Source: Achromobacter spanius
Lineage (GTDB): Bacteria > Pseudomonadota > Gammaproteobacteria > Burkholderiales > Burkholderiaceae_B
Reading direction: 5' to 3'
DNA length: 64,000 nt
Assembly (NCBI RefSeq): GCF_029637605.1
Contig: NZ_CP121261.1
Location: forward strand, 558,001 to 622,000
Both the position numbers and the translations under genes were made by a program. Position 1 is the stretch's first letter; every line of letters begins with the position of its first letter. The notes below the pieces were generated by a model that saw only the letters and a list, made by a program, of their open reading frames with translations, was not told where the DNA came from and did not search any database. Below are positions 1 through 64,000 of the stretch, one piece after another.

Positions 1-1
1 G

Positions 2-262
2 CCGCTGCTGGCCAATATGGTGGAAGGCGGCAAGACCCCCGTGCAAAGCGCCGACGCCTTGACCGCATTGGGCTTTCGCATTGTTATCTTTCCCGGCGGC
101 ACGGCCCGCGCCGTGGCGCACACCTTGCAGGGCTATTACGGCAGCCTGCGCCAACACGGCACAACCGCGCCGTGGCAACAGCAGATGCTGGATTTCGACG
201 GTTTGAATACGGTGATCGGCACGCCGGAACTGCTGGAGCAAGGGCGGCGGTATGAGGGGTAG
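2..262 (+). CDS. PEP mutase/isocitrate lyase family protein (C-terminal fragment)
   Basis: Only the last 86 codons are in the window; the frame is open to the left edge and stops at a TAG. The visible part begins PLLANMVEGGKTP, a motif typical of the isocitrate lyase/phosphoenolpyruvate mutase superfamily (methylisocitrate lyase, oxaloacetate decarboxylase, carboxyvinyl-carboxyphosphonate phosphorylmutase). After it come the late barrel strand (FRIVIFPGG) and C-terminal helices. These enzymes cleave or rearrange C-C or C-P bonds of 2- or 3-carboxylate substrates with Mg2+. The catalytic loop lies upstream of the window, so the exact substrate cannot be told. It is convergent with the SulP gene, with about 30 bases between the stop codons. 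Confidence 0.8.
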   Translation, partial: PLLANMVEGGKTPVQSADALTALGFRIVIFPGGTARAVAHTLQGYYGSLRQHGTTAPWQQQMLDFDGLNTVIGTPELLEQGRRYEG

Positions 263-293
263 ACGCGAGCGGTAGATAGTCAACAGATGCCTG

Positions 294-1943
294 TCAGGAC
301 GCATGCAGCCTGGTGTCCTGGTATTTGTGGACGGCCTCTTCAAGCGTTTGGAACAGGCCGTCCGTGCCCAAGGTTTCGCCTAGGGGTGATCGTCTTACCG
401 TGGCCAGTACGCCTGGGGTTAGATTCGCCAGCCAAAGCTGGACGCCGTCGCGCCTTAACCGACGTTCCGCATCGCTCATCAATTTCAGCGCGGTGTATTC
501 GATATCGAAAACACTTCCCATATCGAGTACGACCACCTTGGGGTGGTTTGCGTTGATCAATTGGGTGATCTTCTGGCCAATATTGTTTGCATTAACAAAG
601 AAGATGCGTCCCTCGGGCCGAAGCAGCAAGATGCCTTCAAGCGCCTCATCGTCGGGATGGTCCGGGGACGCCGGACGGAACAGGTTCGTGTTCGGCTTAC
701 GCAGCAGCCGATGCAAGGGCGGGTTGGACACCTGGTGGGCCAGGGCGACAAGCGACACGATGATGGCGACGAGTATCCCTTGCAGCGTGCCCAGCAGCAC
801 GACACCGGCAAGCGCCACCAAGGCCCAGACAAGCTCTGTGCGCCGCACTCTGGCAATCGCACGGAACTCAGCCGGGTCGAACAGGCCAACCGAGTACACG
901 ATGACCACCGCCGCCAGGGTTGCATGCGGCATCGCGCCAATCAACGGCGCCAGCAGCAGCATGACGCCCAGCGTGACCCCGGCGGTAACGCACTCGGCTA
1001 CCTGGGTGCGTGCGCCGGCGCGCCGATTCACGGCGGTTTGGGACGTTCCGCCGCCCGCCGGCATGGCGCCGAAGAGCGCGCCGCCTGCGTTCGAAAATCC
1101 CGTGGCCAACAATTCCCGATTGGCGTTCGGCAGGGCCTCGCCCGCTTTCGCAAAGGCTCGTCCCGCGGCGATCGTTTCGGTGAAACTCATCAACGCGATT
1201 CCCAGCGCCATGGGCCAAAGCTCACCTATCAAAGACGGATTCGGCAGGGTCAACGACGGTAAGCCCGTGGGCACATGGCCCACCGTTTGCACGCCAAGAT
1301 CAGCCAGTCCGAACATGCTGGTTGCCGCGATGGCAATCGCGACCGTGACCAGCGGCGCAGGCACGCGCGGCATGAATCGTTCCATGATGAGAAGCAGGCC
1401 CAACGTGATCGCGCCGACGGCGGTGGTGGCGATCGATAGCTGTGTAAACCCGTCAAATATTGCCAGCACGTTCGACAGAAACGGCCCCTTCGTGAAGTGA
1501 AGGCCAAGCAGTTTCGGTATTTGGTCGACCACGATCACGATGGCGATGCCCGCCTTGAAGCCGACCAATACCGGCTCCGAAATAAAGCTGGCCAGGTAGC
1601 CAAGCCGCAACAGGGACGCGGCGATCAGCACGACGCCAACCAGCAGCGCCAGCGTGGCCGTGGCAACCAGCAGTTGCGTGGCGTCGCCGCCAGGCACGGC
1701 CCGATCCAACGCTGTCGCGGTAAGGATGGCGAGCGTGGTCGTTGTGCTGACACTAAGCGGCCGGGATGTGCCGAGGAAGGCGTAAACCAGCATCGGCACG
1801 AACGCGGTGTAGAGCCCCACCTGAACCGGTAACCCCGCTACGGCGGCATAGGCCAGCGCTTTCGGAATGACGACGGCGGCGGTCGTCAGCCCGGCGGTGA
1901 CATCATCCTTTATCGGGCTTGTAGAGGGCAGGTCGCATGGCAT
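294..1943 (-). CDS. SulP-family inorganic anion transporter with STAS domain
   Basis: A 549-residue inner-membrane protein. Residues about 15-410 are a chain of hydrophobic helices with the SulP signature region near the start (GLTTAAVVIPKALAYA, then GLYTAF). Residues about 436-535 form a cytoplasmic STAS domain (EGILLLRPEGRIFFVN, then KVVVLDMGSVFDIEYTAL), the usual SulP layout and length. Members carry sulfate, bicarbonate or organic dicarboxylates with H+ or Na+; the substrate cannot be read from sequence. No partner gene such as a carbonic anhydrase is adjacent. The start is the first ATG of the frame and has no strong ribosome-binding site, so a start a few codons further in is possible. 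Confidence 0.9.
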   Translation of the reverse strand: MPCDLPSTSPIKDDVTAGLTTAAVVIPKALAYAAVAGLPVQVGLYTAFVPMLVYAFLGTSRPLSVSTTTTLAILTATALDRAVPGGDATQLLVATATLALLVGVVLIAASLLRLGYLASFISEPVLVGFKAGIAIVIVVDQIPKLLGLHFTKGPFLSNVLAIFDGFTQLSIATTAVGAITLGLLLIMERFMPRVPAPLVTVAIAIAATSMFGLADLGVQTVGHVPTGLPSLTLPNPSLIGELWPMALGIALMSFTETIAAGRAFAKAGEALPNANRELLATGFSNAGGALFGAMPAGGGTSQTAVNRRAGARTQVAECVTAGVTLGVMLLLAPLIGAMPHATLAAVVIVYSVGLFDPAEFRAIARVRRTELVWALVALAGVVLLGTLQGILVAIIVSLVALAHQVSNPPLHRLLRKPNTNLFRPASPDHPDDEALEGILLLRPEGRIFFVNANNIGQKITQLINANHPKVVVLDMGSVFDIEYTALKLMSDAERRLRRDGVQLWLANLTPGVLATVRRSPLGETLGTDGLFQTLEEAVHKYQDTRLHAS

Positions 1944-2075
1944 GGCGTCTCAACCGGGGGCCACCGCCTGCTGTACCGATGCGGGCGGCTGAGATTGATT
2001 GTGAGCGCAGCCGCCGCGTGGCGTCCATGATGATTCCGGCGAAATGCCGTAAGAATCGCGCTCAACGATCAATGA

Positions 2076-2696
2076 TCACCGCGCGGTGCGCTGATGCGGC
2101 ACCAGCGGCGGCACCGGCTGGTCGGCGATCTCTTCCCAGAACCCGGGCAGAAAGCATTCGGCCACCAACAACGGCTGACCTTGGCGCCAAAACACAGACC
2201 GGCGCGCCCAGACCCGGGCGGCGTCCTGCTCCCGGCGTTCAGCCGGCAAGGCCCCGCGCGCCGTGGCGTAAAACGGCACCGGCGACGCCAAACGGCGGCA
2301 GGCGAAGGGTGAGCGGATGACGGTGCTGTCGTGATACAGCATGTCGGCAAGCGGCCGGGTCAATAACCGGCGCATGCCTTGCCAGGCGCCGTGCGAGGCG
2401 CGTAGTGGCGTCAGGCTGCGGGCGGGCACGCTGTCCACGCCGTTCACCGACATCAGCACTTCGCGGATCCAGACAGGCGAGCCGGGCGCGATGCCCATGG
2501 CGCGCGCTTCGTCGGGCGGCGCGCCGTCGGCGTATTCGGCCAGCACGCGCAGGCGCACCTGGCCCACCTGGCGCAAGCCGGCGGTGAGCGCGCCCGGGCG
2601 GAACAGCCAGTGGCGCATGGCGGGGGGCAGGACGGGCGGCGTGATGGCCAGCCAGCCGGAAGCAAGCGGGGGGTGATGGGCTGCGGGTTTCATCAT
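2076..2696 (-). CDS. ubiC: Chorismate--pyruvate lyase
   Basis: A 206-residue cytoplasmic enzyme of the UbiC family, which splits chorismate into 4-hydroxybenzoate and pyruvate, the entry step of ubiquinone synthesis. Family features visible are an early WL..RPGALTAGLRQ segment, REVLM in the centre and a C-terminal stretch with VWARRSVFW followed by LVAECFLPGFW. Length is slightly above the usual 165-200 residues. The frame opens with two consecutive ATG codons; either could be the start. It stands alone on the minus strand, 130 bases from the SulP gene and divergent from the ami-like operon. The ubiA gene often found beside it is not in the window. Confidence 0.88.
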   Translation of the reverse strand: MMKPAAHHPPLASGWLAITPPVLPPAMRHWLFRPGALTAGLRQVGQVRLRVLAEYADGAPPDEARAMGIAPGSPVWIREVLMSVNGVDSVPARSLTPLRASHGAWQGMRRLLTRPLADMLYHDSTVIRSPFACRRLASPVPFYATARGALPAERREQDAARVWARRSVFWRQGQPLLVAECFLPGFWEEIADQPVPPLVPHQRTAR

Positions 2697-2857
2697 GGCT
2701 GCGTATTATGCCAAGCCCGGCTGACAGCCCCCATGCGTCGCAGTGACGCAGCGCGGATGGCGACACGCAACGCACAAGCCAACGCACAAGCCAACGCGCC
2801 AAGAGGCGTGGCGCGGCAACGGCCGGCAGGCGGTTCCTGCGTCCGGGAAAGCACTGA

Positions 2858-2887
2858 TTGTCCCGCTAATGGCGCTCTCTCTATGAT
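2858..2887 (+). promoter_or_regulatory. Sigma70-type promoter of the ami-like operon
   Basis: TTGTCC at 2858-2863 and TATGAT at 2882-2887 are separated by 18 bases, a good match to sigma70 -35/-10 boxes. Transcription would start near 2894, exactly where a chain of hairpins begins, leaving about 198 bases of untranslated leader before the first gene at 3092. Read by eye; no start site has been mapped. Confidence 0.6.
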
Positions 2888-2893
2888 TTGTTC

Positions 2894-3021
2894 ACGGTCA
2901 ACACTGACCTGAATGCCTTTCCTCCCGTTGACGGGACCCGCAACCGGCTTTGGTGGTTCCGGGCAAGGCATGCAGTACCCCGCAGCAATAATTGCTGCTT
3001 GAACATTTGGTATGGCTATAG
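2894..3021 (+). promoter_or_regulatory. Structured 5' leader, candidate ANTAR antitermination target
   Basis: From the predicted start the leader holds consecutive hairpins. These are GGTCA/TGACC (2896-2909), TCCCG/CGGGA (2923-2936, overlapping or competing with the next), CCCG.AACC/GGTT.CGGG with one mismatch (2937-2963) and GCAGCA/TGCTGC (2982-2998). An intrinsic terminator follows at once. The operon downstream encodes an AmiR-like ANTAR protein, a family that binds paired stem-loops in leader RNA to stop termination. I could not place the standard ANTAR hexaloops (A first, G fourth), so the contact site is unproven. The leader did not match a riboswitch class I know. Confidence 0.5.
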
Positions 3022-3062
3022 AAGCCCCCGACTTGCACGCGATGCGTGGTCGGGGGCTTTTT
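3022..3062 (+). terminator. Intrinsic terminator in the leader of the ami-like operon
   Basis: An 11-bp stem (AAGCCCCCGAC at 3022-3032 with GTCGGGGGCTT at 3049-3059) is capped by a second small stem (CACGC/GCGTG) and followed by a T run at 3058-3062. It lies 30 bases upstream of the nitrilase start and inside the transcribed leader. Read-through must therefore be regulated for the operon to be expressed. Confidence 0.85.
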
Positions 3063-3091
3063 CGTTTTCAATTTTCGAATACGGAGATCGC

Positions 3092-3982
3092 ATGCACGCG
3101 TTGGACCCGCAGAGTTCCCCGGCCGTAGCGACCTGGGTGGCCAGTGTGCAGATGGCCCCGATGATCGGCGACGTCGCCGCCAATATGGCCCGGTCGGTTG
3201 AGCTGGTGGAGCAGGCCGCGGCCCAGGGCGCGCGGCTGGTGGTGCTGCCCGAATTGGCGAACACGGGCTACGTGTTCGAAAGCCGCCAAGAGGCCTATGC
3301 GTTGGCCGAGGTGGTGCCGGGCGGCCCCAGCTCGCAGGCCTGGATCGCGCTGGCGCAGCGCCTGGGCATCTACCTGGTGGCGGGCATTGCCGAACGCAGT
3401 GGCGACCGCCTCTACAACGCCGCCCTGATCGCGGGGCCGGCCGGTTATATCGGCACCTACCGCAAGCTGCATTTGTGGGGCGACGAGAACCTGTATTTTG
3501 AGCCTGGGGATCTGGGTTTGCCGGTGTTCCATACCGAACTGGGCCGCTTGGGGGTCGCCATCTGCTATGACGGCTGGTTTCCCGAGGTCTACCGGCTGCT
3601 GGCGGTGCGTGGCGCGGACATCGTGGCCGTGCCGACCAACTGGGTGCCGATGCCAGGGCAGACGCCCGACGGGCCGGTCATGGCGCATGCGCTGACCATC
3701 GCGGGCGCGCACAGCAACGGTTTGACCGTGGTGTGCGCCGACCGCGTGGGCACCGAACGCGGCCAGCCTTTCGTGGGCCGCAGCCTGATCGTCGGATCGC
3801 AAGGCTGGACCGCCGCGGGCCCGGCCAGCGCCGACCAGGAAGAAGTGCTGCTGGCACCCATCGACGTGCAGGCCTCGCGCCGGGCGCGTCAATTGAACGA
3901 TTTCAACCACGTGCTGCGCGACAGGCGCTGCGATATCTACGACGAGCAACTGGGCGCCTTGGCCGCCCTGGGGCAACGTTAA
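3092..3982 (+). CDS. Nitrilase/carbon-nitrogen hydrolase family amidohydrolase
   Basis: A 296-residue cytoplasmic enzyme of the CN-hydrolase superfamily, which hydrolyses amides, carbamoyl groups or nitriles. The Glu-Lys-Cys catalytic triad is complete: E54 in VLPELANTGY, K125 in TYRKLHLWGDE and C158 in VAICYDGWFPE. I chose the ATG at 3092, which has GGAG seven bases upstream. The frame is open further upstream, but that part covers the terminator hairpin. It is the first gene of the operon and stands where amiE (aliphatic amidase) stands in the Pseudomonas ami operon. The operon context suggests an amide or N-carbamoyl substrate brought in by the ABC importer that follows; the substrate is unknown. 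Confidence 0.88.
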   Translation: MHALDPQSSPAVATWVASVQMAPMIGDVAANMARSVELVEQAAAQGARLVVLPELANTGYVFESRQEAYALAEVVPGGPSSQAWIALAQRLGIYLVAGIAERSGDRLYNAALIAGPAGYIGTYRKLHLWGDENLYFEPGDLGLPVFHTELGRLGVAICYDGWFPEVYRLLAVRGADIVAVPTNWVPMPGQTPDGPVMAHALTIAGAHSNGLTVVCADRVGTERGQPFVGRSLIVGSQGWTAAGPASADQEEVLLAPIDVQASRRARQLNDFNHVLRDRRCDIYDEQLGALAALGQR

Positions 3983-4018
3983 GCGATGGCCAATGGCCGA
4001 CTCCCAAGGAGCAACCTT

Positions 4019-5185
4019 ATGAAAAACCTGTTCAGCAGCTTCCCCATCCGCTTGTCGTGCGTCGCGTTACTGGCTGCCGTTGCCAGCGCGCACGCGGCGG
4101 AACCCTTGCGCATCGGCGTGCCCGTCGGTCTGTCGGGCGCCAACAGCGTTGTGGCGCCTGGCGTGGTGCAGGCGTCCCAGTTGGCGGCTGACGAGATCAA
4201 CGCGGCCGGCGGCATTCTGGGCCGCCAGATCGTGCTGGAGATCGCCGACGACGCATCGGGCGCCGTTGGCGCGCAAAAGGCTTATGACACGCTGGTCTTT
4301 CAGAAGAAGGTCGATGCCATCATCGCCATGGAAACCAGCGCGGCGCGCAATGCCGCGCTGCCCATCGTGTCGCGGGGCAAGGTGCCGTATATCTATACCT
4401 CTTTCTACGAAGGTCGCTCGTGCAACCGCTGGATGCATGTGAACGGCTGGGTGCCGGAGCAACAGGTTGCGCCGGTGGTGGACCACTTCATGCAAGAGCG
4501 CAAGGCCAAGACCTTCTTCCTGGTCGGCAGCGACTACGCGTTCGGGCGTGGCATGCTGAAGTTCACGCGGGAATACATCGAGAAGCAGGGCGGGCGCGTG
4601 GTGGGCGAGGAATACCTGCCCATCGATGGTTCGGACTGGACGCCGGTGGTGTCCAAGATTCGTTCGGCAAACCCGGATGCGCTGATCAGTTCCACGGCGG
4701 GCGGCGGGCCCAACGTGAGCCTGGCCAAGCAGATCAAGGCGGCGGGGTTGTCCATGCCCTACGGCAACCTGGCGATCGACGAAGGCACGGCCAAGACCAT
4801 GGGCGATACGGCGGTGGGCATGTACATGTCGGCGTCGTACCTGACCAGTATCGATACGCCGCAAAACCGAAAATTCCTGGATGGCCTGAAGGCCAAGTTC
4901 GGCAACGATGCCAAGACCGCGAACGAATTTTCCGGCCCGCAGTACGAAGCCTTCTATCTGTACAAGGCGGCGGTCGAGAAGGCCGGCGGCCTGGATCCGC
5001 AAAAGGTGGTGCAGGCCTTGAGCGAAGTGTCGTTCGACGGCCCCCGGGGACCGGTCAAGATGGACCGCCAACGGCATGCGGCGCTGACCATGCGCCTGGG
5101 CCAGGTGCAGCAGGACGGTTCCATCAAGATCCTGCAAACCTTCAACCAGGTGGACCCGGGCGCGCAATGCCCGAACCTGAAGTGA
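4019..5185 (+). CDS. Branched-chain amino acid/amide-type ABC transporter substrate-binding protein
   Basis: A 388-residue periplasmic binding protein of the Peripla_BP_6 (LivJ/AmiC/UrtA) fold. The signal peptide is clear: basic start, hydrophobic core CVALLAAVASA, cleavage after about residue 26 before AEPLRIGVPVGLSG. The mature part keeps the family pattern of VQASQLAADEINAAGGILG and the DYAFGRGM hinge region. The ATG at 4019 has AAGGA nine bases before it. It lies 36 bases after the nitrilase and ahead of the two permease genes, so it is the capture component of the importer. The ligand is probably an amide, urea-like compound or short peptide rather than leucine, judging only by operon context. 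Confidence 0.9.
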   Translation: MKNLFSSFPIRLSCVALLAAVASAHAAEPLRIGVPVGLSGANSVVAPGVVQASQLAADEINAAGGILGRQIVLEIADDASGAVGAQKAYDTLVFQKKVDAIIAMETSAARNAALPIVSRGKVPYIYTSFYEGRSCNRWMHVNGWVPEQQVAPVVDHFMQERKAKTFFLVGSDYAFGRGMLKFTREYIEKQGGRVVGEEYLPIDGSDWTPVVSKIRSANPDALISSTAGGGPNVSLAKQIKAAGLSMPYGNLAIDEGTAKTMGDTAVGMYMSASYLTSIDTPQNRKFLDGLKAKFGNDAKTANEFSGPQYEAFYLYKAAVEKAGGLDPQKVVQALSEVSFDGPRGPVKMDRQRHAALTMRLGQVQQDGSIKILQTFNQVDPGAQCPNLK

Positions 5186-5240
5186 CGCCACGGTAAGGGG
5201 ATACGCGCCGCCGGCCTGGCTGGCGGCGCCGGAGATCGAT

Positions 5241-6074
5241 ATGGGTTTGCTGCTGGACATCTTGAGCACGGCCGCCATGCTCTTCATCGTGACGTCGGGG
5301 TTGATGATCATCTTCGGTGTGATGAAGATCGTCAATTTCGCGCATGGGGCGATTCTTACCCTGGGAAGCTATGCCAGTCTGGTTGTGACCCAGTTGGGCC
5401 TGAACCCTTGGGTGGCGCTGCCGTTCGCGCTGGCGGTTGGCGTGCTGGTGGGCATGGGGGTGGAACGCCTGATCGTGCAGCCGCTGTACAAGCGGCCGCT
5501 GGACGCGATCCTGGCTACGTGGGGCTTGGGCATCGTGATCGGTCAGCTCATTACCGTGGCGTTCGGGCGTGAAGTGCAGTTCGTGGACTCGCCGATCCAG
5601 GGCGCCGTGTCTTTTCTGGGCATGGAATATTCGGCGTACCGCCTGTTCCTGGTGCCCGCGGCGTTGCTGATCTATGCCGCCATGACGCTGCTGCTTAACG
5701 GCACCCGCTTCGGCGTGCGGACCCGCGCCGTGATCATGAACGAAGACCTGGCGCGCGGCCTGGGCATCAATGCCGAGCGCATACGCTTCACCACGTTTGG
5801 CCTGGGCGCCGGCTTGGGTGCGTTGGCCGGCGCACTGATCACACCGTTGTCCAGCGTGGACCCGAACATGGGCCTGCCGTGGCTGGTCAGCGCATTCATG
5901 CTGGTCATGGTGTCGGGGCATTCGATCACCGCGCTGTTGCTGACCTGCGTGGTCTATGGCGCTTGCCAGGTGCTGGTGAGCATTTTCGTCAGCCCGATCC
6001 TGGGCGGCGTCACCATCGCCGTCCTGGCCGCGTTGACGCTGCGCCTGCGTCCTCAAGGATTCGCCCATGACTGA
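5241..6074 (+). CDS. Branched-chain-type ABC transporter permease (LivH-like)
   Basis: A 277-residue integral membrane protein, typical LivH/UrtB length, with about eight hydrophobic helices. Family landmarks are the early GLMIIFGVMKIVNFAHG segment and a central GVRTRAVIMNEDLARGLGIN, the cytoplasmic coupling loop that touches the ATPase. The ATG has GGAGA upstream. Its end overlaps the next gene by 8 bases, so the two permeases are translationally coupled. It forms the heterodimeric channel with the permease half of the downstream fusion. Confidence 0.9.
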   Translation: MGLLLDILSTAAMLFIVTSGLMIIFGVMKIVNFAHGAILTLGSYASLVVTQLGLNPWVALPFALAVGVLVGMGVERLIVQPLYKRPLDAILATWGLGIVIGQLITVAFGREVQFVDSPIQGAVSFLGMEYSAYRLFLVPAALLIYAAMTLLLNGTRFGVRTRAVIMNEDLARGLGINAERIRFTTFGLGAGLGALAGALITPLSSVDPNMGLPWLVSAFMLVMVSGHSITALLLTCVVYGACQVLVSIFVSPILGGVTIAVLAALTLRLRPQGFAHD

Positions 6075-7884
6075 GCATTCGCTTACCCAGGCCGCGCAGG
6101 CGGGTTCCGCGCCCGCCTCACGCAGGCCGCTTGGCCGCGGGCTGCCGTGGTTGGCCGCCGCGTGCCTGATACTGACTGTGGCCGGCCCCTGGCTGTTCGA
6201 CACCTACTTGCTCAATGTGCTGATCAAGGCGCTGTTTTTTGCGATGGCGGCGGTGACCGTGGACGTGCTGTGGGGCTACACCGGCCATCTGACGTTCGGC
6301 CAGTCCGCCTTCTTTGGGGTGGGTGCCTATGCCGCCGGCCTGGCCTTCACGCATTACGGGTTTTCGCCCACCACCGCCGTGCTGGCCGCATTCGCGGCCG
6401 TGGGCGCCGCGGTGGTGCTGGCGCTGGTGACCGGGTGGCTGTCGTTCTATCGGGGGGCGTCGCCGTTCTTTGCGACGGTCATCTCGCTGGTGCTGCCGAT
6501 CGTGCTGATGCAGTTGGTGTTGGCCGGTGGCACCTATACCGGGTCGTCCTCGGGCCTGACGGGCTACGAGACGTTCGATCTGTCGCTCGAGGCCTGGTAT
6601 GTGATTGCGGCCGGCACGTTGTCGGTCGTGGCCTTGCTGGCGTGGGTCGTGGTGCGCAGCGATGGTGGTCGCATTCTGGTGGCGCTGCGCGACAACGAGT
6701 CGCGTTGCAGCTATCTGGGCCTGAACACCGCCCACTGGCGCATTGTGCTGCTGGTGGTGTGCGGCGCCGTCGCCAGTCTGGCGGGGTTCGGCTATGGCGC
6801 GTTCAGCGGCGTGGTGGCGCCAGAGCTCACGGGTTTCGTGTTCGGCACGGAATTGATCATCTGGGTGGCGCTGGGGGGGCGCGGGACCATCTGGGGGCCG
6901 GTGCTGGGCGCCATCCTCATCAATGTGGCGGGTTCCTACCTGAGCGGGAATCTGCCGTTCCTGTGGCAGTTGCTGCTGGGCGTGACGTTCATCCTGGTGA
7001 TCCTGCTGTTGCCGCGCGGGCTGCTGCCGCTGCTGACCGCGCCGTTTTTGCGGCGCGGCGCCACGGCCCCCGTGCCGGTGCTTGGCGTGCGTGCCGGGCA
7101 GGCGCCGCCGGCCAGCGGGACGTCGTGGGCGTTGAGCCTGTCTGGCGTCGCCAAGCGCTTCGGCAGCCTGAAAGTGCTGGAAGGCATCGACCTGCAAGCC
7201 CGGGGCGGCGAACTGGTGGGCCTGATCGGTCCCAACGGCGCGGGTAAAACCACGCTGATGCGCTGCATCGCCGATGGCGCCGAGCGGTCCGAAGGAGAAT
7301 TGGCGCTTTACGGCCAGCGCGTGTTGCAAGATGGCCCAGAGCAATGCGTGCGCTACGGCCTGGGGCGCAAGTTCCAGAACGCCAATGTGTTCGACACGAT
7401 GACGGTGGCCGAAAGCCTGCGCATCGCGACGACCTTGCGCGAACAGCCATCGTGGTGGCGGCGGTCGCCCACGCTGGATTTGCCGCCTTACGCGTTGGAG
7501 GTGCTGCGGGTGACCGGGCTGGACCAATCCCTGGCCAGCGTGGCCCGCGACCTGTCGCACGGGCAGCAACAGGCCCTGGAACTGGCGATGGTGCTGGCGC
7601 TGGAGCCGCGCATCGTGCTGCTGGACGAGCCCACGGCGGGCCTGAGCAAGGCCGAGCGGGCGCAGATCGGCCAGATGCTGTCATCGCTGGCGCACAAGTA
7701 CGGCTTGTGCTGCCTGCTGGTGGAACATGATCTGGATTTTGTGAAGGAAGTGGCGACACGGATCGTCGTCTTGCACCAAGGCCGGATCGTCATGGACGGG
7801 AGCTTTCGCGACGTCGTGGAATCCGAGCTGGTGCGTACCATTTACGCGGGCAGCGCGCAGGCTGCACAAGGAGCAGGGCAATGA
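6067..7884 (+). CDS. Fused ABC permease-ATPase (LivM-LivG type)
   Basis: A 605-residue fusion of two proteins that are usually separate. Residues about 25-335 are a LivM-type permease with roughly nine membrane segments, including VDVLWGYTGHLTFGQSAFFG and a LRDNESRCSYLGLN coupling loop. Residues about 355-600 are a LivG-type ATPase with Walker A GPNGAGKTT (about 387-395), an LSHGQQQ signature in place of the usual LSGGQ (about 497), Walker B IVLLDEPTAGLS and an H-loop VEHD. It energises uptake together with LivF. It overlaps livH by 8 bases and livF by 4 (ATGA). The frame is continuous across the joint, so this is a real fusion, not a missed stop. Confidence 0.92.
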   Translation: MTEHSLTQAAQAGSAPASRRPLGRGLPWLAAACLILTVAGPWLFDTYLLNVLIKALFFAMAAVTVDVLWGYTGHLTFGQSAFFGVGAYAAGLAFTHYGFSPTTAVLAAFAAVGAAVVLALVTGWLSFYRGASPFFATVISLVLPIVLMQLVLAGGTYTGSSSGLTGYETFDLSLEAWYVIAAGTLSVVALLAWVVVRSDGGRILVALRDNESRCSYLGLNTAHWRIVLLVVCGAVASLAGFGYGAFSGVVAPELTGFVFGTELIIWVALGGRGTIWGPVLGAILINVAGSYLSGNLPFLWQLLLGVTFILVILLLPRGLLPLLTAPFLRRGATAPVPVLGVRAGQAPPASGTSWALSLSGVAKRFGSLKVLEGIDLQARGGELVGLIGPNGAGKTTLMRCIADGAERSEGELALYGQRVLQDGPEQCVRYGLGRKFQNANVFDTMTVAESLRIATTLREQPSWWRRSPTLDLPPYALEVLRVTGLDQSLASVARDLSHGQQQALELAMVLALEPRIVLLDEPTAGLSKAERAQIGQMLSSLAHKYGLCCLLVEHDLDFVKEVATRIVVLHQGRIVMDGSFRDVVESELVRTIYAGSAQAAQGAGQ

Positions 7885-8594
7885 CGGGAATGGGGCCGGC
7901 ATTAAGCCTGGAAGGCGTGGCCAGCGGCTACAAAGGCTCGGTGGTGCTGAACGATGTGTCGCTGTCGGTCGAGCGGGGCGCCTGCGTGGCGCTGCTGGGC
8001 AAGAACGGCATGGGAAAAAGCACACTGCTCAAGACCATCATGGGGTACCTGCCCAAGCTGCGCGGTCGTGTCAGCGTGGGTGGGGTGGACACCACGCGCT
8101 TGCGCCCGCACGAAGTGGCGCGCTGCGGCGTTGCCTACGCGGCGCAGGAGCAGCCCCTGTTTCCCGACCTGAGCATCCGCGACAACCTGCGCCTGGGCCT
8201 GCCGCGGGAGAGTCTCTTCGACGAGCGCTTTGCCGACATCGTCGAGCTCTTCCCGGTGTTCGCGACTCGGCTGCGCCAGCACGCCGGCACCTTGTCGGGC
8301 GGAGAGCAGAAGATGCTGCTGGTGGCGCGCGGGCTGATGCAACGGCCCGATTTGTTGCTGCTCGATGAAATCACCGAAGGGCTGCAACCATCGGTGATCG
8401 AACGGCTGGGCCGCGCCCTGAACTGGGAGCGAGAACGGCGCGGCACGACCCTGTTCATCGTCGAACAGAACGTGGCGTTTGCGTTGGACGTGGCCGACCG
8501 CTATCTGGTGCTCAAGCAGGGCGCCATCGTGGACGAGGGCGATGCTGGTGCGCCCCAGGCCATCGGCAATATCATTGACCATCTCAAGGTATGA
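7881..8594 (+). CDS. ABC transporter ATP-binding protein (LivF-like)
   Basis: A 237-residue ATPase of the LivF/UrtE type. Walker A is GKNGMGKST (about residues 40-48), the signature LSGGEQ (about 139) and Walker B LLLLDEITEGLQP, with Ile-Thr where most ABC proteins have Pro-Thr; this substitution also occurs in other family members. It starts in an ATGA overlap with the fusion gene. With the LivG half of that protein it forms the nucleotide-binding dimer at the cytoplasmic face of the importer. Confidence 0.9.
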   Translation: MTGMGPALSLEGVASGYKGSVVLNDVSLSVERGACVALLGKNGMGKSTLLKTIMGYLPKLRGRVSVGGVDTTRLRPHEVARCGVAYAAQEQPLFPDLSIRDNLRLGLPRESLFDERFADIVELFPVFATRLRQHAGTLSGGEQKMLLVARGLMQRPDLLLLDEITEGLQPSVIERLGRALNWERERRGTTLFIVEQNVAFALDVADRYLVLKQGAIVDEGDAGAPQAIGNIIDHLKV

Positions 8595-8655
8595 ACGCCG
8601 CCATGTCGGTTGTCGCCATGGCCAGCCTGCGGGTTTTACGCTTAAGGACGTCATC

Positions 8656-9819
8656 ATGACCTCGCTCCAGGACAAGGACGCAGACCGGCCCGGGTGGCGC
8701 ATCGGCGTGCTGTATTCGCGCAGCGGCGTCACGGGCACGACCGAGTCGCAGCATTTCTTCGGGACGGTGCTGGCCGTGGAAGAGATCAACGCCTTGGGCG
8801 GCGTGCTGGGCCGGCCATTGGAACCGGTGGTGTACGACCCGCGCAGCGACGCCGAGGAGTACCGGCGCCTGGCGGCCCGCCTGCTGCTGGACGACGAAGT
8901 CAGCGTTATTTTCGGCGGCTGCACCTCGCATTGCCGCAAAGCGATGCTGCCCGTGGTGGAGCGCAGCAACTCCCTGCTGTGGTACGGCTCGGTCTACGAA
9001 GGCTTCGAGTATTCGCCCAACGTCATCTACACCGGGGCGGCGCCCAACCAGGGCAGCATGCAGTTGGCCGCATACCTGATCCAGCACTGCGGCTCGCGCA
9101 TTTTTCTGGTGGGGGCGGACTACATCTACCCGCGTGAAACGAACCGCATCATGCGCGAGACCGTGGAGGAGCACGGCGGGGAGATCCTGGACGAGACCTA
9201 TCTGGCCTTGGGCTGCGATGAAAGCGACATCATCGACGTGGTGGCGGACATCCGGCGCATCCAGCCGGATGTGGTGTTTTCCACCCTGATCGGCGATGAC
9301 GCCCAGCGCTTCTATCGGCGCTACCACGAGGCCTGCCAGCAGGCGGGGGCGGAAACGGCTCATATTCCCATCGCCAGCCTGACCATGGCGGAATCCGAGG
9401 TTGCCGAGATTGGGCCGCGGCTTTGCGTGGGCCACATCACCGCCGCGACCTATTTCAACACCGTCGATACGCCCGCCAACCAGCATTTCCTGGCGCGCTG
9501 GCGCGACCGCTTCGGCGAGCGTCCCGCCAGCGTCTATGCCGAAACCTGCTACAGCCAGGTGCACCTGTTCGCGCGGGCGCTGCAGCGCGTGGGCAGCATG
9601 GACACGCGCAAGCTGGTGCGGGCGGTACACCAGGTCCAGTTCGACGCGCCGGATGGGCAGATGTCCATCCTGGCGGAAAATAACCACTGTGTGCTGACGC
9701 CGCGCATCGGCGTGTGCCGGGCGGACGGGCGGTTCGATATCGTCTGGGAAAGCGACCAGCCGGTGAAGCCGGACCCTTATCTGACGGCGTTCGGTCTGGA
9801 CGATTTCTGGTTGAAATGA
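8656..9819 (+). CDS. AmiC-like cytoplasmic amide-sensor protein (Peripla_BP fold)
   Basis: A 387-residue protein with the same fold as the operon's binding protein but with no signal peptide: it opens MTSLQDKDADRPGWRIGVLYS and goes straight into the first beta strand. Cytoplasmic members of this family are AmiC-type sensors, which hold an ANTAR antiterminator inactive until an amide binds. Shared family blocks are AVEEINALGGVLGRPL, a GSVYEGFEYSPN ligand loop and GADYIYPRETNRIM. The ATG at 8656 has AAGGAC upstream; the open frame extends earlier, but that stretch overlaps livF. The next gene, an AmiR-like protein, starts within its stop codon. Together they form a sensor/antiterminator pair. 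Confidence 0.83.
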   Translation: MTSLQDKDADRPGWRIGVLYSRSGVTGTTESQHFFGTVLAVEEINALGGVLGRPLEPVVYDPRSDAEEYRRLAARLLLDDEVSVIFGGCTSHCRKAMLPVVERSNSLLWYGSVYEGFEYSPNVIYTGAAPNQGSMQLAAYLIQHCGSRIFLVGADYIYPRETNRIMRETVEEHGGEILDETYLALGCDESDIIDVVADIRRIQPDVVFSTLIGDDAQRFYRRYHEACQQAGAETAHIPIASLTMAESEVAEIGPRLCVGHITAATYFNTVDTPANQHFLARWRDRFGERPASVYAETCYSQVHLFARALQRVGSMDTRKLVRAVHQVQFDAPDGQMSILAENNHCVLTPRIGVCRADGRFDIVWESDQPVKPDPYLTAFGLDDFWLK

Positions 9820-10439
9820 GCATGGACCATAGCCTACGCCGCCTCTACGAGGACTTGCGCAGTGTGGCCGTCGCGGTGGTGTACCCACCGGGCGAAGACC
9901 GCGATGTGCTGGTCGAGCAACTCAAGCGCATCGGTTGCCGCATCCATTTGCATTGGCCGTTTCCGGACGCCGCGCCCGCCGGCGCCGATGTCATCTTCTT
10001 CCAGGTTTCGCAGTGCGTGCAGAACAGTTCGGCCTGGTCCGCCAGCGAAGTCGAAGCCACCTTGATCGCGCTGTCCGAATACGAAACGCCCACCACGCTC
10101 AAGCTATTGCTCAAAACCAATGCCCACGGGGTGCTGACGCGGCCATTCCGTTCGGCCGGCATCCTCAGCACGCTGGTGCTGGCGCGGTCGGCCAAGCAGT
10201 TCCAAAGCCGGCAGCAGGTCAAGATCGACAAGTTGGAGAACACCATCAAGGCGCGGCGCGTCATTGAAAAGGCGATCCGCGTGCTGATGGACCATCAGCG
10301 GCTGGACGAACGCGCGGCCTATGAACACATGCGGACCCGCGCCACGGGTCTGCGCGTCAGTGTGGCGGAAGTGGCCGCGATGATCATCGAGGCCAGCGAG
10401 GCCATGGAAAAACTCGGCCTGGGCGGCGCGCGCCCATGA
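9816..10439 (+). CDS. AmiR-like ANTAR-domain antitermination regulator
   Basis: A 207-residue two-domain protein. Residues about 15-125 are a degenerate receiver domain of the AmiR type, without the phosphoacceptor aspartate pattern. Residues about 138-191 are an ANTAR RNA-binding domain, preceded by a coiled coil and containing KARRVIEKAIRVLMDHQ and DERAAYEHMRTRA. AmiR of Pseudomonas aeruginosa binds leader RNA and prevents termination upstream of amiE. The target here is likely the terminator at 3022-3062. I place the start at the ATG at 9816 that overlaps the TGA of the AmiC-like gene; the ATG at 9822 is an alternative. Confidence 0.87.
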   Translation: MSMDHSLRRLYEDLRSVAVAVVYPPGEDRDVLVEQLKRIGCRIHLHWPFPDAAPAGADVIFFQVSQCVQNSSAWSASEVEATLIALSEYETPTTLKLLLKTNAHGVLTRPFRSAGILSTLVLARSAKQFQSRQQVKIDKLENTIKARRVIEKAIRVLMDHQRLDERAAYEHMRTRATGLRVSVAEVAAMIIEASEAMEKLGLGGARP

Positions 10440-10484
10440 CCGCCGCAACAGGGTTCCAAGCGCCCGCCTGCAAAGAGGAAAACA

Positions 10485-11984
10485 ATGAAAGTCATGATCG
10501 CTCGCCTGAATCACGAGACCAATACGTTTTCGCCCGTGCCCACGCCGCTGGCGGCGTTCGGCAACGAGGGCCCCGCCTTCGATGCGCAGGCCTACAACGA
10601 CAACAAGGGCAAGCGCACGGCCATGTCGGCCTTTATTGATCTTGCCGAGGCGAACGGCGCGTCGCTGGTCACGCCGGTATCCGCCACCGCCTATCCCAGC
10701 GGCCGGGTGGACGCAGCGGCCTATCGCACGCTTTGCGACGCGATCGTAACGGGCGCGCGGGGATGCGACGCGATCCTGCTGGACCTGCACGGCGCCATGG
10801 CGGTCGAAAGCACCGATGACGGCGAGGGCGACCTGCTCGAGCGCCTGTGCCAGCAGACGCCCGACGTGCCGATTGCGGTGGCGCTGGACCTGCATGGCAA
10901 CGTCACGCCCAAGATGATGGCCAACGCCGACGTGATCATCAGCTTCAAGACCTACCCGCACGTGGACATGTACGAAACCGGCGAGCACGCGGGCCGCATC
11001 CTGTTTGACTGGCTTAACGGCGGGCCGCGCCCGGTGATGGCGTGGCGCCGCCTGCCGTTGATGACGCACACGTTGCGCAGCGCCACGGCGCAAGGCGCCA
11101 TGCGCGACGCCGTGCAGGCGGCCCGGCTGGCCGAAGCCGGTGGCATGCTGGGCGTGTCCGTGCTGGCGGGGTTCGCCCTGGCCGATATTCCCGCTCCGTG
11201 CCTGAGCGTGGTGGTGGTGGGCGCGGGCGACCCGGCGCAGGCGGAACAGGCGGCCACCAAAATGGCGCAAACCCTCTGGGCCGCGCGCGACGGGTTTTTC
11301 TATGACAGCGAGCCCTTGGCCGCTTCGTTGGCCCGCGCCGTTGAACTGGCGTGCGGCGCCGGCAAGCCGGTGCTGTTGCTGGACCATGGCGACAACTGCA
11401 TGTCCGGGGGCACGTGCGACACCATGGAAGTGCTGATGGCGGCGGTCGACGCCGGGTTGACCGGCATCGTCGCCGGTCTGTATTGCGACCCCGAGGCCGT
11501 GGCGGCGTTGACGGCGGCGGGCGAGGGCAAGCAGGTCGAGATCCAGGTGGGCAACAAGCGGCCCATCCCGGCCATCGGCCGTCCGGCCGCGCCGGTGCTG
11601 TTGAAAGGGCGGGTCGGCGCGGTCACTGACGGCCAGTATGTCATCACGGGTCCCACCTACACCGGCCAAACGGCTTGCATGGGCCGCAGCGCGGTGCTGG
11701 ATATCGGCGCCGCGCAATTGGTGATCACCGAGAGGACACACGAACCCTGGGACCTGGGCGTATTCGAAAGCATGGGACTGGACCCCCGGCGCGCCCGCTT
11801 CGTGCTGGTGAAGTCCCGGATGTACTGCCGGCCGGTGTTCGAACCCATCTCGCAGGCGCTGGTGGAATGCGCCAGCGCGGGTGTCACCAGTTCGGATTTT
11901 TCACTGTTTCCCTATGAGCGCCGGCACCGCCCGCTTTATCCGCTGGAACCCATGGCCCCGTCCGACTACGATCCTGCCGTTTGA
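10485..11984 (+). CDS. M81 family metallopeptidase (MlrC, microcystinase C-like)
   Basis: A 499-residue cytoplasmic hydrolase with the M81/MlrC pattern: [17 protein letters not shown] at the start, then [18 protein letters not shown] and [11 protein letters not shown], which carry the metal-binding His and Asp residues of the N-terminal half. [12 protein letters not shown] segment opens the C-terminal domain. MlrC cleaves linearised microcystin peptides; most homologues have no known substrate and occur beside ABC importers for peptides or amides, as here. It lies 45 bases after the ANTAR gene with GAGG ahead of the ATG, so it is probably the last gene of the operon. Its product would join the nitrilase in breaking down the imported compound. 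Confidence 0.88.
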
Positions 11985-12021
11985 TCCGCATGGCGCTTGG
12001 CGTCCGCATACAATACCGCCC

Positions 12022-12753
12022 ATGGAAAAAGTACGTATCTCCAAGCTCATGTCCGAGCGCGGACTCTGCTCGCGCCGCGAGGCCGACAGCTATATCGAAC
12101 GCGGCTGGGTCCGCGTGGACGGTGTTGTGGTGTCCGAACTGGGCGCCAAGGCGTTTCCCGACCAGGTCATCACGCTTGAGCGCGCCGCGCAGGCGCGCCA
12201 GACCTCGCGCGTGACCATCCTGATCAACAAGCCGGTGGGTTATGTGTCGGGCCAGGCGGAAAAGGGCTACACGCCAGCGGTTGCGCTGATTGACTCGCGC
12301 TCGCGCTTTGCCGGCTGCCGCCATCCGCAGCGCTTCGAACGCGCGCATCTGGAAGGGCTGGCCGTGGCTGGCCGCCTGGATATCGATTCGCAAGGCCTGC
12401 TGGTGCTGACGCAAGACGGCCGCATCGCCAAGCATCTCATTGGCGAAGACTCCAGCGTCGACAAGGAATATCTGGTGCGGGTGCAGGGTGACTTGCCCGA
12501 CCGTGGGCTGGAACTCTTGAATCACGGGCTGTCGCTGGATGGCAAGGCGCTGAAGCCCGCGCACGTGCGCTGGCAGAACCACGACCAACTGCGCTTTGTG
12601 CTGCGCGAAGGCAAGAAGCGCCAGATTCGCCGCATGTGCGAACTGGTCGGCCTGAAAGTGGTGGGCTTGAAGCGCGTACGCATCGGCCGCGTGCAATTGG
12701 GTGACTTGCCGCTTGGCCAGTGGCGTTATCTGCGCGACGACGAAGGGTTTTGA
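12022..12753 (+). CDS. rluF: 23S rRNA pseudouridine synthase, RsuA family (RluF-like)
   Basis: A 243-residue protein with an N-terminal S4 RNA-binding domain (about residues 1-60, with [17 protein letters not shown]) and an RsuA-type catalytic domain. The catalytic aspartate lies in [14 protein letters not shown] (about residue 119). The C-terminal [20 protein letters not shown] and [13 protein letters not shown] match RluF more closely than RsuA, RluB or RluE as I remember them. RluF makes pseudouridine at position 2604 of 23S rRNA in E. coli. I start at ATG 12022, since the longer open frame would overlap the M81 gene. It sits 37 bases after that gene on the same strand but is functionally unrelated. 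Confidence 0.85.
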
Positions 12754-12765
12754 TCCTTCTTTTTT
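12742..12765 (+). terminator. Weak intrinsic terminator at the end of rluF
   Basis: GAAGG (12742-12746) pairs with CCTTC (12755-12759) and is followed by six T. The stem overlaps the stop codon of the pseudouridine synthase. The stem is only 5 bp, so it may be a partial stop between two convergent genes. Confidence 0.45.
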
Positions 12766-12862
12766 GATTCATCATTCAGGGAATATTCAGCTTCCCTGTT
12801 CGGCTCAGCCGACAACTGATGTCGGTGCCCAGCAGATTTTTCAGTCTGTTTCCGACCCCCCT

Positions 12863-13786
12863 TTATTTCATGAAAGCGGGGGTATCCTTCGCTTGCCCGT
12901 TGCTGCCCAGGCGCTCCATCAGGAATTCGATGAAGATCCGGGTCTTGGCCGGCAGCAACCGAGTTTCGGTGACCGCATAGACAGGGAAGGGGCCCAATTG
13001 CCAGTCTGGCAATACGCGCCGCAATTGCCCTGATTGCTGTTCGGCCGTCTGGCCGCCCACCAGCACCGCGATGCCCGCGCCCAGCATGGCCAGGCGCCGC
13101 GCCATCGCGACACCGTTTACCGAAAACCGGTTGCCCGGCGTGAACTCGATGTGCTGGTCGCCGCAGTTGAGCGGCCAGCGCGTGACGCGGCCCGCGCCTT
13201 CCGCGCGGAATTCTATGCACTCGTGACGGGTCAAGTCACTGGGGTGCTTGGGTTCTCCGTGCTTTTCCAGGTAGTCGTGCGAGGCATACAGGTGCGCGGG
13301 CAGCATGCCCAGCAGCCGGGCGATTTGCGTCGAATCGGGCAGTTCGCCGATTTCGATCGAGATGTCGCAGGTCTGGAACACGCGCGAGGCGTGGTCCGGG
13401 TTTGCCAGGTCCAGGAAAAACGTGACGTCGGGAAAGCGGCGGGAGAACTCCATGAACGATTCAGCCAGGAAGTCCGTGCCGAAATCGGCGGGCATGTTCA
13501 CCCGCAACGGCCCGGCTGGCGTGTCGACCAGTTTCTGCAATTCTTCATGGGCAATCTGCGCTTCGGCCACGATGCGCTGGCAGCGTTCAAAGTACAGCCG
13601 CCCGGCGTCGGTCAATTCCACCTTGCGGGTGGTGCGGCTCAACAAGCGCAGGCCCACGGATTTTTCCAATTCGGCCACCTGGCGAGACAAGGTGGATTTA
13701 GGCACGCCCAGCGTTGCTGCAGCGCGGCTAAAACTACGTGTCTTGGCCACTTCGACGAAGAGCTCCATGCCTTGTAAGCGTTTCAT
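12863..13786 (-). CDS. LysR-family regulator divergent from the RND efflux operon
   Basis: A 307-residue LysR-type regulator. The winged helix-turn-helix covers about residues 4-62 (VAKTRSFSRAAATLGVPKST, then LSRQVAELEKSVG), followed by the usual linker helix and an effector-binding domain of normal length. It is divergent from the MFP-RND-OMF operon 238 bases away. LysR genes in this position usually control the neighbouring operon and themselves; the regulator beside axyABM in Achromobacter is known as AxyR. The effector is unknown. Start: first ATG, with an internal ATG six codons later as an alternative. Confidence 0.88.
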   Translation of the reverse strand: MKRLQGMELFVEVAKTRSFSRAAATLGVPKSTLSRQVAELEKSVGLRLLSRTTRKVELTDAGRLYFERCQRIVAEAQIAHEELQKLVDTPAGPLRVNMPADFGTDFLAESFMEFSRRFPDVTFFLDLANPDHASRVFQTCDISIEIGELPDSTQIARLLGMLPAHLYASHDYLEKHGEPKHPSDLTRHECIEFRAEGAGRVTRWPLNCGDQHIEFTPGNRFSVNGVAMARRLAMLGAGIAVLVGGQTAEQQSGQLRRVLPDWQLGPFPVYAVTETRLLPAKTRIFIEFLMERLGSNGQAKDTPAFMK

Positions 13787-13811
13787 GTCGAGATTCTTTC
13801 ACAGACTCGGA

Positions 13812-13826
13812 GTGGGAAATTGTCCC
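13812..13826. promoter_or_regulatory. Palindrome between lysR and the efflux operon, candidate LysR operator
   Basis: TGGGA-AATTG-TCCCA is a perfect interrupted palindrome 26 bases upstream of the lysR start in the divergent spacer. LysR regulators bind dyads of the T-N11-A kind in such spacers; this one is T-N13-A, so it fits only loosely. No other equally good dyad was noticed in the spacer. Confidence 0.35.
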
Positions 13827-14024
13827 ATAAATGGAATGATGTTTTCTTTCCGCGCCCCTTTGTTTCCAGGGCGGGATAACTCAGAATGCGGGTTCTGCAA
13901 TGCAGCAATGCACTAAAGCCCTTCTTGCGTTTTCAATGCCAATCCACCCCTTTGATGCACAAGACCTCCCCCCTTACCGCGGGCGGGAGGCGGGCTCCTT
14001 TTTTGTCGGAAATCGGGAATATCT

Positions 14025-15218
14025 ATGAATAAGAAAAGCGCTATGTGGCGCAGCGCGGCAGTGCTCACGCTGACGGCATCGGCTCTCACCCTGGCCGCTT
14101 GCGGCAAGAAGCAAGACGCACCGCAGGCGGGCAAACCGCAGGTCACCGTGGTGACCTTGGCCACGCAGCCTGTTTCCCTGACCACCGAATTGCCGGGCCG
14201 CACCTCGCCGTTTCGCGTGGCCGAAGTCCGGCCGCAGGTGAACGGCATCGTGCAAAAGCGCCTGTTCACCGAGGGCGGCGAGGTCAAGGCCGGCCAGCAG
14301 CTTTATCAGATCGACCCCGCGCTGTACCAGGCCAGCGTCGACAGCCAGAAGGCGGCGTTGGCCCGCGCCCAGGCGCAGCAGAAGACGGCTGCCTTGCTGG
14401 CCGAACGCTACAAACCGCTGGTGGCCACGCGCGCCGTCAGCCAGCAGACCTACGACAACGCCGTGGCCTCCCGCGACCAGGCCGCCGCCGATGTGCTGTC
14501 GGCCAAGGCCGCGCTGGATACGGCGCGCATCAACCTGGTCTACACCAAGGTGCTGTCGCCCATTGCAGGCATCATCGGCCGTTCGTCGGTGACCGAAGGC
14601 GCGCTGGTCACGGCCAACCAGACCGCGGCGCTGGCGTCGGTGCAGCAGATTGACCCGATCTACGTCGACGTGACCCAGTCCAGCGTGCAACTGCTGCGCT
14701 TGCAGGACGCACTGGCCAGCGGCCAGTTGAAGCGTGCCGACGGCGAACAGGCCGCGCTGGTCACGCTGACGCTGGAAGACGGCTCGCAATACAAGCAGAG
14801 CGGCAAGCTCCAGTTCTCGGAAGTCACGGTGGACCCGGGCACGGGTTCCATCACGCTGCGCGCGGTGTTCCCCAACCCCGACCGTCGCCTCTTGCCCGGC
14901 ATGTTCGTGCGTGCGCGGCTGGCTGACGGCGTGGCCGCCGACGGCTTGCTGGTGCCGCAACGCGGCGTGACGCGCAACCAGCGCGGCTTGCCGACGGCGC
15001 TGGTCGTCAACGCCAAGAACCAGGTGGAACTGCGTGAACTGAAGACCGACCGCGCCATTGGCGACAAGTGGCTGGTTACCGACGGCCTGGCCGCCGGCGA
15101 CAAGGTCATCGTGGAAGGCCTGCAGATGGTGCGTCCGGGCGTTGAAGTCGTCGCCACCGAAGCCGGCGCCAAGGCGCAGCAGCCCCAGGCGGCCAATGCC
15201 GCCCCGGCCAAGCAGTAA
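14025..15218 (+). CDS. axyA: RND efflux periplasmic adaptor (AxyA/MexA-like lipoprotein)
   Basis: A 397-residue membrane-fusion protein. The lipoprotein signal ends LTLAACGKK (lipidated C26). Then come the beta-barrel/lipoyl halves ([20 protein letters not shown]), an alpha-helical hairpin rich in Ala/Gln (about 100-170) and the return strands with [20 protein letters not shown]. It links the inner-membrane pump to the outer-membrane channel. It is the first gene of a three-gene operon, 14 bases before the pump. The set matches AxyABM of Achromobacter and MexAB-OprM of Pseudomonas in order and size; the symbol is by this resemblance. Confidence 0.9.
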
Positions 15219-15232
15219 TCAGGGAGCCATGC

Positions 15233-18200
15233 ATGGCAAAGTTTTTTATCGATAGGCCGGTTTTTGCCTGGGTGATCGCGATCGTGCTGATGATGGCCGG
15301 TGCGCTGTCCATCCTGCAATTGCCGGTCTCGCAGTATCCCAACATCGCGCCGCCCGCCATCGGCATCGCGGTGACCTACCCGGGCGCGTCCGCGCAGACC
15401 GTGCAGGACACCGTGGTGCAGGTCATCGAACAGCAGATGAACGGCCTGGACGGCTTGCAGTACATCTCGTCGGAAAGCAATTCCGACGGCAGCATGTCCA
15501 TCACGCTGACCTTCAAGCAGGGCACCAACCCGGATACGGCGCAGGTGCAGGTGCAGAACAAGCTATCGCTGGCGCAGCCGCTCTTGCCGCAGGAAGTGCA
15601 GCAGCAGGGCATACGCGTGACCAAGGCCACCAAGAACTTCCTGATGGTGGCGGGCTTTGTGTCCACCGACGGCTCGATGACCCGCGACGACCTGGCCGAC
15701 TACGTGGCCTCGTACATTCAAGACCCCATCAGCCGCACGCAAGGCGTGGGCGACTTCCAGCTGTTCGGCTCGCAGTACGCGATGCGTATCTGGCTGGACC
15801 CCGCCAAGCTCGTGAACTACGGGCTGACCACGGTGGACGTGGTGTCGGCGATCAAGGAACAGAACGTGCAGGTGTCGTCCGGCCAGTTGGGCGGCCTGCC
15901 TTCCGTGCGTGGGCAGCAGTTGAACGCCACCATCATCGGGCCGTCGCGCCTGGAGAAGCCGGAAGACTTCGGCCAGATCCTGCTCAAGGTCAATACCGAT
16001 GGTTCACAAGTGCGTTTGCGCGATGTCTCGCGCATTGAGCTGGGCGGGCAGACCTACGCCATCGACAGCTACTACAACGGCAACCCGGCCGCGGGTCTGG
16101 CGATCAAGCTGGCGCCGGGCGCCAACGCGCTGGATACGGCGCAGGCGGTGCGCGACACCATCAACAATCTGAAGCCATACTTCCCGCAGGGCATGGACGT
16201 CGTGTATCCGTACGACACGACGCCGTTCGTCAGCCTGTCGATTCATGAAGTGTTCAAGACGCTGGTGGAAGCCATCATCCTGGTCTTCCTGGTGATGTAC
16301 CTGTTTCTGCAGAACTTCCGCGCCACCATCATCCCCACGCTGGCCGTGCCGGTGGTGCTGCTGGGCACGTTCGGCGTGCTGGCCGCGTTTGGTTATTCCA
16401 TCAATACCTTGACGATGTTCGGCATGGTGCTGGCCATTGGCCTGTTGGTGGACGACGCGATCGTGGTGGTGGAAAACGTGGAGCGCGTGATGGCCGAAGA
16501 GGGCTTGACGCCCAAGCAGGCCACCCGCAAGTCCATGAGCCAGATCACCGGCGCGCTGATCGGCATTGCCATGGTGCTGGCCGCCGTGTTCGTCCCCATG
16601 GCGTTCTTTGGCGGTTCCACGGGCGTGATCTATCGCCAGTTCTCCATCACGATCGTGTCGTCGATGGTGCTGTCGGTGCTGGTCGCCATCGTCTTCACCC
16701 CGGCCTTGTGCGCCACTTTGCTCAAGCCCATTCCCAAGGGCCATCACGGTTCCAAGCGGGGCTTCTTCGGCTGGTTCAACCGCGCGTTCGAACGCAGCAG
16801 CAACGGTTACGCCAACACCGTTGCGCGCGGGCTGAACCGCACCAAGCGTCTGATGATCGTGTACCTGGCCCTGGTCATTGCCATGGGCTGGTTGTTCACG
16901 CGTATTCCCACCGCCTTCCTGCCGGGCGAGGACCAGGGCATTTTGTTCGCCCAGATCCAGACGCCCGCCGGCGCCACCGCCGAAGCCACCAAGGCCGTCA
17001 TCGACGACGCCACCAAGTACCTGCTGACCGAAGAAAAGGACGCCGTGACCTCGGTGTTCGCGGTCAACGGTTTCAACTTTGGTGGCCGTGGCCAGAACGC
17101 GTCCATCCTGTTCATCAAGCTGCGTGACTGGGAAGAGCGCGGCGACGCCCGGCTGAAGGCGGCCGCCGTGGCGGGGCGCGCCAACGCGCACTTCGCCAAG
17201 ACCGAGCGCCGCGCGCAATTGTTCGTGGTGCCACCGCCATCGGTGATGGAACTGGGCAACGTCACCGGCTTTGACTTCCAGCTGATGGACCGCGCCGGCG
17301 TGGGCCATGAAAAGCTGCTTGCCGCGCGCAACCAGTTGCTGGGTGAAGCCGCCAAGAGCCCGGTGCTGGTGGGCGTGCGCCCCAACGGCATCGAAGACGC
17401 GCCGCAGTACCAACTGGACATCGACCGCGAGAAAGCGCGCGCGCTGGGCGTGGCCGTGTCCGACATCAACAGCACGCTGGCCACCGCCTGGGGTTCGTCA
17501 TACGTCAACGACTTCATTGACCGTGGCCGCGTGAAGAAGGTGTTCGCGCAGGGCGAGGCATCATCGCGCATGCTGCCGGACGACCTGAACAAATGGTATG
17601 TGCGCAACAGCGCGGGTGACATGGTGCCGTTCTCGGCATTCTCGAAGGCCACGTGGAGCTTCGGCCCACAAAAGCTGAACCGCTATAACGGCGTGCCGTC
17701 CTACAACATCCAGGGCCAGGCGGCGCCGGGCTACAGCTCGGGCGCGGCCATGGAAGAAATGGAAAGGCTGGCGGCCAAGCTGCCGGTGGGCGTGGGCTTT
17801 GAATGGACGGGGCTGTCGTTTGAAGAGCGCTTGTCGGGCTCGCAGGCGCCGGCGCTGTACGCGATTTCCTTGATCGTGGTGTTCCTGTGCCTGGCCGCCT
17901 TGTATGAAAGCTGGTCCATCCCGACGGCGGTCATGCTGGTGGTGCCGCTGGGCATTATCGGCGTGCTGCTGGCGACGCTGGCGCGCGGGCTGTCCAACGA
18001 CGTGTACTTCCAGGTGGGGCTGTTGACCACGGTGGGGCTGGCGGCCAAAAACGCCATCCTGATCGTGGAGTTCGCCAAGGAACACTTCGAGTCCGGTGCA
18101 AGCCTGACGGAATCGGCCATCCACGCCGCCCGCCAACGCCTGCGTCCCATCCTGATGACGTCGCTGGCGTTCATCCTGGGCGTGACGCCGCTGGCGATCT

Positions 18201-18412
18201 CGTCGGGCGCCGGGTCGGGCAGCCAGAACGCCATCGGCACGGGCGTGATCGGCGGCATGCTGACCGGCACGTTCCTGGCCATCTTCTTTGTTCCGGCCTT
18301 CTTCGTGATCATGCTGCGCGTGTTCAAGGTCAAGCGCATCAGCGAAAACCAAGACAAGCACGATGCCAGCGCCAACGGCTCGAAGGACGTGTCCGCCGAG
18401 GGGCAACCATAA
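15233..18412 (+). CDS. axyB: RND multidrug efflux pump (AxyB/MexB/AcrB-like, HAE-1 family)
   Basis: A 1059-residue inner-membrane proton antiporter of standard length. It opens [18 protein letters not shown], has large periplasmic loops after the first and seventh helices, and carries the family pattern [18 protein letters not shown] in the fourth helix, whose paired aspartates relay protons. The Phe-rich drug pocket and a [16 protein letters not shown] segment in helix 10 are also present. It expels hydrophobic antibiotics and other amphiphiles from the periplasm and inner leaflet through the adaptor and outer-membrane channel. Its stop codon overlaps the start of the channel gene by one base (TAATG). 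Confidence 0.94.
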
Positions 18413-19896
18413 TGAAACTTCAGATGAGAACCTTGTTGTCTGTTTCCCTGGCGGCGGCCCTGGCGGGCTGCTCGCTGGCCCCTACCTATGAACGGCCGGA
18501 CGCGCCGGTCAGCGCAACTTATCCCACCGGCCCGGCCTACAAGGCGGACGGTTCCAATGCGGCGTTGGGGATGTCCACAGCCGATATTGGCTGGCGTGAT
18601 TTTTTCAGCGACCCGCTGCTGCAACAGTTGATTGAACTGTCTCTGGAGAACAACCGCGACCTGCGCGTGGCGGCCTTGAATGTGGAGGCGGCGCGTGCGC
18701 AGTACCGCATCCAGCGCGCCGACCTGCTGCCCAGCGTGGGCGTGGCCGGCCAGGAATCCGCCCAGCGCACTCCGGCGGACCTGTCCGCCAGCGGCCGCGC
18801 CACCACCAGCCGCAGCTACCAGGTGGGCGCCGCCATGTCGGCGTGGGAACTGGACTTGTTCGGCCGCATCCGCAGCCTGAGCGACCAGGCGCTGGAGTCC
18901 TATCTGGCGCTGGACGAAACGCGTACGGCCACGCAGTTGACGTTGATTGCCGAAGTGGCCAACGCCTACCTGACGCTGCGCGCCGACCAGGAATTGCTGA
19001 GCCTGACGCGCGACACGCTCACGAGCCAGGAAGATTCCTTCAAGCTCACGCAGCAAAGCTATGACCAGGGCCTGTCAACCGCGCTGGACTTGAGCCAGGC
19101 GGAAGTGTCGCTGCGCACGGCCCAGCGCAACCTGTCGCAATACACGCGCCAGGCCGCGCAGGACCGCAATGCGTTGACGCTGCTGGTGGGCCAGCCCATG
19201 TCCCCCGAGATTGTCGCGGCGCTGGACCAGGCGGTGAAGCTGGACGACAGCATGCTGCCGACCACCTTGCCCGCCGGCCTGCCGTCCGACCTGCTGGCGC
19301 GCCGCCCGGACATCCGTGCGGCCGAGCATCAGCTTAAAGGCGCCAACGCCAATATCGGCGCGGCGCGCGCGGCGTTCTTTCCCACCATCAGCCTGACCGG
19401 CCAGGCGGGTACCGCCAGCGCCAGCTTGGGCGGCTTGTTCGAAGGCGGTTCGGGCGCCTGGAGCTTCGTGCCCCAGATCACCGTGCCGATCTTCGCCGGC
19501 GGTTCGTTGCAGGCGGGGCTGGATTTGGCCAAGGTGCAAAAGAACATCCAGGTGGCGCAGTACGAAAAGTCCATCCAGACGGGGTTCCGCGAAGTGGCGG
19601 ACGCCCTGGCCGGGCGCGGCACGCTGGACGACCAGATTGAAGCGCAGCGCTTGCTGGTGAATGCCAATCAGCGCGCCTACGACGTGTCGGACCAGCGTTT
19701 CCGCCAGGGTATCGACGACTACCTGAGCGTGCTGGATTCGCAGCGTTCGTTGTATACGTCGCAGCAGGCCTTGGTGGATACGCGCCTGGCGCGCTTGTCG
19801 AATCTGGTTACCTTGTACAAGGTGCTGGGCGGCGGCTGGACCGAACGCACGGTGGCGGCGCAGACGGCGCCGGCCGTGCCGGTCACGGGGTCGTAA
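18412..19896 (+). CDS. axyM: Outer-membrane efflux channel (AxyM/OprM-like lipoprotein)
   Basis: A 494-residue TolC-superfamily protein of the NodT/OprM branch. The signal peptide ends ALAGCSLAP, giving lipidated C20. Two repeats of the outer membrane efflux domain follow (about residues 60-250 and 275-470), each with a long Ala/Gln-rich helix pair, and the second contains LLARRPDIRAAEHQLKGANA, a conserved OprM-type segment. As a trimer it forms the outer-membrane exit duct for the RND pump encoded just upstream, to which it is translationally coupled. Confidence 0.92.
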   Translation: MKLQMRTLLSVSLAAALAGCSLAPTYERPDAPVSATYPTGPAYKADGSNAALGMSTADIGWRDFFSDPLLQQLIELSLENNRDLRVAALNVEAARAQYRIQRADLLPSVGVAGQESAQRTPADLSASGRATTSRSYQVGAAMSAWELDLFGRIRSLSDQALESYLALDETRTATQLTLIAEVANAYLTLRADQELLSLTRDTLTSQEDSFKLTQQSYDQGLSTALDLSQAEVSLRTAQRNLSQYTRQAAQDRNALTLLVGQPMSPEIVAALDQAVKLDDSMLPTTLPAGLPSDLLARRPDIRAAEHQLKGANANIGAARAAFFPTISLTGQAGTASASLGGLFEGGSGAWSFVPQITVPIFAGGSLQAGLDLAKVQKNIQVAQYEKSIQTGFREVADALAGRGTLDDQIEAQRLLVNANQRAYDVSDQRFRQGIDDYLSVLDSQRSLYTSQQALVDTRLARLSNLVTLYKVLGGGWTERTVAAQTAPAVPVTGS

Positions 19897-19930
19897 ACCG
19901 CGTGCGCTGAAATTTTGCGGCGCAAAATAA

Positions 19931-19962
19931 ACTCAGCGCAAAAGACACTCAGCGCAAAAGAA
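19931..19962. repeat. Two tandem 16-bp repeats after axyM
   Basis: ACTCAGCGCAAAAGAC at 19931-19946 is repeated at 19947-19962 with only the last base changed (C to A). The pair lies between the axyM stop and its terminator. No function can be seen. Confidence 0.6.
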
Positions 19963-19963
19963 A

Positions 19964-19993
19964 CGGGCCGATCGAAAGATCGGCCCGATTTTT
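19964..19993 (+). terminator. Intrinsic terminator of the efflux operon, probably bidirectional
   Basis: A perfect 10-bp stem (CGGGCCGATC / GATCGGCCCG) has a GAAA tetraloop and is followed by ATTTTTATT. On the other strand the stem is followed by TTTCTTTT, so it can also serve the convergent GlsB/YeaQ-type gene. Confidence 0.9.
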
Positions 19994-20016
19994 ATTGATG
20001 TTGCCTTAGCAGGGCG

Positions 20017-20268
20017 TCAAGTGCGCTTGCGGGCGATCATGCCAACCACGAACAGCACGATGATGGCGCCTATCACTGACGCGATCCAGCCCGCGGGTTC
20101 GCCTTCCGCATACCAACCCATCGTCTGTCCCAGGAACCCGGCCACCACGGCGCCAACGATGCCCAGGATGGTGGTCATGATGATCCCCATGTTCTGGTCT
20201 CCGGGCATGATGGCGCGGGCGATCAAGCCCACGATGAACCCGACGATGATCATGATGATAATGCTCAT
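20017..20268 (-). CDS. GlsB/YeaQ/YmgE-family small membrane protein
   Basis: An 83-residue protein made almost wholly of three hydrophobic helices with glycine zippers: MSIIIMIIVGFIVGLIARAI, then GIIMTTILGIVGAVVAGFLG, then IASVIGAIIVLFVVG and a basic end (ARKRT). This is the transglycosylase-associated/YeaQ family, often induced by general or acid stress; the biochemical role is not settled. I chose the ATG at 20268 because AGGAGT stands six bases upstream, although the frame extends 33 codons further. It is a single gene convergent with the efflux operon. Confidence 0.88.
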   Translation of the reverse strand: MSIIIMIIVGFIVGLIARAIMPGDQNMGIIMTTILGIVGAVVAGFLGQTMGWYAEGEPAGWIASVIGAIIVLFVVGMIARKRT

Positions 20269-20405
20269 GCGCGTACTCCTTGCTTTGGAAAAAAGGGGGC
20301 GATGCGCAATGATGATACCCACGCTCTTTATTAGGCGGCTGTAACAACTGGTATGTGGGGTTGCCATGCAACATGCTGCGGTGCACGGTCGCCGGGGCGT
20401 CCGGC

Positions 20406-21020
20406 TCAGGACGTAATGTCGATCAATTGGCGGACGTCTTTGGTCAGGGCTTCGACGCTGTCGGTGTCGGACGCCAGCAGGCGCGCATGGCCGTCCTTGT
20501 CGAAAATGTATACGCCGCGGCTGTGCGTCACTTCGTACATGTCGGCGTCGTCGCCGGGGCGCGGCTTTTCAATCTGGTAGGCCACGCGGTAGCGGCGGGC
20601 CAGGTCCGCCACCTGTTTTTCGTTACCGGTCACGCCGATGGCGCTGTTGTTGAAGGCATTGACATAGGCCTGCAGGATGTCGGGCGTATCGCGGTGCGGA
20701 TCGACGCTGACGAACACGATGCGCACGTTCTTGGCCTTGTCGCCCAGGTTTTGCAGCACGGCGGTCAGTTGCGCCATGGTGGTGGGGCAGATGTCGGGAC
20801 AACTGGCGTAGCCGAAGAACAGCATCACCGTCTTGCCCTTGAGGTCGTCGCTGCTGATGGTTTTGCCGCCCGCGCCGGGCAGCGAGAATTTCAGGTCGGG
20901 CAGGTGGCCCTTGACGTTGTAGAGCGTCCAGTCCGCGTTCCGATCGCCGCAGGCGGCAAGAAACACACACAGAGCCAACAGCAGACCGCGCCAGGCGCGG
21001 CCGGTAATGAGGTGTCGCAT
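20406..21020 (-). CDS. SCO1/SenC-family copper chaperone lipoprotein
   Basis: A 204-residue protein with a lipoprotein signal (LALCVFLAACGD, lipidated C24) and a thioredoxin-like domain. The copper site is complete: C74 and C78 in YASCPDICPT and H166 in YEVTHSRG. SCO proteins deliver copper to, or keep reduced, the CuA centre of cytochrome c oxidase on the periplasmic side. No oxidase or haem biosynthesis genes are adjacent. I start at the ATG at 21020, which places the signal peptide at the N-terminus; the open frame runs 46 codons further without signal-like features. Confidence 0.9.
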   Translation of the reverse strand: MRHLITGRAWRGLLLALCVFLAACGDRNADWTLYNVKGHLPDLKFSLPGAGGKTISSDDLKGKTVMLFFGYASCPDICPTTMAQLTAVLQNLGDKAKNVRIVFVSVDPHRDTPDILQAYVNAFNNSAIGVTGNEKQVADLARRYRVAYQIEKPRPGDDADMYEVTHSRGVYIFDKDGHARLLASDTDSVEALTKDVRQLIDITS

Positions 21021-21243
21021 GAGTCCTGGAGGTGCCAAAAGGTTGAACGAAGGGCAAGCCCGTGCAAGCTTGTTGATTCTACCTTCATGGCCGGGGTAGG
21101 GCGGCGGGCGGGGTGGCGTCGCGGGCTTGGTGCGAGGGGGATGTTTGTCCTGCCGCAAACTTATGGCGCGTTGCTTACCCCTTTCAACAGACCGCGACGC
21201 CGAAGTACATTCGGTGCGTCGTCAGTATTGATGTCAGGAGAGT

Positions 21244-22104
21244 GTGAACGTGGATATGGCAGCAAGCATGGCCTTTCGTTACCCGTATTACCCGGTGGTC
21301 ATCGATATCTTGCGCTCGCGGGGTGCCGAGCAGGTGCTGGACGCGCCTTGCGGCGTGGGCTGGTTGGGTGAGGCGCTGTCCGCAGGAGGCGGCGGGCAAG
21401 TAACCGGTGACGGCGGGCAAAAGGCCGGTGACGGCGGGCAAGTGGCTAGTGATGGCGGGCAAAAGGCCGAAGTCGGCGGGCAAGTGGCTAGTGATGGCGG
21501 GCCGGTAGCCAAAGGCGGCGGACAAGTAGCCGTTGACGGCGTGGGCCTATGGGAATTCCCGCCGGCCAGCGCGGGATACCGATCGGTGACCGAACACGAT
21601 CTGGATACGCCGCTGAGCGTGGCCAAGGCCTATGACGCGGTGGTCTGCTGCGAGGCGATTCATCTGATGACGAGTCCGGGCGTGATGCTGCAAAGTTTGC
21701 ACGATGCGCTGCGCCCCGGGGGCACCGTGATCATCACCACGCCGAATACCTGGAACATGCGGTCAAGGCTGCAGTTTCTGATGCGCGGCTTCCATTCCGG
21801 TTTCCGACCCATGGTGGGGCGCAAGCGGGGCGAGGACTACATCACGTATTTCCCATGGAGCTTTCCGCAACTGCATTTGCTGTTGTCGCACTACGGTTTC
21901 GTGGATATCACGCTGCACGAGGTTGATGAACCGAAACCGAAGCGGATGTTGGAACATGTGCTGGCGGTGCCGTCACGGTTTTATTATCGACGGCGTGTGA
22001 AGCGGGCAGAGGATGCGGATATTCGCGGGTTCTGGAAGCAAGCGGGGTCCAGCCAGTCGGTGCATGGAAGGTGGTTGGTGGTGTCGGCGCGGCGTGCTGC
22101 TTGA
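21244..22104 (+). CDS. Class I SAM-dependent methyltransferase with in-frame heptapeptide repeats
   Basis: A 286-residue protein. Motif I of the SAM fold is VLDAPCGVGWLGEAL (residues 31-45); later blocks are YDAVVCCEAIHLM, the post-motif ALRPGGTVIITTPNTWNM and a C-terminal region with FPQLHLLLSHYGFVDI. Between motif I and the next fold element (VTEHDLDTP) residues 50-98 are seven copies of a seven-residue unit, GGQVxxD or GGQKxxD. The insertion keeps the frame and sits where a short loop and helix are expected. The substrate is unknown. The annotated start is GTG with AGGAG just upstream; GTG at 21250 or ATG at 21256 are also possible. No functional neighbours; repeat elements follow at once. 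Confidence 0.75.
   Translation: MNVDMAASMAFRYPYYPVVIDILRSRGAEQVLDAPCGVGWLGEALSAGGGGQVTGDGGQKAGDGGQVASDGGQKAEVGGQVASDGGPVAKGGGQVAVDGVGLWEFPPASAGYRSVTEHDLDTPLSVAKAYDAVVCCEAIHLMTSPGVMLQSLHDALRPGGTVIITTPNTWNMRSRLQFLMRGFHSGFRPMVGRKRGEDYITYFPWSFPQLHLLLSHYGFVDITLHEVDEPKPKRMLEHVLAVPSRFYYRRRVKRAEDADIRGFWKQAGSSQSVHGRWLVVSARRAA
21391..21537. repeat. Seven tandem 21-bp repeats inside the methyltransferase gene
   Basis: Seven units of 21 bases, each starting GGCGGGCAA or a close variant (unit 6 begins GGCGGGCCG, unit 7 GGCGGACAA). Units 3 and 5 are identical, which points to recent expansion. Each unit encodes seven residues, so copy-number changes leave the reading frame intact. Confidence 0.92.
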
Positions 22105-22167
22105 TGGGTTGCGCGCGGCGGATGCTGTACTTTTTGCTTTGATCGTGCCGCGCTTCACCCATCCTAC
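22103..22167. repeat. 65-bp palindromic repeat, copy 1
   Basis: Starts GATGGGTTGCGCGCGGC and ends GCCGCGCTTCACCCATCCTAC, so its two ends form an imperfect hairpin. It begins at the stop codon of the methyltransferase gene. One of seven copies in the window. Confidence 0.8.
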
Positions 22168-22187
22168 GTCGGCGACGGCGGCTCTTT

Positions 22188-22252
22188 GTAGGATGGGTGA
22201 AGCGCGCGATGCGGGGCAGAAAATCAATGGCCTGAATCGCGCGTAACCCATC
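22188..22252. repeat. 65-bp palindromic repeat, copy 2 (inverted)
   Basis: Opposite orientation to copy 1: starts GTAGGATGGGTGAAGCGCGC and ends GCGCGTAACCCATC. It is an undisturbed example of the copy that the IS110 element has split at 22371/23576 and so serves as the empty-site reference. Confidence 0.85.
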
Positions 22253-22283
22253 TGGTGGCGCTGGCGTGATGGTGCCGGCTGCT

Positions 22284-22348
22284 GATGGGTTACGCGCGGC
22301 AGATGCTGTGCTTCTTGCCTCGATCTTGCCGCGCTTCACCCATCCTAC
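22284..22348. repeat. 65-bp palindromic repeat, copy 3
   Basis: Same orientation as copy 1 and nearly identical to copy 5 (23669-23733). The 31-base spacer before it (TGGTGGCGCTGGCGTGATGG and on) is also repeated before copy 5, so the repeats were duplicated as a larger block. Confidence 0.85.
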
Positions 22349-22375
22349 GGTGGCGACGGCGGCTCTTTGTAGATT

Positions 22376-23353
22376 CTATGGTTTGGCGCAAGCTTGGCTG
22401 ACCATAAAGAGGTTTACATCGAAGGGTTTGCGCGATTTCCATACGCCGAAGGCGATGCGTAGGAGTTTTCTGGCGATGATGTTTAATGCCTGCGTTGAGG
22501 CCCAGCCCTTGGCTCGTAACGCTGCGTAGAGGGGTTTGAAGGCAGCTGTTCGGCTTGCTGAGGATGCCGCGTTGTAGGCAAGGCTTCTCAGGGCCGCATC
22601 GCCTTGCTTGCTGAGTTTACGCAGGCCTTTGTAGGCGCCAGACTCCTTGGGCCTGGGGTCCAGCCCCGCGTAGGCCACCACTGCGTCCGAGGAGGCGAAC
22701 GGGATGCGGGCGAAGGCCGTCACCAGTGCGGCCCCAGTCAGCTTTCCCACGCCGGTAATGCTGGTGATTAAGTTGAAGTCGTCGGTCAAGGCGGGTTCGG
22801 CAGCGATCTGATCGAGCATTTCGCGCTCAAGAGCATCTGCCAACTGCGCCAAGGCATCCAACGCTTGCTGGACCTGAGCTTGCGAGCCCACGTGTTTGTG
22901 CCGATCGCTGGACAGGCGCAGCCTCGTGCGCGTCGTGACCGCCACCTTGCGTAAGCGTTGGATCTGACTCAGGCGCTCGATGTGCTCCGGGCAAGGTTCG
23001 TAGCTATGCAACCGCTCGTGCTCGAGCGCCACGTAACGCGCAATCATGACAGCGTCGAGTCGGTCGGTCTTGCCCCGTTGAGCCTGCGACTTGGCGTAAT
23101 GGTGCAAGGCCTTGGGGTTCAGCACATAGACGCGCAGTCCACGCTCATATGCCAGGTCGGCCAACAGGCGCTCGTAGCCACCGGTGGACTCCATGGCAAG
23201 AACGCTTCCGGACGGCAGCGTTTGCAACCATTTTTCCAAGCCAGTCGTTGAGTTTTTGACGGCTCGGGTCAACGGCTTGGCCGCCCCGTGCATCGCCACA
23301 ACAACCTCGGATTTCCCCACATCCACACCAAAGAAAGATTGAGACGTTTGCAT
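22376..23353 (-). CDS. IS110-family transposase (bridge-RNA-type recombinase)
   Basis: A 325-residue recombinase. The N-terminal RuvC-like DEDD domain shows D11 (GVDVGKSE), E55 (AMESTGGY), D97 and D100 (KTDRLDAVMIARYV). A coiled-coil middle part (about 125-190) leads to the C-terminal Tnp20 domain (about 195-290, with ITSITGVGKLTGAALVTAF, then YAGLDPRPKESG), which holds the catalytic serine in this family. It appears intact, so the element may still be active. It fills all of the element except about 220 bases at its 5' end. Such enzymes excise the element as a circle and reinsert it under the guidance of an RNA encoded in the element. Confidence 0.92.
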   Translation of the reverse strand: MQTSQSFFGVDVGKSEVVVAMHGAAKPLTRAVKNSTTGLEKWLQTLPSGSVLAMESTGGYERLLADLAYERGLRVYVLNPKALHHYAKSQAQRGKTDRLDAVMIARYVALEHERLHSYEPCPEHIERLSQIQRLRKVAVTTRTRLRLSSDRHKHVGSQAQVQQALDALAQLADALEREMLDQIAAEPALTDDFNLITSITGVGKLTGAALVTAFARIPFASSDAVVAYAGLDPRPKESGAYKGLRKLSKQGDAALRSLAYNAASSASRTAAFKPLYAALRAKGWASTQALNIIARKLLRIAFGVWKSRKPFDVNLFMVSQACAKP

Positions 23354-23380
23354 CTCTAGACTCCCTGCGATAGCGTTGTG

Positions 23381-23575
23381 TCTGCTGGGGAAGCCACGCC
23401 CGATTCGTTACCTTGCGATCAATCGGCGGTCACGGCCGCTAGATTCTTAATCGACGTATTTGGGCGGGGTGGGATATCTACCGACGTCAGTCCGCTGGTG
23501 ACGGCTGATGGATGGGTGCGTCCCGATCCCCAGCACCCCCGAAGCAAGATCGGTAAGTGCTATGAAAACATACAA
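23381..23575 (-). ncRNA. Candidate bridge RNA of the IS110 element
   Basis: This is the non-coding 5' end of the element, read on the transposase strand. It contains CACCCATCC (plus-strand complement at 23510-23518), identical to nine bases of the target repeat up to the first core base. It also contains AGAATCT (23441-23447), identical to seven bases at the element's far end including the CT core (22371-22377). The first match lies in a possible loop closed by GACG/CGTC. A 5' stem CCGATC/GATCGG precedes it. Shorter matches (GTAG, GCAAG) could pair with the right halves of target and donor. This is the layout of target- and donor-binding loops described for IS621. The RNA ends are guesses. 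Confidence 0.55.
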
Positions 23576-23637
23576 GGATGGGTGAAGCGCGCGATGCGGG
23601 GCAGAAAATCAATGGCCTGAATCGCGCGTAACCCATC
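23576..23637. repeat. 65-bp palindromic repeat, copy 4, split by the IS
   Basis: These 62 bases match bases 4-65 of copy 2 (22191-22252). The missing GTA is found on the other side of the insertion at 22369-22371. This is the target site of the IS110 element. Confidence 0.85.
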
Positions 23638-23668
23638 TGGTGGCGCTGGCGTGATGGTGCCGGCTGCT

Positions 23669-23733
23669 GATGGGTTACGCGCGGCAGATGCTGTGCTTCT
23701 TGCATCGATTTTGCCGCGCTTCACCCATCCTAC
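23669..23733. repeat. 65-bp palindromic repeat, copy 5
   Basis: Nearly identical to copy 3, with two or three base changes. It ends nine bases before the stop codon of the oligopeptidase gene on the other strand and may act as its transcript end, since its hairpin is strong. Confidence 0.85.
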
Positions 23734-23742
23734 GTCGGCGTT

Positions 23743-25809
23743 TTACGTGCCGCTCATGCCGCTGTGGCGCAGCAGGGCGTCGATGCGGGGGGGGCGGCCG
23801 CGGAAGGCGGCGAAGGAATCGGCGGCGGGGCGCGAGCCGCCTACGGCCAGGACTTCGCGGCGGAAGCGGGCGCCGGTTTCCGGGTCCAGCGTGCCCAGCG
23901 CGTTGTCGGGCTGCTTGGCGGCGGCTTCTTCGAAGGCCTCGTAAGCATCCGCCGACAGCACTTCGGCCCACTTGTAGCTGTAGTAACCCGCGCCGTAGCC
24001 GCCCGCGAACAGATGCGAGAACGCGTGGGGCAGGCGGTGCCACGACGGCGGGAACAGCACCGCCACTTCCTGGCGCACTTCCTGCAGCAGTGCCAGCACT
24101 TCCGAAATGGATGCACCCTTGGCGCGGTCGTGCATCAGCATGTCGAACAGCGCGAATTCAATCTGGCGCACGGCCTGCATGCCGCTTTGGTAATTGCGCG
24201 CCGCGACCAGGCGATCGTACAGCGCGCGCGGCAGCGGTTCGCCCGTGTCCACGTGTGCCGACAGCTTCTGCACCACCGCCCATTCCCAGCAGAAGTTCTC
24301 CATGAACTGCGAGGGCAATTCGATGGCGTCCCACTCCACGCTGGCGAAGGCCGCCGCGCCGGGTTCGTCCACTTCCGACAACAGCGCGTGCAGCGCATGG
24401 CCGGTTTCGTGGAATAGCGTGATGACATCGTCGTGCGTGAGTACGGCAGCGCGGTCGCCGTTGGGGCGCGAGAAGTTGCAGGTCAGGTAGACAACCGGCG
24501 TCTGCACCTGCCCCGCCACCACGCGGCGAGCGCGTTCGCTATCCACCCAGGCCCCGCTTTGCTTGCCCGAACGCGCATACAGATCCAGGTACAGATAACC
24601 GATCAAGCCGCCGTCCGGGCGTTCCACGCGCACGCCGCGTGCGTCGCTGTGCCAGGTGGAGACGGGCGTTTCGGTCAGGCGCACGTCGAACAGTTTTTCA
24701 ATGACGTCGAACAGGCCAGCCAGCACGCGGGGTTCGGTGAAGTACTGCTTCACTTCATCTTCGGAATACGCATAGCGCGATTCGCGCAGGCGTTCCGAGG
24801 CGAAGGCCACGTCCCAGGGTTGCAGCTCGTCCAGGCCCAGTTCGCCGGTGGCGTAGGCCTTGAGTTCGGCCAGGTCACGCTGCGCGAACGGCTTGGCGCG
24901 CTTGGCCAGGTCGCGCAGGAATTCGGTGACTTCGCGGGCGTCGCGAGCCATGCGGGTTTGCAGGCGCAGCGATGCGTAGGTGCCCAGGCCCAGCAAGCCG
25001 GATTCCTCGGCGCGCAGGGACAGCAGTTCTTCGATCAGCGGAGAATTGTCGAACTTGGCTTCGCCTTGTTCGGAAGCAACGGTGCCGTAGCCACGGTACA
25101 GCGCTTCGCGCAAGGCGCGATCTTGCGCGTACTGCATCACGGGCAGGTAGCACGGCATTTTCAGGGTCAGCTTCCAACCCGGCTTGCCGTCTTCTTCGGC
25201 GGCGGCGCGGGCGGCTGACAGGACGTCGGCGGGGATGCCGGCCAGGCGGGATTCATCGTCTACCAGCAAGGACCAGGCGTCGATGGCGTCCAGCACGTTT
25301 TCGGAAAACTTCTGTGATGCCTGGGCTTCGCGGTCGGAGATTTGCGCATAGCGCTCGCGGTCGGCGCCTTGCAGTTCCACGCCGCTCAAGCGGAAGTCGC
25401 GCAGCGCCATCTCGACGATGCGGCGGCGCACGGGCGACCACGACGCAAAATCGGGGGCAGCGGCCAGGCGCTGGTACTGCCGGTACAGGCCTTCGTGCAG
25501 CCCGACCCAGGTGGAAAATTCGGTAATGAGCGGCAGCGCGGCGTTATAGGCTTCGCGCAGTTCCGGCGTGTTGACTACCGCGTTCAGGTGGCCAGCCACC
25601 GACCAGGCACGCCACAGGCGTTCGGACGCGGTGTCCAGCGGTTCCACCACGGCTTCCCAGGTGGGCGCCAGCGCGGAATCAGCGGCATGGTCGACCGCTT
25701 GGCGGGCGATGCCCAGCAGTTCTTCCACGGCCGGGACAATATGCCCCGGCTTGACGGCCGCATAATCGACCAGGTCGGAGACAGGGGCAAGCAGAGGATT
25801 CTGGGTCAT
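23743..25809 (-). CDS. prlC: Oligopeptidase A (M3 family metallopeptidase)
   Basis: A 688-residue cytoplasmic zinc peptidase of normal family length. It opens MTQNPLLAP, like other PrlC proteins. The zinc-binding HExxH motif is FHETGHALHAL (about residue 468), with the third ligand expected about 25 residues on in VEWDAIELPSQFMENF. The C-terminal half has the M3 pattern FSHLFAGGYGAGYYSYKWAEV. PrlC degrades short peptides such as cleaved signal peptides. I start at the ATG at 25809; a frame extension of nine codons has no better ribosome-binding site. Single gene between two repeat-rich spacers. Confidence 0.93.
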   Translation of the reverse strand: MTQNPLLAPVSDLVDYAAVKPGHIVPAVEELLGIARQAVDHAADSALAPTWEAVVEPLDTASERLWRAWSVAGHLNAVVNTPELREAYNAALPLITEFSTWVGLHEGLYRQYQRLAAAPDFASWSPVRRRIVEMALRDFRLSGVELQGADRERYAQISDREAQASQKFSENVLDAIDAWSLLVDDESRLAGIPADVLSAARAAAEEDGKPGWKLTLKMPCYLPVMQYAQDRALREALYRGYGTVASEQGEAKFDNSPLIEELLSLRAEESGLLGLGTYASLRLQTRMARDAREVTEFLRDLAKRAKPFAQRDLAELKAYATGELGLDELQPWDVAFASERLRESRYAYSEDEVKQYFTEPRVLAGLFDVIEKLFDVRLTETPVSTWHSDARGVRVERPDGGLIGYLYLDLYARSGKQSGAWVDSERARRVVAGQVQTPVVYLTCNFSRPNGDRAAVLTHDDVITLFHETGHALHALLSEVDEPGAAAFASVEWDAIELPSQFMENFCWEWAVVQKLSAHVDTGEPLPRALYDRLVAARNYQSGMQAVRQIEFALFDMLMHDRAKGASISEVLALLQEVRQEVAVLFPPSWHRLPHAFSHLFAGGYGAGYYSYKWAEVLSADAYEAFEEAAAKQPDNALGTLDPETGARFRREVLAVGGSRPAADSFAAFRGRPPRIDALLRHSGMSGT

Positions 25810-25925
25810 GGTGTTACCGGAAAAGGCGAGAGACATAGGGAGCAGATAGGGGCGATCTGTCCAAAAGCAAGGGCAGGAATGCGCGGTTCCGTGCGCGTCG
25901 AGCGCCGTTCGGCGCGCGTCGTGGG

Positions 25926-26051
25926 GCGTTCATCGCGCGACCTTCACCGTGCGGCGTTCACCGTGCGGCGTTCATCGTGCGGCGTTCATCGTGCGGCGTT
26001 CATCGTGCGACGTTCATCGTGCGACGTTCATCGTGCGACGTTCATCGTAGG
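25926..26051. repeat. Nine tandem 14-bp repeats upstream of prlC
   Basis: Consensus (G/A)CGTTCATCGTGCG. Units 4-6 are identical with G first, units 7-8 are identical with A first, and the outer units have one to four changes. A more degenerate run of the same kind precedes it from about 25885. The last unit runs straight into palindromic repeat copy 6. The array lies 117 bases upstream of the prlC start codon. Confidence 0.92.
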
Positions 26052-26111
26052 ATGGGTGCAGCGCGAACGACTATACAGAAGAACCCCGGCAATTAACGCG
26101 CGAAACCCATC
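26047..26111. repeat. 65-bp palindromic repeat, copy 6 (diverged)
   Basis: Starts GTAGGATGGGTGCAGCGCG and ends CGCGCGAAACCCATC. Length is again 65 bases, but the centre differs from copies 1-5, so this is a second subfamily. Confidence 0.75.
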
Positions 26112-26194
26112 ATGCAGCGTCGGCACCACGGCAAACGCAGCCACATGGTATGCAGGTTTTTTTACCCGGTCCCGCCACGGCCCCGGCGTTGCTT

Positions 26195-26259
26195 GATGGG
26201 TTTCACGCGATTGGCGGTGGTGTTCTTTTCCACCGTCAATCGCGCTGCACCCATCCTAC
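26195..26259. repeat. 65-bp palindromic repeat, copy 7 (diverged)
   Basis: Starts GATGGGTTTCACGCGATTG and ends CAATCGCGCTGCACCCATCCTAC, opposite in orientation to copy 6. The stem here is long (CACGCGATTG against CAATCGCG) with GGTGG/CCACC in the apical part. It lies just downstream of folD and may end its transcript. Confidence 0.8.
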
Positions 26260-26289
26260 AGGCCATATCAGCCCGTCTTACAGGCAATA

Positions 26290-27141
26290 TCAACCCGCCG
26301 CGCGTTCGGCGGCTTCTACCGTGTTGACCAGCAGCATGGCGATGGTCATGGGGCCTACGCCGCCGGGGACGGGGGTGATGGCGCCGGCCACTTCCTTGGC
26401 GGAGGCAAAATCGACGTCGCCGCACAGCTTGCCGTCTTCGCCGCGGTTGATGCCTACGTCGATCACCACGGCGCCGGGCTTGATCATCGAACCGTCGATC
26501 ATGCCGGGCTTGCCGGTGGCCACAACCAGCACATCCGCGCGGCGGGTCTGGGCCGCCAGGTCGCGCGTCTTGGAATTGCAGATCGTGATGGTGGCGCCCG
26601 CTTGCAACAGCAACATGGCCATCGGCTTGCCGACGATGTTGCTGGCGCCGACGATCACGGCTTCCGCGCCGCGCAGCGTCACGCCTTCCGATTCCAGCAT
26701 CTTCATCACGCCGTAGGGCGTGCAGGGGCGGAACAGCGGCTGGCCGGTCATGAGCAGGCCGGCGTTGCTGATGTGAAACCCGTCCACGTCTTTCTCGGCC
26801 GCGATGGCTTCGATGACCTTGTGGGAATCCATGTGCTTGGGCAGCGGCAACTGCACCAGGATGCCGTGTATGGTCGGGTCCTGGTTCAACACGGCGATGC
26901 GGGCCAGCAGTTCGGCCTCGGTCATCTCGGCCGGGTACTGTTCCTTGACGGAATGCAGGCCGGCTTTCTCGCAGGCGGCAACCTTGTTGCGCACGTAAAC
27001 CTGGGACGCGGGGTCCGCGCCCACCAGCACCACGGCCAGACCCGGGCGCGTGCCCTTGGCCGCCAGGGCCGCAACACGTTGGGCCACTTCTTCGCGAATG
27101 CGCAGCGACAGGGCCGCGCCGTCAATAATCCTAGCGGTCAT
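26290..27141 (-). CDS. folD: Bifunctional methylenetetrahydrofolate dehydrogenase/cyclohydrolase
   Basis: A 283-residue cytoplasmic enzyme of standard length. It oxidises 5,10-methylene-THF with NADP+ and hydrolyses the methenyl form to 10-formyl-THF, feeding purine and formyl-methionine synthesis. Visible landmarks are [13 protein letters not shown] with the catalytic lysine, the glycine-rich NADP loop [14 protein letters not shown] and the C-terminal [15 protein letters not shown]. Its ATG overlaps the stop of the response regulator gene by four bases, so it is the third gene of a coupled operon with a two-component system, an unusual partner. Confidence 0.95.
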
Positions 27142-27764
27142 GCATGTGCCTCGGGTTTGGCCAAGGCCACTTTCATCAAATCAGCAACGGTAGTCACTTC
27201 CAGTTTTTCCATAATGTTGGCGCGATGCGCCTCGACGGTCTTGATGCTGATGCCCAGGTCGTCGGCAATCTGCTTGTTCAAGCGGCCGGCGACAATGCGC
27301 TCCAGCACCTGCTGCTCGCGCGCGGTCAGGCGTGCCAGCATGGCTTCGTGGTCTTTTTGGGCCTGGTGCTTGCTGACCCGCTGCGTAGCCTGCTCCAGCA
27401 TGCGGGCGACGATCTCGCGCAGGTCGGATTCGTTGAAGGGCTTTTCCAGAAAGTCGACAGCGCCTTTCTTCATCGTGGACACCGCCATGGGCACGTCGCC
27501 GTGGCCCGTGATGAACACGATGGGCAGGGGGGCGTTGCGGGCGATCAGTTGTTCCTGGAGTTCCAGGCCGCTCATGCCGGGCATGCGCACGTCGGCGATC
27601 AGCACGCCTACCTGGCTGGCGTCGTAGTCTTCCAGGAAGGACTCACCGCTGGCATAGGCGCGAACGCGATAGCCATTGGCTTCCAACAGCCAGCGCAACG
27701 AATCGCGGACCGCTTCGTCGTCGTCAACTATGAATACCGTGCTCGACAGGTGGGGCGTGTTCAT
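27138..27764 (-). CDS. FixJ-type response regulator (receiver plus LuxR helix-turn-helix)
   Basis: A 208-residue regulator. The receiver domain (about 8-122) has the acidic pair in [12 protein letters not shown], the phosphoacceptor in [12 protein letters not shown], the switch threonine in FITGHGD and the lysine in FLEKPF. A LuxR/GerE DNA-binding domain follows (about 142-205) with [20 protein letters not shown] and [14 protein letters not shown]. The FixJ/TtrR/TodT branch fits best. Its start overlaps the kinase stop by four bases (ATGA). Targets are unknown; the divergent pyruvate dehydrogenase operon is the nearest candidate. Confidence 0.93.
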
Positions 27765-29515
27765 GCGTGCAACTCCTCTGACTGATCATTCTGGGCCTGC
27801 GGCTGGGATGCAGCGCAGGGCAGGGTAAAGCGGAAAATGGTACCGCCGGCGGGGTTCGGGTCCGCCCACAGACGGCCGTGGTGCGATTCAATAATGGTAC
27901 GGCAGATATTCAGCCCCATGCCCAGGCCCTGGGACTTGGTGCTGAAGAAGGGTTCGAACAGGCGTTCGGGCTCGGCCAGGCCATGACCGCGGTCCACCAC
28001 GGCCACTTCGATGTGCTGCTCGTGCAGGATCACCGCCACCTTGAGCTCGTCGACCTCGCTGTTTTCCATGGCTTCCAGTCCGTTCTTCAGCAGGTTCAAC
28101 AGCACTTGTTCAATCAGGATGGGGTCGGCCAGGACGTCAGGCGCGTTGGACGGCACGAAGCTGTCGATGCGGATGCGGCGCTTGCGCGCGTCGATTTCGG
28201 CAAAGCCGATGGCGTTGTCGACAATGCGGCCAATGGCCACGCGCTGACGGCGCGGCTCGCTGCGCTTCACGAATTCGCGGATGCGGCTGATGATCTTGCC
28301 GGCGCGTTCGGCCTGTGATGCGGCCTTTTCCAGCGCGGGCAGCAGCATGTTGGGGCTGGTGTGGCCGGCCTTGACCAGGGCCACGGCGCCCATGCTGTAG
28401 TTGGCGATGGCGGTCAGCGGCTGGTTCAGTTCGTGCGCCAGGGACGAGGCCATTTCGCCCATGGTCGTCAGGCGGCTGGTCAGTTGGATCTTTTCCTGCT
28501 GCACGCGCGACGCTTCTTCATGGCCACGGCGCTCGGTAATGTCGCGCGCCACCTGCATGCGCACGCGGCGGCCGTCGGTCCAGGCCAGCATGCGGTGGTG
28601 CACTTCAAACCAGCGTTGTACGGAAGGCGCGAACACTTCCACCGATTCGTCGGTGAAGCGGCCACGGCGGCCGGCCAGCAGCTCGTCATGGCCGCCCGTC
28701 TGCGCGCCGAACACGCGGCGGTAGGTGCGGTTGGCGAACAGCAGTTCCAGGCCATCGTGCGTGTCGGCCGTGACCGAGATGGCGTCGTCCAGGCCTTCCA
28801 GCACTGTCATGAAACGTTCGTGGGCGGCCGTCAGGGCTTCGCGGATGCGCTTGGGTTCGGTGATGTCGGTCATCGACGTCATCCAGCCGATCTGGTTGCC
28901 GTTGGGGTCCAAGAGCGGCGACACATACATGCGCGCGGTAAAGCGCGAGCCGTCGCGCCGTTGCGCTTCCACTTCCAGGCCGCTGCTGGGCGTCTTGCCC
29001 GACATCAGCACGTCCAGCGTGTGCTGGTGCTGTTCGTGGCGGCCGGGCACCCAATAAGGGAAGGGCGGGCTGCGGCCGATGAGGTCGGCTTCGTTCCAGC
29101 CGATCATGCGGCAGAAGGCCGGGTTCACGTAGGCGATGCGGCCTTCCATATCCAGCACGCGCATGCCGGTGGACATGGAGTTTTCCATGGCGCGGCGAAA
29201 ACCGGTCTCGGCGATCAGCGCGGCTTCGGCGGTGGAGCGAAAGCGGGTATAGCGCCACAGCATCAATAGGCTGATGACGATGACGCAAGACAAAGCCAGC
29301 ACCACCCATATCAGGCGTTGCTGGCGCATTTCCTGGTCGATCGTCACAAACATGACGCTATCGTCATGAATGCGCTGCAGCCAGAAGAACACCCCCATCA
29401 CACAGAGGTATAGGATCAGCACCATGGCGGGCGTGACCCAATACACGCCGCGGCGGCGGGTGCGGGCGTGATCGTGGAACGGCGTAGGAATATTTGACTT
29501 GGGCGCGCTGGACAT
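27761..29515 (-). CDS. Membrane PAS-domain sensor histidine kinase
   Basis: A 584-residue kinase. Two membrane helices frame a short loop near the start (WVTPAMVLILYLCVMGVFF and WVVLALSCVIVISLLMLW). A PAS domain follows (FRRAMENSMSTGMRVLDMEG, then NPAFCRMIGWNEADL) and then a second, weaker PAS. The HisKA box is SSLAHELNQPLTAIANYSMG and the ATPase domain carries NLLKNGLEAM and GLGMGLNICRTIIESHHG. It should phosphorylate the FixJ-type regulator encoded next. The tiny extracytoplasmic loop suggests a signal sensed in the membrane or cytoplasm. I chose the ATG at 29515; the frame allows a start 21 codons earlier. Confidence 0.9.
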   Translation of the reverse strand: MSSAPKSNIPTPFHDHARTRRRGVYWVTPAMVLILYLCVMGVFFWLQRIHDDSVMFVTIDQEMRQQRLIWVVLALSCVIVISLLMLWRYTRFRSTAEAALIAETGFRRAMENSMSTGMRVLDMEGRIAYVNPAFCRMIGWNEADLIGRSPPFPYWVPGRHEQHQHTLDVLMSGKTPSSGLEVEAQRRDGSRFTARMYVSPLLDPNGNQIGWMTSMTDITEPKRIREALTAAHERFMTVLEGLDDAISVTADTHDGLELLFANRTYRRVFGAQTGGHDELLAGRRGRFTDESVEVFAPSVQRWFEVHHRMLAWTDGRRVRMQVARDITERRGHEEASRVQQEKIQLTSRLTTMGEMASSLAHELNQPLTAIANYSMGAVALVKAGHTSPNMLLPALEKAASQAERAGKIISRIREFVKRSEPRRQRVAIGRIVDNAIGFAEIDARKRRIRIDSFVPSNAPDVLADPILIEQVLLNLLKNGLEAMENSEVDELKVAVILHEQHIEVAVVDRGHGLAEPERLFEPFFSTKSQGLGMGLNICRTIIESHHGRLWADPNPAGGTIFRFTLPCAASQPQAQNDQSEELHA

Positions 29516-29638
29516 GGAATTCGGGCCGGATAGACCGCGCATTTTAGTGCGTGTTGGCCGGGAATTGCCGGGAATCAACCCCTGCTTTTGGCGTACAGCT
29601 TAAAAAGTACCGGCATCGGCCATTCAGCTTGCGGTCAA

Positions 29639-29657
29639 CATTTCACATTACGAAATG
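29639..29657. promoter_or_regulatory. Inverted repeat upstream of aceE, possible operator
   Basis: CATTTC-N7-GAAATG is a perfect 6-bp dyad in the spacer between the sensor kinase and aceE, about 25 bases upstream of the aceE -35 box. The protein that would bind it is unknown; the FixJ-type regulator encoded on the other side is one candidate. Confidence 0.3.
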
Positions 29658-29681
29658 CCGTACCGCAACATGAAATTTTCC

Positions 29682-29711
29682 TTGCGACCGGTTAATCTTC
29701 TTTCTTAGAAT
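29682..29711 (+). promoter_or_regulatory. Predicted sigma70 promoter of the pyruvate dehydrogenase operon
   Basis: TTGCGA at 29682-29687 and TAGAAT at 29706-29711 are 18 bases apart. The start would be near 29718, giving a 5' leader of about 150 bases before aceE. Found by eye. Confidence 0.5.
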
Positions 29712-29871
29712 GCCGGCTGATAGGGAACCGACCCAAAGCAGGTCTCTAGAAAAACACCCCCCGACCCATGCCTGTCATGGCAGCCCGGATGATCCCGGCT
29801 ACCATGCAGAGTCCGCGAGTTGAACGAATAAGCGGGTGTGGTCACGAACGAACCCCAACAGGAGACACACG

Positions 29872-32580
29872 ATGTCCTCTTTCGCCCAGGCTGGCGCCCC
29901 GCAGGCTGCCAACGACGAAGACACCCTAGAAACCCAGGAGTGGCTCGAAGCCCTGGCGGCAGTCCTTGATCGCGAAGGGCCGCAGCGCGCGCACTACCTG
30001 CTGGAACGCCTGATCGACGAAGCCCGTCGTTCCGGCGCCCACATCCCGTTCTCGCCGAATACCGCTTACGTCAACACGATTCCGCCCGGCCTGGAGCCGG
30101 CGCATCCGGGCAACCTGGAACTGGAATCGCGCATCCGTTCGTACGTGCGCTGGAACGCCATGGCCATGGTCGTCAAGGCCAACAAGCACAACCCGCCGGA
30201 CGGCGGCGACCTGGGCGGCCACATCGCGTCGTTCGCCTCGCTGGCCACCATGATCGGCTGCGGCCAGAACCACTTCTGGCACGCGGAAGACGAAGGCCAC
30301 GGCGGCGACCTGGTCTACTTCCAGGGCCACACGTCCCCCGGCATGTACGGCCGCGCCTACCTTGAAGGCCGCCTGACCGAAGAACAGCTGAACCACTTCC
30401 GCCAGGAAGTGGACGGCAAGGGTTTGTCGTCGTACCCGCACCCGAAGCTGATGCCGGACTTCTGGCAGTTCCCGACGGTGTCGATGGGCCTGGGCCCGCT
30501 GATGGCCATCTATCAAGCCCGCTTCCTGAAGTACCTGCACGCCCGCGGCATTGCCGACACCAGCAACCGCAAGGTCTGGGTGTTCTGCGGCGACGGCGAA
30601 ATGGACGAACCCGAATCGCTGGGCGCCATCGCCCTGGCCGCTCGTGAAAAGCTCGACAACCTGATCTTCGTGGTGAACTGCAACCTGCAGCGCCTGGACG
30701 GTCCGGTGCGCGGCAACGGCAAGATCATCCAGGAACTGGAAGGCGACTTCCGTGGTTCGGGCTGGAACGTGATCAAGCTGATCTGGGGCGGCTACTGGGA
30801 TCCGCTGTTGGCGCACGACAAGGAAGGCATCCTGCGCCAGATCATGGAAGACACCGTTGACGGCGAGTACCAGGCGTACAAGGCCAACGACGGCAAGTTC
30901 GTCCGTGAACACTTCTTCGGCAAGCACCCCAAGCTGCTGGAAGCCGTCTCGCGCATGAGCGACGAAGACATCTGGCGCCTGAACCGTGGCGGCCACGATC
31001 CCCACAAGGTGTTTGCCGCGTTTGACGCCGCCACCAGCCACACCGGCCAACCCACCGTCATCCTGGCCAAGACCATCAAGGGCTACGGCATGGGCCACGT
31101 GGGCCAGGCCAAGAACCCGACCCACCAGCAAAAGAAGCTGGAACTGGAATCCATCCGCGAATTCCGCGACCGCTTCGGCATCCCGATTCCGGACGATCAA
31201 CTGGAAGACCTGCCGTACTTCAAGCCGGCCGATGATTCGCCCGAAATGAAGTACCTGCACGAGCGCCGCGCCGCGCTGGGCGGCTATCTGCCGCGCCGCC
31301 GCGCCAAGGCCGACGAGCAACTGAAGGCCCCCGCGCTGGAAGCCTTCAAGGCCGTGCTGGAACCCACCGCCGAAGGCCGTGAAATCTCCACCACCCAAGC
31401 CTTCGTTCGCATCCTGAACCAGGTGCTGCGCGACAAGGAACTCGGCCCGCGCGTGGTGCCGATTCTGGCCGACGAATCGCGTACCTTCGGCATGGAAGGC
31501 CTGTTCCGCCAGATCGGTATCTATGCGCCGGAAGGCCAGAAGTACATCCCGGTCGATAAAGACCAGGTCATGTACTACAAGGAATCGGCCGACGGCCAGC
31601 TTCTGCAGGAAGGCATCAACGAAGCGGGCGCGATGAGCTCGTGGATTGCGGCGGCCACGTCGTACTCCTCGAACAACCGCATCATGATTCCGTTCTTCAT
31701 CTACTACTCGATGTTCGGGTTCCAGCGCATTGGCGACCTGGCCTGGGCAGCGGGCGACATGCAGGCGCGCGGCTTCCTGTTGGGCGGCACCGCCGGCCGC
31801 ACGACGCTGAACGGCGAAGGCTTGCAGCACGAAGACGGCCACAGCCACATCCTGGCGTCCACCATCCCGAACTGCGTGTCCTACGACCCGACGTTCGGCC
31901 ACGAACTGGCCGTGATCATCCAGCATGGCTTGAAGCGCATGGTGGAAGACCAGGAAAACGTCTATTACTACCTGACGGTGATGAACGAAAACTACCCGCA
32001 GCCCGGTCTGACCCAGGGCGACGAGGAAGGCATCATCAAGGGCATGTACAAGCTGAAGTCGCACGGCAAGGGCAAGAACCGCGTGCAACTGATGGGCTCG
32101 GGCACGATCCTGCGCGAAGTCATGGCGGCGCAAGACCTGCTGGACGCCGATTGGGGCGTGGCGTCGGACATCTGGAGCGTCACCAGCTTCACCGAACTGC
32201 GCCGCAACGGCCTGGACGCCGAGCGCCACAACATGCTGCACCCCGACGAAAAGAAGCCGCAAGTGGCTTACGTCACGGAACAGTTGGCCAAGACGGAAGG
32301 CCCGATCATCGCGTCGACCGACTACATGAAGCTGTTTGCCGACCAGATCCGCCCGTTCGTGCCCAAGGGCCGCGAATACAAGGTGCTGGGCACCGACGGT
32401 TTCGGCCGCTCGGACTTCCGCGCCAAGCTGCGTGAGCACTTCGAAGTGGATCGCCACTTTGTCGTGGTTGCCGCGCTGCGTGCGCTGGCCGACGAAGGCA
32501 AGGTTCCGATGGCCAAGGTGGCGGAAGCCATCAAGAAGTACGGCATCAATCCGAACAAAGCCAACCCGCAATACGCCTGA
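29872..32580 (+). CDS. aceE: Pyruvate dehydrogenase E1 component, homodimeric type
   Basis: A 902-residue thiamine-diphosphate enzyme, the size of E. coli AceE. It decarboxylates pyruvate and acetylates the lipoyl groups of E2. The ThDP-binding motif runs from GDGEMDEPES to FVVNCN. Other landmarks are PHPKLMPDFWQFPTVSMGLG and HEDGHSHILA in the C-terminal half. The start at ATG 29872 has AGGAG eight bases upstream and avoids a 12-codon extension without a binding site. It is followed after 12 bases by aceF and then lpdA, the complete complex in one operon, divergent from the kinase-regulator-folD operon. Confidence 0.96.
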   Translation: MSSFAQAGAPQAANDEDTLETQEWLEALAAVLDREGPQRAHYLLERLIDEARRSGAHIPFSPNTAYVNTIPPGLEPAHPGNLELESRIRSYVRWNAMAMVVKANKHNPPDGGDLGGHIASFASLATMIGCGQNHFWHAEDEGHGGDLVYFQGHTSPGMYGRAYLEGRLTEEQLNHFRQEVDGKGLSSYPHPKLMPDFWQFPTVSMGLGPLMAIYQARFLKYLHARGIADTSNRKVWVFCGDGEMDEPESLGAIALAAREKLDNLIFVVNCNLQRLDGPVRGNGKIIQELEGDFRGSGWNVIKLIWGGYWDPLLAHDKEGILRQIMEDTVDGEYQAYKANDGKFVREHFFGKHPKLLEAVSRMSDEDIWRLNRGGHDPHKVFAAFDAATSHTGQPTVILAKTIKGYGMGHVGQAKNPTHQQKKLELESIREFRDRFGIPIPDDQLEDLPYFKPADDSPEMKYLHERRAALGGYLPRRRAKADEQLKAPALEAFKAVLEPTAEGREISTTQAFVRILNQVLRDKELGPRVVPILADESRTFGMEGLFRQIGIYAPEGQKYIPVDKDQVMYYKESADGQLLQEGINEAGAMSSWIAAATSYSSNNRIMIPFFIYYSMFGFQRIGDLAWAAGDMQARGFLLGGTAGRTTLNGEGLQHEDGHSHILASTIPNCVSYDPTFGHELAVIIQHGLKRMVEDQENVYYYLTVMNENYPQPGLTQGDEEGIIKGMYKLKSHGKGKNRVQLMGSGTILREVMAAQDLLDADWGVASDIWSVTSFTELRRNGLDAERHNMLHPDEKKPQVAYVTEQLAKTEGPIIASTDYMKLFADQIRPFVPKGREYKVLGTDGFGRSDFRAKLREHFEVDRHFVVVAALRALADEGKVPMAKVAEAIKKYGINPNKANPQYA

Positions 32581-32592
32581 GGGTAAAGAGAC

Positions 32593-34257
32593 ATGAGCAA
32601 CATCGTGCAAATCAAGGTTCCCGACATCGGCGACTTCAAGGAAGTGGAAGTCATTGAGGTGTTGGTGGCGGTGGGCGACACGATCAAGGCCGAACAAAGC
32701 CTGATCACCGTGGAATCCGACAAGGCCTCGATGGAAATCCCCGCGTCGCAAGGCGGCGTGGTGAAGTCCATCACCGTGAAGGTCGGCGACAAGGTCGCCG
32801 AAGGCGCGGTCGTGCTGGAAGTGGAAGCCGAAGCCTCGGACGCCGCCCCGGCCGCCAAGGAAGAGGCCCCCAAGGCCGCCGCCAAGGAAGCGCCGAAGCA
32901 GGCTGCTGCCGCTGCCCCCGCCGCCAAGGCGGAAGCGGCCGCGCCCGCTGCCAGCGGCCCGGTGGAAATCGAAGTGCCGGACATCGGCGACTTCAAGGAA
33001 GTGGAAGTCATCGAAGTGATGGTCGCCGTGGGCGACACCATCAAGGCCGAGCAAAGCCTGATCACCGTGGAGTCCGACAAGGCCTCGATGGAGATCCCGG
33101 CCTCGCAAGGCGGCGTGGTCAAGGAAGTGAAGGTCAAGGTTGGCGACAAGGTCGCCAAGGGTTCGGTCGTGGTAGTGGTGGAAGGCGGCGCTGGCGCTGC
33201 CCCTGCCGCAAAGACGGAAGCCAAGGCAGAAGCCAAAGCGGAAACCAAAACCGAAGCCAAGGCTGACGCACCCGCCGCCGCACCCGCTTCGCGTCCGGCA
33301 CCCGCCGCCGCGCTGGAAGACCCCAACCTGAAGCCCGGCCAACTGCCGCACGCTTCGCCTTCGGTGCGCAAGTTCGCGCGCGAACTGGGCGTGAACCTCA
33401 GCAAGGTCAAGGGTTCGGGTCCCAAGGAACGCATCACCGCCGACGACGTGCGCGGTTTCGTCAAGCAAGCGCTGGCCGCCGGCCCCGCAACCGCCGCTGC
33501 CGGTGGTTCGGCCGATGGCGCCGCGCTGGGCTTGCTGCCGTGGCCGAAGATCGACTTCACCAAGTTCGGCCCGATCGAAGCCAAGCCGCTGTCGCGCATC
33601 AAGAAGATTTCCGGCGCGAACCTGCACCGCAATTGGGTCATGATCCCGCACGTCACCAACAACGACGAAGCGGACATCACCGACCTGGAAGCGCTGCGTG
33701 TCACGCTGAACAAGGAAAACGAAAAGTCGGGCATCAAGGTCACGATGCTGGCCTTCCTGATCAAGGCCGTGGTCGCGGCCCTGAAGAAATTCCCCGAGTT
33801 CAACGCGTCGCTGGATGGCGACAACCTGGTGTTGAAGCAGTACTACCACATCGGTTTCGCCGCCGACACGCCCAACGGGCTGGTGGTGCCGGTGATCCGC
33901 GATGCCGACAAGAAGGGCATCCTGCAGCTCGCGCAAGAAATGACGGACCTGTCCAAGAAGGCGCGCGACGGCAAGATCTCGCCCGCTGACATGCAGGGCG
34001 GCTGCTTCTCGATCTCGTCCCTGGGCGGTATCGGCGGCACGTCCTTCACGCCGATCATCAACGCGCCCGAAGTGGCCATCCTGGGCGTGTCGCGTTCCGC
34101 GCACAAGCCCGTCTGGGACGGCAAGCAGTTCGTGCCGCGCCTGATGGTGCCGCTGTCGCTGTCGTATGACCACCGCGTCATCGACGGCGCCTCCGCTGCC
34201 CGCTTCAACGCCTATCTGGGCGCCTTGCTGGCCGACTTCCGCCGCATCGCGCTGTAA
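32593..34257 (+). CDS. aceF: Pyruvate dehydrogenase E2, dihydrolipoyl acetyltransferase
   Basis: A 554-residue core protein with two lipoyl domains (about residues 1-78 and 120-196), each with the lipoylated lysine in ESDKASME (K44 and K163). Long Ala/Pro/Lys/Glu linkers follow each. The E3/E1-binding domain is [20 protein letters not shown] (about 255 onward). The catalytic acetyltransferase domain has the active-site histidine in DHRVIDG (H527). It moves acetyl groups from E1 to CoA. The lipoyl domains match each other and the one on the next gene almost codon for codon. Confidence 0.96.
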
Positions 34258-34269
34258 ACGGGGAGCCCT

Positions 34270-36066
34270 ATGAGCAATACCGTTCAAATCAAAGTGCCGG
34301 ACATCGGTGACTTCAAGGAAGTGGAAGTCATTGAAGTGCTGGTCGCCGTGGGCGACACGATCAAGGCCGAACAAAGCCTGATCACCGTCGAATCCGACAA
34401 GGCCTCAATGGAAATCCCCGCGTCGCAAGGCGGCGTGGTGAAGTCCATCGCGGTCAAGGTCGGCGACAAGGTCGCGGAAGGCGCGGTCGTGCTGGAAGTG
34501 GAGGCATCTGATGCCGCCGCCGCGCCGGCTGCCAAGGAAGCCCCGACCAAGGATGCCCCCAAGGCTGCTAAAGCCCCCAAGCAGGCCGAAGCCGCTGCGG
34601 CTCCGGCCGCCAAGGCTGCCGCACCCGCCGCGTCCAGCTTCAAGGGTTCGGCCGACGGCGAATACGACATGCTGGTGCTGGGCGCGGGCCCCGGCGGCTA
34701 TTCCGCCGCCTTCCGCGCTGCCGACCTCGGCCTGTCCGTGGTCCTGGTCGAACGCTACCAAACGCTGGGCGGCGTCTGCCTGAACGTGGGCTGCATCCCG
34801 TCCAAGGCGCTGTTGCACAACGCCGCCGTCATCGACGAAGCCCGCGAGCTGGCTGCCCACGGCATCAGCTTTGGCGAACCCAAGATCGATCTGGACAAGC
34901 TGCGCGGCTACAAGGACAGCGTGGTCGCCAAGCTGACCGGTGGCCTGGCCGGCATGGCCAAGGCCCGCAAGGTCACCGTGGTGACGGGCGTGGGCGAATT
35001 CGCCGACCCCTACCACCTGACCGTGACGTCCGCCGACGGCAAGAGCCAGACGCTGCGCTTCAAGCAAGCCATCATCGCCGCCGGCAGCCAGTCGGTGAAG
35101 CTGCCGTTCATGCCCAAGGACGACCGCGTCGTCGACTCCACCGGCGCATTGCTGCTGCGTGAAGTGCCCAAGAAGATGTTGATCGTGGGCGGCGGCATCA
35201 TCGGCCTGGAAATGGGCACGGTGTATTCCACGCTAGGCGCCCGCCTGGACGTCGTGGAAATGCTGGACGGCCTGATGCAAGGCGCCGACCGCGACCTGGT
35301 CAAGGTCTGGCAAAAGAAAAACGCCTACCGCTTCGACAACATCATGTTGAAGACCAAGACCGTGGGCGCCGAAGCCAAGAAAGACGGCATCTACGTCACC
35401 TTCGAAGGCGAGGGCGCGCCCAAGGAACCGCAACGCTACGACCTGGTTCTGCAAGCCGTGGGCCGCAGCCCCAACGGCAAGAAGATCGGCGCCGACAAGG
35501 CCGGCATCGCTGTGACCGACCGCGGTTTCATCGAGGTTGATCGCCAGATGCGCACCAACGTGCCGCACATCTACGCCATTGGCGACATCGTCGGCCAGCC
35601 GATGCTGGCGCACAAGGCCGTGCACGAAGGCCACGTCGCAGCGGAAGCCGCGGCCGGCCAGAAGTCGTTCTTTGACGCGCGCGTCATTCCGTCGGTGGCC
35701 TACACCGATCCGGAAGTGGCATGGGTAGGCCTGACCGAAGACGAAGCCAAGAAGCAAGGCATCAAGATCGAGAAGGGCGTGTTCCCGTGGGCGGCTTCCG
35801 GCCGCGCCATCGCCAACGGTCGCGACGAAGGCTTCACCAAGCTGATTTTCGACGCGGAAACGCATCGCATCCTGGGCGGCAGCATCGTGGGCACCCACGC
35901 TGGCGACCTGATCAGCGAACTGGCCCTGGCCGTGGAAATGGGCGCCGACGTCGTCGACATCGCCAAGACCATCCACCCGCACCCGACCCTGGGTGAATCG
36001 GTGGGCATGGCAGCCGAAGTCGCCGAAGGCGTCTGCACCGATTTGCCGCCGATGAAGAAGAAGTAA
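34270..36066 (+). CDS. lpdA: Dihydrolipoyl dehydrogenase (E3) with N-terminal lipoyl domain
   Basis: A 598-residue flavoprotein. Residues 1-78 are a lipoyl domain (K44 in ESDKASME), then an Ala/Pro/Lys linker to about 130. The flavoprotein follows: FAD loop [16 protein letters not shown], redox disulfide C170/C175 in [16 protein letters not shown] loop [13 protein letters not shown] and the C-terminal HPHPTLGE with the catalytic His/Glu (about H571, E576). It reoxidises dihydrolipoyl groups with NAD+. E3 with its own lipoyl domain is known in some betaproteobacteria and Neisseria. A 12-base gap separates it from aceF. Confidence 0.95.
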
Positions 36067-36116
36067 TTGCCGGTGGGGCGGCTTGGCCGCCTCACGCAAG
36101 CCACGCAACGGCAAAC

Positions 36117-36156
36117 AAAAAGCGCCGGCCCTGTTCAGGGTCCGGCGCTTTTTTTA
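36117..36156 (+). terminator. Intrinsic terminator of the aceE-aceF-lpdA operon
   Basis: AAAAAGCGCCGG and CCGGCGCTTTTT form a 12-bp stem around a small inner hairpin CCCTG..CAGGG, followed by a run of T. It stands 50 bases after the lpdA stop codon. Confidence 0.9.
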
Positions 36157-36205
36157 TCGGCGGGCCGCGTAGGTGGGCGGCGCCGTGGGACGGAACGCGT
36201 GCGCG

Positions 36206-36397
36206 TCAGGCCTGGGTATTGATGCGCGAACCCAGCGTGCTGTCAATCGCCATCGGTGCCACGGATTGCATCAACGTTGCGACCGTATCGGCTTGCGCGT
36301 TCAACGCCTTCTTGAGCACGGTGGCCTGCACTTCCTGGACCACATTCGCGTCCTTCAAAGCCAGCGCGGTGTTGACGGTGTTGTTGATGGAATCCAT
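36206..36397 (-). CDS. YjfB-family putative motility protein
   Basis: A 63-residue protein, MDSINNTVNTALALKD and so on, ending GSRINTQA. The composition (start-proximal MDS.N, central VQ..VLKKAL, C-terminal LG..IN) fits the short YjfB family, annotated as putative motility proteins of unknown role. I take the ATG at 36397, which has AAGGAC nine bases upstream; the frame runs 25 codons further with no binding site. It stands alone between the pyruvate dehydrogenase terminator and the low-complexity membrane protein. The flagellar genes further on make a motility link plausible but unproven. Confidence 0.75.
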   Translation of the reverse strand: MDSINNTVNTALALKDANVVQEVQATVLKKALNAQADTVATLMQSVAPMAIDSTLGSRINTQA

Positions 36398-36676
36398 GGT
36401 GTGTGTCCTTGTAGAGGAAAGCGTGTGGCAGGCAATACGGCTAAGCCGATGCGGCCTGGCCAAAAGAAACATGTCGCATTATTACGCAGGTTTGCGGTTT
36501 TGGTGCAAAGAATTGTCGGTGTTTTGCGTGGCCGGGGTGTGACAGCGTGGGGCGTGAACTACTGTCTCGGTTGCTGCCCGAGTTGCTGCGTCAACAGTTG
36601 CCTGATTTGCTGGGTGAGCCGGTGTCTTAGTGGGCGCCTGATCGAGCTAGGGACAGCAAAATCAGGCTGATCAAAG

Positions 36677-37633
36677 TCAGGGCCGGGCAGGGCATTCCTT
36701 GACGACGCCCCAGCCGTGGTTCGGCTCGCAAAACTGCCTGCGTGCTTCCCAGGCGCAGTCCGGACGTTCAAAGAAGCCCAGTTCCGCGCAACTGGCCAAT
36801 TCGCTTTTCAAGGTGTCGACCCAGGCCAAGGGGTTTTCCGGGGGAATCACGGTGATGCGCAGCGTGGAATGCGGCGCGGTCGACGTCGCGGGTGACATAT
36901 CGCTTGGCGTTGTGTCGGATGTCGCAGTGGAAGTGGCAATCGACGCGTCGCTTGATGCGCCGTCCGGTGCGCCGTTTGTTGCTCCGTTTGTTGCTCCGTT
37001 TGTCGTTCCGTCTGTCGCTCCGTTTGTCGCGTCGCTCGACGGCGATTCCTCATGCGGCCCATGCGGCGCCTCGCCGGGCATCGCATCCAGGGACGGCGCG
37101 GGTTGCGCGTCTGGGGCCGGCACAGGCGTTGACCCCGCCGTCTCCCAATCGCCGGGAGCGCCGTCAGTGGGCTGCAGCGGCAACCGTGTCAGCGGCACGC
37201 GGCCCGAGCCGGCCGGCGTCGCGCCAGGGCCGGTGATGCCATTGTTCGGCGCGTTCCAAGACACCACAAGCAGCACCAGCGCCGCATAGATGGCCAAGGT
37301 GTACAGCACGGTCAACGTCGCCGAGCCAACCTTGCGCCCGGTAATCGGCGCGTCGTCGTCACGACCCAACAAGGCACGCCAGCCCACCAGCGCGGCGCCC
37401 GGCGCCGAAATAAGCGCCCAGCCGATGCGGCGTAGACAGCTTGGCTGGGGCGGTGGAGGCGGGGGCGGCGGCGGGGGCGCAATGGCCTGCACCTGGGCGG
37501 CCAGCAGTTCGCGCAATGCGCGGTTCTCTTCACGCAGACGCCGGGTCTGCGCATCATCGACCGGTGCCGTGGCATCTGGATCCGTCGTGCTGTCGTGCTG
37601 CGTAGCGAAAGGATCGGGTGGCGTGGCGGTCAT
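36677..37633 (-). CDS. Hypothetical membrane protein with poly-proline and TNGA repeats
   Basis: I do not recognise this 318-residue protein. A short coiled coil (ENRALRELLAAQVQAI, about 35-50) leads into ten prolines and then a basic segment. A single clear membrane helix follows (about 105-127, LTVLYTLAIYAALVLLVVSW). The middle is low-complexity Pro/Ser/Thr/Asp, including (TNGA)n, and is presumably extracytoplasmic. The last 60 residues look folded and have four cysteines (ASCAEL, PDCAWEA, QFCEPN, KECPARP), probably two disulfides. The layout suggests an anchored periplasmic Cys-rich domain on a flexible stalk. The start is an ATG with no obvious partner gene. Confidence 0.65.
   Translation of the reverse strand: MTATPPDPFATQHDSTTDPDATAPVDDAQTRRLREENRALRELLAAQVQAIAPPPPPPPPPPQPSCLRRIGWALISAPGAALVGWRALLGRDDDAPITGRKVGSATLTVLYTLAIYAALVLLVVSWNAPNNGITGPGATPAGSGRVPLTRLPLQPTDGAPGDWETAGSTPVPAPDAQPAPSLDAMPGEAPHGPHEESPSSDATNGATDGTTNGATNGATNGAPDGASSDASIATSTATSDTTPSDMSPATSTAPHSTLRITVIPPENPLAWVDTLKSELASCAELGFFERPDCAWEARRQFCEPNHGWGVVKECPARP
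36972..37031. repeat. Five 12-bp repeats in the hypothetical membrane protein gene
   Basis: Five units of CCGTTTGTTGCT or a close variant, read on the minus strand as a TNGA-like tetrapeptide each. Copy-number change would alter the stalk length without a frameshift. Confidence 0.8.
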
Positions 37634-37917
37634 GGGGCGGAAAAATATAGATACAAAAGCGGTGCGACGGCAATTATGAAGGAAGCAGCAAGGACCTCAA
37701 AAGGGGAATAGCGTGGAAAAAGTGCGGTTTGGTGAGGATTGGGCGTGGGGGCCCGGTTGATGCGGGCGACTTAGCCCGTTGGCGCATGGCTTGACCTAAA
37801 GGGCTGAATAACCTACCGGACCGAGAGGGCTGAATGGGGCCAACTGGGACCCCCCGGGGCCAATGTGACGAATGGCCCGAATGGAACGACTGGGCCGCAC
37901 GATGCCGCCACGCCCAT

Positions 37918-38418
37918 TCAGGCGCCGCTATCTTCGCGCCAGCCCAGCACCGCCATGGGGTTTCCGCCCTGTATCGAAAATGCCGCGACTTCGCCGCGCA
38001 CAATCGTGCCCGCCGCAATCACGCAGCCCTGGCGCAGGATCGCCCCATCCAGCAAAACGCAGTTGGCGCCGATCCAGACGTCGTCTTCAATTACGATGCC
38101 GCCCTTGCTGGGACGGAAGCCCTGCTCACGGATCGGCAAGTCACGGCGGCGGAACTCGTGGTTAGCTGGGGCAAACGTGCAGTTCGCCGCAACCGCCACG
38201 CGCGCGCCCATGCGGATACCGTTACCGGTGTAGAGCACGCAGCCGGAATTGATGACGCATTCCGGCCCGATCTCCACATCGCCCGATCCGCCTGCGGGCT
38301 TGATCTTGACAAAGGAATCGACCACGGCCCTGGGGCCGACCACGATACGTGTGCCGCGCGTGGAATCCTCGATGTCGGCAAGCGGCGACACGCGTGCGGT
38401 GGGATCGATCAGAATCAC
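37918..38418 (-). CDS. Left-handed beta-helix (hexapeptide) acyltransferase
   Basis: A 166-residue protein with hexapeptide-repeat turns throughout (DPTARVSPLADIED, VEIGPECVINSGCVLY, VIEDDVWIGANCVLLDGA) and an acyl-acceptor histidine candidate in FAPANHEFRRRD. Such LbH enzymes O- or N-acetylate sugars using acetyl-CoA. The frame is open 84 codons further upstream, but that part overlaps the CmcI-type gene. I use the GTG at 38418, 16 bases after that gene's stop with AGG ahead of it. It is the last gene of the flagellin-modification operon and probably acylates its sugar. Confidence 0.8.
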   Translation of the reverse strand: MILIDPTARVSPLADIEDSTRGTRIVVGPRAVVDSFVKIKPAGGSGDVEIGPECVINSGCVLYTGNGIRMGARVAVAANCTFAPANHEFRRRDLPIREQGFRPSKGGIVIEDDVWIGANCVLLDGAILRQGCVIAAGTIVRGEVAAFSIQGGNPMAVLGWREDSGA

Positions 38419-38434
38419 AATGTCGCCTGGCTCG

Positions 38435-39190
38435 TCAGGCCTTGCGGCGCAGAAAGCCATCCGGCGCGGATGTGACCAGCAGGCGGTCTTCCACCGAGCG
38501 GTCGATCTCGAACTCGGGGTGCTGCTTGATCCATTCCCACACTGCGGTCTTGGGGTTGTTGCCCTTGCCCCAGTGGCGGCCCGGCCATTCGTAGTCGGCG
38601 GGCATGTCTTCCACGAAGGTGTCGAAGACCACGCAGTAGCTGCCGACGCTGACCAGATCGGCGTAGGCATTCAGTTCCGCCAGCACGTGGTCGTGCGTGT
38701 GGTTCGAATCCAGGCAGACCATGATGTTCTTCTTGCCCTCGGCATGCGCGCGCACTTGCGCGATGGTCGCGGGATCAATGCTGGACCCTTCAATCAGGTG
38801 GATACGCTGCGCCAGCGGATGGGCTTCGATGGCCTTGCGGTTGTGCTCGCGGATCTCGATGTCCACGCCCACCACGTCGCCCGCGCCCAGCAATTGCAGC
38901 ATGGACGCCGACAGCATCAACGAGCCGCCGTGCGCAATACCCGTTTCGATGATCAGGTCCGGCTTCACGGCCCAGATCAGCTCTTGCATGGCCATGGCGT
39001 CCATGGGCAGTTGGATCAGCGGACGCCCGGCCCACGAGAAGTTGTTCATGTACTTGCGTTCCAGCGCCATTTGGCGCCACGCAATGGACAGCTCGCGAAA
39101 TTCCTGGTCGGTGGCGAAGCCGGCAATGCGGGCCTGCTTTTCCTGGCGGTATTCGGGGTGCGCGTCGGGCGTGGTTTCAAGGTAGGACAT
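38435..39190 (-). CDS. CmcI-family (cephalosporin hydroxylase-type) SAM methyltransferase
   Basis: A 251-residue protein of the CmcI family: WAGRPLIQLPMDAMAMQEL, then the SAM motif LIIETGIAHGGSLMLSASML, the acidic VVGVDIEIREHN, and VCLDSNHTHDHVLAELNAY with a metal-ligand-like Asp/His cluster. Family members in sugar clusters act as O-methyltransferases on deoxysugars. It starts directly after the upstream gene ends (no gap), so it belongs to the same transcript. The likely role is O-methylation of the CDP-sugar or of the attached glycan; the position methylated cannot be inferred. Confidence 0.83.
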   Translation of the reverse strand: MSYLETTPDAHPEYRQEKQARIAGFATDQEFRELSIAWRQMALERKYMNNFSWAGRPLIQLPMDAMAMQELIWAVKPDLIIETGIAHGGSLMLSASMLQLLGAGDVVGVDIEIREHNRKAIEAHPLAQRIHLIEGSSIDPATIAQVRAHAEGKKNIMVCLDSNHTHDHVLAELNAYADLVSVGSYCVVFDTFVEDMPADYEWPGRHWGKGNNPKTAVWEWIKQHPEFEIDRSVEDRLLVTSAPDGFLRRKA

Positions 39191-40018
39191 TCAGATTCCT
39201 TTGTGCAGGCGGTACTGCGCCAGAAAATTCGGGAAATAGTCGGAGAAGGCGCGCGGCGCAACGCCGCAAAGCGCCTGGATGCGGCTTACGTCCACAGCGG
39301 CAAAGGCCCATTCAGGCGAACCGGGCGCCACGTTGCAGCGGTAGCCCAGTGCCTGTTGCAACCAGTGGGCAACCTCGCGGTTGTCGACGCTTGCGCCATG
39401 CGCCACGTTGAAGATGCCGCTGGCGTCTTCGGATTGCGCAATAGCCAGTATTTGCGACACCGCGTCGTCGATGTAGAGATAGTCTTTGCGCGAAGAAAGC
39501 GAGGTGCGCAGCGTAATGCCGTTGCCGCGCGCGCCTTCTTCCAGCAATTGGTCGATAAAGCTGTCGGGCGTATCGCGCAGGCCCACGATATTGGACAGGC
39601 GCGCCACCTTGGCGCCGCGGCGCCCACAATGCAGGCACAGCGATTCACCCATCAGCTTGGACAGGTTGTAGAGGTCGCTCGGGTCATTCGGGTTGACGGC
39701 AAGCGTTGCGCTTTCGCGCGTATCGGCAGAGCCTGCGTAGACCCGCGTGCTGGACAGGTAGGTCAGGCTGTCGAAATTGCCGGCCGCAAGCAGGCTGCGC
39801 AGCAGGCAGACGTGCGCCTCCACCGTGTCCAATGGCCGGCTGCGGAAATCCGACGTCAGGCCGATGGCGTAGATGACGTGGCCCAAGGGGCGCGTCATCA
39901 AGCCAGGGTCATGGCGTGGCGGCGCCTGGCAAGGCGTGCCGTCGGTGCGCAGGCGCGCGACCAGGTGCCGGCCGATGAAGCCCGTGGCGCCCAATACCGT
40001 GACCGGCTGCTTGTTCAT
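39191..40018 (-). CDS. NAD(P)-dependent sugar epimerase/reductase (extended SDR)
   Basis: A 275-residue extended short-chain dehydrogenase. The nucleotide loop is TVLGATGFIGRHL (about residues 7-19), the catalytic Ser-Tyr-Lys is represented by YLSSTRVYAG and DLYNLSKLMGE, and a later FNVAHG block follows. In this context it most likely reduces the 4-keto group of the C-methylated CDP-sugar, or epimerises it. I start at the ATG at 40018, which overlaps the stop of the C-methyltransferase gene by one base; the frame is open 20 codons further back inside that gene. Confidence 0.85.
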   Translation of the reverse strand: MNKQPVTVLGATGFIGRHLVARLRTDGTPCQAPPRHDPGLMTRPLGHVIYAIGLTSDFRSRPLDTVEAHVCLLRSLLAAGNFDSLTYLSSTRVYAGSADTRESATLAVNPNDPSDLYNLSKLMGESLCLHCGRRGAKVARLSNIVGLRDTPDSFIDQLLEEGARGNGITLRTSLSSRKDYLYIDDAVSQILAIAQSEDASGIFNVAHGASVDNREVAHWLQQALGYRCNVAPGSPEWAFAAVDVSRIQALCGVAPRAFSDYFPNFLAQYRLHKGI

Positions 40019-41259
40019 TACTGCGCCGCGCTCTCGATGGACAAGGACGGAATGGCCGTGACCAGCTTCGCATGCCATTCACGGCGCGCGTAGTCCAGCT
40101 GCGCGGACACCTCGGTCTTCAAGTTCCAGGGCAGGATCAGGATGTACTCGGGCATGTCTTCCCGAAGCTTGGCTTCCGCGACGATGGGAATGTGGCTGCC
40201 GGGCAGGTACTTGTCTTGTTTGGCGGGGTTCAGGTCCACCACGTAGGCCAGCAGGTCGGGGCGCACGCCGGCAAAATTCAGCAGCGTATTGCCTTTGGCG
40301 GCCGCGCCATACGCGGCGATGCGCTTGCCGCTGCGGCGCAATTCCACCAGGAAGGCCAGCAGGTCGTTCTTGACGCGCTCCGCCTGTTCCTGAAAGCGCG
40401 AATAGAACGCGGGGCCGGTCATGCCGGCCTGCTGCTCTTCGGCCAGGGTGCGCGCCACCTCGGCGGTGACCTCATGCTTGCCGGTGTCCAGGCGTTGCGC
40501 AAAGACGCGCAGGCTACCGCCGTGGGTGGAAAGAGGTTCTACGTCGAACACCGCCAGCCCGTTGGCGGCAAAGATCCGCGACACGGCGGTCAGCGACAGG
40601 TACGAGTAATGCTCGTGGTAAGCGGTGTCGAACTGGCTTTCCTGCACCATGCGCAGCAAGTGCGGGAATTCAAACGTGGCAACACCCTGGGGCTTGAGCA
40701 GCGCCGCAAAGCCCGAGACGAAATCGTTGATGTCCGGCACGTGCGCCAGCACATTGTTGGCGGCGATCAAGTCCGCCGCGCGGCCCTGTTCGGCCAACTC
40801 GTCGCCAAGTTCCACGCCAAAGAACCGTTGCACGATGTCGATGCCGCGCTCGCGCGCGGCTTGCGCGGTGCTGGCGGTGGGTTCGACCCCATAGCAGGGG
40901 ATGCCGGCCGCCTGCACGTACTGCAGCAGGTAGCCATCGTTGGCGGCGATTTCGGTGACCATGCTGCCGGCGTTCAGACCGAACCGGCCGATCATCTCGT
41001 CCACATAGCGGCGCGAGTGCGCCAGCCAGGAAGACGAAAACGAGCTGAAGTAAGCGTAGTCGTCGGTGAAGAGGGCTTCGCGGCCGGCATGGTCTTCGGT
41101 CTGGACCAGCCAGCACGTTTCGCACACCAGGATGCGCAGCGGAAACCAGGTCTCGGGACCGCGCAGGGCGGTGGCGCTCAGGTAGGCGTTGGACGGGGGC
41201 GCGTGGCCCAGGTCCAGAAAGGGCAGGCGCAATTCAGCCTGGCAATGACGGCACTTCAC
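40018..41259 (-). CDS. NDP-sugar C-methyltransferase
   Basis: A 413-residue three-part enzyme of the TylC3/NovU type. An N-terminal zinc-binding domain begins KCRHCQAELRLPFLDLGHAP with further cysteines in LVCETCWLVQ. A SAM-binding methyltransferase domain (about 85-200) has VTEIAANDGYLLQYVQ and AANVLAHVPDINDFV. A C-terminal C-methyltransferase domain has IAAYGAAAKGNTLLNF. These enzymes add a methyl group to a carbon next to the 4-keto group of NDP-4-keto-deoxysugars. It starts with GTG and overlaps the epimerase gene by four bases. It is the step that makes the predicted sugar branched. Confidence 0.88.
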   Translation of the reverse strand: MKCRHCQAELRLPFLDLGHAPPSNAYLSATALRGPETWFPLRILVCETCWLVQTEDHAGREALFTDDYAYFSSFSSSWLAHSRRYVDEMIGRFGLNAGSMVTEIAANDGYLLQYVQAAGIPCYGVEPTASTAQAARERGIDIVQRFFGVELGDELAEQGRAADLIAANNVLAHVPDINDFVSGFAALLKPQGVATFEFPHLLRMVQESQFDTAYHEHYSYLSLTAVSRIFAANGLAVFDVEPLSTHGGSLRVFAQRLDTGKHEVTAEVARTLAEEQQAGMTGPAFYSRFQEQAERVKNDLLAFLVELRRSGKRIAAYGAAAKGNTLLNFAGVRPDLLAYVVDLNPAKQDKYLPGSHIPIVAEAKLREDMPEYILILPWNLKTEVSAQLDYARREWHAKLVTAIPSLSIESAAQ

Positions 41260-41813
41260 AGTGCGACTCCCGGAAATGCAGGGTCCAGGCGGGGGTGTTG
41301 CTGATCACGCTCGGACACTTGGGTAAGGGGAAGGGGCCAAGCGATACCCAGCCGGGCGTCCTGGAAGTGCAGGCCGGCCTCGGACTGGGGCGCATACGGC
41401 GCGGAATGGCAATAGAGCATGTCGACGTCATCGGTCAGGGTTTGAAAACCGTGAGCGAAGCCTTCCGGGATCAACAGCGCGCGGCCGTTGTCGGCGGACA
41501 GGCGTTCGGCATGCCATTGAAGAAAGGTGGGAGACCCCTGGCGCACATCCACGGCAACATCCCAGACGGCGCCACGGATGCAACTGACAAGCTTGATCTC
41601 GGCATGGGGCGGCAGTTGGTAATGCATGCCGCGAACGGTGCCGGCCTGGGCGGTGTAGGTGTGGTTGACCTGCTCCATGCCCCCGGTCCAGCCGCAGGCG
41701 CGCAGGTCGGCACCATCAAACAGTCGGGCCAGAAAGCCGCGCGCGTCGCCACGGGGATGGCGTTGCACGATCTTCAAGCCGGCAAGCGGCGTGTCCAGGA
41801 TGTCCAGGCTCAT
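41256..41813 (-). CDS. dTDP-4-dehydrorhamnose 3,5-epimerase family protein
   Basis: A 185-residue cupin of RmlC/RfbC type. It has the N-terminal PRGDARGFLARLF, the central VNHTYTAQAGTVRGMHYQ with the catalytic His, DVAVDVRQGSPTF and FAHGFQTLTDD. RmlC acts on dTDP-4-keto-6-deoxyglucose. No dTDP genes are present here, while CDP-glucose genes flank it, so I infer action on CDP-4-keto-6-deoxyglucose, epimerising C3 and/or C5. I start at the ATG at 41813 in an ATGA overlap with rfbG; the frame opens 12 codons earlier. Confidence 0.87.
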   Translation of the reverse strand: MSLDILDTPLAGLKIVQRHPRGDARGFLARLFDGADLRACGWTGGMEQVNHTYTAQAGTVRGMHYQLPPHAEIKLVSCIRGAVWDVAVDVRQGSPTFLQWHAERLSADNGRALLIPEGFAHGFQTLTDDVDMLYCHSAPYAPQSEAGLHFQDARLGIAWPLPLTQVSERDQQHPRLDPAFPGVAL

Positions 41814-42880
41814 AGCCGCGCCTCGTACAGATCGATATCGGCGTTGCACAGCGCGCGGGCGTCTTCGCCCGCGTCAAAGCGGCGATACCAGTCCATGCTG
41901 CGCGTTACCGCCTGTGCCAGCGGCCAGCGCGGCGTGACCTGAAGCGTGGCGCGCGCCTTGGCCGTGTCCAGCGTCAGCAGGCCCGCTTCATGCGGGCCGT
42001 CGATGTGCTCGGCATAGCATGTGCGTCCGCGGCCATAGGCGTCTTGCGCCAGGTCCACCACGGTACGAACCGCCGCCGCCTCGGCAGAGTCGGGGCCAAA
42101 ATTGTAGGCATCCGCCAGGGCCGAGTCGGCCCACAAGGCTTGGGCCAGCGTCAGGTAACCCGCCAGGGGTTCCAGCACATGCTGCCACGGCCGCACGGAA
42201 TCCGGCCGCCGCACATGCAGCTCGCCGTCGCGTTGCCAGGCGCGCACCGCGTCCGGCAGCAAGCGGTCCACGGACCAGTCCCCGCCGCCGATGACATTGC
42301 CCGCGCGCGCGGTCGCGACCGATACGCCTTGTGCCCGAAGGAAGGCATCTCGGTACGACGCGATGACCAGTTCGCTGGCCGCCTTGCTGGCGCTGTAGGG
42401 ATCGTGCCCGCCCAGCGTGTCGCTTTCGCGGTACGGGTACGGCCATTCGTTGTTGCGGTAGACCTTGTCGGTCGTGACCATGACCGCCACGCGCGCGGAC
42501 GGCGTGGCGCGCAGCGCATCGAGCAGATGCGCCGTACCCATGATGTTGGTGGCGAATGTGTCCACCGGCTGCGCGTAGCTGGGCCGCACCAAGGCCTGCG
42601 CGGCCAGGTGCAGCACGATCTCGGGCTGGGCGGCCACGACGTGTTCACGCAGCGCGGCGGCGTCGCGGATATCGCAATAGCAGCTTTTGATCAGGTCGCC
42701 AACGCGGGCGGCTTGATACAGGCTGGGCTCGCTGGCGGGGGGCAGGGCGATACCGGTAACCTGCGCGCCAAGGCGATGCAGCCACAGGGCCAACCAGCTT
42801 CCCTTGAAGCCGGTATGCCCGGTCAGCACGACACGCTTGCCGCGCCAGAACGCGGCGCTGGGGATCACCAGACTTTCCAT
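41810..42880 (-). CDS. rfbG: CDP-glucose 4,6-dehydratase
   Basis: A 356-residue extended SDR. The NAD loop is VVLTGHTGFKGSWLALWLHR, characteristic of CDP-glucose 4,6-dehydratases. The catalytic area has VMVTTDKVYRNNEW and HDPYSASKAASE (Tyr-Lys), followed by ARAGNVIGGGDWSVDRLLPD and RPWQHVLEPL. It converts CDP-glucose to CDP-4-keto-6-deoxyglucose. I use the ATG at 42880 with GCAAGG upstream; a GTG seven codons earlier is also possible. It overlaps the end of rfbF by 16 bases. Also known as ddhB or ascB in other species. Confidence 0.93.
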   Translation of the reverse strand: MESLVIPSAAFWRGKRVVLTGHTGFKGSWLALWLHRLGAQVTGIALPPASEPSLYQAARVGDLIKSCYCDIRDAAALREHVVAAQPEIVLHLAAQALVRPSYAQPVDTFATNIMGTAHLLDALRATPSARVAVMVTTDKVYRNNEWPYPYRESDTLGGHDPYSASKAASELVIASYRDAFLRAQGVSVATARAGNVIGGGDWSVDRLLPDAVRAWQRDGELHVRRPDSVRPWQHVLEPLAGYLTLAQALWADSALADAYNFGPDSAEAAAVRTVVDLAQDAYGRGRTCYAEHIDGPHEAGLLTLDTAKARATLQVTPRWPLAQAVTRSMDWYRRFDAGEDARALCNADIDLYEARL

Positions 42881-43635
42881 GGCGCCTTGCCCGTGCTCCA
42901 CAGCGATTCCAGCAGGTTCTTTTCACGCAGGGTGTCCATCGGCTGCCAGAAGCCCAGGTGTTCAAAAGCATGCAGCTCGCCGTCGCGGCTAAGCGATTCC
43001 AGCGGGCCGGCTTCCCAGGTCGTGTCGTCGTCATCGATCAGGGACAGCACGCTGGGCGACAGCACGAAAAAGCCGCCGTTGATCAGGCCGCCATCGCCGC
43101 GCGGCTTTTCGGTAAAGCCGGTCACGCGGTCACCGTCGCGGCGCAATGCGCCGTAGCGTCCGGGCGGCTGCACGGCGGTGACCGTGGCGGCCTTGCCATG
43201 TTTGCGATGAAAGGCGATCAGTGCGCTGATGTCGATGTCGGCCACGCCGTCGCCATAGGTGAAGCAGAATGCCTCGTCTTCCTTCACGTAGTCCGCCACG
43301 CGCTTCAGGCGGCCGCCGGTCATGGTCGTTTCACCCGTGTCCACGAGCGTCACGCGCCAAGGCTCCGCCTTTCGCTGGTGAACTTCCATGCGGTTGTCGG
43401 CCATGTCGAAGGTCACATCCGACATGTGCAGGAAGTAGTTGGCGAAGTACTCCTTGATCATGTAGCCCTTGTAGCCGCAGCAGATCACGAAGTCGTTCAC
43501 GCCGTGGGCGGAATAGGTCTTCATGATGTGCCACAGGATGGGCCGCCCGCCGATCTCGATCATCGGCTTGGGGCGCGTGTGGGTTTCTTCAGAGATCCGG
43601 GTGCCCAGGCCCCCGGCAAGAATGATGGCTTTCAT
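42865..43635 (-). CDS. rfbF: Glucose-1-phosphate cytidylyltransferase
   Basis: A 256-residue nucleotidyltransferase that makes CDP-glucose from CTP and glucose-1-phosphate. The signature is MKAIILAGGLGTRISEETHT followed by RPKPMIEIGGRPIL; CFTYGDGVADID and GRYGALRRDGDRVTGFTEKP complete the active site. It overlaps the stop of the glycosyltransferase gene by four bases (ATGA), and rfbG follows directly. This pair fixes the operon's sugar as CDP-linked. Also known as ddhA or ascA. Confidence 0.94.
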   Translation of the reverse strand: MKAIILAGGLGTRISEETHTRPKPMIEIGGRPILWHIMKTYSAHGVNDFVICCGYKGYMIKEYFANYFLHMSDVTFDMADNRMEVHQRKAEPWRVTLVDTGETTMTGGRLKRVADYVKEDEAFCFTYGDGVADIDISALIAFHRKHGKAATVTAVQPPGRYGALRRDGDRVTGFTEKPRGDGGLINGGFFVLSPSVLSLIDDDDTTWEAGPLESLSRDGELHAFEHLGFWQPMDTLREKNLLESLWSTGKAPWKVW

Positions 43636-46600
43636 GCTTGGGATTCGCACCAGGTATTGAACATGCCGCGCAGGGCGGTTTCGAACTTGCGGGCGAACGC
43701 GGGTTCGTCCATCAAGGGGCTGGCGTGCATTTCAGCGCGCAGGCCGGCACGGGTGCGGGCCAGCGTCGGCAAGTCACTGGCCAGGGCCACGACCTTCTGG
43801 ATGTATTCCTCTTCGGTCTGGGCGATCCATTCCGGGCGGCCGATGCCGTTCAGGACGGAACTGCCGATGCGGCCAACGCTGGGGCGGCTGGCCAGCGTGA
43901 CGTAGGGCACACCCATATAGAGCGTTTCCACCAGCGTGACGCCCGAGTTGTGCGGGAAGCAGTCCAGGCCGATGTCCATGTTGCGCAGGACATTCCATGG
44001 GGGCGATTCCCAGCCGATCAGCAGCCGTTCGCGCTCGATGCCTTGGGCCATGAAGCGGCCAGCCAGCTCTTCACGCATGGGGCCGTCGCGATAGCTGTTG
44101 CTGTTGACCACCAAGCGGGCATTCGGCAGACGGCGCAGAATATCCGACCACACCCGCACCACCTTGTCGTTCATGCGGATCGCACGCGTCAGGCTGCCCA
44201 GCGTGATGTAGCCGTTCTTCAGCGCGGGAAGCTCGCCGCAGTCGCCCATCGTTGTGCCTGCGCGATAGATGAAATTGGTGTCGGCCAGGCGCCAGGGCTT
44301 TTCCGAGAACAAGGCTTCGGAGCCGGTGGGCGCCATGACTTCATCGCTCATGATGTAGTCGATGGCATTCAGGCCGGTGGTATAGCCGAAGCCAAGCCAG
44401 GTCAGCGAAACCGGAGCCGGCTTGCGGGCGAAGACGCCCAGGCGGTTGCCGCCCGTGTGGCCGGCGACATCGATAAGTATGTCGATGCCGTCGGCGCGAA
44501 TGCGCTCCGCCAGTGCGCTGTCGCTCATGCCGGCGGTCGGCGTCCACTGATCGAAGTAGCGTTCAAAGCGTGCGGTGACCGCGTCTTTCGCCACGAATTC
44601 GGCATAGGCGCAGAGTTCGAAGGCCTCGCGATCATGGTTGGCCAGCAGGGGCTCGATAAAGTAATTGCCCGAATGCTGGCGAAAATCCGGCGATACGTAG
44701 GCTACGCGAATGCGGCGGCTCGTATCACGCTTGTTCGTGTGCGCCTGCCACGTCGCGCGCAGTGCTTCGCAGTGCGTGCGATTGTATTGGCGGTATGCCT
44801 CGAACACTTCTTCGGCGCTGGCGCTCGGCGAGTAGTTCAGGGCAAACAGCAGGTTGTTGTGGGGAATAAGCGCCTTGGGGGCAATGGATACCGCGGCCCT
44901 TGCGGCGGCGACCGCGCCTTCGGCGTCGCCCCGGTCCATGAGGATCTTGCTGAGATTGGTCCTGGCCTTTTCTTGCAGGGGATCCAAAGCCAAGGCGGTC
45001 AGGCAGCTTGCCTGCGCCTCTTTGTAGCGCAGCTCCGCGCATAGCGCGTCGCCCAGCACGCCGTGGGCATTCGCATCCTTGGGGGCAAGCTCTACCGCGC
45101 GGCGCGCGGTGCCGATCGCTTCAGACGTGCGCGTCAACGCGGTAAGGCAAGACGCCAGGATGATGTAGCACTGAGCCCTGGCGGGCGCCAGGTCCAGCAT
45201 CTGCAACGCGGCTGCGAGGGCCTCCTGGAAGCGGCCGGTATTGCACAGGGTGACAGCCAGCGGTTCCCACGCGGCGGACGCGCCCGGCACCGTCTTGGCC
45301 AGTTGCCGGGCCAAGGCCTCGGCCTTGTCGAATTGGCGCTCGTTCAGCAGGTCCTGGATACGCATCGCCATGGATTCGGCGGAGGAGGGTAGCCCGCCTC
45401 GCATCGCGTTGGCGGACAGTATCCGTTGGTTCAGGCATTGGCGTGCCAAGGCGCCGCTATACAGTCCGAAGAACTGCGCCTGGCCGCCGCTTGCGGACAG
45501 GGCTTCACCAAGCATGGACGCCCATGACGCCGCCGAACCCTGACACAGCCCATAGCGTTTGAGCAAGCCCAGGAATTCAAGCAGGCTCGACGTATCCTGG
45601 GTGATTCCCTCTTCGGTCGAAGCGGGGGCGGTATTCACCTGTAGCAGCGGCATGCCCTCGCCAAGGCGGCGGGCCATCTCGCGCTGGTTTTCCGACAACA
45701 CCAGCTTCACAGGCTCGTGCCACAGGTTGAAGCAGGTTGGCGTCGGGACCGAACCCGGCTCGAGTTCTGAGACTGCAACGCAAGGCAGCGGACGGGAGGG
45801 CGCGTCGTCGTCCCGATCGTAAGGCCCGGCATCCAGGCAGTAGTGGACGAGGTCGTGCTCCATCAGCGTCAGCAACGATTTGTCCAGCAGCTTGCGGGCT
45901 GCCGAATCGTCCAGTCCTTCCGCATGCATGAACACGGCGACCAGCGTCGTGTAGGGCAAGGAACCGGGCCAGGCGTGCCACAGTGTGTCCAACAGCCTGA
46001 CCATATGCGGTTCCGTGGTCACCAGGCCACGGGCCAGGTGGTTCACATACGTGGCTCCCTGCTCCTGGCCGTTGGCGGCAAGACGTTGCGCGCCACTGGC
46101 CCAGCGCAGGTCTTTCATGCGGGCCAGATCGGGACGCGGCTTGGTTTGTTCAGCGTTTGTCTGCGTGGTGAACAGGCTTTGGCGGAAGCCGCGTCCCGTC
46201 GCGAAGTCCAGGTATTGCTGTTTGACGGTCGCAGGCTGCCCCATCGTAAGCAGGCTATTCGTCAACGAAACGTTCTGCCCCATGTGCAGCGGAATTTCCG
46301 CCAGCGCCTGGGCATCACCCACATAGCCCAGGCCCGCTTGTGCGGCTCGTCCGGCAAACTCGATGAAGTAGCACGGGTTGCAGGCGAACGGGTCAACGGT
46401 GGCTTGGGTCTGCCCGTCCAACGCGCGCTGGACCTGGGCGGCAACGACGGCCAACTGATTCGCCATCGGATTGGCGCCGGAGACGCCTTCCGTGAACAGC
46501 GTCAGCGCGGCGGTCGCGCTGCTTCGAAGTTGCTCTTGCGAGTGCGCGGCATGCCCGTGCAACAGAATGGCGTCTCGAACGATTTCCTGCGCCTTGGCGC

Positions 46601-47060
46601 CTGGGTATACGTGGTAATCCACATACAGGACGCCATTCGTCGTGAGCAGCTGGCCGCAGCGCTCAAGCAAGGCTTGGGCGTGTTCGGCTGGCAAGTAACT
46701 ATAGAGGCCCGTCGCAATGATGTAATCGAACGGCCCCTGTTCCGGCCCCAGGTTGTCGTAACCCTGCGCCAGCAGCGTGACATTGGCCACACCCAACGAG
46801 GCCGCCATCTGCTGGCCTTGCCCGATAGCGGCTTCCAAGGCATCAATGCCGATGATCTGGGCCTCGGGGTAGGCCAGGGCAAAGGGGAACAGGCCTTCGC
46901 CAGTGCCGCAGCCCAGGCTGAGCACCCGCGAATGTTCCAGCGCTGGCGCTGTCACTCCATATAGATAGGCGGTTGCCCGCAAGTGAATAGGAGAGTGGCT
47001 GGGGGCAAGAAGTCCCGGTTCGGCGATCGCCTGGCGGTGAAAATAGGCCGGATTCGACAT
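43632..47060 (-). CDS. Fused lysine-methyltransferase-like / TPR / SPINDLY-type O-glycosyltransferase
   Basis: A 1142-residue protein with three parts. Residues about 20-200 are a SAM methyltransferase (VLSLGCGTGEGLFPFAL, then DYIIATGLYSYLP). The next part (to about 520) fits the regulatory and winged-helix domains of rickettsial-type protein lysine methyltransferases. TPR helices run from about 590 to 770. From about 780 comes an OGT/SPINDLY glycosyltransferase (RVAYVSPDFRQHSGNYF, DGIDILIDVAGHTGGNRLG, LTWLGFGYTTGLNAIDYIMS, then HNSGVTLVETLYMGVPYVTL). It lies directly downstream of fliC and heads the CDP-sugar operon. I infer that it glycosylates, and may methylate, flagellin before export. 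The FNQLYK-like segment of OGT reads GSLTRAIRMNDK here, so the donor may differ from UDP-GlcNAc. Confidence 0.85.
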   Translation of the reverse strand: MSNPAYFHRQAIAEPGLLAPSHSPIHLRATAYLYGVTAPALEHSRVLSLGCGTGEGLFPFALAYPEAQIIGIDALEAAIGQGQQMAASLGVANVTLLAQGYDNLGPEQGPFDYIIATGLYSYLPAEHAQALLERCGQLLTTNGVLYVDYHVYPGAKAQEIVRDAILLHGHAAHSQEQLRSSATAALTLFTEGVSGANPMANQLAVVAAQVQRALDGQTQATVDPFACNPCYFIEFAGRAAQAGLGYVGDAQALAEIPLHMGQNVSLTNSLLTMGQPATVKQQYLDFATGRGFRQSLFTTQTNAEQTKPRPDLARMKDLRWASGAQRLAANGQEQGATYVNHLARGLVTTEPHMVRLLDTLWHAWPGSLPYTTLVAVFMHAEGLDDSAARKLLDKSLLTLMEHDLVHYCLDAGPYDRDDDAPSRPLPCVAVSELEPGSVPTPTCFNLWHEPVKLVLSENQREMARRLGEGMPLLQVNTAPASTEEGITQDTSSLLEFLGLLKRYGLCQGSAASWASMLGEALSASGGQAQFFGLYSGALARQCLNQRILSANAMRGGLPSSAESMAMRIQDLLNERQFDKAEALARQLAKTVPGASAAWEPLAVTLCNTGRFQEALAAALQMLDLAPARAQCYIILASCLTALTRTSEAIGTARRAVELAPKDANAHGVLGDALCAELRYKEAQASCLTALALDPLQEKARTNLSKILMDRGDAEGAVAAARAAVSIAPKALIPHNNLLFALNYSPSASAEEVFEAYRQYNRTHCEALRATWQAHTNKRDTSRRIRVAYVSPDFRQHSGNYFIEPLLANHDREAFELCAYAEFVAKDAVTARFERYFDQWTPTAGMSDSALAERIRADGIDILIDVAGHTGGNRLGVFARKPAPVSLTWLGFGYTTGLNAIDYIMSDEVMAPTGSEALFSEKPWRLADTNFIYRAGTTMGDCGELPALKNGYITLGSLTRAIRMNDKVVRVWSDILRRLPNARLVVNSNSYRDGPMREELAGRFMAQGIERERLLIGWESPPWNVLRNMDIGLDCFPHNSGVTLVETLYMGVPYVTLASRPSVGRIGSSVLNGIGRPEWIAQTEEEYIQKVVALASDLPTLARTRAGLRAEMHASPLMDEPAFARKFETALRGMFNTWCESQA

Positions 47061-47197
47061 GAGTGCTTGTAACGGGAAGGCGCTGGGCCTGTGGGTGGAG
47101 TCTCGATGATTCTACGAACTGCCCCCATCCTTCATTCCGTGAATCAGCGTCGGAATTCCGCGCCACTTTCCCGAAAGAGGCCGCTTGGCGCGACAGA

Positions 47198-47225
47198 CGA
47201 AAAAAAACCCGCTGAAAGCGGGTTT
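47198..47225 (-). terminator. Intrinsic terminator of fliC
   Basis: On the minus strand AAACCCGC-TTTCA-GCGGGTTT forms an 8-bp stem followed by a long T run. It stands about 95 bases after the fliC stop and before the glycosyltransferase gene. The modification operon therefore needs its own promoter or read-through. Confidence 0.9.
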
Positions 47226-47318
47226 CTTGAGATGGCCAGGCCCGGCGCGAAGGACCGGTACTGGCCGCCAGCCGGGGAAACCGAAGTTTCCCCCGCGGGT
47301 TCGTGTCTTTGCCGAGAA

Positions 47319-49007
47319 TTAACGCAGCAGCGACAGAACCGTTTGCGGCACTTGGTTGGCTTGCGCCAGAACCGAGGTACCAGCTTGTTGCAGGATCTGA
47401 GCCTTGGACATGTTCGACACTTCCGTGGCGTAGTCGGCGTCTTGAATACGCGAACGAGCGTTGGACAGGTTGTTGACCACGTTGTTCAGGTTCGAGATCG
47501 TCGATTCCAGACGGTTCTGCACAGCACCCAGTTCGCCGGTCAGCTTGTCCAGCTTGGTGAAGGCAGCGTCCAGCGTCTTCAGCGGATCGGTGGTCTTCGT
47601 GCCCTTGCTGGTGTCTTCCGTGGTCAGCTTGCCCGAGCTGTTGACCTTGGCTTCAGCACCAACCTTGGCTTCGTAGTCGCCCGTGCCCGTGCCGCTCTTG
47701 ACCGTGGCCTTGCCCGTGTTGGGGTCAACGGTGTAGGTCGTGTCGAACGTGTCGGTCGTGGTGAACGTGCCCTTGTCGTCAACGTACGTGTTGGTCGACT
47801 CGCCGCTGGTGAAGCTGACGCTGGCGCTGGTGATGCCTTGACCCAACGTGATGATCACGTCGTCGGCGGTGGCGTTGGAATTCACCGCAGCCAACAGAGC
47901 ATCCGAAGCGATGGTGTTGGTGAAGGACAGTTGAGCACCCGTACCCGTGTTGGAGTACGTCTTGCCACCGATCGACACCGACGAGTTGCCGGCGCCGCCG
48001 CTGCCGTTCGAGGCGGCGGTCATGACGGTGCCCAGCGTGGCAGCGGTGGCGCTGTTGCTGTTGGTGGTCAGGTTGCCAGCGGCATCCAGGTAGGCGTCTT
48101 GGCCGCCGACCGTAACCTTGCCCGTAGCGTCGACTTCGAACGAGGTCGAAGCGGAGCCGTTGGCGTGGGTGTAGGTGCCGGTGGCGGTGCCGGTGGCCGG
48201 GCGCAGCGAGGTCGCCAGAGCCGTAACAGCGGCAGCGTTCGAAGCCGACTTGTCGGTGAACGTGAAGTTCTTGTTGGCGGCGTCGTACGTGTAGGTCACG
48301 CCGGTGGCGCCAGCGCCAACGCTGACGGTGTTGCCGTTTTCCAGCTTGGCGAAGGTTTGGTCAGCCGTGGCAGCAGCGTGCGTGGTGGTGACGGTCCAGT
48401 CGTTGCCGACGGCGGTGCCACCAGCAGCTTGCAGGTCGGACACGGTGGCCGAACGGTTTTGGGTCACGCCCGAGCCGTTGACGTTGAAGCCGTCCAGACC
48501 CAGCGTCTTGACGCTGATTTCCGACAGGTTCAGGGTGATCGTTTCGCCGTCGTTGGCGCCAACTTGCAGCGTCAGGGGCTTGGCCGAATCCGACAGAACC
48601 TTCACGCCGTTGAAGTCGGTTTGTTCCGAGATGCGGTCGATGTCCGACAGACGTTGGTTGATTTCGTCTTGCATCGAGTTCAGCTGTTCTTGCGAGTAGC
48701 TGCCGTTGGCGGCTTGCACCGACAGTTCGCGAACACGTTGCAGGTGGGTGTTGACTTCGGAGGCGGCGCCTTCCGTCGTCTGAGCCAGCGAGATACCGTC
48801 GTTGGCGTTACGAGCGGCTTGGGTCAGGCCCTTGACGTTCGCGGTGAAGCGGTTGGCAATGGCCATACCGGCGGCGTCGTCCTTGGCGCTGTTGATGCGC
48901 AGGCCCGACGACAGGCGTTCGATGGCGGTACCCAGGGAAGATTGCGACTTGTTCAGGTTGTTCTGAGCAACGAGCGACAAGTAGTTGGTGTTGATAACTG
49001 CAGCCAT
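47319..49007 (-). CDS. fliC: Flagellin
   Basis: A 562-residue flagellin. The conserved N-terminal D0/D1 region (MAAVINTNYLSLVAQNNLNK, then RLSSGLRINSAKDDAAGMAI) and C-terminal region (ARSRIQDADYATEVSNMSKA, then LAQANQVPQTVLSLLR) are intact. The middle (about 175-465) is variable, rich in Thr, Ser, Asn and Gly and free of cysteine: the surface-exposed D2/D3 part, with many possible O-glycosylation sites. I start at the ATG at 49007, preceded by GGGAG; the frame opens 11 codons earlier. It has its own sigma28 promoter and terminator. The sugar operon with an OGT follows on the same strand. Confidence 0.96.
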   Translation of the reverse strand: MAAVINTNYLSLVAQNNLNKSQSSLGTAIERLSSGLRINSAKDDAAGMAIANRFTANVKGLTQAARNANDGISLAQTTEGAASEVNTHLQRVRELSVQAANGSYSQEQLNSMQDEINQRLSDIDRISEQTDFNGVKVLSDSAKPLTLQVGANDGETITLNLSEISVKTLGLDGFNVNGSGVTQNRSATVSDLQAAGGTAVGNDWTVTTTHAAATADQTFAKLENGNTVSVGAGATGVTYTYDAANKNFTFTDKSASNAAAVTALATSLRPATGTATGTYTHANGSASTSFEVDATGKVTVGGQDAYLDAAGNLTTNSNSATAATLGTVMTAASNGSGGAGNSSVSIGGKTYSNTGTGAQLSFTNTIASDALLAAVNSNATADDVIITLGQGITSASVSFTSGESTNTYVDDKGTFTTTDTFDTTYTVDPNTGKATVKSGTGTGDYEAKVGAEAKVNSSGKLTTEDTSKGTKTTDPLKTLDAAFTKLDKLTGELGAVQNRLESTISNLNNVVNNLSNARSRIQDADYATEVSNMSKAQILQQAGTSVLAQANQVPQTVLSLLR

Positions 49008-49116
49008 GTTTAGGCTCCCAAGAGAGAAAGGCTTCTTCAAACCGGGCAGCGGGGCCGCCCATCGTGTTAACGGGAGAATTCGCTTTCTTGCGTCTTCGAA
49101 TTTCTCCGTTGTCAGG

Positions 49117-49143
49117 ATTACGGCAGTCGCAAATCAATCTTTA
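49117..49143 (-). promoter_or_regulatory. fliC: Sigma28 (FliA) promoter of fliC
   Basis: Reading the minus strand, TAAAGATT-N11-GCCGTAAT matches the sigma28 consensus TAAAGTTT-N11-GCCGATAA closely and has exact spacing. The start would fall about 100 bases upstream of the fliC ATG. fliA itself is the next gene upstream. Confidence 0.88.
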
Positions 49144-49239
49144 GCCCTATTTCGCGAAAGTCGAATTTATTGTTGTATCCGTCGAACGATGGATGTTGCG
49201 TGGCGTGGTCCGCGCTGGCTGTAGGTCTCGATGAACGGG

Positions 49240-49271
49240 AACGGGCGCCAGTTCGTCACTGAGCGCCCGTT
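49240..49271. other. Stem-loop between fliA and fliC
   Basis: AACGGGCGC (49240-49248) and GCGCCCGTT (49263-49271) form a perfect 9-bp stem with a 14-base loop. It lies downstream of fliA on the minus strand. No run of T follows on that strand, so it is not a standard terminator, but it may slow or protect the fliA transcript end. Confidence 0.5.
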
Positions 49272-49326
49272 CTTGTCTTGTGCTGGGAGCCGCCGCGCTA
49301 TCGCAGCTTCTTCCTATATATAGGCA

Positions 49327-50082
49327 TCAAATAATCTGCGCGATCTGCCCTTCCAGCGGCAGTTCCTGCCAGGCCATCTCTTTCAACTTGGCCCGTATCC
49401 GCGCCGTCGCCTGTGACCTCAACTGGCACACCCGCGCCTCGGTCACATTCATGATGGCGCCGATTTCTTTCAAATTCAGCCCCTGCTCGTAACACAGCGA
49501 CAGCAACAACTTTTCCCGATCAGGCAAGGCATCAATCGCCTGCACCAGCGCCTGACGGAAATCACCAGCCAGTAACGCATCCAGCGGATTCCCACCGGCC
49601 GAGCCGTGGTTCAGCGTGGCGGTCCAGTCGGATTGGCCGGAGGCGGAGTCGGGTTCGGTGGTGAAGTCTTCGTAATGCACGATCTGCACGCCTTGGGCGT
49701 CGTGCAGCAGGGATTGGTATTCCCCGATCGGCATCTCAAGCTGCGCGGCGATCTCGGCTTCAGAAGGCGCGCGCATCAGGCGTTGTTCCAACTGCTGGAT
49801 GGCTTGTTCGATCTTGCGCGCCTTGGTGCGGACGCTGCGCGGCAGCCAGTCCTGGCCGCGTAGCTCGTCCAGCATCGCGCCACGAATACGGGTCGTGGCG
49901 TAGGTCTCGAATTGGGCGTCTGCGGTTTCCTGATAGCGCCTTACGGCGTCAAGCAGGCCGATCATGCCGGCCTGTATCAGGTCGTCGAGCTCAACACTGG
50001 CGGGTAGCCGGGCGAGCAATTGCAGGGCCAGCTTCCGCACTAGCGGGGCATATTCGACCAAGCTGTCATCTGCGTGGGGCAT
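49327..50082 (-). CDS. fliA: Flagellar sigma factor FliA (sigma28)
   Basis: A 251-residue sigma70-family factor that directs RNA polymerase to late flagellar and chemotaxis promoters. Region 2 has LPASVELDDLIQAGMIGLLD and RIRGAMLDELRGQDWLPRS; region 4 has LPDREKLLLSLCYEQGLNLK and a DNA-binding helix ending VCQLRSQATARIRAKL. I prefer the ATG at 50082 (MPHADDSLVEYAPLVRK), whose distance to the first conserved block is like that of other FliA proteins. The only start further out is a TTG at 50133. Neither has a good ribosome-binding site. It is divergent from flhD and would be held by FlgM, which is not in this window. Confidence 0.93.
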   Translation of the reverse strand: MPHADDSLVEYAPLVRKLALQLLARLPASVELDDLIQAGMIGLLDAVRRYQETADAQFETYATTRIRGAMLDELRGQDWLPRSVRTKARKIEQAIQQLEQRLMRAPSEAEIAAQLEMPIGEYQSLLHDAQGVQIVHYEDFTTEPDSASGQSDWTATLNHGSAGGNPLDALLAGDFRQALVQAIDALPDREKLLLSLCYEQGLNLKEIGAIMNVTEARVCQLRSQATARIRAKLKEMAWQELPLEGQIAQII

Positions 50083-50133
50083 TGCGGGAATGTCAGGCTG
50101 TGTCCATCGTGACGCATCGTCGGACGTTGTCAA

Positions 50134-50514
50134 TTTGCGACATTGTCGACAAACGCGCGGCTGCGCTAAAGCGACCAGGATTGAGTGATCGGCAAGGTGT
50201 CATTGTCGGCACTACACAACATTTCATTCGCGGAAGTACGCAATGTTTTGAATGCTTATTTGCCAAATTGACGTAAATTCGTCACGAGTTTCTATGTCAA
50301 TGTGTATCTAAACTCACAGGTTGCGCAATATCAACAAAGATTTGTCATATAAGTCATAGAAAATGACATCACCTGTGGTAAATTTTACTTAAATTGCGAA
50401 CAAATGATACATTTCGCATTAAAACAGGATGCAGCAGCATTCAGGCGCTATTAAGGCGCCGGTGCTTTTGGTCATAGAGCCCCCGTGGGTGGGATTTGGG
50501 ATAGGGAGTAGGGC
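50134..50514. promoter_or_regulatory. A+T-rich control region upstream of flhDC
   Basis: About 380 bases without a gene, clearly richer in A+T than its surroundings between about 50210 and 50440. It holds TTGACG (50269-50274) with TTCTAT 16 bases on, a possible sigma70 promoter, and several A/T runs. Close to flhD is a hairpin GGCGC/GCGCC (50444-50460). A long A+T-rich leader is typical of flhDC, where many regulators act, but no specific operator could be assigned. Confidence 0.5.
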
Positions 50515-50838
50515 GTGCAACAAGTCGAAAATTCATTGCTGGCAGACATTCGCGAAGTGAATCTGTCATATCTGTTACTTGCGCAACGTATGTTGCGTGA
50601 TGACTACGCAGCATCAATGTTCCGTTTGGGATTCAGCAACGAAGTTGCCGACATCCTGATGCGTTTGTCGCCGGCGCAATTGGTAAAGCTGGCCAGCTCC
50701 AGCTCGCTGCTGTGCCGGTTCCGCTTTGATGATTACAGCCTGCTGTCCGCGCTGACCCACGACGTGCTGGGTGGTGCGCTGCAACAAGCCCACGCTACGA
50801 TCCTGTTGGCCAAGCAACCTGTAGAAGAACTGGCCTGA
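50515..50838 (+). CDS. flhD: Flagellar master regulator subunit FlhD
   Basis: A 107-residue protein, the normal FlhD length. It matches the family from its first helix ([20 protein letters not shown]) through [22 protein letters not shown] to CRFRFDD. FlhD pairs with FlhC as a heterohexamer that activates class II flagellar promoters. It starts with GTG at 50515, with GGAGTAGGG close upstream. flhC follows after 32 bases. Position next to fliA, motAB and the che genes agrees with its role as the top regulator. Confidence 0.95.
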
Positions 50839-50870
50839 CGGCCGCTCGACCACCCACTCGGACTCGCGTA

Positions 50871-51452
50871 ATGGCCTCCAAAAGCGTATCTCAGGAAGCG
50901 GACGACATCCTGCTTGCCAGCTCCATGATTACCCTGGGGGCCCGGTTACAGGTTCTTGAGGCGGAAACCAGCCTCAGCCACGACCGCCTCGCACGCTTGT
51001 ACCGTGAAATTCGCGGTTGCTCGCCACCCAAGGGCATGCTGCCGTTCTCGGTTGACTGGTTCATGACCTGGCTGCCGAACATCCACTCGTCGCTGTTCTA
51101 CAACGTTTATTCGTTCTTGAACGCGCGCACCAGCAGCAAGGGCATACGCGCCACCATCGACGCCTATCGCCTGTACCTGGAAAACGCCGGCCTGGATACG
51201 GCCGAAAGCACCGAGCCGGTGCTGAGCTTCACCCGCGCCTGGATGCTCGTGCGTTTCTTTGATAGCGGCATGCTGCAACTGTCCGCCTGCCGCCAATGCG
51301 GCGGCCACTTCATTGCCCACGCCCACGATCCGCAATCGGATTTTGTGTGCGCCATCTGCCGTCCGCCACCTCGCGCTGGCAAGACGCGCGCAGCGGCCAA
51401 AGCGCGCGCCGGCACGCGCCCCGCGCCTCTCTTCGGCGACGCCCGTCCCTGA
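50871..51452 (+). CDS. flhC: Flagellar master regulator subunit FlhC
   Basis: A 193-residue protein. The four zinc-binding cysteines are present in LSACRQCGGHFIAH and DFVCAICRPP, near the C-terminus as usual. The central helices (GMLPFSVDWFMTWLPNIHSS) are those that bind DNA and FlhD. The C-terminal tail is basic and Ala-rich. It acts with FlhD as a transcription activator. A spacer of 129 bases with a stem-loop separates it from motA. Confidence 0.95.
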   Translation: MASKSVSQEADDILLASSMITLGARLQVLEAETSLSHDRLARLYREIRGCSPPKGMLPFSVDWFMTWLPNIHSSLFYNVYSFLNARTSSKGIRATIDAYRLYLENAGLDTAESTEPVLSFTRAWMLVRFFDSGMLQLSACRQCGGHFIAHAHDPQSDFVCAICRPPPRAGKTRAAAKARAGTRPAPLFGDARP

Positions 51453-51501
51453 GCGGATTGGCGCAGTTTGCGTCCAAATACATCAAAAGCCCTGGAAAAC
51501 T

Positions 51502-51529
51502 CCCCGTAACCCGCCTTTTTGGGTCGGGG
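51502..51529 (+). other. Stem-loop in the flhC-motA spacer
   Basis: CCCCG-TA-ACCC / GGGT-CGGGG forms a two-part stem around the loop GCCTTTTT. It is not followed by T residues, so it is not a normal terminator. It may mark an RNA processing or attenuation point between the regulatory and motor genes. Confidence 0.4.
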
Positions 51530-51581
51530 GGAACAGGGGATCATTGACGCTAGTTTTAGACTTCGTTGGCAGGGGCCTGAT

Positions 51582-52451
51582 GTGTTGATTGTTATCGGTT
51601 TTCTCGTGGTGATCGTGTCGGTCGTCGGCAGCTTCATAGCGCTGGGCGGCCACTTGGGCGCGCTTTACCAGCCCTTCGAGCTGACGCTGATCTTTGGTGC
51701 GGCCTTTGGGGCTTTTCTGGCCGGCAACAGCAAAAAGTCGCTGATGCTGGTGAAGGCGGCGCTGCCCGACGCGCTGAAAAGCTCGCGCTACAGCAAAGAC
51801 GTGTACATGGAGCTGATGGCTCTCTTGTATGTGTTGCTGAACAAGGCGCGCCGTGAAGGCCTGATGGCCATCGAATCGCATATCGAGGATCCGGCGTCCA
51901 GCCCGATCTTCAGCGAATATCCCCGCATCGCCAAAGACGCGAAGCTCATGGAGTTCATTACGGACTACCTGCGCATCATGATCAGCGGCAACATGAGCTC
52001 GTTTGAAATCGAAACGCTCATGGATGAGGAAATCGAGACCTATCGCCATGAACGCGAAGTGCCCGCGCACGCGCTGCAGCAAATGGCCGACGGCCTGCCG
52101 GCCTTCGGTATCGTGGCCGCGGTGCTGGGCGTGATCAAGGCGCTGGCCGCCGTGGACCAGCCGCCCGCCATTCTGGGTGACCTGATCTCCAAGGCCATGG
52201 TCGGCACCTTCCTGGGCATCTTGCTGGCGTACGGCTTCGTGGGGCCGCTGGCCTCGCGGGTTGAGCGCCGCAACGACGAAGCCATGAAAGTGCTGGAATG
52301 CATCAAGACCACGCTGCTGGCCAGCATGAACGGCTACCCGCCCCAGTTGGCGGTGGAATTTGGCCGCAAGGTGCTGTTCTCGTCCGTGCGTCCGACCTTT
52401 GGTGAGCTGGAAGAGCATGTCCGGCAGACCAAGTCGACCGGCAAGGCCTGA
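51582..52451 (+). CDS. motA: Flagellar motor stator protein MotA
   Basis: A 289-residue inner-membrane protein with four membrane helices: two at the N-terminus ([20 protein letters not shown] and [15 protein letters not shown]) and two after the cytoplasmic loop ([20 protein letters not shown] and [20 protein letters not shown], which carry the conserved prolines and proton-path residues). With MotB it forms the proton-driven stator. I start at GTG 51582, which aligns with E. coli MotA from its first residue and has AGGGG upstream. motB follows after 11 bases. Confidence 0.94.
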
Positions 52452-52462
52452 CGGAGCGGGCC

Positions 52463-53452
52463 ATGAGCACGGTAAACAACCACCGTGTGGTGATCCGCCG
52501 CAAGAAGGTCAAGGGCGGCGGACACCACGGCGGAAGCTGGAAAATCGCCTACGCCGACTTCATCACCGCGATGATGGCGTTTTTTCTGGTGCTGTGGCTG
52601 ATCAGCATCGTGCCACGCGAAGAACTCAAGGGCATCGCGGAGTATTTCCGCATGCCCTTGCGCGTGGCGATCACGGGCGGGCCCAGCAGCTCGGCCGAAA
52701 CCAGTGCTGTGCCGGGTGGGGGGCTCGACCCCTTGCGCAGTGAGGGAGATGTCCGCAAGGGCCAGGGCAACCGGGTTGAGTCCCAGCCCATGGGCGACGC
52801 CGAACGGCGCGAGCAGCACCGCCTGGAAAACCTGAAAAAACGCCTTGAAAACGTCATCGAGACCAGCCCCGTCCTGAAAAGCTTCAGGCCGCAGTTGCTG
52901 ATCGACCTGACGACGGAAGGCCTGCGCATTCAGATCATCGACAACCAGAACCGCCCCATGTTCGCCACCGGCCGCGCCGAAGTGCAGCCGTACATGCGCG
53001 ACATTCTGCGCGAGCTGGGGCCGGTGCTGAATGAGCTGCCCAACAAGGTCAGCATCTCGGGCCACACCGACGCGTCGCAGTATGCGCGCGGCGAACGCGC
53101 CTATAGCAATTGGGAATTGTCGGCCGACCGCGCCAATGCCTCGCGCCAGGAATTGGTGGCCGGCGGCATGAACGAAAGCAAGGTCATGCGCATCCAGGGT
53201 CTGTCTTCCAGCATGAGTCTGGTTAAAGATGATCCGTATGCAGCCGTTAATAGACGTATCAGCCTCGTGGTGCTCAATATGAACACCCAAAAGCGCATCG
53301 AAAGCGAGAACGCCGCCGCTGCGGATATCAGCGCCAAAGATGCCCGCGAGGTGGGGACGGCCGTGGAGGCGGTGCAAGCCGCTGTCCAGGCTGGGACGGC
53401 AACCAAACAAGGCGAAGCGGCGAACGCGCCGCCCGCGCAAGGGGTTCGATAG
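52463..53452 (+). CDS. motB: Flagellar motor stator protein MotB
   Basis: A 329-residue protein with one membrane helix. The helix contains the proton-carrying aspartate in [20 protein letters not shown] (about residue 33). A plug/linker segment follows, then an OmpA-like peptidoglycan-binding domain (about 145-275; [14 protein letters not shown], then [14 protein letters not shown]). A low-complexity Ala/Gln tail ends the protein. It anchors the stator to the cell wall. The gene for a single-domain response regulator starts two bases after its stop. Confidence 0.94.
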
Positions 53453-53454
53453 CA

Positions 53455-53835
53455 ATGGCGGCAACGATTCTGGTGGCGGACGATTCGGCGACGATGCGGA
53501 TGATCGTGCAGGCGACGTTGACGGGCGCGGGATGGAAGGTGCTGACGGCCGGCAACGGCCAGGAAGCGCTGGATGTGGCCAAGAGCCACCCGGTGGACCT
53601 GGTGGTCAGCGACTGGAACATGCCCGTCAAGGGTGGGCTGGAGCTGATCCAGGGCCTGCGTGAACTGGACCAGTACCTGGATGTTCCGGTGCTGGTGCTG
53701 ACCACCGAAGACGATGTGGATAGCAAAATGGCCGCTCGGGATCTGGGCGTTTGTGGCTGGCTGTCCAAGCCGGTCGACCCCGATGTGCTGGTGGAATTGG
53801 CGACCGAGCTGCTCGATGAGCAGGCCGGCGCGTAA
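53455..53835 (+). CDS. CheY-like single-domain response regulator
   Basis: A 126-residue receiver with no output domain. All phosphorylation residues are present: the acidic pair D9/D10, phosphoacceptor D53 (VSDWNMPVKGG), the switch Thr in VLTTEDD and K105 in LSKPVDP. It lies between motB and cheA, two bases after motB, and differs clearly from the CheY encoded at 60323. It may be a second CheY, a phosphate sink or a regulator of CheA output. It lacks the conserved aromatic residue just before the KP pair that CheY uses to signal to FliM: the order is GWLSKP instead of GYVVKP. Confidence 0.9.
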   Translation: MAATILVADDSATMRMIVQATLTGAGWKVLTAGNGQEALDVAKSHPVDLVVSDWNMPVKGGLELIQGLRELDQYLDVPVLVLTTEDDVDSKMAARDLGVCGWLSKPVDPDVLVELATELLDEQAGA

Positions 53836-53865
53836 AGCAGGTTCATTTATGAAGGCGTACGGGTC

Positions 53866-56016
53866 ATGAGTTCTGGTTTGGACCTCAGTCAGTTTTACGA
53901 GACCTTTTTCGATGAGGCGGACGAGCTGCTCGCGCAGATGGAGCAGCTGCTGCTTGAACTCGACGTGGGTTCTCCCGACATCGAACAGCTCAATGCCATC
54001 TTCCGCGCGGCGCACTCCATCAAGGGCGGCGCGGCGACATTCGGCTGTTTTACGCAGTTGGCGGGCACCACCCACCTGCTGGAAAACCTTCTGGACGCAA
54101 TCCGCCGTGGCGAAATGGCGCTGCGTACGGACATGATTGATATCTTTTTGGAAACGAAAGACGTGCTCAAAAGCCAACTGGATGCCTATCGGGCCTCCGA
54201 AGAGCCCGATGAAGCCGTGTTTGAGCGTATCTGCGCTGTCTTGAGGCAGTTGGCGCTGGAGCATAAAGACCCGGCCGCGGCCGCGCCAGCGGCGCCCGCT
54301 CCCGTGGTGGCGGCTCCGGCTCCTGCCCCCGCACCCGCACCCGCGCCCGTCGCGGCTGCGCCGGCCCCCGCGCCCGTCGCGGTTGCGCCGGCGCCCGAAC
54401 CCGTGCCGCCGGCGGCCGACGTCGGCGACTTGCCGCTCAAGGTCAGGATCACCAAGGTGTCCGACAAGGACGCGGCGTCCCTGCTGGAAGAAATGGGCAA
54501 CCTGGGCAACGTGCGCGCAAGCGAACGTGCCGACGGCGCCCTGACCGTGTGGATGGACAGCACCTGCACGCCGGACGACATTGAAGCGGTGTGTTGCTTC
54601 ATTGTGGATGGCGACCAGCTTTCCATCAGCCGCGAAGCCGCGCCCGCCGCCCAGGCCGCCACCCCGGTGGCCGAACCGGTGGCTGCGGCGCCCGTGGCAG
54701 CGCCTGCGCCCGTCGCGGCGGAGCCCGTGCCCACGGTGGCGGATACCGCCGCCGCGGCCGAGGCCATCACGCAAGCCGCTGCCCGCGCCTCGCGTCCGGC
54801 GGCGTCCGCGCATGCCGACAAGGAATCGACGTCCATTCGTGTGGGCGTTGAAAAAGTCGACCAGGTGATCAACCTGGTGGGCGAACTGGTCATCACGCAG
54901 GCCATGCTGGCGCAAACGGCTTCCACGCTGGATCCCGTCCTGCACGACCGCCTGCTGAACGGCATGGAGCAGTTGGAACGCAACGCCCGCGACCTTCAAG
55001 AAGCGGTGATGTCGATCCGCATGATGCCGATGGACTACGTGTTCAGCCGCTTCCCGCGACTGGTGCGCGACATTGCCGGCAAGATGGGCAAGCAGATCGA
55101 ACTGCAAACCTACGGCCGTGCCACCGAGCTGGACAAGAGCCTGATCGAACGCATCATCGACCCGCTGACGCACCTGGTGCGCAACAGCCTGGACCACGGT
55201 ATCGAAACGCCCGAAAAGCGTATTGCCGCGGGCAAGGACCCGGTCGGCCAACTGGTGCTGTCCGCGCAACACAATGGCGGCAACATCGTCATTGAAGTCA
55301 GCGATGACGGCGGCGGCCTGAGCCGTGAAAAGATCCTGAAGAAGGCCATGGCCCAGGGCATGGCCGTCAACGAGAATTCGCCCGACGATGAAATCTGGCA
55401 ACTGATTTTCGCGCCGGGTTTCTCCACCGCCGAAAAGGTCACGGACATCTCGGGCCGTGGCGTGGGCATGGACGTGGTGCGGCGGAACATCCAGGACATG
55501 GGTGGCCACGTGCAACTGTCGTGCGAGCCGGGCAACGGCACCACGACGCGCATCGTGCTGCCGCTGACGCTGGCCATTCTGGACGGCATGTCGGTGCGCG
55601 TGGGTGAAGAAACCTTCATCCTGCCGCTGAACCACGTGACGGAATCGCTGCAGCCCACCAACGACCAGATCTATTCGGTGGCCGGCAACGAGCGCGTGAT
55701 GCACGTGCGCGGCGAGTATCTGCCGCTGGTGGAAATGCACCGCGTGTTCTCGGTCGGCCAGGCGCAGACCGATCCCACGCAGGCCATCGCCGTCATCATG
55801 CAGGCCGAAGACCGCCGCTTTGCGTTGCTGGTGGATCACCTGATCGGCCAGCACCAGGTGGTGGTGAAGAATCTTGAATCCAACTACCGCAAGGTTCCCG
55901 GCATCTCGGCGGCCACCATCCTGGGTGATGGCAGCGTGGCCCTGATTGTCGACGTATTTGCGCTTGCGCGCGCCAACCGTGAACGTTGGTCGCAGCCCGA
56001 AGCCATTTTGAATTGA
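53866..56016 (+). CDS. cheA: Chemotaxis histidine kinase CheA
   Basis: A 716-residue kinase. The P1 domain has the phosphorylated histidine H50 in [15 protein letters not shown]. An Ala/Pro linker (about 140-185) precedes a small P2-like domain (about 187-265) that would bind CheY/CheB. A second Ala/Pro linker leads to the P3 dimerisation helices (about 325-390). The P4 ATPase contains NSLDHGIE and the [12 protein letters not shown] motif. P5 (about 590-710) is the CheW-like coupling domain. It phosphorylates CheY and CheB in response to receptors. cheW follows after 16 bases. Confidence 0.96.
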
Positions 56017-56032
56017 TGGAGCATTAAAAATC

Positions 56033-56533
56033 ATGGCAGCCAAACCGCAAGCGCAATCCGCGCGCAATGAAGATGTCGGCAGCGAATTCCTGGTCTTCAC
56101 GCTGGGCGACGAAGAGTACGGCATCGACATCCTGAAAGTGCAGGAAATCCGGGGCTACGACGCCGACACGGTGACTCGCATCGCCAACGTTCCGACCTTC
56201 ATCAAGGGCGTGACGAACCTGCGCGGCATCATCGTTCCCATCGTTGACCTGCGCATCAAGTTCAACCTGGGCCGCGTTGACTACAACGAGCAGACCGTCG
56301 TCATCATCCTCAACCTGGATCGCCGTGTCGTCGGTATCGTGGTTGACGGCGTGTCCGACGTGCTGATGTTGAACGCCGGCCAGATTCGTCCGGCGCCGGA
56401 ATTCGGCGCCACCTTGTCCACCGAATACCTGACCGGTCTGGGCACGGTGGACGAACGCATGCTTATCCTGGTCGACATCGAAAAGATGATGACCAGCGAC
56501 GAAATGGCGCTGGTGGAGAAGGTTGCCTCCTGA
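56033..56533 (+). CDS. cheW: Chemotaxis coupling protein CheW
   Basis: A 166-residue cytoplasmic adaptor, standard length. It shows the CheW fold pattern: [20 protein letters not shown], then [18 protein letters not shown], then [18 protein letters not shown]. It links CheA to the receptor tips. It sits between cheA and an MCP gene. Confidence 0.96.
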
Positions 56534-56626
56534 TCGGAGTTTGACCGGAACGCGGGGTAGAGGCGCCATATTCAATCCGAAGTGGCGCTTTCCTTTAACG
56601 ATTGCAGTCAATGGGTGGTTCTTGAG

Positions 56627-58330
56627 ATGCGCAAGTTTTTCGCGAACATGACGATACGCAGCAGCCTGTTGTGGGTGCTGGCGTTTTTCTCATTCATGTT
56701 GGTGATCGGGGCGGCGCTTGGCGTGCTGTCCCTGCGCATCAGCAACGGCACCCTGGCCGAGATCAAGCAATCGCAGGAACTGAATGACGCGGTGAGCCGG
56801 GTCGTGTCCAGCTACAAGGACACGATGAGCGGCCTGGGCCGCGCGGCGACCGCCAACTATGCGGACATCGTCAGCAACGTGGGCCAGGCCACCTTGCTGA
56901 CGCAGGGCCTGTCGGCGGAAGCCACGGGTTTGCTGGAACGCGCCAAGGCGTCCATGAACAAGGGCCAGGCGGAATTCGAGTACTACAAGACGCTGCCCCA
57001 GCCCCCGGACGCGGCCGAGTCGTTGAAGGAAATCGAGGCGTCCTACGCCATGCTGGTGCAGCAAGGGCTGACCCCGTTGGTCAGCGCCTTGGAAAAGGCC
57101 GACATGCCGGCCTACCAGAAGCAGGTTCAAACGGTGCAGGACGCGCTGGAAGGGCGTTTTTCACGCGCCATCGAAGCCTTTGATTTCTGGCGCGCCAGCA
57201 AGATGATGGACGCGCATGACGTGGCCCAGGTGCGCTATCAATTCGTGCTGATGGCGGTGGCGGCGGGCGGTGTGATCGCCGCGCTGCTGGTGTTCGCCAC
57301 CTATATCTTCCTGCGCCGCCGCGTGCTGCTGCCCTTGAAGGAAGCCGGCCAACACTTTGACCGTATCGCGGGCGGCGACCTGACCGCCCGGGTGGACGCG
57401 CGCAACACCAATGAAGTGGGTCAGTTGTTCGCCGCCCTGAAACGCATGCAGGAAAGCCTGACGCGCACGGTCGCGACGGTGCGCCGTGGCGTGGATGAAA
57501 TCAACGTGGGCTCGCATGAGATCGCGGCCGGCAACACGGACCTGTCCAGCCGCACGGAACAGCAGGCGGCATCCCTTGAGGAAACCGCGGCCTCCATGGA
57601 AGAACTGGCGTCCACCGTGAAGCAGAACGCCGACAATGCGCGCCAGGCCAATCAGTTGGCGGCCAGCGCATCGGACGTGGCTGAAAAGGGCGGTTCGGCG
57701 GTGTCCGAAGTGGTTGCCACCATGCACGACATTTCGGCCAGCTCGCGCAAGATCTCGGAAATCGTTTCCGTCATCGACGGCATTGCGTTCCAGACCAACA
57801 TCCTGGCGCTGAACGCCGCCGTGGAAGCGGCGCGCGCGGGCGAGCAGGGCAAGGGCTTTGCGGTGGTGGCGGGCGAAGTGCGCTCGCTGGCACAGCGCAG
57901 CGCGCAAGCCGCCAAGGAAATCAAGGGCTTGATCGAAGACTCGGTCAGCAAGGTCGGCGCGGGTTCGCAACAGGTGGAACGAGCGGGCGCGACGATGCAG
58001 GAAATCGTGGCGTCGGTGAAGCGCGTGACGGACATCATGGGCGAGATCTCGGCGGCGTCCGAAGAGCAGTCCAGCGGTATCGACCAGGTCAATCGCGCCG
58101 TGTCGCAGATGGACGAAGTGACCCAACAGAACGCGGCGCTGGTGGAAGAAGCCGCGGCCGCCGCCGGCTCGCTGCAAGAGCAGGCGGAACGCCTGGCCGA
58201 CGCCGTGGCGGTGTTCAAGATCAATGCGGGCGAAGTCATCGAGGTGCCGGCACAACGCCTGTCTTCGGTGCGCTCGTCCGATGAAGACTCACGTTTGCAA
58301 TCGCCCGATGCGCTTGCGCTTGGGCACTGA
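56627..58330 (+). CDS. Methyl-accepting chemotaxis protein, membrane type
   Basis: A 567-residue receptor. Membrane helix one ([20 protein letters not shown], about 12-32) and helix two ([20 protein letters not shown], about 207-227) enclose a helical periplasmic domain rich in Ala/Gln, like the four-helix Tar/Tsr sensor. A HAMP domain follows, then the signalling domain with [20 protein letters not shown] and the hairpin tip [20 protein letters not shown]. The C-terminus lacks the NWETF-type CheR/CheB docking pentapeptide. I chose the ATG at 56627, which puts a short basic segment before helix one; a GTG 15 codons earlier is open. The ligand is unknown. Confidence 0.93.
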
Positions 58331-58338
58331 GGAATCGC

Positions 58339-59193
58339 GTGGCAACTGCGGCAACCCAGGCGCCGTCCGTTTCGGTGGACCGCCAATTCGATTTTCGCGA
58401 CGCGGACTTTTCCCGCGTCCGCAAGATGATCCACGCGCGCGCGGGCATCTCGCTGGGCACGCACAAGCGTGAAATGGTCTACAGCCGCCTGGCCAGGCGT
58501 TTGCGCGCCCTGGGCCGCCAGGACTTCGGCAGCTATCTGGACCAGTTGGAACACGAACCCGAGGCGCACGAGTGGGAAGAATTCGTCAATGCCTTGACGA
58601 CCAACCTGACCGCTTTCTTCCGCGAATCGCACCACTTTCCCATCCTGGCCGAGTTCGCGCAAAAGCGCGGCGGCCCGGTGTCGGTGTGGTGCTGTGCGGC
58701 GTCCACGGGCGAAGAGCCGTATTCCATTGCGATGACGCTGGTAGAGGCCCTGGGCCCGCGCGCGTCATCGTCCACGGTGCTGGCCACCGACATCGACACC
58801 AATGTGCTGAACCGGGCGCGCGCCGCCGTCTACCCGGCCGAACGCGTGGCCAAGATGGAAGACGAGCGCCTGCGCCGCTTCTTCCTGAAAGGCCGTGGCG
58901 CCAACGCCGGCCAGGTGCGGGTGCGGCCCGAGATCGCCGACATGGTGCGCTACGAAACCTTGAACCTGTTGGCGCCGTCATGGCCGATCAACGAAAAGTT
59001 CGACGTGATCTTCTGCCGCAACGTGATGATTTACTTCGACAAGCCGACGCAGGCGAAGATTCTGGAGCGCTTTGCGCCGCTGCTCAAGCCGGGCGGCCTG
59101 CTGTTTGCCGGGCACTCCGAGAACTTTACCTACATCAGCCGGGATTTTCGTCTGCGCGGGCAGACCGTCTACGAATGTGCGAGTAAGGCCTGA
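58339..59193 (+). CDS. cheR: Chemotaxis protein methyltransferase CheR
   Basis: A 284-residue SAM enzyme that methylates glutamates on MCPs. The N-terminal helical domain contains [20 protein letters not shown] and [20 protein letters not shown]. The SAM domain has [35 protein letters not shown] and [18 protein letters not shown]. It starts eight bases after the MCP stop. cheB follows after 20 bases. No cheD gene lies between them. Confidence 0.96.
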
Positions 59194-59213
59194 ACGGGCC
59201 AAGGCAGCAAACA

Positions 59214-60272
59214 ATGAAAAAAATAAGCGTTTTGTGTGTGGACGACTCCGCGTTGGTGCGTGGGCTGATGACCGAAATCATCAACAGCCAGCCCGACATG
59301 GAAGTGGTCGCGACCGCGCCCGACCCCTTGGTGGCGCGCGACCTGATCAAACGGCACAACCCGGACGTGCTGACGCTGGACGTGGAAATGCCCCGCATGG
59401 ACGGGCTGGATTTTCTTGAAAAGCTGATGCGCTTGCGGCCGATGCCGGTGGTGATGGTGTCGTCCCTGACCGAACGCGGCGGTGAAATCACCTTGCGCGC
59501 GCTGGAACTGGGCGCGATCGATTTCGTGACCAAGCCCAAGCTGGGCATTCGTGACGGCCTGCTGGAATACACCGAGATCATCGCGGACAAGATCCGCGCG
59601 GCCTCGCGCGCCAAGCTGCGCGCGCCCACGCCGCATTCGGCGCAGGCAGCGCCCGCGCCGATGTTGCGCCGTCCGCTGTCCAGCTCGGAAAAGCTGGTGA
59701 TCGTGGGCGCGTCGACGGGCGGCACGGAAGCCATCCGCGAAGTGCTGCAACCCTTGCCGCCGGACAGCCCGGCCATTCTGATCACGCAGCACATGCCCGC
59801 CGGCTTCACCCGTTCGTTCGCGCAGCGGCTGGATGCGTTGTGCGCGGTGACGGTGCGCGAAGCGGTCCACGGAGACCGTGTGCTGCCGGGCCACGTGTAT
59901 CTGGCGCCGGGCGGCGACATGCACATGCGGCTGGGCCGCAGCGGCGCCAACTACGTGATCGAGCTTGAAGCCAGCGAACCCGTCAACCGCCACCGCCCGT
60001 CGGTGGATGTGTTGTTCAATTCCGCCGCCGTGGCCGCGGGCAAGAACGCCATCGGCGTCATCCTGACCGGCATGGGCAAGGACGGCGCGGCCGGCATGCT
60101 GGCCATGCATCGCGCGGGCGCGCACACCATTGCGCAAGACGAAGCCAGTTGTGTGGTGTTCGGCATGCCCCGCGAAGCCATCGCCATGGGCGCCGCGGAT
60201 GAAGTGGTTGCGCTGTCGGCGATTAGCGAACGCATTCTGACTCGCCTGGGCGACCGTGGGCACCGCGTTTGA
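59214..60272 (+). CDS. cheB: Chemotaxis response regulator/methylesterase CheB
   Basis: A 352-residue protein. The receiver domain (1-120) has the acidic pair D10/D11 and phosphoacceptor D56 in [12 protein letters not shown]. The esterase/deamidase domain (about 160-345) has the catalytic Ser in [11 protein letters not shown] (about 167), His in TQHMPAGFT (about 193) and Asp in [10 protein letters not shown] (about 290). Phosphorylated CheB removes methyl groups from MCPs. As cheD is missing here, deamidation of receptors would also fall to CheB. Confidence 0.96.
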
Positions 60273-60322
60273 CGCGACTGCACCCACGATCGGTCTCAAG
60301 CAAATTTCTTCTGGAGTGAAAG

Positions 60323-60712
60323 ATGGTAGACAAGGGCATCAAGATTCTGGTGGTGGATGACTTCCCCACCATGCGACGAATCATCCGCAACCTGCTCAAA
60401 GAGCTGGGTTTCGAGAACGTGGACGAGGCCGAGGACGGCGCGATCGGGCTGGAAAAGCTGCGCAACGGCGGTTTCCAATTCGTCGTGTCCGACTGGAACA
60501 TGCCCAACCTGGACGGCCTGGAAATGCTCAAGCAGATCCGTGCCGACGCATCGCTGGCCTCGCTGCCGGTGCTGATGGTGACGGCCGAAGCCAAGAAGGA
60601 AAACATCGTTGCAGCGGCCCAGGCCGGCGCCAACGGTTACGTGGTTAAGCCTTTCACGGCGGCGACGCTGGAAGAAAAGCTCAACAAGATCTTCGAGAAA
60701 ATTGCCGGCTGA
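60323..60712 (+). CDS. cheY: Chemotaxis response regulator CheY
   Basis: A 129-residue receiver that matches E. coli CheY residue for residue at the key sites: D12/D13, D57 ([12 protein letters not shown]), T87 (MVTAEA), the aromatic residue in GYVVKP (Y106) and K109. Phospho-CheY binds FliM and reverses the motor. cheZ follows after eight bases. Confidence 0.97.
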
Positions 60713-60720
60713 GGTGTGTA

Positions 60721-61356
60721 ATGAGCCCCACGGAACAAGTTGAAGCCGCCGCCGAGAATCCGGATCTGATCCACCGAATCGCCTCGCTGACGCGCATGCT
60801 GCGCGACAGCATGCGCGAACTGGGCCTGGATCAGGCCATCAAGGACGCGGCCAATGCCATCCCCGATGCGCGCGATCGCCTGCGCTACGTGGCGCAGATG
60901 ACCGAGCAGGCGGCCAACCGCGTGCTGAATGCCACCGAGCAGGCCGGCCCCATCCAGGACGGCATGTCGCGTTCGGCGCAGGCGCTGGATAGCCGCTGGC
61001 AGCAGTGGTACGACCAGCCGCTGGAATTGCCCGAAGCGCGCGAACTGGTGAAAGACACGCGCGCCTTCCTGGCGGACGTGCCCAAGCAGACGCAGCAGAC
61101 GCAGTCCCAGCTGATGGAAATCATCATGGCGCAGGATTTCCAGGACCTCACGGGCCAGGTCATCATGCGCATGATGGATGTGGTGGGCGCGATTGAACGC
61201 GAGCTGCTGCAGGTGCTGCTGGACAACGTGCCGCAGGAACGCCGTGACGAAGCCAACAGCCTGTTGAACGGACCGCAGATCAGTCCGCAAGGCAAGACGG
61301 ATGTCGTCACCAGCCAGGATCAGGTGGACGACCTGCTGGCCAGCCTGGGGTTCTGA
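60721..61356 (+). CDS. cheZ: CheY-phosphate phosphatase CheZ
   Basis: A 211-residue helical protein. The long hairpin carries the active-site region [20 protein letters not shown], whose Gln inserts into the CheY active site. The C-terminal tail [10 protein letters not shown] is the CheY-docking helix. It dephosphorylates CheY. It follows cheY after eight bases, as in enterobacteria. Confidence 0.96.
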
Positions 61357-61507
61357 TCGACCCATCGCGCCGACCGGCCTGGCCGCCGGCGGCGCGTGCA
61401 TAGAAGAATAAGCAGGGGGGCCTTGCAGTACGAGACAAGGCGCGCGCCGCGCGCCAGGCAACGGACGCCCACAGAAGGCGATCCGGGCCAGCACAAGGAG
61501 GTCCATC

Positions 61508-63052
61508 ATGGCCAGATCCGTATTCCGCCTGGGCGGTATGTGGGCACTGCTACGCCGCTTGAACCGGGGCGATGGCACGCTGTCGGAACGTACCCTTTCC
61601 CTTAGCCCCGCGGTCTTTTCCCTGCATCGTTTCCTGGCGCGCATGCGCGGGCGCATCGTCACTGTGCGGCAATCCAGCATCGAAATCGCCTTGAACGCGG
61701 CGCGCACGCAATACCAGGCGGGGCGCTGCTCGGCCCTGGCGCAAGAGCAGGCGCGCGCGGCGGGCGCCCTGGCTGACAGCGGCGCGCAGATTGCCGCCTT
61801 GTCCACGTCCACATCGACCCATGCGCGCCAGATTGCCGACGTGTCCGGCCATAACCTGCACGCGGCCGAGCAGGCCTTGTCCGAGCTGTCCGACGTGAAG
61901 GCGCGGGTAGACCGGATGACCCGCGAGATGGCCGCGTTTACCGACGTGGTGGGCCAGTTGACCTTGCGCGCGCGTTCGGTGGCCGACATCAGCAAGCTGA
62001 TCAAGGACATCGCGCTGCAAACCCAGTTGCTGGCCTTGAATGCGGGCGTGGAAGCCGCCAGGGCAGGGGACGCGGGCCGCGGCTTCGCGGTGGTGGCCAG
62101 TGAAGTGGGCCGCCTGGCCGAACGGGTGAACGCCGCCACCAGCGACATCGGGCGGCATACCATCGAAATGCTGGAACTGGTGGACACCACCCAACGCCAG
62201 ACCGGTACCCTGCGGGAAGACGTGGATGCCTCCGGCGCGGTGCTGGACCGCACCTGCTCGGACTTCGAACGCTTCGTGCGCGATTTCGACAGCATGAACC
62301 GGCAGGTCGGCGAGGTGGTGCAGGCGATTGGCGAAGTGGATGCCACCAACCACGGCATGAGCCAGGAAGTGGGGCGCATTGCCGCGCTGAGCGCCGACGT
62401 GCTGGATCGCGTGGGCAGCATGTCGAACGAAATTGACCGTATCCGCCGGCAGACGGAAAGCGTGCAGGAAGTGCTGGCGGACGTGCGCACCGGCAAGACC
62501 GCTTTCGACGGTCTTTGCGACACGCTGGAAAGCTTTCAGGCCGCCGCCGAGCGCCTGCTGGACGACGCCCGGCGCCGTGGCGTGGATGTGTTCGACCGCC
62601 ATTACCAACGTATCGCGGGCAGTGAACCGCCGCGCTATCACACGCGCTATGACCGGGTCATTGACGAGGCGTTGACGCAGTTGCTGGACGGCGTGCTGGA
62701 CGCCGTACCGGGCGGCATCTATACGCTGGTGGTCGACGCCCGGGGCTACGCGCCCGCGCACAACGGCCGGTTTTCGCACCCGCCCACGGGCGACCCGAAG
62801 GTGGACATCGCGCGCTCGCGGCACAAGCGGCTCTTCGACGACCCCGTGGGCGCCCGGCTGGCCGCCAACACCGGCGCGATGCTGTTCCAGACCTATTCCC
62901 GCGATACCGGCGAGATCATCAACGACATTTCGATTCCGCTGTATTTGGGGTCGGAACACTGGGGCGCGGTCCGCATCGGGCTGGACTACGTCAGCTTCCA
63001 GGCCGCGCTGGATGGCGCCGCGCCCGCCACCCTGCTGCGCAGCGCGGAATAG
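61508..63052 (+). CDS. Soluble methyl-accepting chemotaxis protein with C-terminal sensor domain
   Basis: A 514-residue receptor-like protein with no membrane helix. The order of domains is reversed: the signalling coiled coil comes first (about 55-345, tip region [20 protein letters not shown]), and a folded domain comes last (about 385-505, with [38 protein letters not shown] and [11 protein letters not shown]). That C-terminal part looks like a PAS/Cache-type sensor. It should report a cytoplasmic signal to the CheA array. The ATG has a full AGGAGGT ribosome-binding site (61497-61503). It lies between cheZ and flhB, 151 bases after cheZ. Confidence 0.85.
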
Positions 63053-63079
63053 CACCGCTTTCTTCCCGCTTCTTGGCTT

Positions 63080-63099
63080 ATCGCCCAACCCCGGGCGAT
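63080..63099. other. Short hairpin between the soluble MCP and flhB
   Basis: ATCGCCC-AACCCC-GGGCGAT is a perfect 7-bp stem with a 6-base loop. No T run follows. It lies 27 bases after the receptor stop and 63 bases before flhB, where a class II flagellar promoter might be expected; its role cannot be told. Confidence 0.4.
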
Positions 63100-63162
63100 C
63101 CTAGAATCTCGGCGGGCGGCTCGTAATCCGAAAATCCGCGAGCCGCAACAGAACCGCAGAGC

Positions 63163-64000
63163 ATGGCTGAAGAAAGCGACCTCGAGAAATCCGAAGCAGC
63201 CTCTCCCAGGCGCCTGGAAAAGGCGCGCGAGGAGGGGCAGATTGCGCGTTCCCGAGAATTGGGCACGTTCATGATGCTGGCCGCGGGTGTCGGCATGATC
63301 TGGGCCGGCGGCAGTTCGCTGTATCAGGGTCTGAGCGGCGTGCTGCACAGCGGCCTGGCGTTCGACCAGCGCATTGTGACGGACCCGGGCGTGATGGTTG
63401 AACAGGCGGTGGTTGGCTTTGGCCACGCCCTGATGACGCTGTTGCCTATTTTCGGCGTGCTGATGGTGGTGGCCGTGTTGTCCAGCGTGTTGCTGGGCGG
63501 CATCGTGATCTCCGGCAAGCCCTTGCAGGCCAATTTTTCGAAGCTGAGCCTTTTTGCAGGCCTGAAGCGGATGTTCTCGTCGCAGACCGTGGTGGAACTG
63601 ATCAAGGCGCTGGCCAAGGCCCTGCTGGTGGGCGGCGTGGCCGTCTGGGTCATCTGGCGCTACCACGACGAGATGATGGGCCTGATGCACGTGGCGCCGT
63701 CTGCCGCGCTGATCAAGGCGCTGTCGCTGGTGGCGCTGTGCTGCGTCTTCATCGTGTCGTCCCTGCTGGTGATTGTGCTGTTGGATGTGCCCTGGCAGAT
63801 CTGGAGCCATTTGAAGAAGCTGCGCATGTCCAAGGAAGACGTGCGCCAGGAACACAAGGAAAGCGAAGGCGATCCGCATGTGAAGGCGCGCATCCGCCAG
63901 CAGCAGCGTCAGGCCGCGCGCCGCCGCATGATGTCGGAGGTGCCCAAGGCGGACGTGGTGGTGACCAACCCGACGCACTACGCCGTGGCGCTGAAGTATG
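63163..64000 (+). CDS. flhB: Flagellar export apparatus protein FlhB (N-terminal part)
   Basis: The first 279 codons are present; the gene runs off the right edge. The start MAEESDLEKSEAASPRRLEK, then AREEGQIARSRELG, is the FlhB cytoplasmic leader. Four membrane segments follow (about 35-55, 88-110, 140-160 and 185-210), then the cytoplasmic linker with EGDPHVKARIRQQQRQAARR. The autocleavage site NPTH is visible at about residue 269, near the cut. FlhB switches the export apparatus from hook to filament substrates. flhA should follow outside the window. Confidence 0.96.
   Translation, partial: MAEESDLEKSEAASPRRLEKAREEGQIARSRELGTFMMLAAGVGMIWAGGSSLYQGLSGVLHSGLAFDQRIVTDPGVMVEQAVVGFGHALMTLLPIFGVLMVVAVLSSVLLGGIVISGKPLQANFSKLSLFAGLKRMFSSQTVVELIKALAKALLVGGVAVWVIWRYHDEMMGLMHVAPSAALIKALSLVALCCVFIVSSLLVIVLLDVPWQIWSHLKKLRMSKEDVRQEHKESEGDPHVKARIRQQQRQAARRRMMSEVPKADVVVTNPTHYAVALKY

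Follow-up and report, generated by a model that had tools for sequence, protein, structure and literature searches.

An operon downstream of the flagellin gene fliC of Achromobacter spanius probably directs flagellin glycosylation with a sugar of the CDP-vinelose type, the structure of the product, the use of its CDP form as donor and the acceptor all being predictions. The window analysed was a stretch of 64,000 nucleotides, in which eight tightly packed genes follow fliC on the minus strand (Table 1). Family searches found, on that strand, all of the families named for these genes in a preliminary description of the region. The overlaps or gaps of at most 16 bases that it gave are borne out with our preferred starts, read from the ORFs (RfbF 43635, RfbG 42880, RmlC 41813, SDR 40018, LbH 38418), which leave overlaps of 1–16 bases and a largest gap of 16. 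The LbH start is a GTG; an alternative, longer ATG ORF (to 38670) runs into the CmcI gene.

Table 1. Features of the fliC region.
Feature	Coordinates	Strand	Evidence and remarks
GT41 fusion, 1142 aa	43632..47060	-	methyltransferase-like domain + TPRs + SPINDLY-like GT41; candidate flagellin glycosyltransferase
RfbF, glucose-1-phosphate cytidylyltransferase	42865..43635	-	TIGR02623, E 1.7e-143, 476.6 bits (cut-off 300.25)
RfbG, CDP-glucose 4,6-dehydratase	41810..42880	-	TIGR02622, E 4.4e-141, 470.1 bits (cut-off 278.45); 1rkx E 1.7e-103
RmlC-family 3,5- (or 5-) epimerase	41256..41813	-	PF00908 E 3.3e-58; RmlC structures, best E 2.3e-38
TylC3/TcaB9-type sugar 3-C-methyltransferase	40018..41259	-	PF08421/PF13489/PF08484; 4rv9 E 1.9e-69, 5t64, 3ndi
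SDR, proposed 4-ketoreductase	39191..40018	-	PF01370; without DegT aminotransferase beside it across 68 related loci
CmcI / rhamnosyl O-methyltransferase family, proposed sugar O-methyltransferase	38435..39190	-	PF04989 E 1.7e-91; CmcI 2bm8 E 2.7e-6
Hexapeptide (LbH) acyltransferase, proposed O-acyltransferase	37918..38418	-	PF00132
fliC, flagellin	47319..49040	-	PF00669/PF00700; probable start ~49007 (562 aa); cryo-EM homologue 7sqd E 7.5e-219
Intergenic hairpin + T-run, then conserved promoter-like block with TAGAAT	47061..47318	-	13-locus alignment
fliA, flagellar sigma factor	49327..50133	-	FliA models above cut-off

The operon had been described as following fliC directly. Its genes are indeed the next ones, but 258 bases separate the fliC stop (47319) from the operon start (47060). 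A terminator-like hairpin with a T-run, and then the conserved block and TAGAAT, are kept in 13 of 13 aligned loci, which makes it likely that the operon is transcribed separately from fliC. This hairpin was absent from the output of a generic promoter and terminator scan, whose counts for the region did not exceed those of shuffled sequence (promoters, 3 vs 2.4; terminators, 8 vs 11.3). A pattern search for sigma-28 promoters gave no match. Upstream of fliC, inspection by eye gave a candidate, TAAAGATT-N11-GCCGTAAT.

The preliminary description had proposed a search for the fliC–GT41–rfbFG order in related genomes. Among the 43 Achromobacter genomes scanned, this order recurs in other species, and the operon is therefore not a chance arrangement. 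The GT41 fusion is present in 19 genomes, always with RfbF and RfbG. A single separate scan of genome contigs found one locus. The C-methyltransferase is present in 15 genomes, beside the fusion in all of them and beside fliC in 14. A glycosyltransferase and sugar genes thus adjoin fliC, as in a flagellin glycosylation island. Flagellin type tracks the island, and FliA does not. Among these related genomes, ten without a strong match being left out, the median FliC identity to the window protein was 86.4% in 13 island genomes vs 63.3% in 14 fusion-less genomes (ranges barely non-overlapping; one-sided U, p = 5.6e-6), whereas FliA identity was 92.2 vs 92.5% (p = 0.37). The Ser + Thr content of the FliC outer domain was 28.6% in island and 22.3% in fusion-less genomes (p = 2.5e-4). 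The co-variation of FliC and island may alternatively reflect co-transfer of neighbours. The flagellin of 7sqd, probably the Achromobacter filament of a cryo-EM flagellin study, matches that of genome G033 at 100% identity across 559 residues. The G033 locus lacks the GT41 island, so this structure is no test of glycosylation. In the available text of the Achromobacter filament paper (PMC8931119), glycosylation is not discussed, the sole match lying in its references.

Both RfbF and RfbG exceed their equivalog cut-offs, consistent with a CDP-6-deoxyhexose pathway, and this RfbG is the sole CDP-glucose 4,6-dehydratase above cut-off in the A. spanius genome. The functions of the two families are established, and together they would yield CDP-4-keto-6-deoxyglucose. 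The RmlC-family protein, which scores slightly below the TIGR01221 cut-off (151.4 vs 155.75 bits), would epimerise this intermediate, probably to an L-sugar. The TylC3-type enzyme contains the Zn-binding, SAM and C-terminal domains and the AH and YxEH motifs, and would methylate C3, the carbon adjoining the 4-keto group. In four genomes the C-methyltransferase gene has an in-frame TGA, which was considered as possible recoding; on reading, it proved to be the normal stop codon of a clade with a shorter protein. The SDR would reduce C4. We place it at the 4-keto group because SDR (21/68) and DegT (14/68) never co-occur in related loci (Fisher p = 0.003; SDR and PKMT matches below 60 bits were dropped in the first survey of outside loci). 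The CmcI-type enzyme would O-methylate the sugar, and the LbH enzyme would probably O-acetylate it.

The predicted product is CDP-vinelose (CDP-6-deoxy-3-C-methyl-2-O-methyl-L-talose), its acetylated form or a close stereoisomer. Vinelose itself is 6-deoxy-3-C-methyl-2-O-methyl-L-talose, and CDP-vinelose is not known to be acetylated. Enzyme families are present for every step of this pathway, from the CDP carrier and 6-deoxygenation through 5-epimerisation, 3-C-methylation and 4-reduction to O-methylation; we infer the positions of epimerisation and O-methylation and the role of the SDR. Virenose (3-C-methyl-6-deoxy-D-gulose) was considered as the product and rejected, as its donor is GDP and it is not known to carry an O-methyl group. 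While flagellin is still in the cytoplasm and awaiting export, the GT41 domain would move the sugar onto Ser/Thr residues of its outer domain. The enzymes and the comparative evidence support the earlier interpretation and favour transfer to FliC, by the GT41 protein, of a CDP-linked 6-deoxyhexose that is C-methylated, O-methylated and probably also acylated, linkage not being proof of transfer.

A new observation is that all seven sugar genes also occur in an Azotobacter genome (G371), where fliC and a TPR-GT41-GT2 gene lie with them inside 14 kb. Identities to the window proteins are 80% for RfbF, 74% for the C-methyltransferase, 65% for LbH, 64% for RfbG, 63% for RmlC, 55% for CmcI and 46% for the SDR, and the only RfbG over cut-off in G371 belongs to this cassette. 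We infer that G371 is probably A. vinelandii; alone among four genomes of its genus it has two AnfG/VnfG genes, although a pair is likewise present in three genomes from a neighbouring genus. The C-methyltransferase is absent from two of the four Azotobacter genomes sampled. CDP-vinelose was reportedly found in A. vinelandii by Okuda, Suzuki and Suzuki in 1967–68, and to our knowledge no gene has been connected with it. The GT41 protein of G371 has no methyltransferase domain, carries an additional GT2, and keeps Lys where the Achromobacter fusions have Arg. Because of this different architecture, sugar transfer in Azotobacter may differ from that in Achromobacter. The G371 locus holds two further genes, PhyH and a TylF-type O-methyltransferase, so more than one enzyme could supply the 2-O-methyl group there.

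The same comparison bears on the identity of the sugar. The lower identities of the SDR and CmcI proteins, the different GT41 protein and the TylF-type methyltransferase added in 5 of the 9 nearest islands would fit a flagellin operon making another C-methyl-6-deoxyhexose, with other stereochemistry or with the O-methyl group not at C2. We consider such a product rather unlikely, since the enzyme classes are all the same and the C-methyltransferases are closely similar.

The GT41 domain bears out the earlier description of the first gene as OGT-type (PF13844 E 2.8e-38; SPINDLY match E 1.1e-86), but the protein is a fusion, and its N-terminal protein-lysine-methyltransferase-like domain (residues ~20–470) had been missed. 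TPRs (~560–760) and the SPINDLY-like GT41 domain (~769–1142) follow. The active-site-loop His is retained, the His of RQHS aligning with that of THS in SPINDLY, and FPY of SPINDLY is replaced by FPHN. The Lys of SPINDLY is Arg in all 19 Achromobacter fusions (the window and 18 others). This residue, which we take to be the nucleotide-phosphate Lys K842 of OGT, is likewise missing from the solved bacterial OGT 5djs, and is therefore not taken as defining for GT41. SPINDLY uses GDP-fucose and OGT uses UDP-GlcNAc; the fusion shares their GT41 domain and loop His, but has Arg for Lys and a predicted CDP donor.

The N-terminal domain is homologous to Rickettsia PKMT2 and PKMT1 (5doo, E 4.2e-33; 5dnk, 9.5e-31), and the window copy keeps the canonical SAM motif GCGTG and an acidic residue. 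Standalone relatives of this PKMT type, candidate flagellin lysine methylases, adjoin fliC in 22 of the 43 Achromobacter genomes. These features favour a bifunctional fusion, in which the GT41 part glycosylates flagellin and the N-terminal part adds methyl groups to its lysines (or to the glycan). Dual activity nevertheless seems unlikely. SYNxxPGW, kept in 22/22 standalone copies and in PKMT1 and PKMT2, is lost in 19/19 fusions (DYHVYPGA in the window); motif I is odd in some fusions (clearest in G001, also in G007, G035 and G027), though it is variable among the Rickettsia and standalone enzymes too. In the 13 nearest fusions, the methyltransferase-like domain is less conserved (50–58% identity to the window) than the GT41 domain (56–68%), so its present role may be in docking.

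The sugar could also serve LPS, capsule or another glycoconjugate, with the fliC neighbourhood incidental. The complete seven-gene cassette also turns up in L137, a polysaccharide locus where four GT2 genes and a PF04464 gene accompany it, so the cassette alone does not specify flagellin. A domain search found no polymerase, flippase or initiating-transferase family among the eight operon ORFs, and no sugar transferase besides GT41, GT2 included. The absence of lipid-linked assembly genes noted earlier stands and still counts against a polysaccharide role, but given L137 it is a weak argument against an O-antigen. Beyond Achromobacter, fliC, GT41 and the cassette occur together in two Azotobacter genomes and in 7 of 48 other Burkholderiales C-methyltransferase loci. 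Among those 48 loci (~10 kb, some stretches cut by contig ends), flagellin is present in 8 and the GT41 catalytic domain in 14, leaving 40 without flagellin. Seven of the eight flagellin loci also have the GT41 catalytic domain (the catalytic query was used; a TPR-containing query gave 15 loci and 8/8). These seven, the constant pairing of Achromobacter C-methyltransferase genes with the fusion and nearly always with fliC, and the tracking of the island by flagellin type make an LPS or capsule role very unlikely.

A broader possibility, which we put forward tentatively, is that the cassette is the CDP-vinelose operon and that vinelose is a flagellin O-glycan in both genera. In Achromobacter it would be attached by a GT41 enzyme that has changed its donor to a CDP-sugar and recognises flagellin through a captured PKMT domain. 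If so, CDP-vinelose would gain genes and a role, both lacking since the 1960s as far as we know, and an orphan nucleotide sugar would become a testable pathway in a soil bacterium that is harmless and tractable, with its acceptor named. CDP-sugars would also join the donors of the OGT/SPINDLY family.

The kind of island is known. As described in the main text of De Maayer and Cowan (2016, PMC4875605), enterobacterial flagellin islands hold a glycosyltransferase and sugar genes beside fliC, including SPINDLY-type GT41 fused with a methyltransferase domain, and the islands of type 23, known from 4 strains, have CDP-4-keto-6-deoxyglucose genes. Those islands lie between fliC and fliA, whereas the present one lies on the far side of fliC. 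The present island also has a C-methyltransferase, and CDP-sugar genes accompany every one of the 19 Achromobacter fusions; that main text gave no match for C-methyltransferase, virenose or Achromobacter. In Dickeya dadantii, according to the available part of PMC6637903, two transferase genes lie between fliA and fliC, one of them of the O-GlcNAc-transferase type, and FliC mass falls when either is lost. The same type of gene lies beside fliC here, but that part of the paper names a transaminase and other sugar genes, and no CDP/C-methyl set.

Searches of the open-licence literature found no mention of vinelose and nothing combining flagellin, CDP-glucose and C-methyltransferase; matches to flagell/3-C-methyl were unrelated by title and abstract, flagellin with virenose gave a Coxiella review only, flagellin with SPINDLY and a methyltransferase domain gave PMC4875605 alone, and Azotobacter vinelandii with flagellin/CDP or branched-chain sugar gave nothing relevant by title. 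The C-methyltransferase has the same domains and motifs as TylC3 (mycarose) and TcaB9 (4rv9, 3ndi), matching over residues 2–386. TylC3 and TcaB9 act on dTDP-4-keto-2,6-dideoxy sugars, whereas the partner enzymes here are those of a CDP-sugar pathway, and the operon ORFs include no enzyme for 2- or 3-deoxygenation. Compared with CDP-vinelose, the CDP carrier, 6-deoxy, 3-C-methyl and O-methyl features match the enzyme set, and the predicted LbH acetylation is extra.

The eight minus-strand genes downstream of fliA and fliC lie in a 6.47 Mb genome, assigned to Achromobacter through protein matches, and are tightly packed, with overlaps of 1–16 bases and a largest gap of 16. Both RfbF and RfbG exceeded their curated equivalog cut-offs in family searches, which also placed the O-methyltransferase in the CmcI/rhamnosyl O-methyltransferase family and identified the last gene as a hexapeptide acyltransferase. 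In a structure search the C-methyltransferase matched TylC3 and TcaB9. The epimerase matched RmlC enzymes, and structure comparison showed retention of the HYQ, K, FAHGF and D positions. The gene names of the preliminary description were all borne out by these searches. The genome contains a single CDP-glucose 4,6-dehydratase over the cut-off, located in this operon. Coordinates of accessory features are listed in the table; homologs of the proline-rich protein occur near fliC in most of the Achromobacter loci read.

Coordinates of accessory features (window positions unless a locus or genome is named)
Feature	Location	Remark
Proline-rich hypothetical protein	36677-37633	Between island and lpd; no Pfam match
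Second Flagellin_N match	G000 639204-639614	Outside the window; in a 426-aa frame; FlgL possible
Standalone PKMT-like gene (example)	L078:16084-17739	Island locus
Standalone PKMT-like gene (example)	L084:15445-17091	Island locus
PhyH-type dioxygenase	L107:7573-8457	End of Azotobacter cassette
TylF-type methyltransferase	L107:6800-7576	End of Azotobacter cassette

The operon had been described as directly following fliC, which holds for its position and probably not for transcription: in an alignment of the window with 12 relatives, a GC hairpin and T-run follow fliC in 13/13 loci, and upstream of the operon all of them share a conserved block containing TAGAAT. One further locus (L083) was excluded because of its 1.2 kb spacing. 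The hairpin was not among the entries of a generic terminator/promoter scan of the region.

The first gene, previously read as an OGT-type glycosyltransferase, does contain a GT41 domain, but must be corrected to a fusion, in which a protein-lysine-methyltransferase-like (PKMT-like) N-terminal part is followed by TPRs and then GT41. Full-length fusions are encoded in 19 of 43 Achromobacter genomes, including that of the window, and RfbF and RfbG accompany all 19. The C-methyltransferase (E below 1e-140) is present in 15/43 genomes, adjoining the fusion in 15/15 and fliC in 14/15; in the exception, G001, reading covered 58.9 kb of a 109-kb contig and found no fliC. Ten Achromobacter genomes, the window's among them, contain the complete seven-gene sugar set. 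Four more fusion islands (L091-L094) contain RfbF/RfbG without the C-methyltransferase, and would make another CDP-sugar.

FliC identity to the window was 80.6–90.8% in 13 island genomes versus 40.7–80.1% in 14 genomes without the fusion, two ranges that only narrowly fail to overlap (U = 182; p = 5.6e-6, one-sided). FliA identity was alike in both groups (medians 92.2 versus 92.5%, p = 0.37), and the Ser + Thr content of the outer flagellin domain was 28.6% in island genomes versus 22.3% without the fusion (p = 2.5e-4). Because the genomes are related, these p-values are indicative only. Of the 14 genomes in the group without the fusion, 13 have a standalone PKMT-like gene, whereas G020 has an unfused GT41. 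All of these tests excluded three other-fusion rows, two Azotobacter rows, G001 and G016, along with ten genomes that gave no strong match.

The N-terminal part of the fusion shares homology with two lysine methyltransferases of Rickettsia, PKMT2 (E 4.2e-33) and PKMT1 (E 9.5e-31). A standalone relative of the METHYLTRANSFERASE domain adjoins fliC in 22/43 Achromobacter genomes (9 with the fusion, 13 without); these copies lie in L064-L069, L071-L077 and nine island loci, most in frames of about 550–600 aa. Both Rickettsia enzymes have a SYNxxPGW motif, which 22/22 standalone copies keep and 19/19 fused copies have lost. This makes the standalone proteins candidates for flagellin lysine methylases of the Rickettsia PKMT type. 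In the window, the fused domain retains a SAM motif; its methyltransferase activity is doubtful, and a docking role is just as likely. The solved filament 7sqd carries G033 flagellin; as the G033 genome has a standalone copy and lacks a glycosylation island, the structure neither supports nor refutes glycosylation.

The nearest solved structure to the GT41 domain is SPINDLY (E 1.1e-86). In all 19 Achromobacter fusions, the SPINDLY Lys aligned with OGT K842 is replaced by Arg, and FPY by FPHN. As a correlation, the trait may mark use of a CDP-linked donor, because all 19 fusions pair with CDP-sugar genes. Against this reading, the fusions belong to a single group, the trait also occurs in four related proteins, and Lys is retained in the Azotobacter GT41.

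A set of 399 Burkholderiales genomes was searched. The C-methyltransferase (E below 1e-80) was found in 50, two of them Achromobacter; the remaining 48 loci were read for about 10 kb on each side, some being cut short by contig ends. RfbF and RfbG are present in 38/48, a GT41 catalytic domain in 14/48 and flagellin in 8/48, with GT41 in seven of these eight. The seven-gene set is complete in six loci: four of them have GT41, and two of these four have flagellin as well. One of the six lies on a contig of 6.8 kb, unable to show neighbors. In another, L137, the set is embedded in a polysaccharide locus together with four GT2 genes and a PF04464 gene, an argument against a fixed link between cassette and flagellin. 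The cassette resembles a nucleotide-sugar module with a destination that would depend on the partner transferase; the partner in the window is the GT41 protein adjoining fliC.

Variation within the module bears on the role of the SDR. Five Achromobacter islands (L087-L090, L095) contain a DegT aminotransferase and lack the SDR, predicting a 4-amino-C-methyl sugar on flagellin; WbqC accompanies DegT in four of the five. Among the 68 loci compared, 21 have the SDR family, 14 have DegT (counted above 45% identity), none has both, and 33 have neither (Fisher p = 0.003, the loci not being independent). This exclusion fits both acting at the same 4-keto group, and supports assignment of the SDR as a putative 4-ketoreductase. 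Five of the nine nearest islands also carry a gene for a TylF-type methyltransferase.

CDP-vinelose is CDP-6-deoxy-3-C-methyl-2-O-methyl-L-talose, and was reportedly obtained from A. vinelandii by Okuda, Suzuki and Suzuki in 1967-68. Among 398 genomes of a Pseudomonas-like family, a V/Fe nitrogenase subunit was found in seven, of which four belong to genus g238 and three to a second genus. Only two of these seven genomes, each from g238, encode the C-methyltransferase (74% and 73% identity). One of these two, G371, has two AnfG/VnfG genes and a CmcI protein 100% identical to one named from Azotobacter, and is probably A. vinelandii. Its RfbF, RfbG, RmlC, C-methyltransferase, LbH, SDR and CmcI genes form a single block, followed by PhyH and TylF-type genes; fliC and a TPR-GT41-GT2 gene lie on the opposite strand, ending 0.4 kb from the block. 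Within the block, the C-methyltransferase gene occupies G371 2857012-2858232 and the rfbG homolog 2858804-2859826. The only CDP-glucose 4,6-dehydratase over the cut-off in G371 is inside this block, from which a CDP-6-deoxy sugar of this bacterium would most simply come. In the other genome, G332, a related cassette also adjoins GT41 and fliC; it contains a different SDR-like gene and a second C-methyltransferase-like gene, and a search of it for LbH gave no match. The remaining two g238 genomes had neither the C-methyltransferase nor RfbG over the cut-off. If vinelose is the sugar carried by flagellin, a residue on Ser/Thr would, by calculation from its formula, add about 174 Da, or about 216 Da when acetylated.

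A search of the open-license literature found no link of a C-methyltransferase or vinelose to flagellin. One study describes GT41 enzymes bearing a methyltransferase domain in flagellin islands of 194 strains, and CDP-4-keto-6-deoxyglucose genes in one flagellin island type, type 23 (PMC4875605). In Dickeya, transferases between fliA and fliC alter FliC mass (PMC6637903). The operon is therefore a variation on a published theme, and its proposed connection to vinelose, a long-standing orphan sugar, can be tested.
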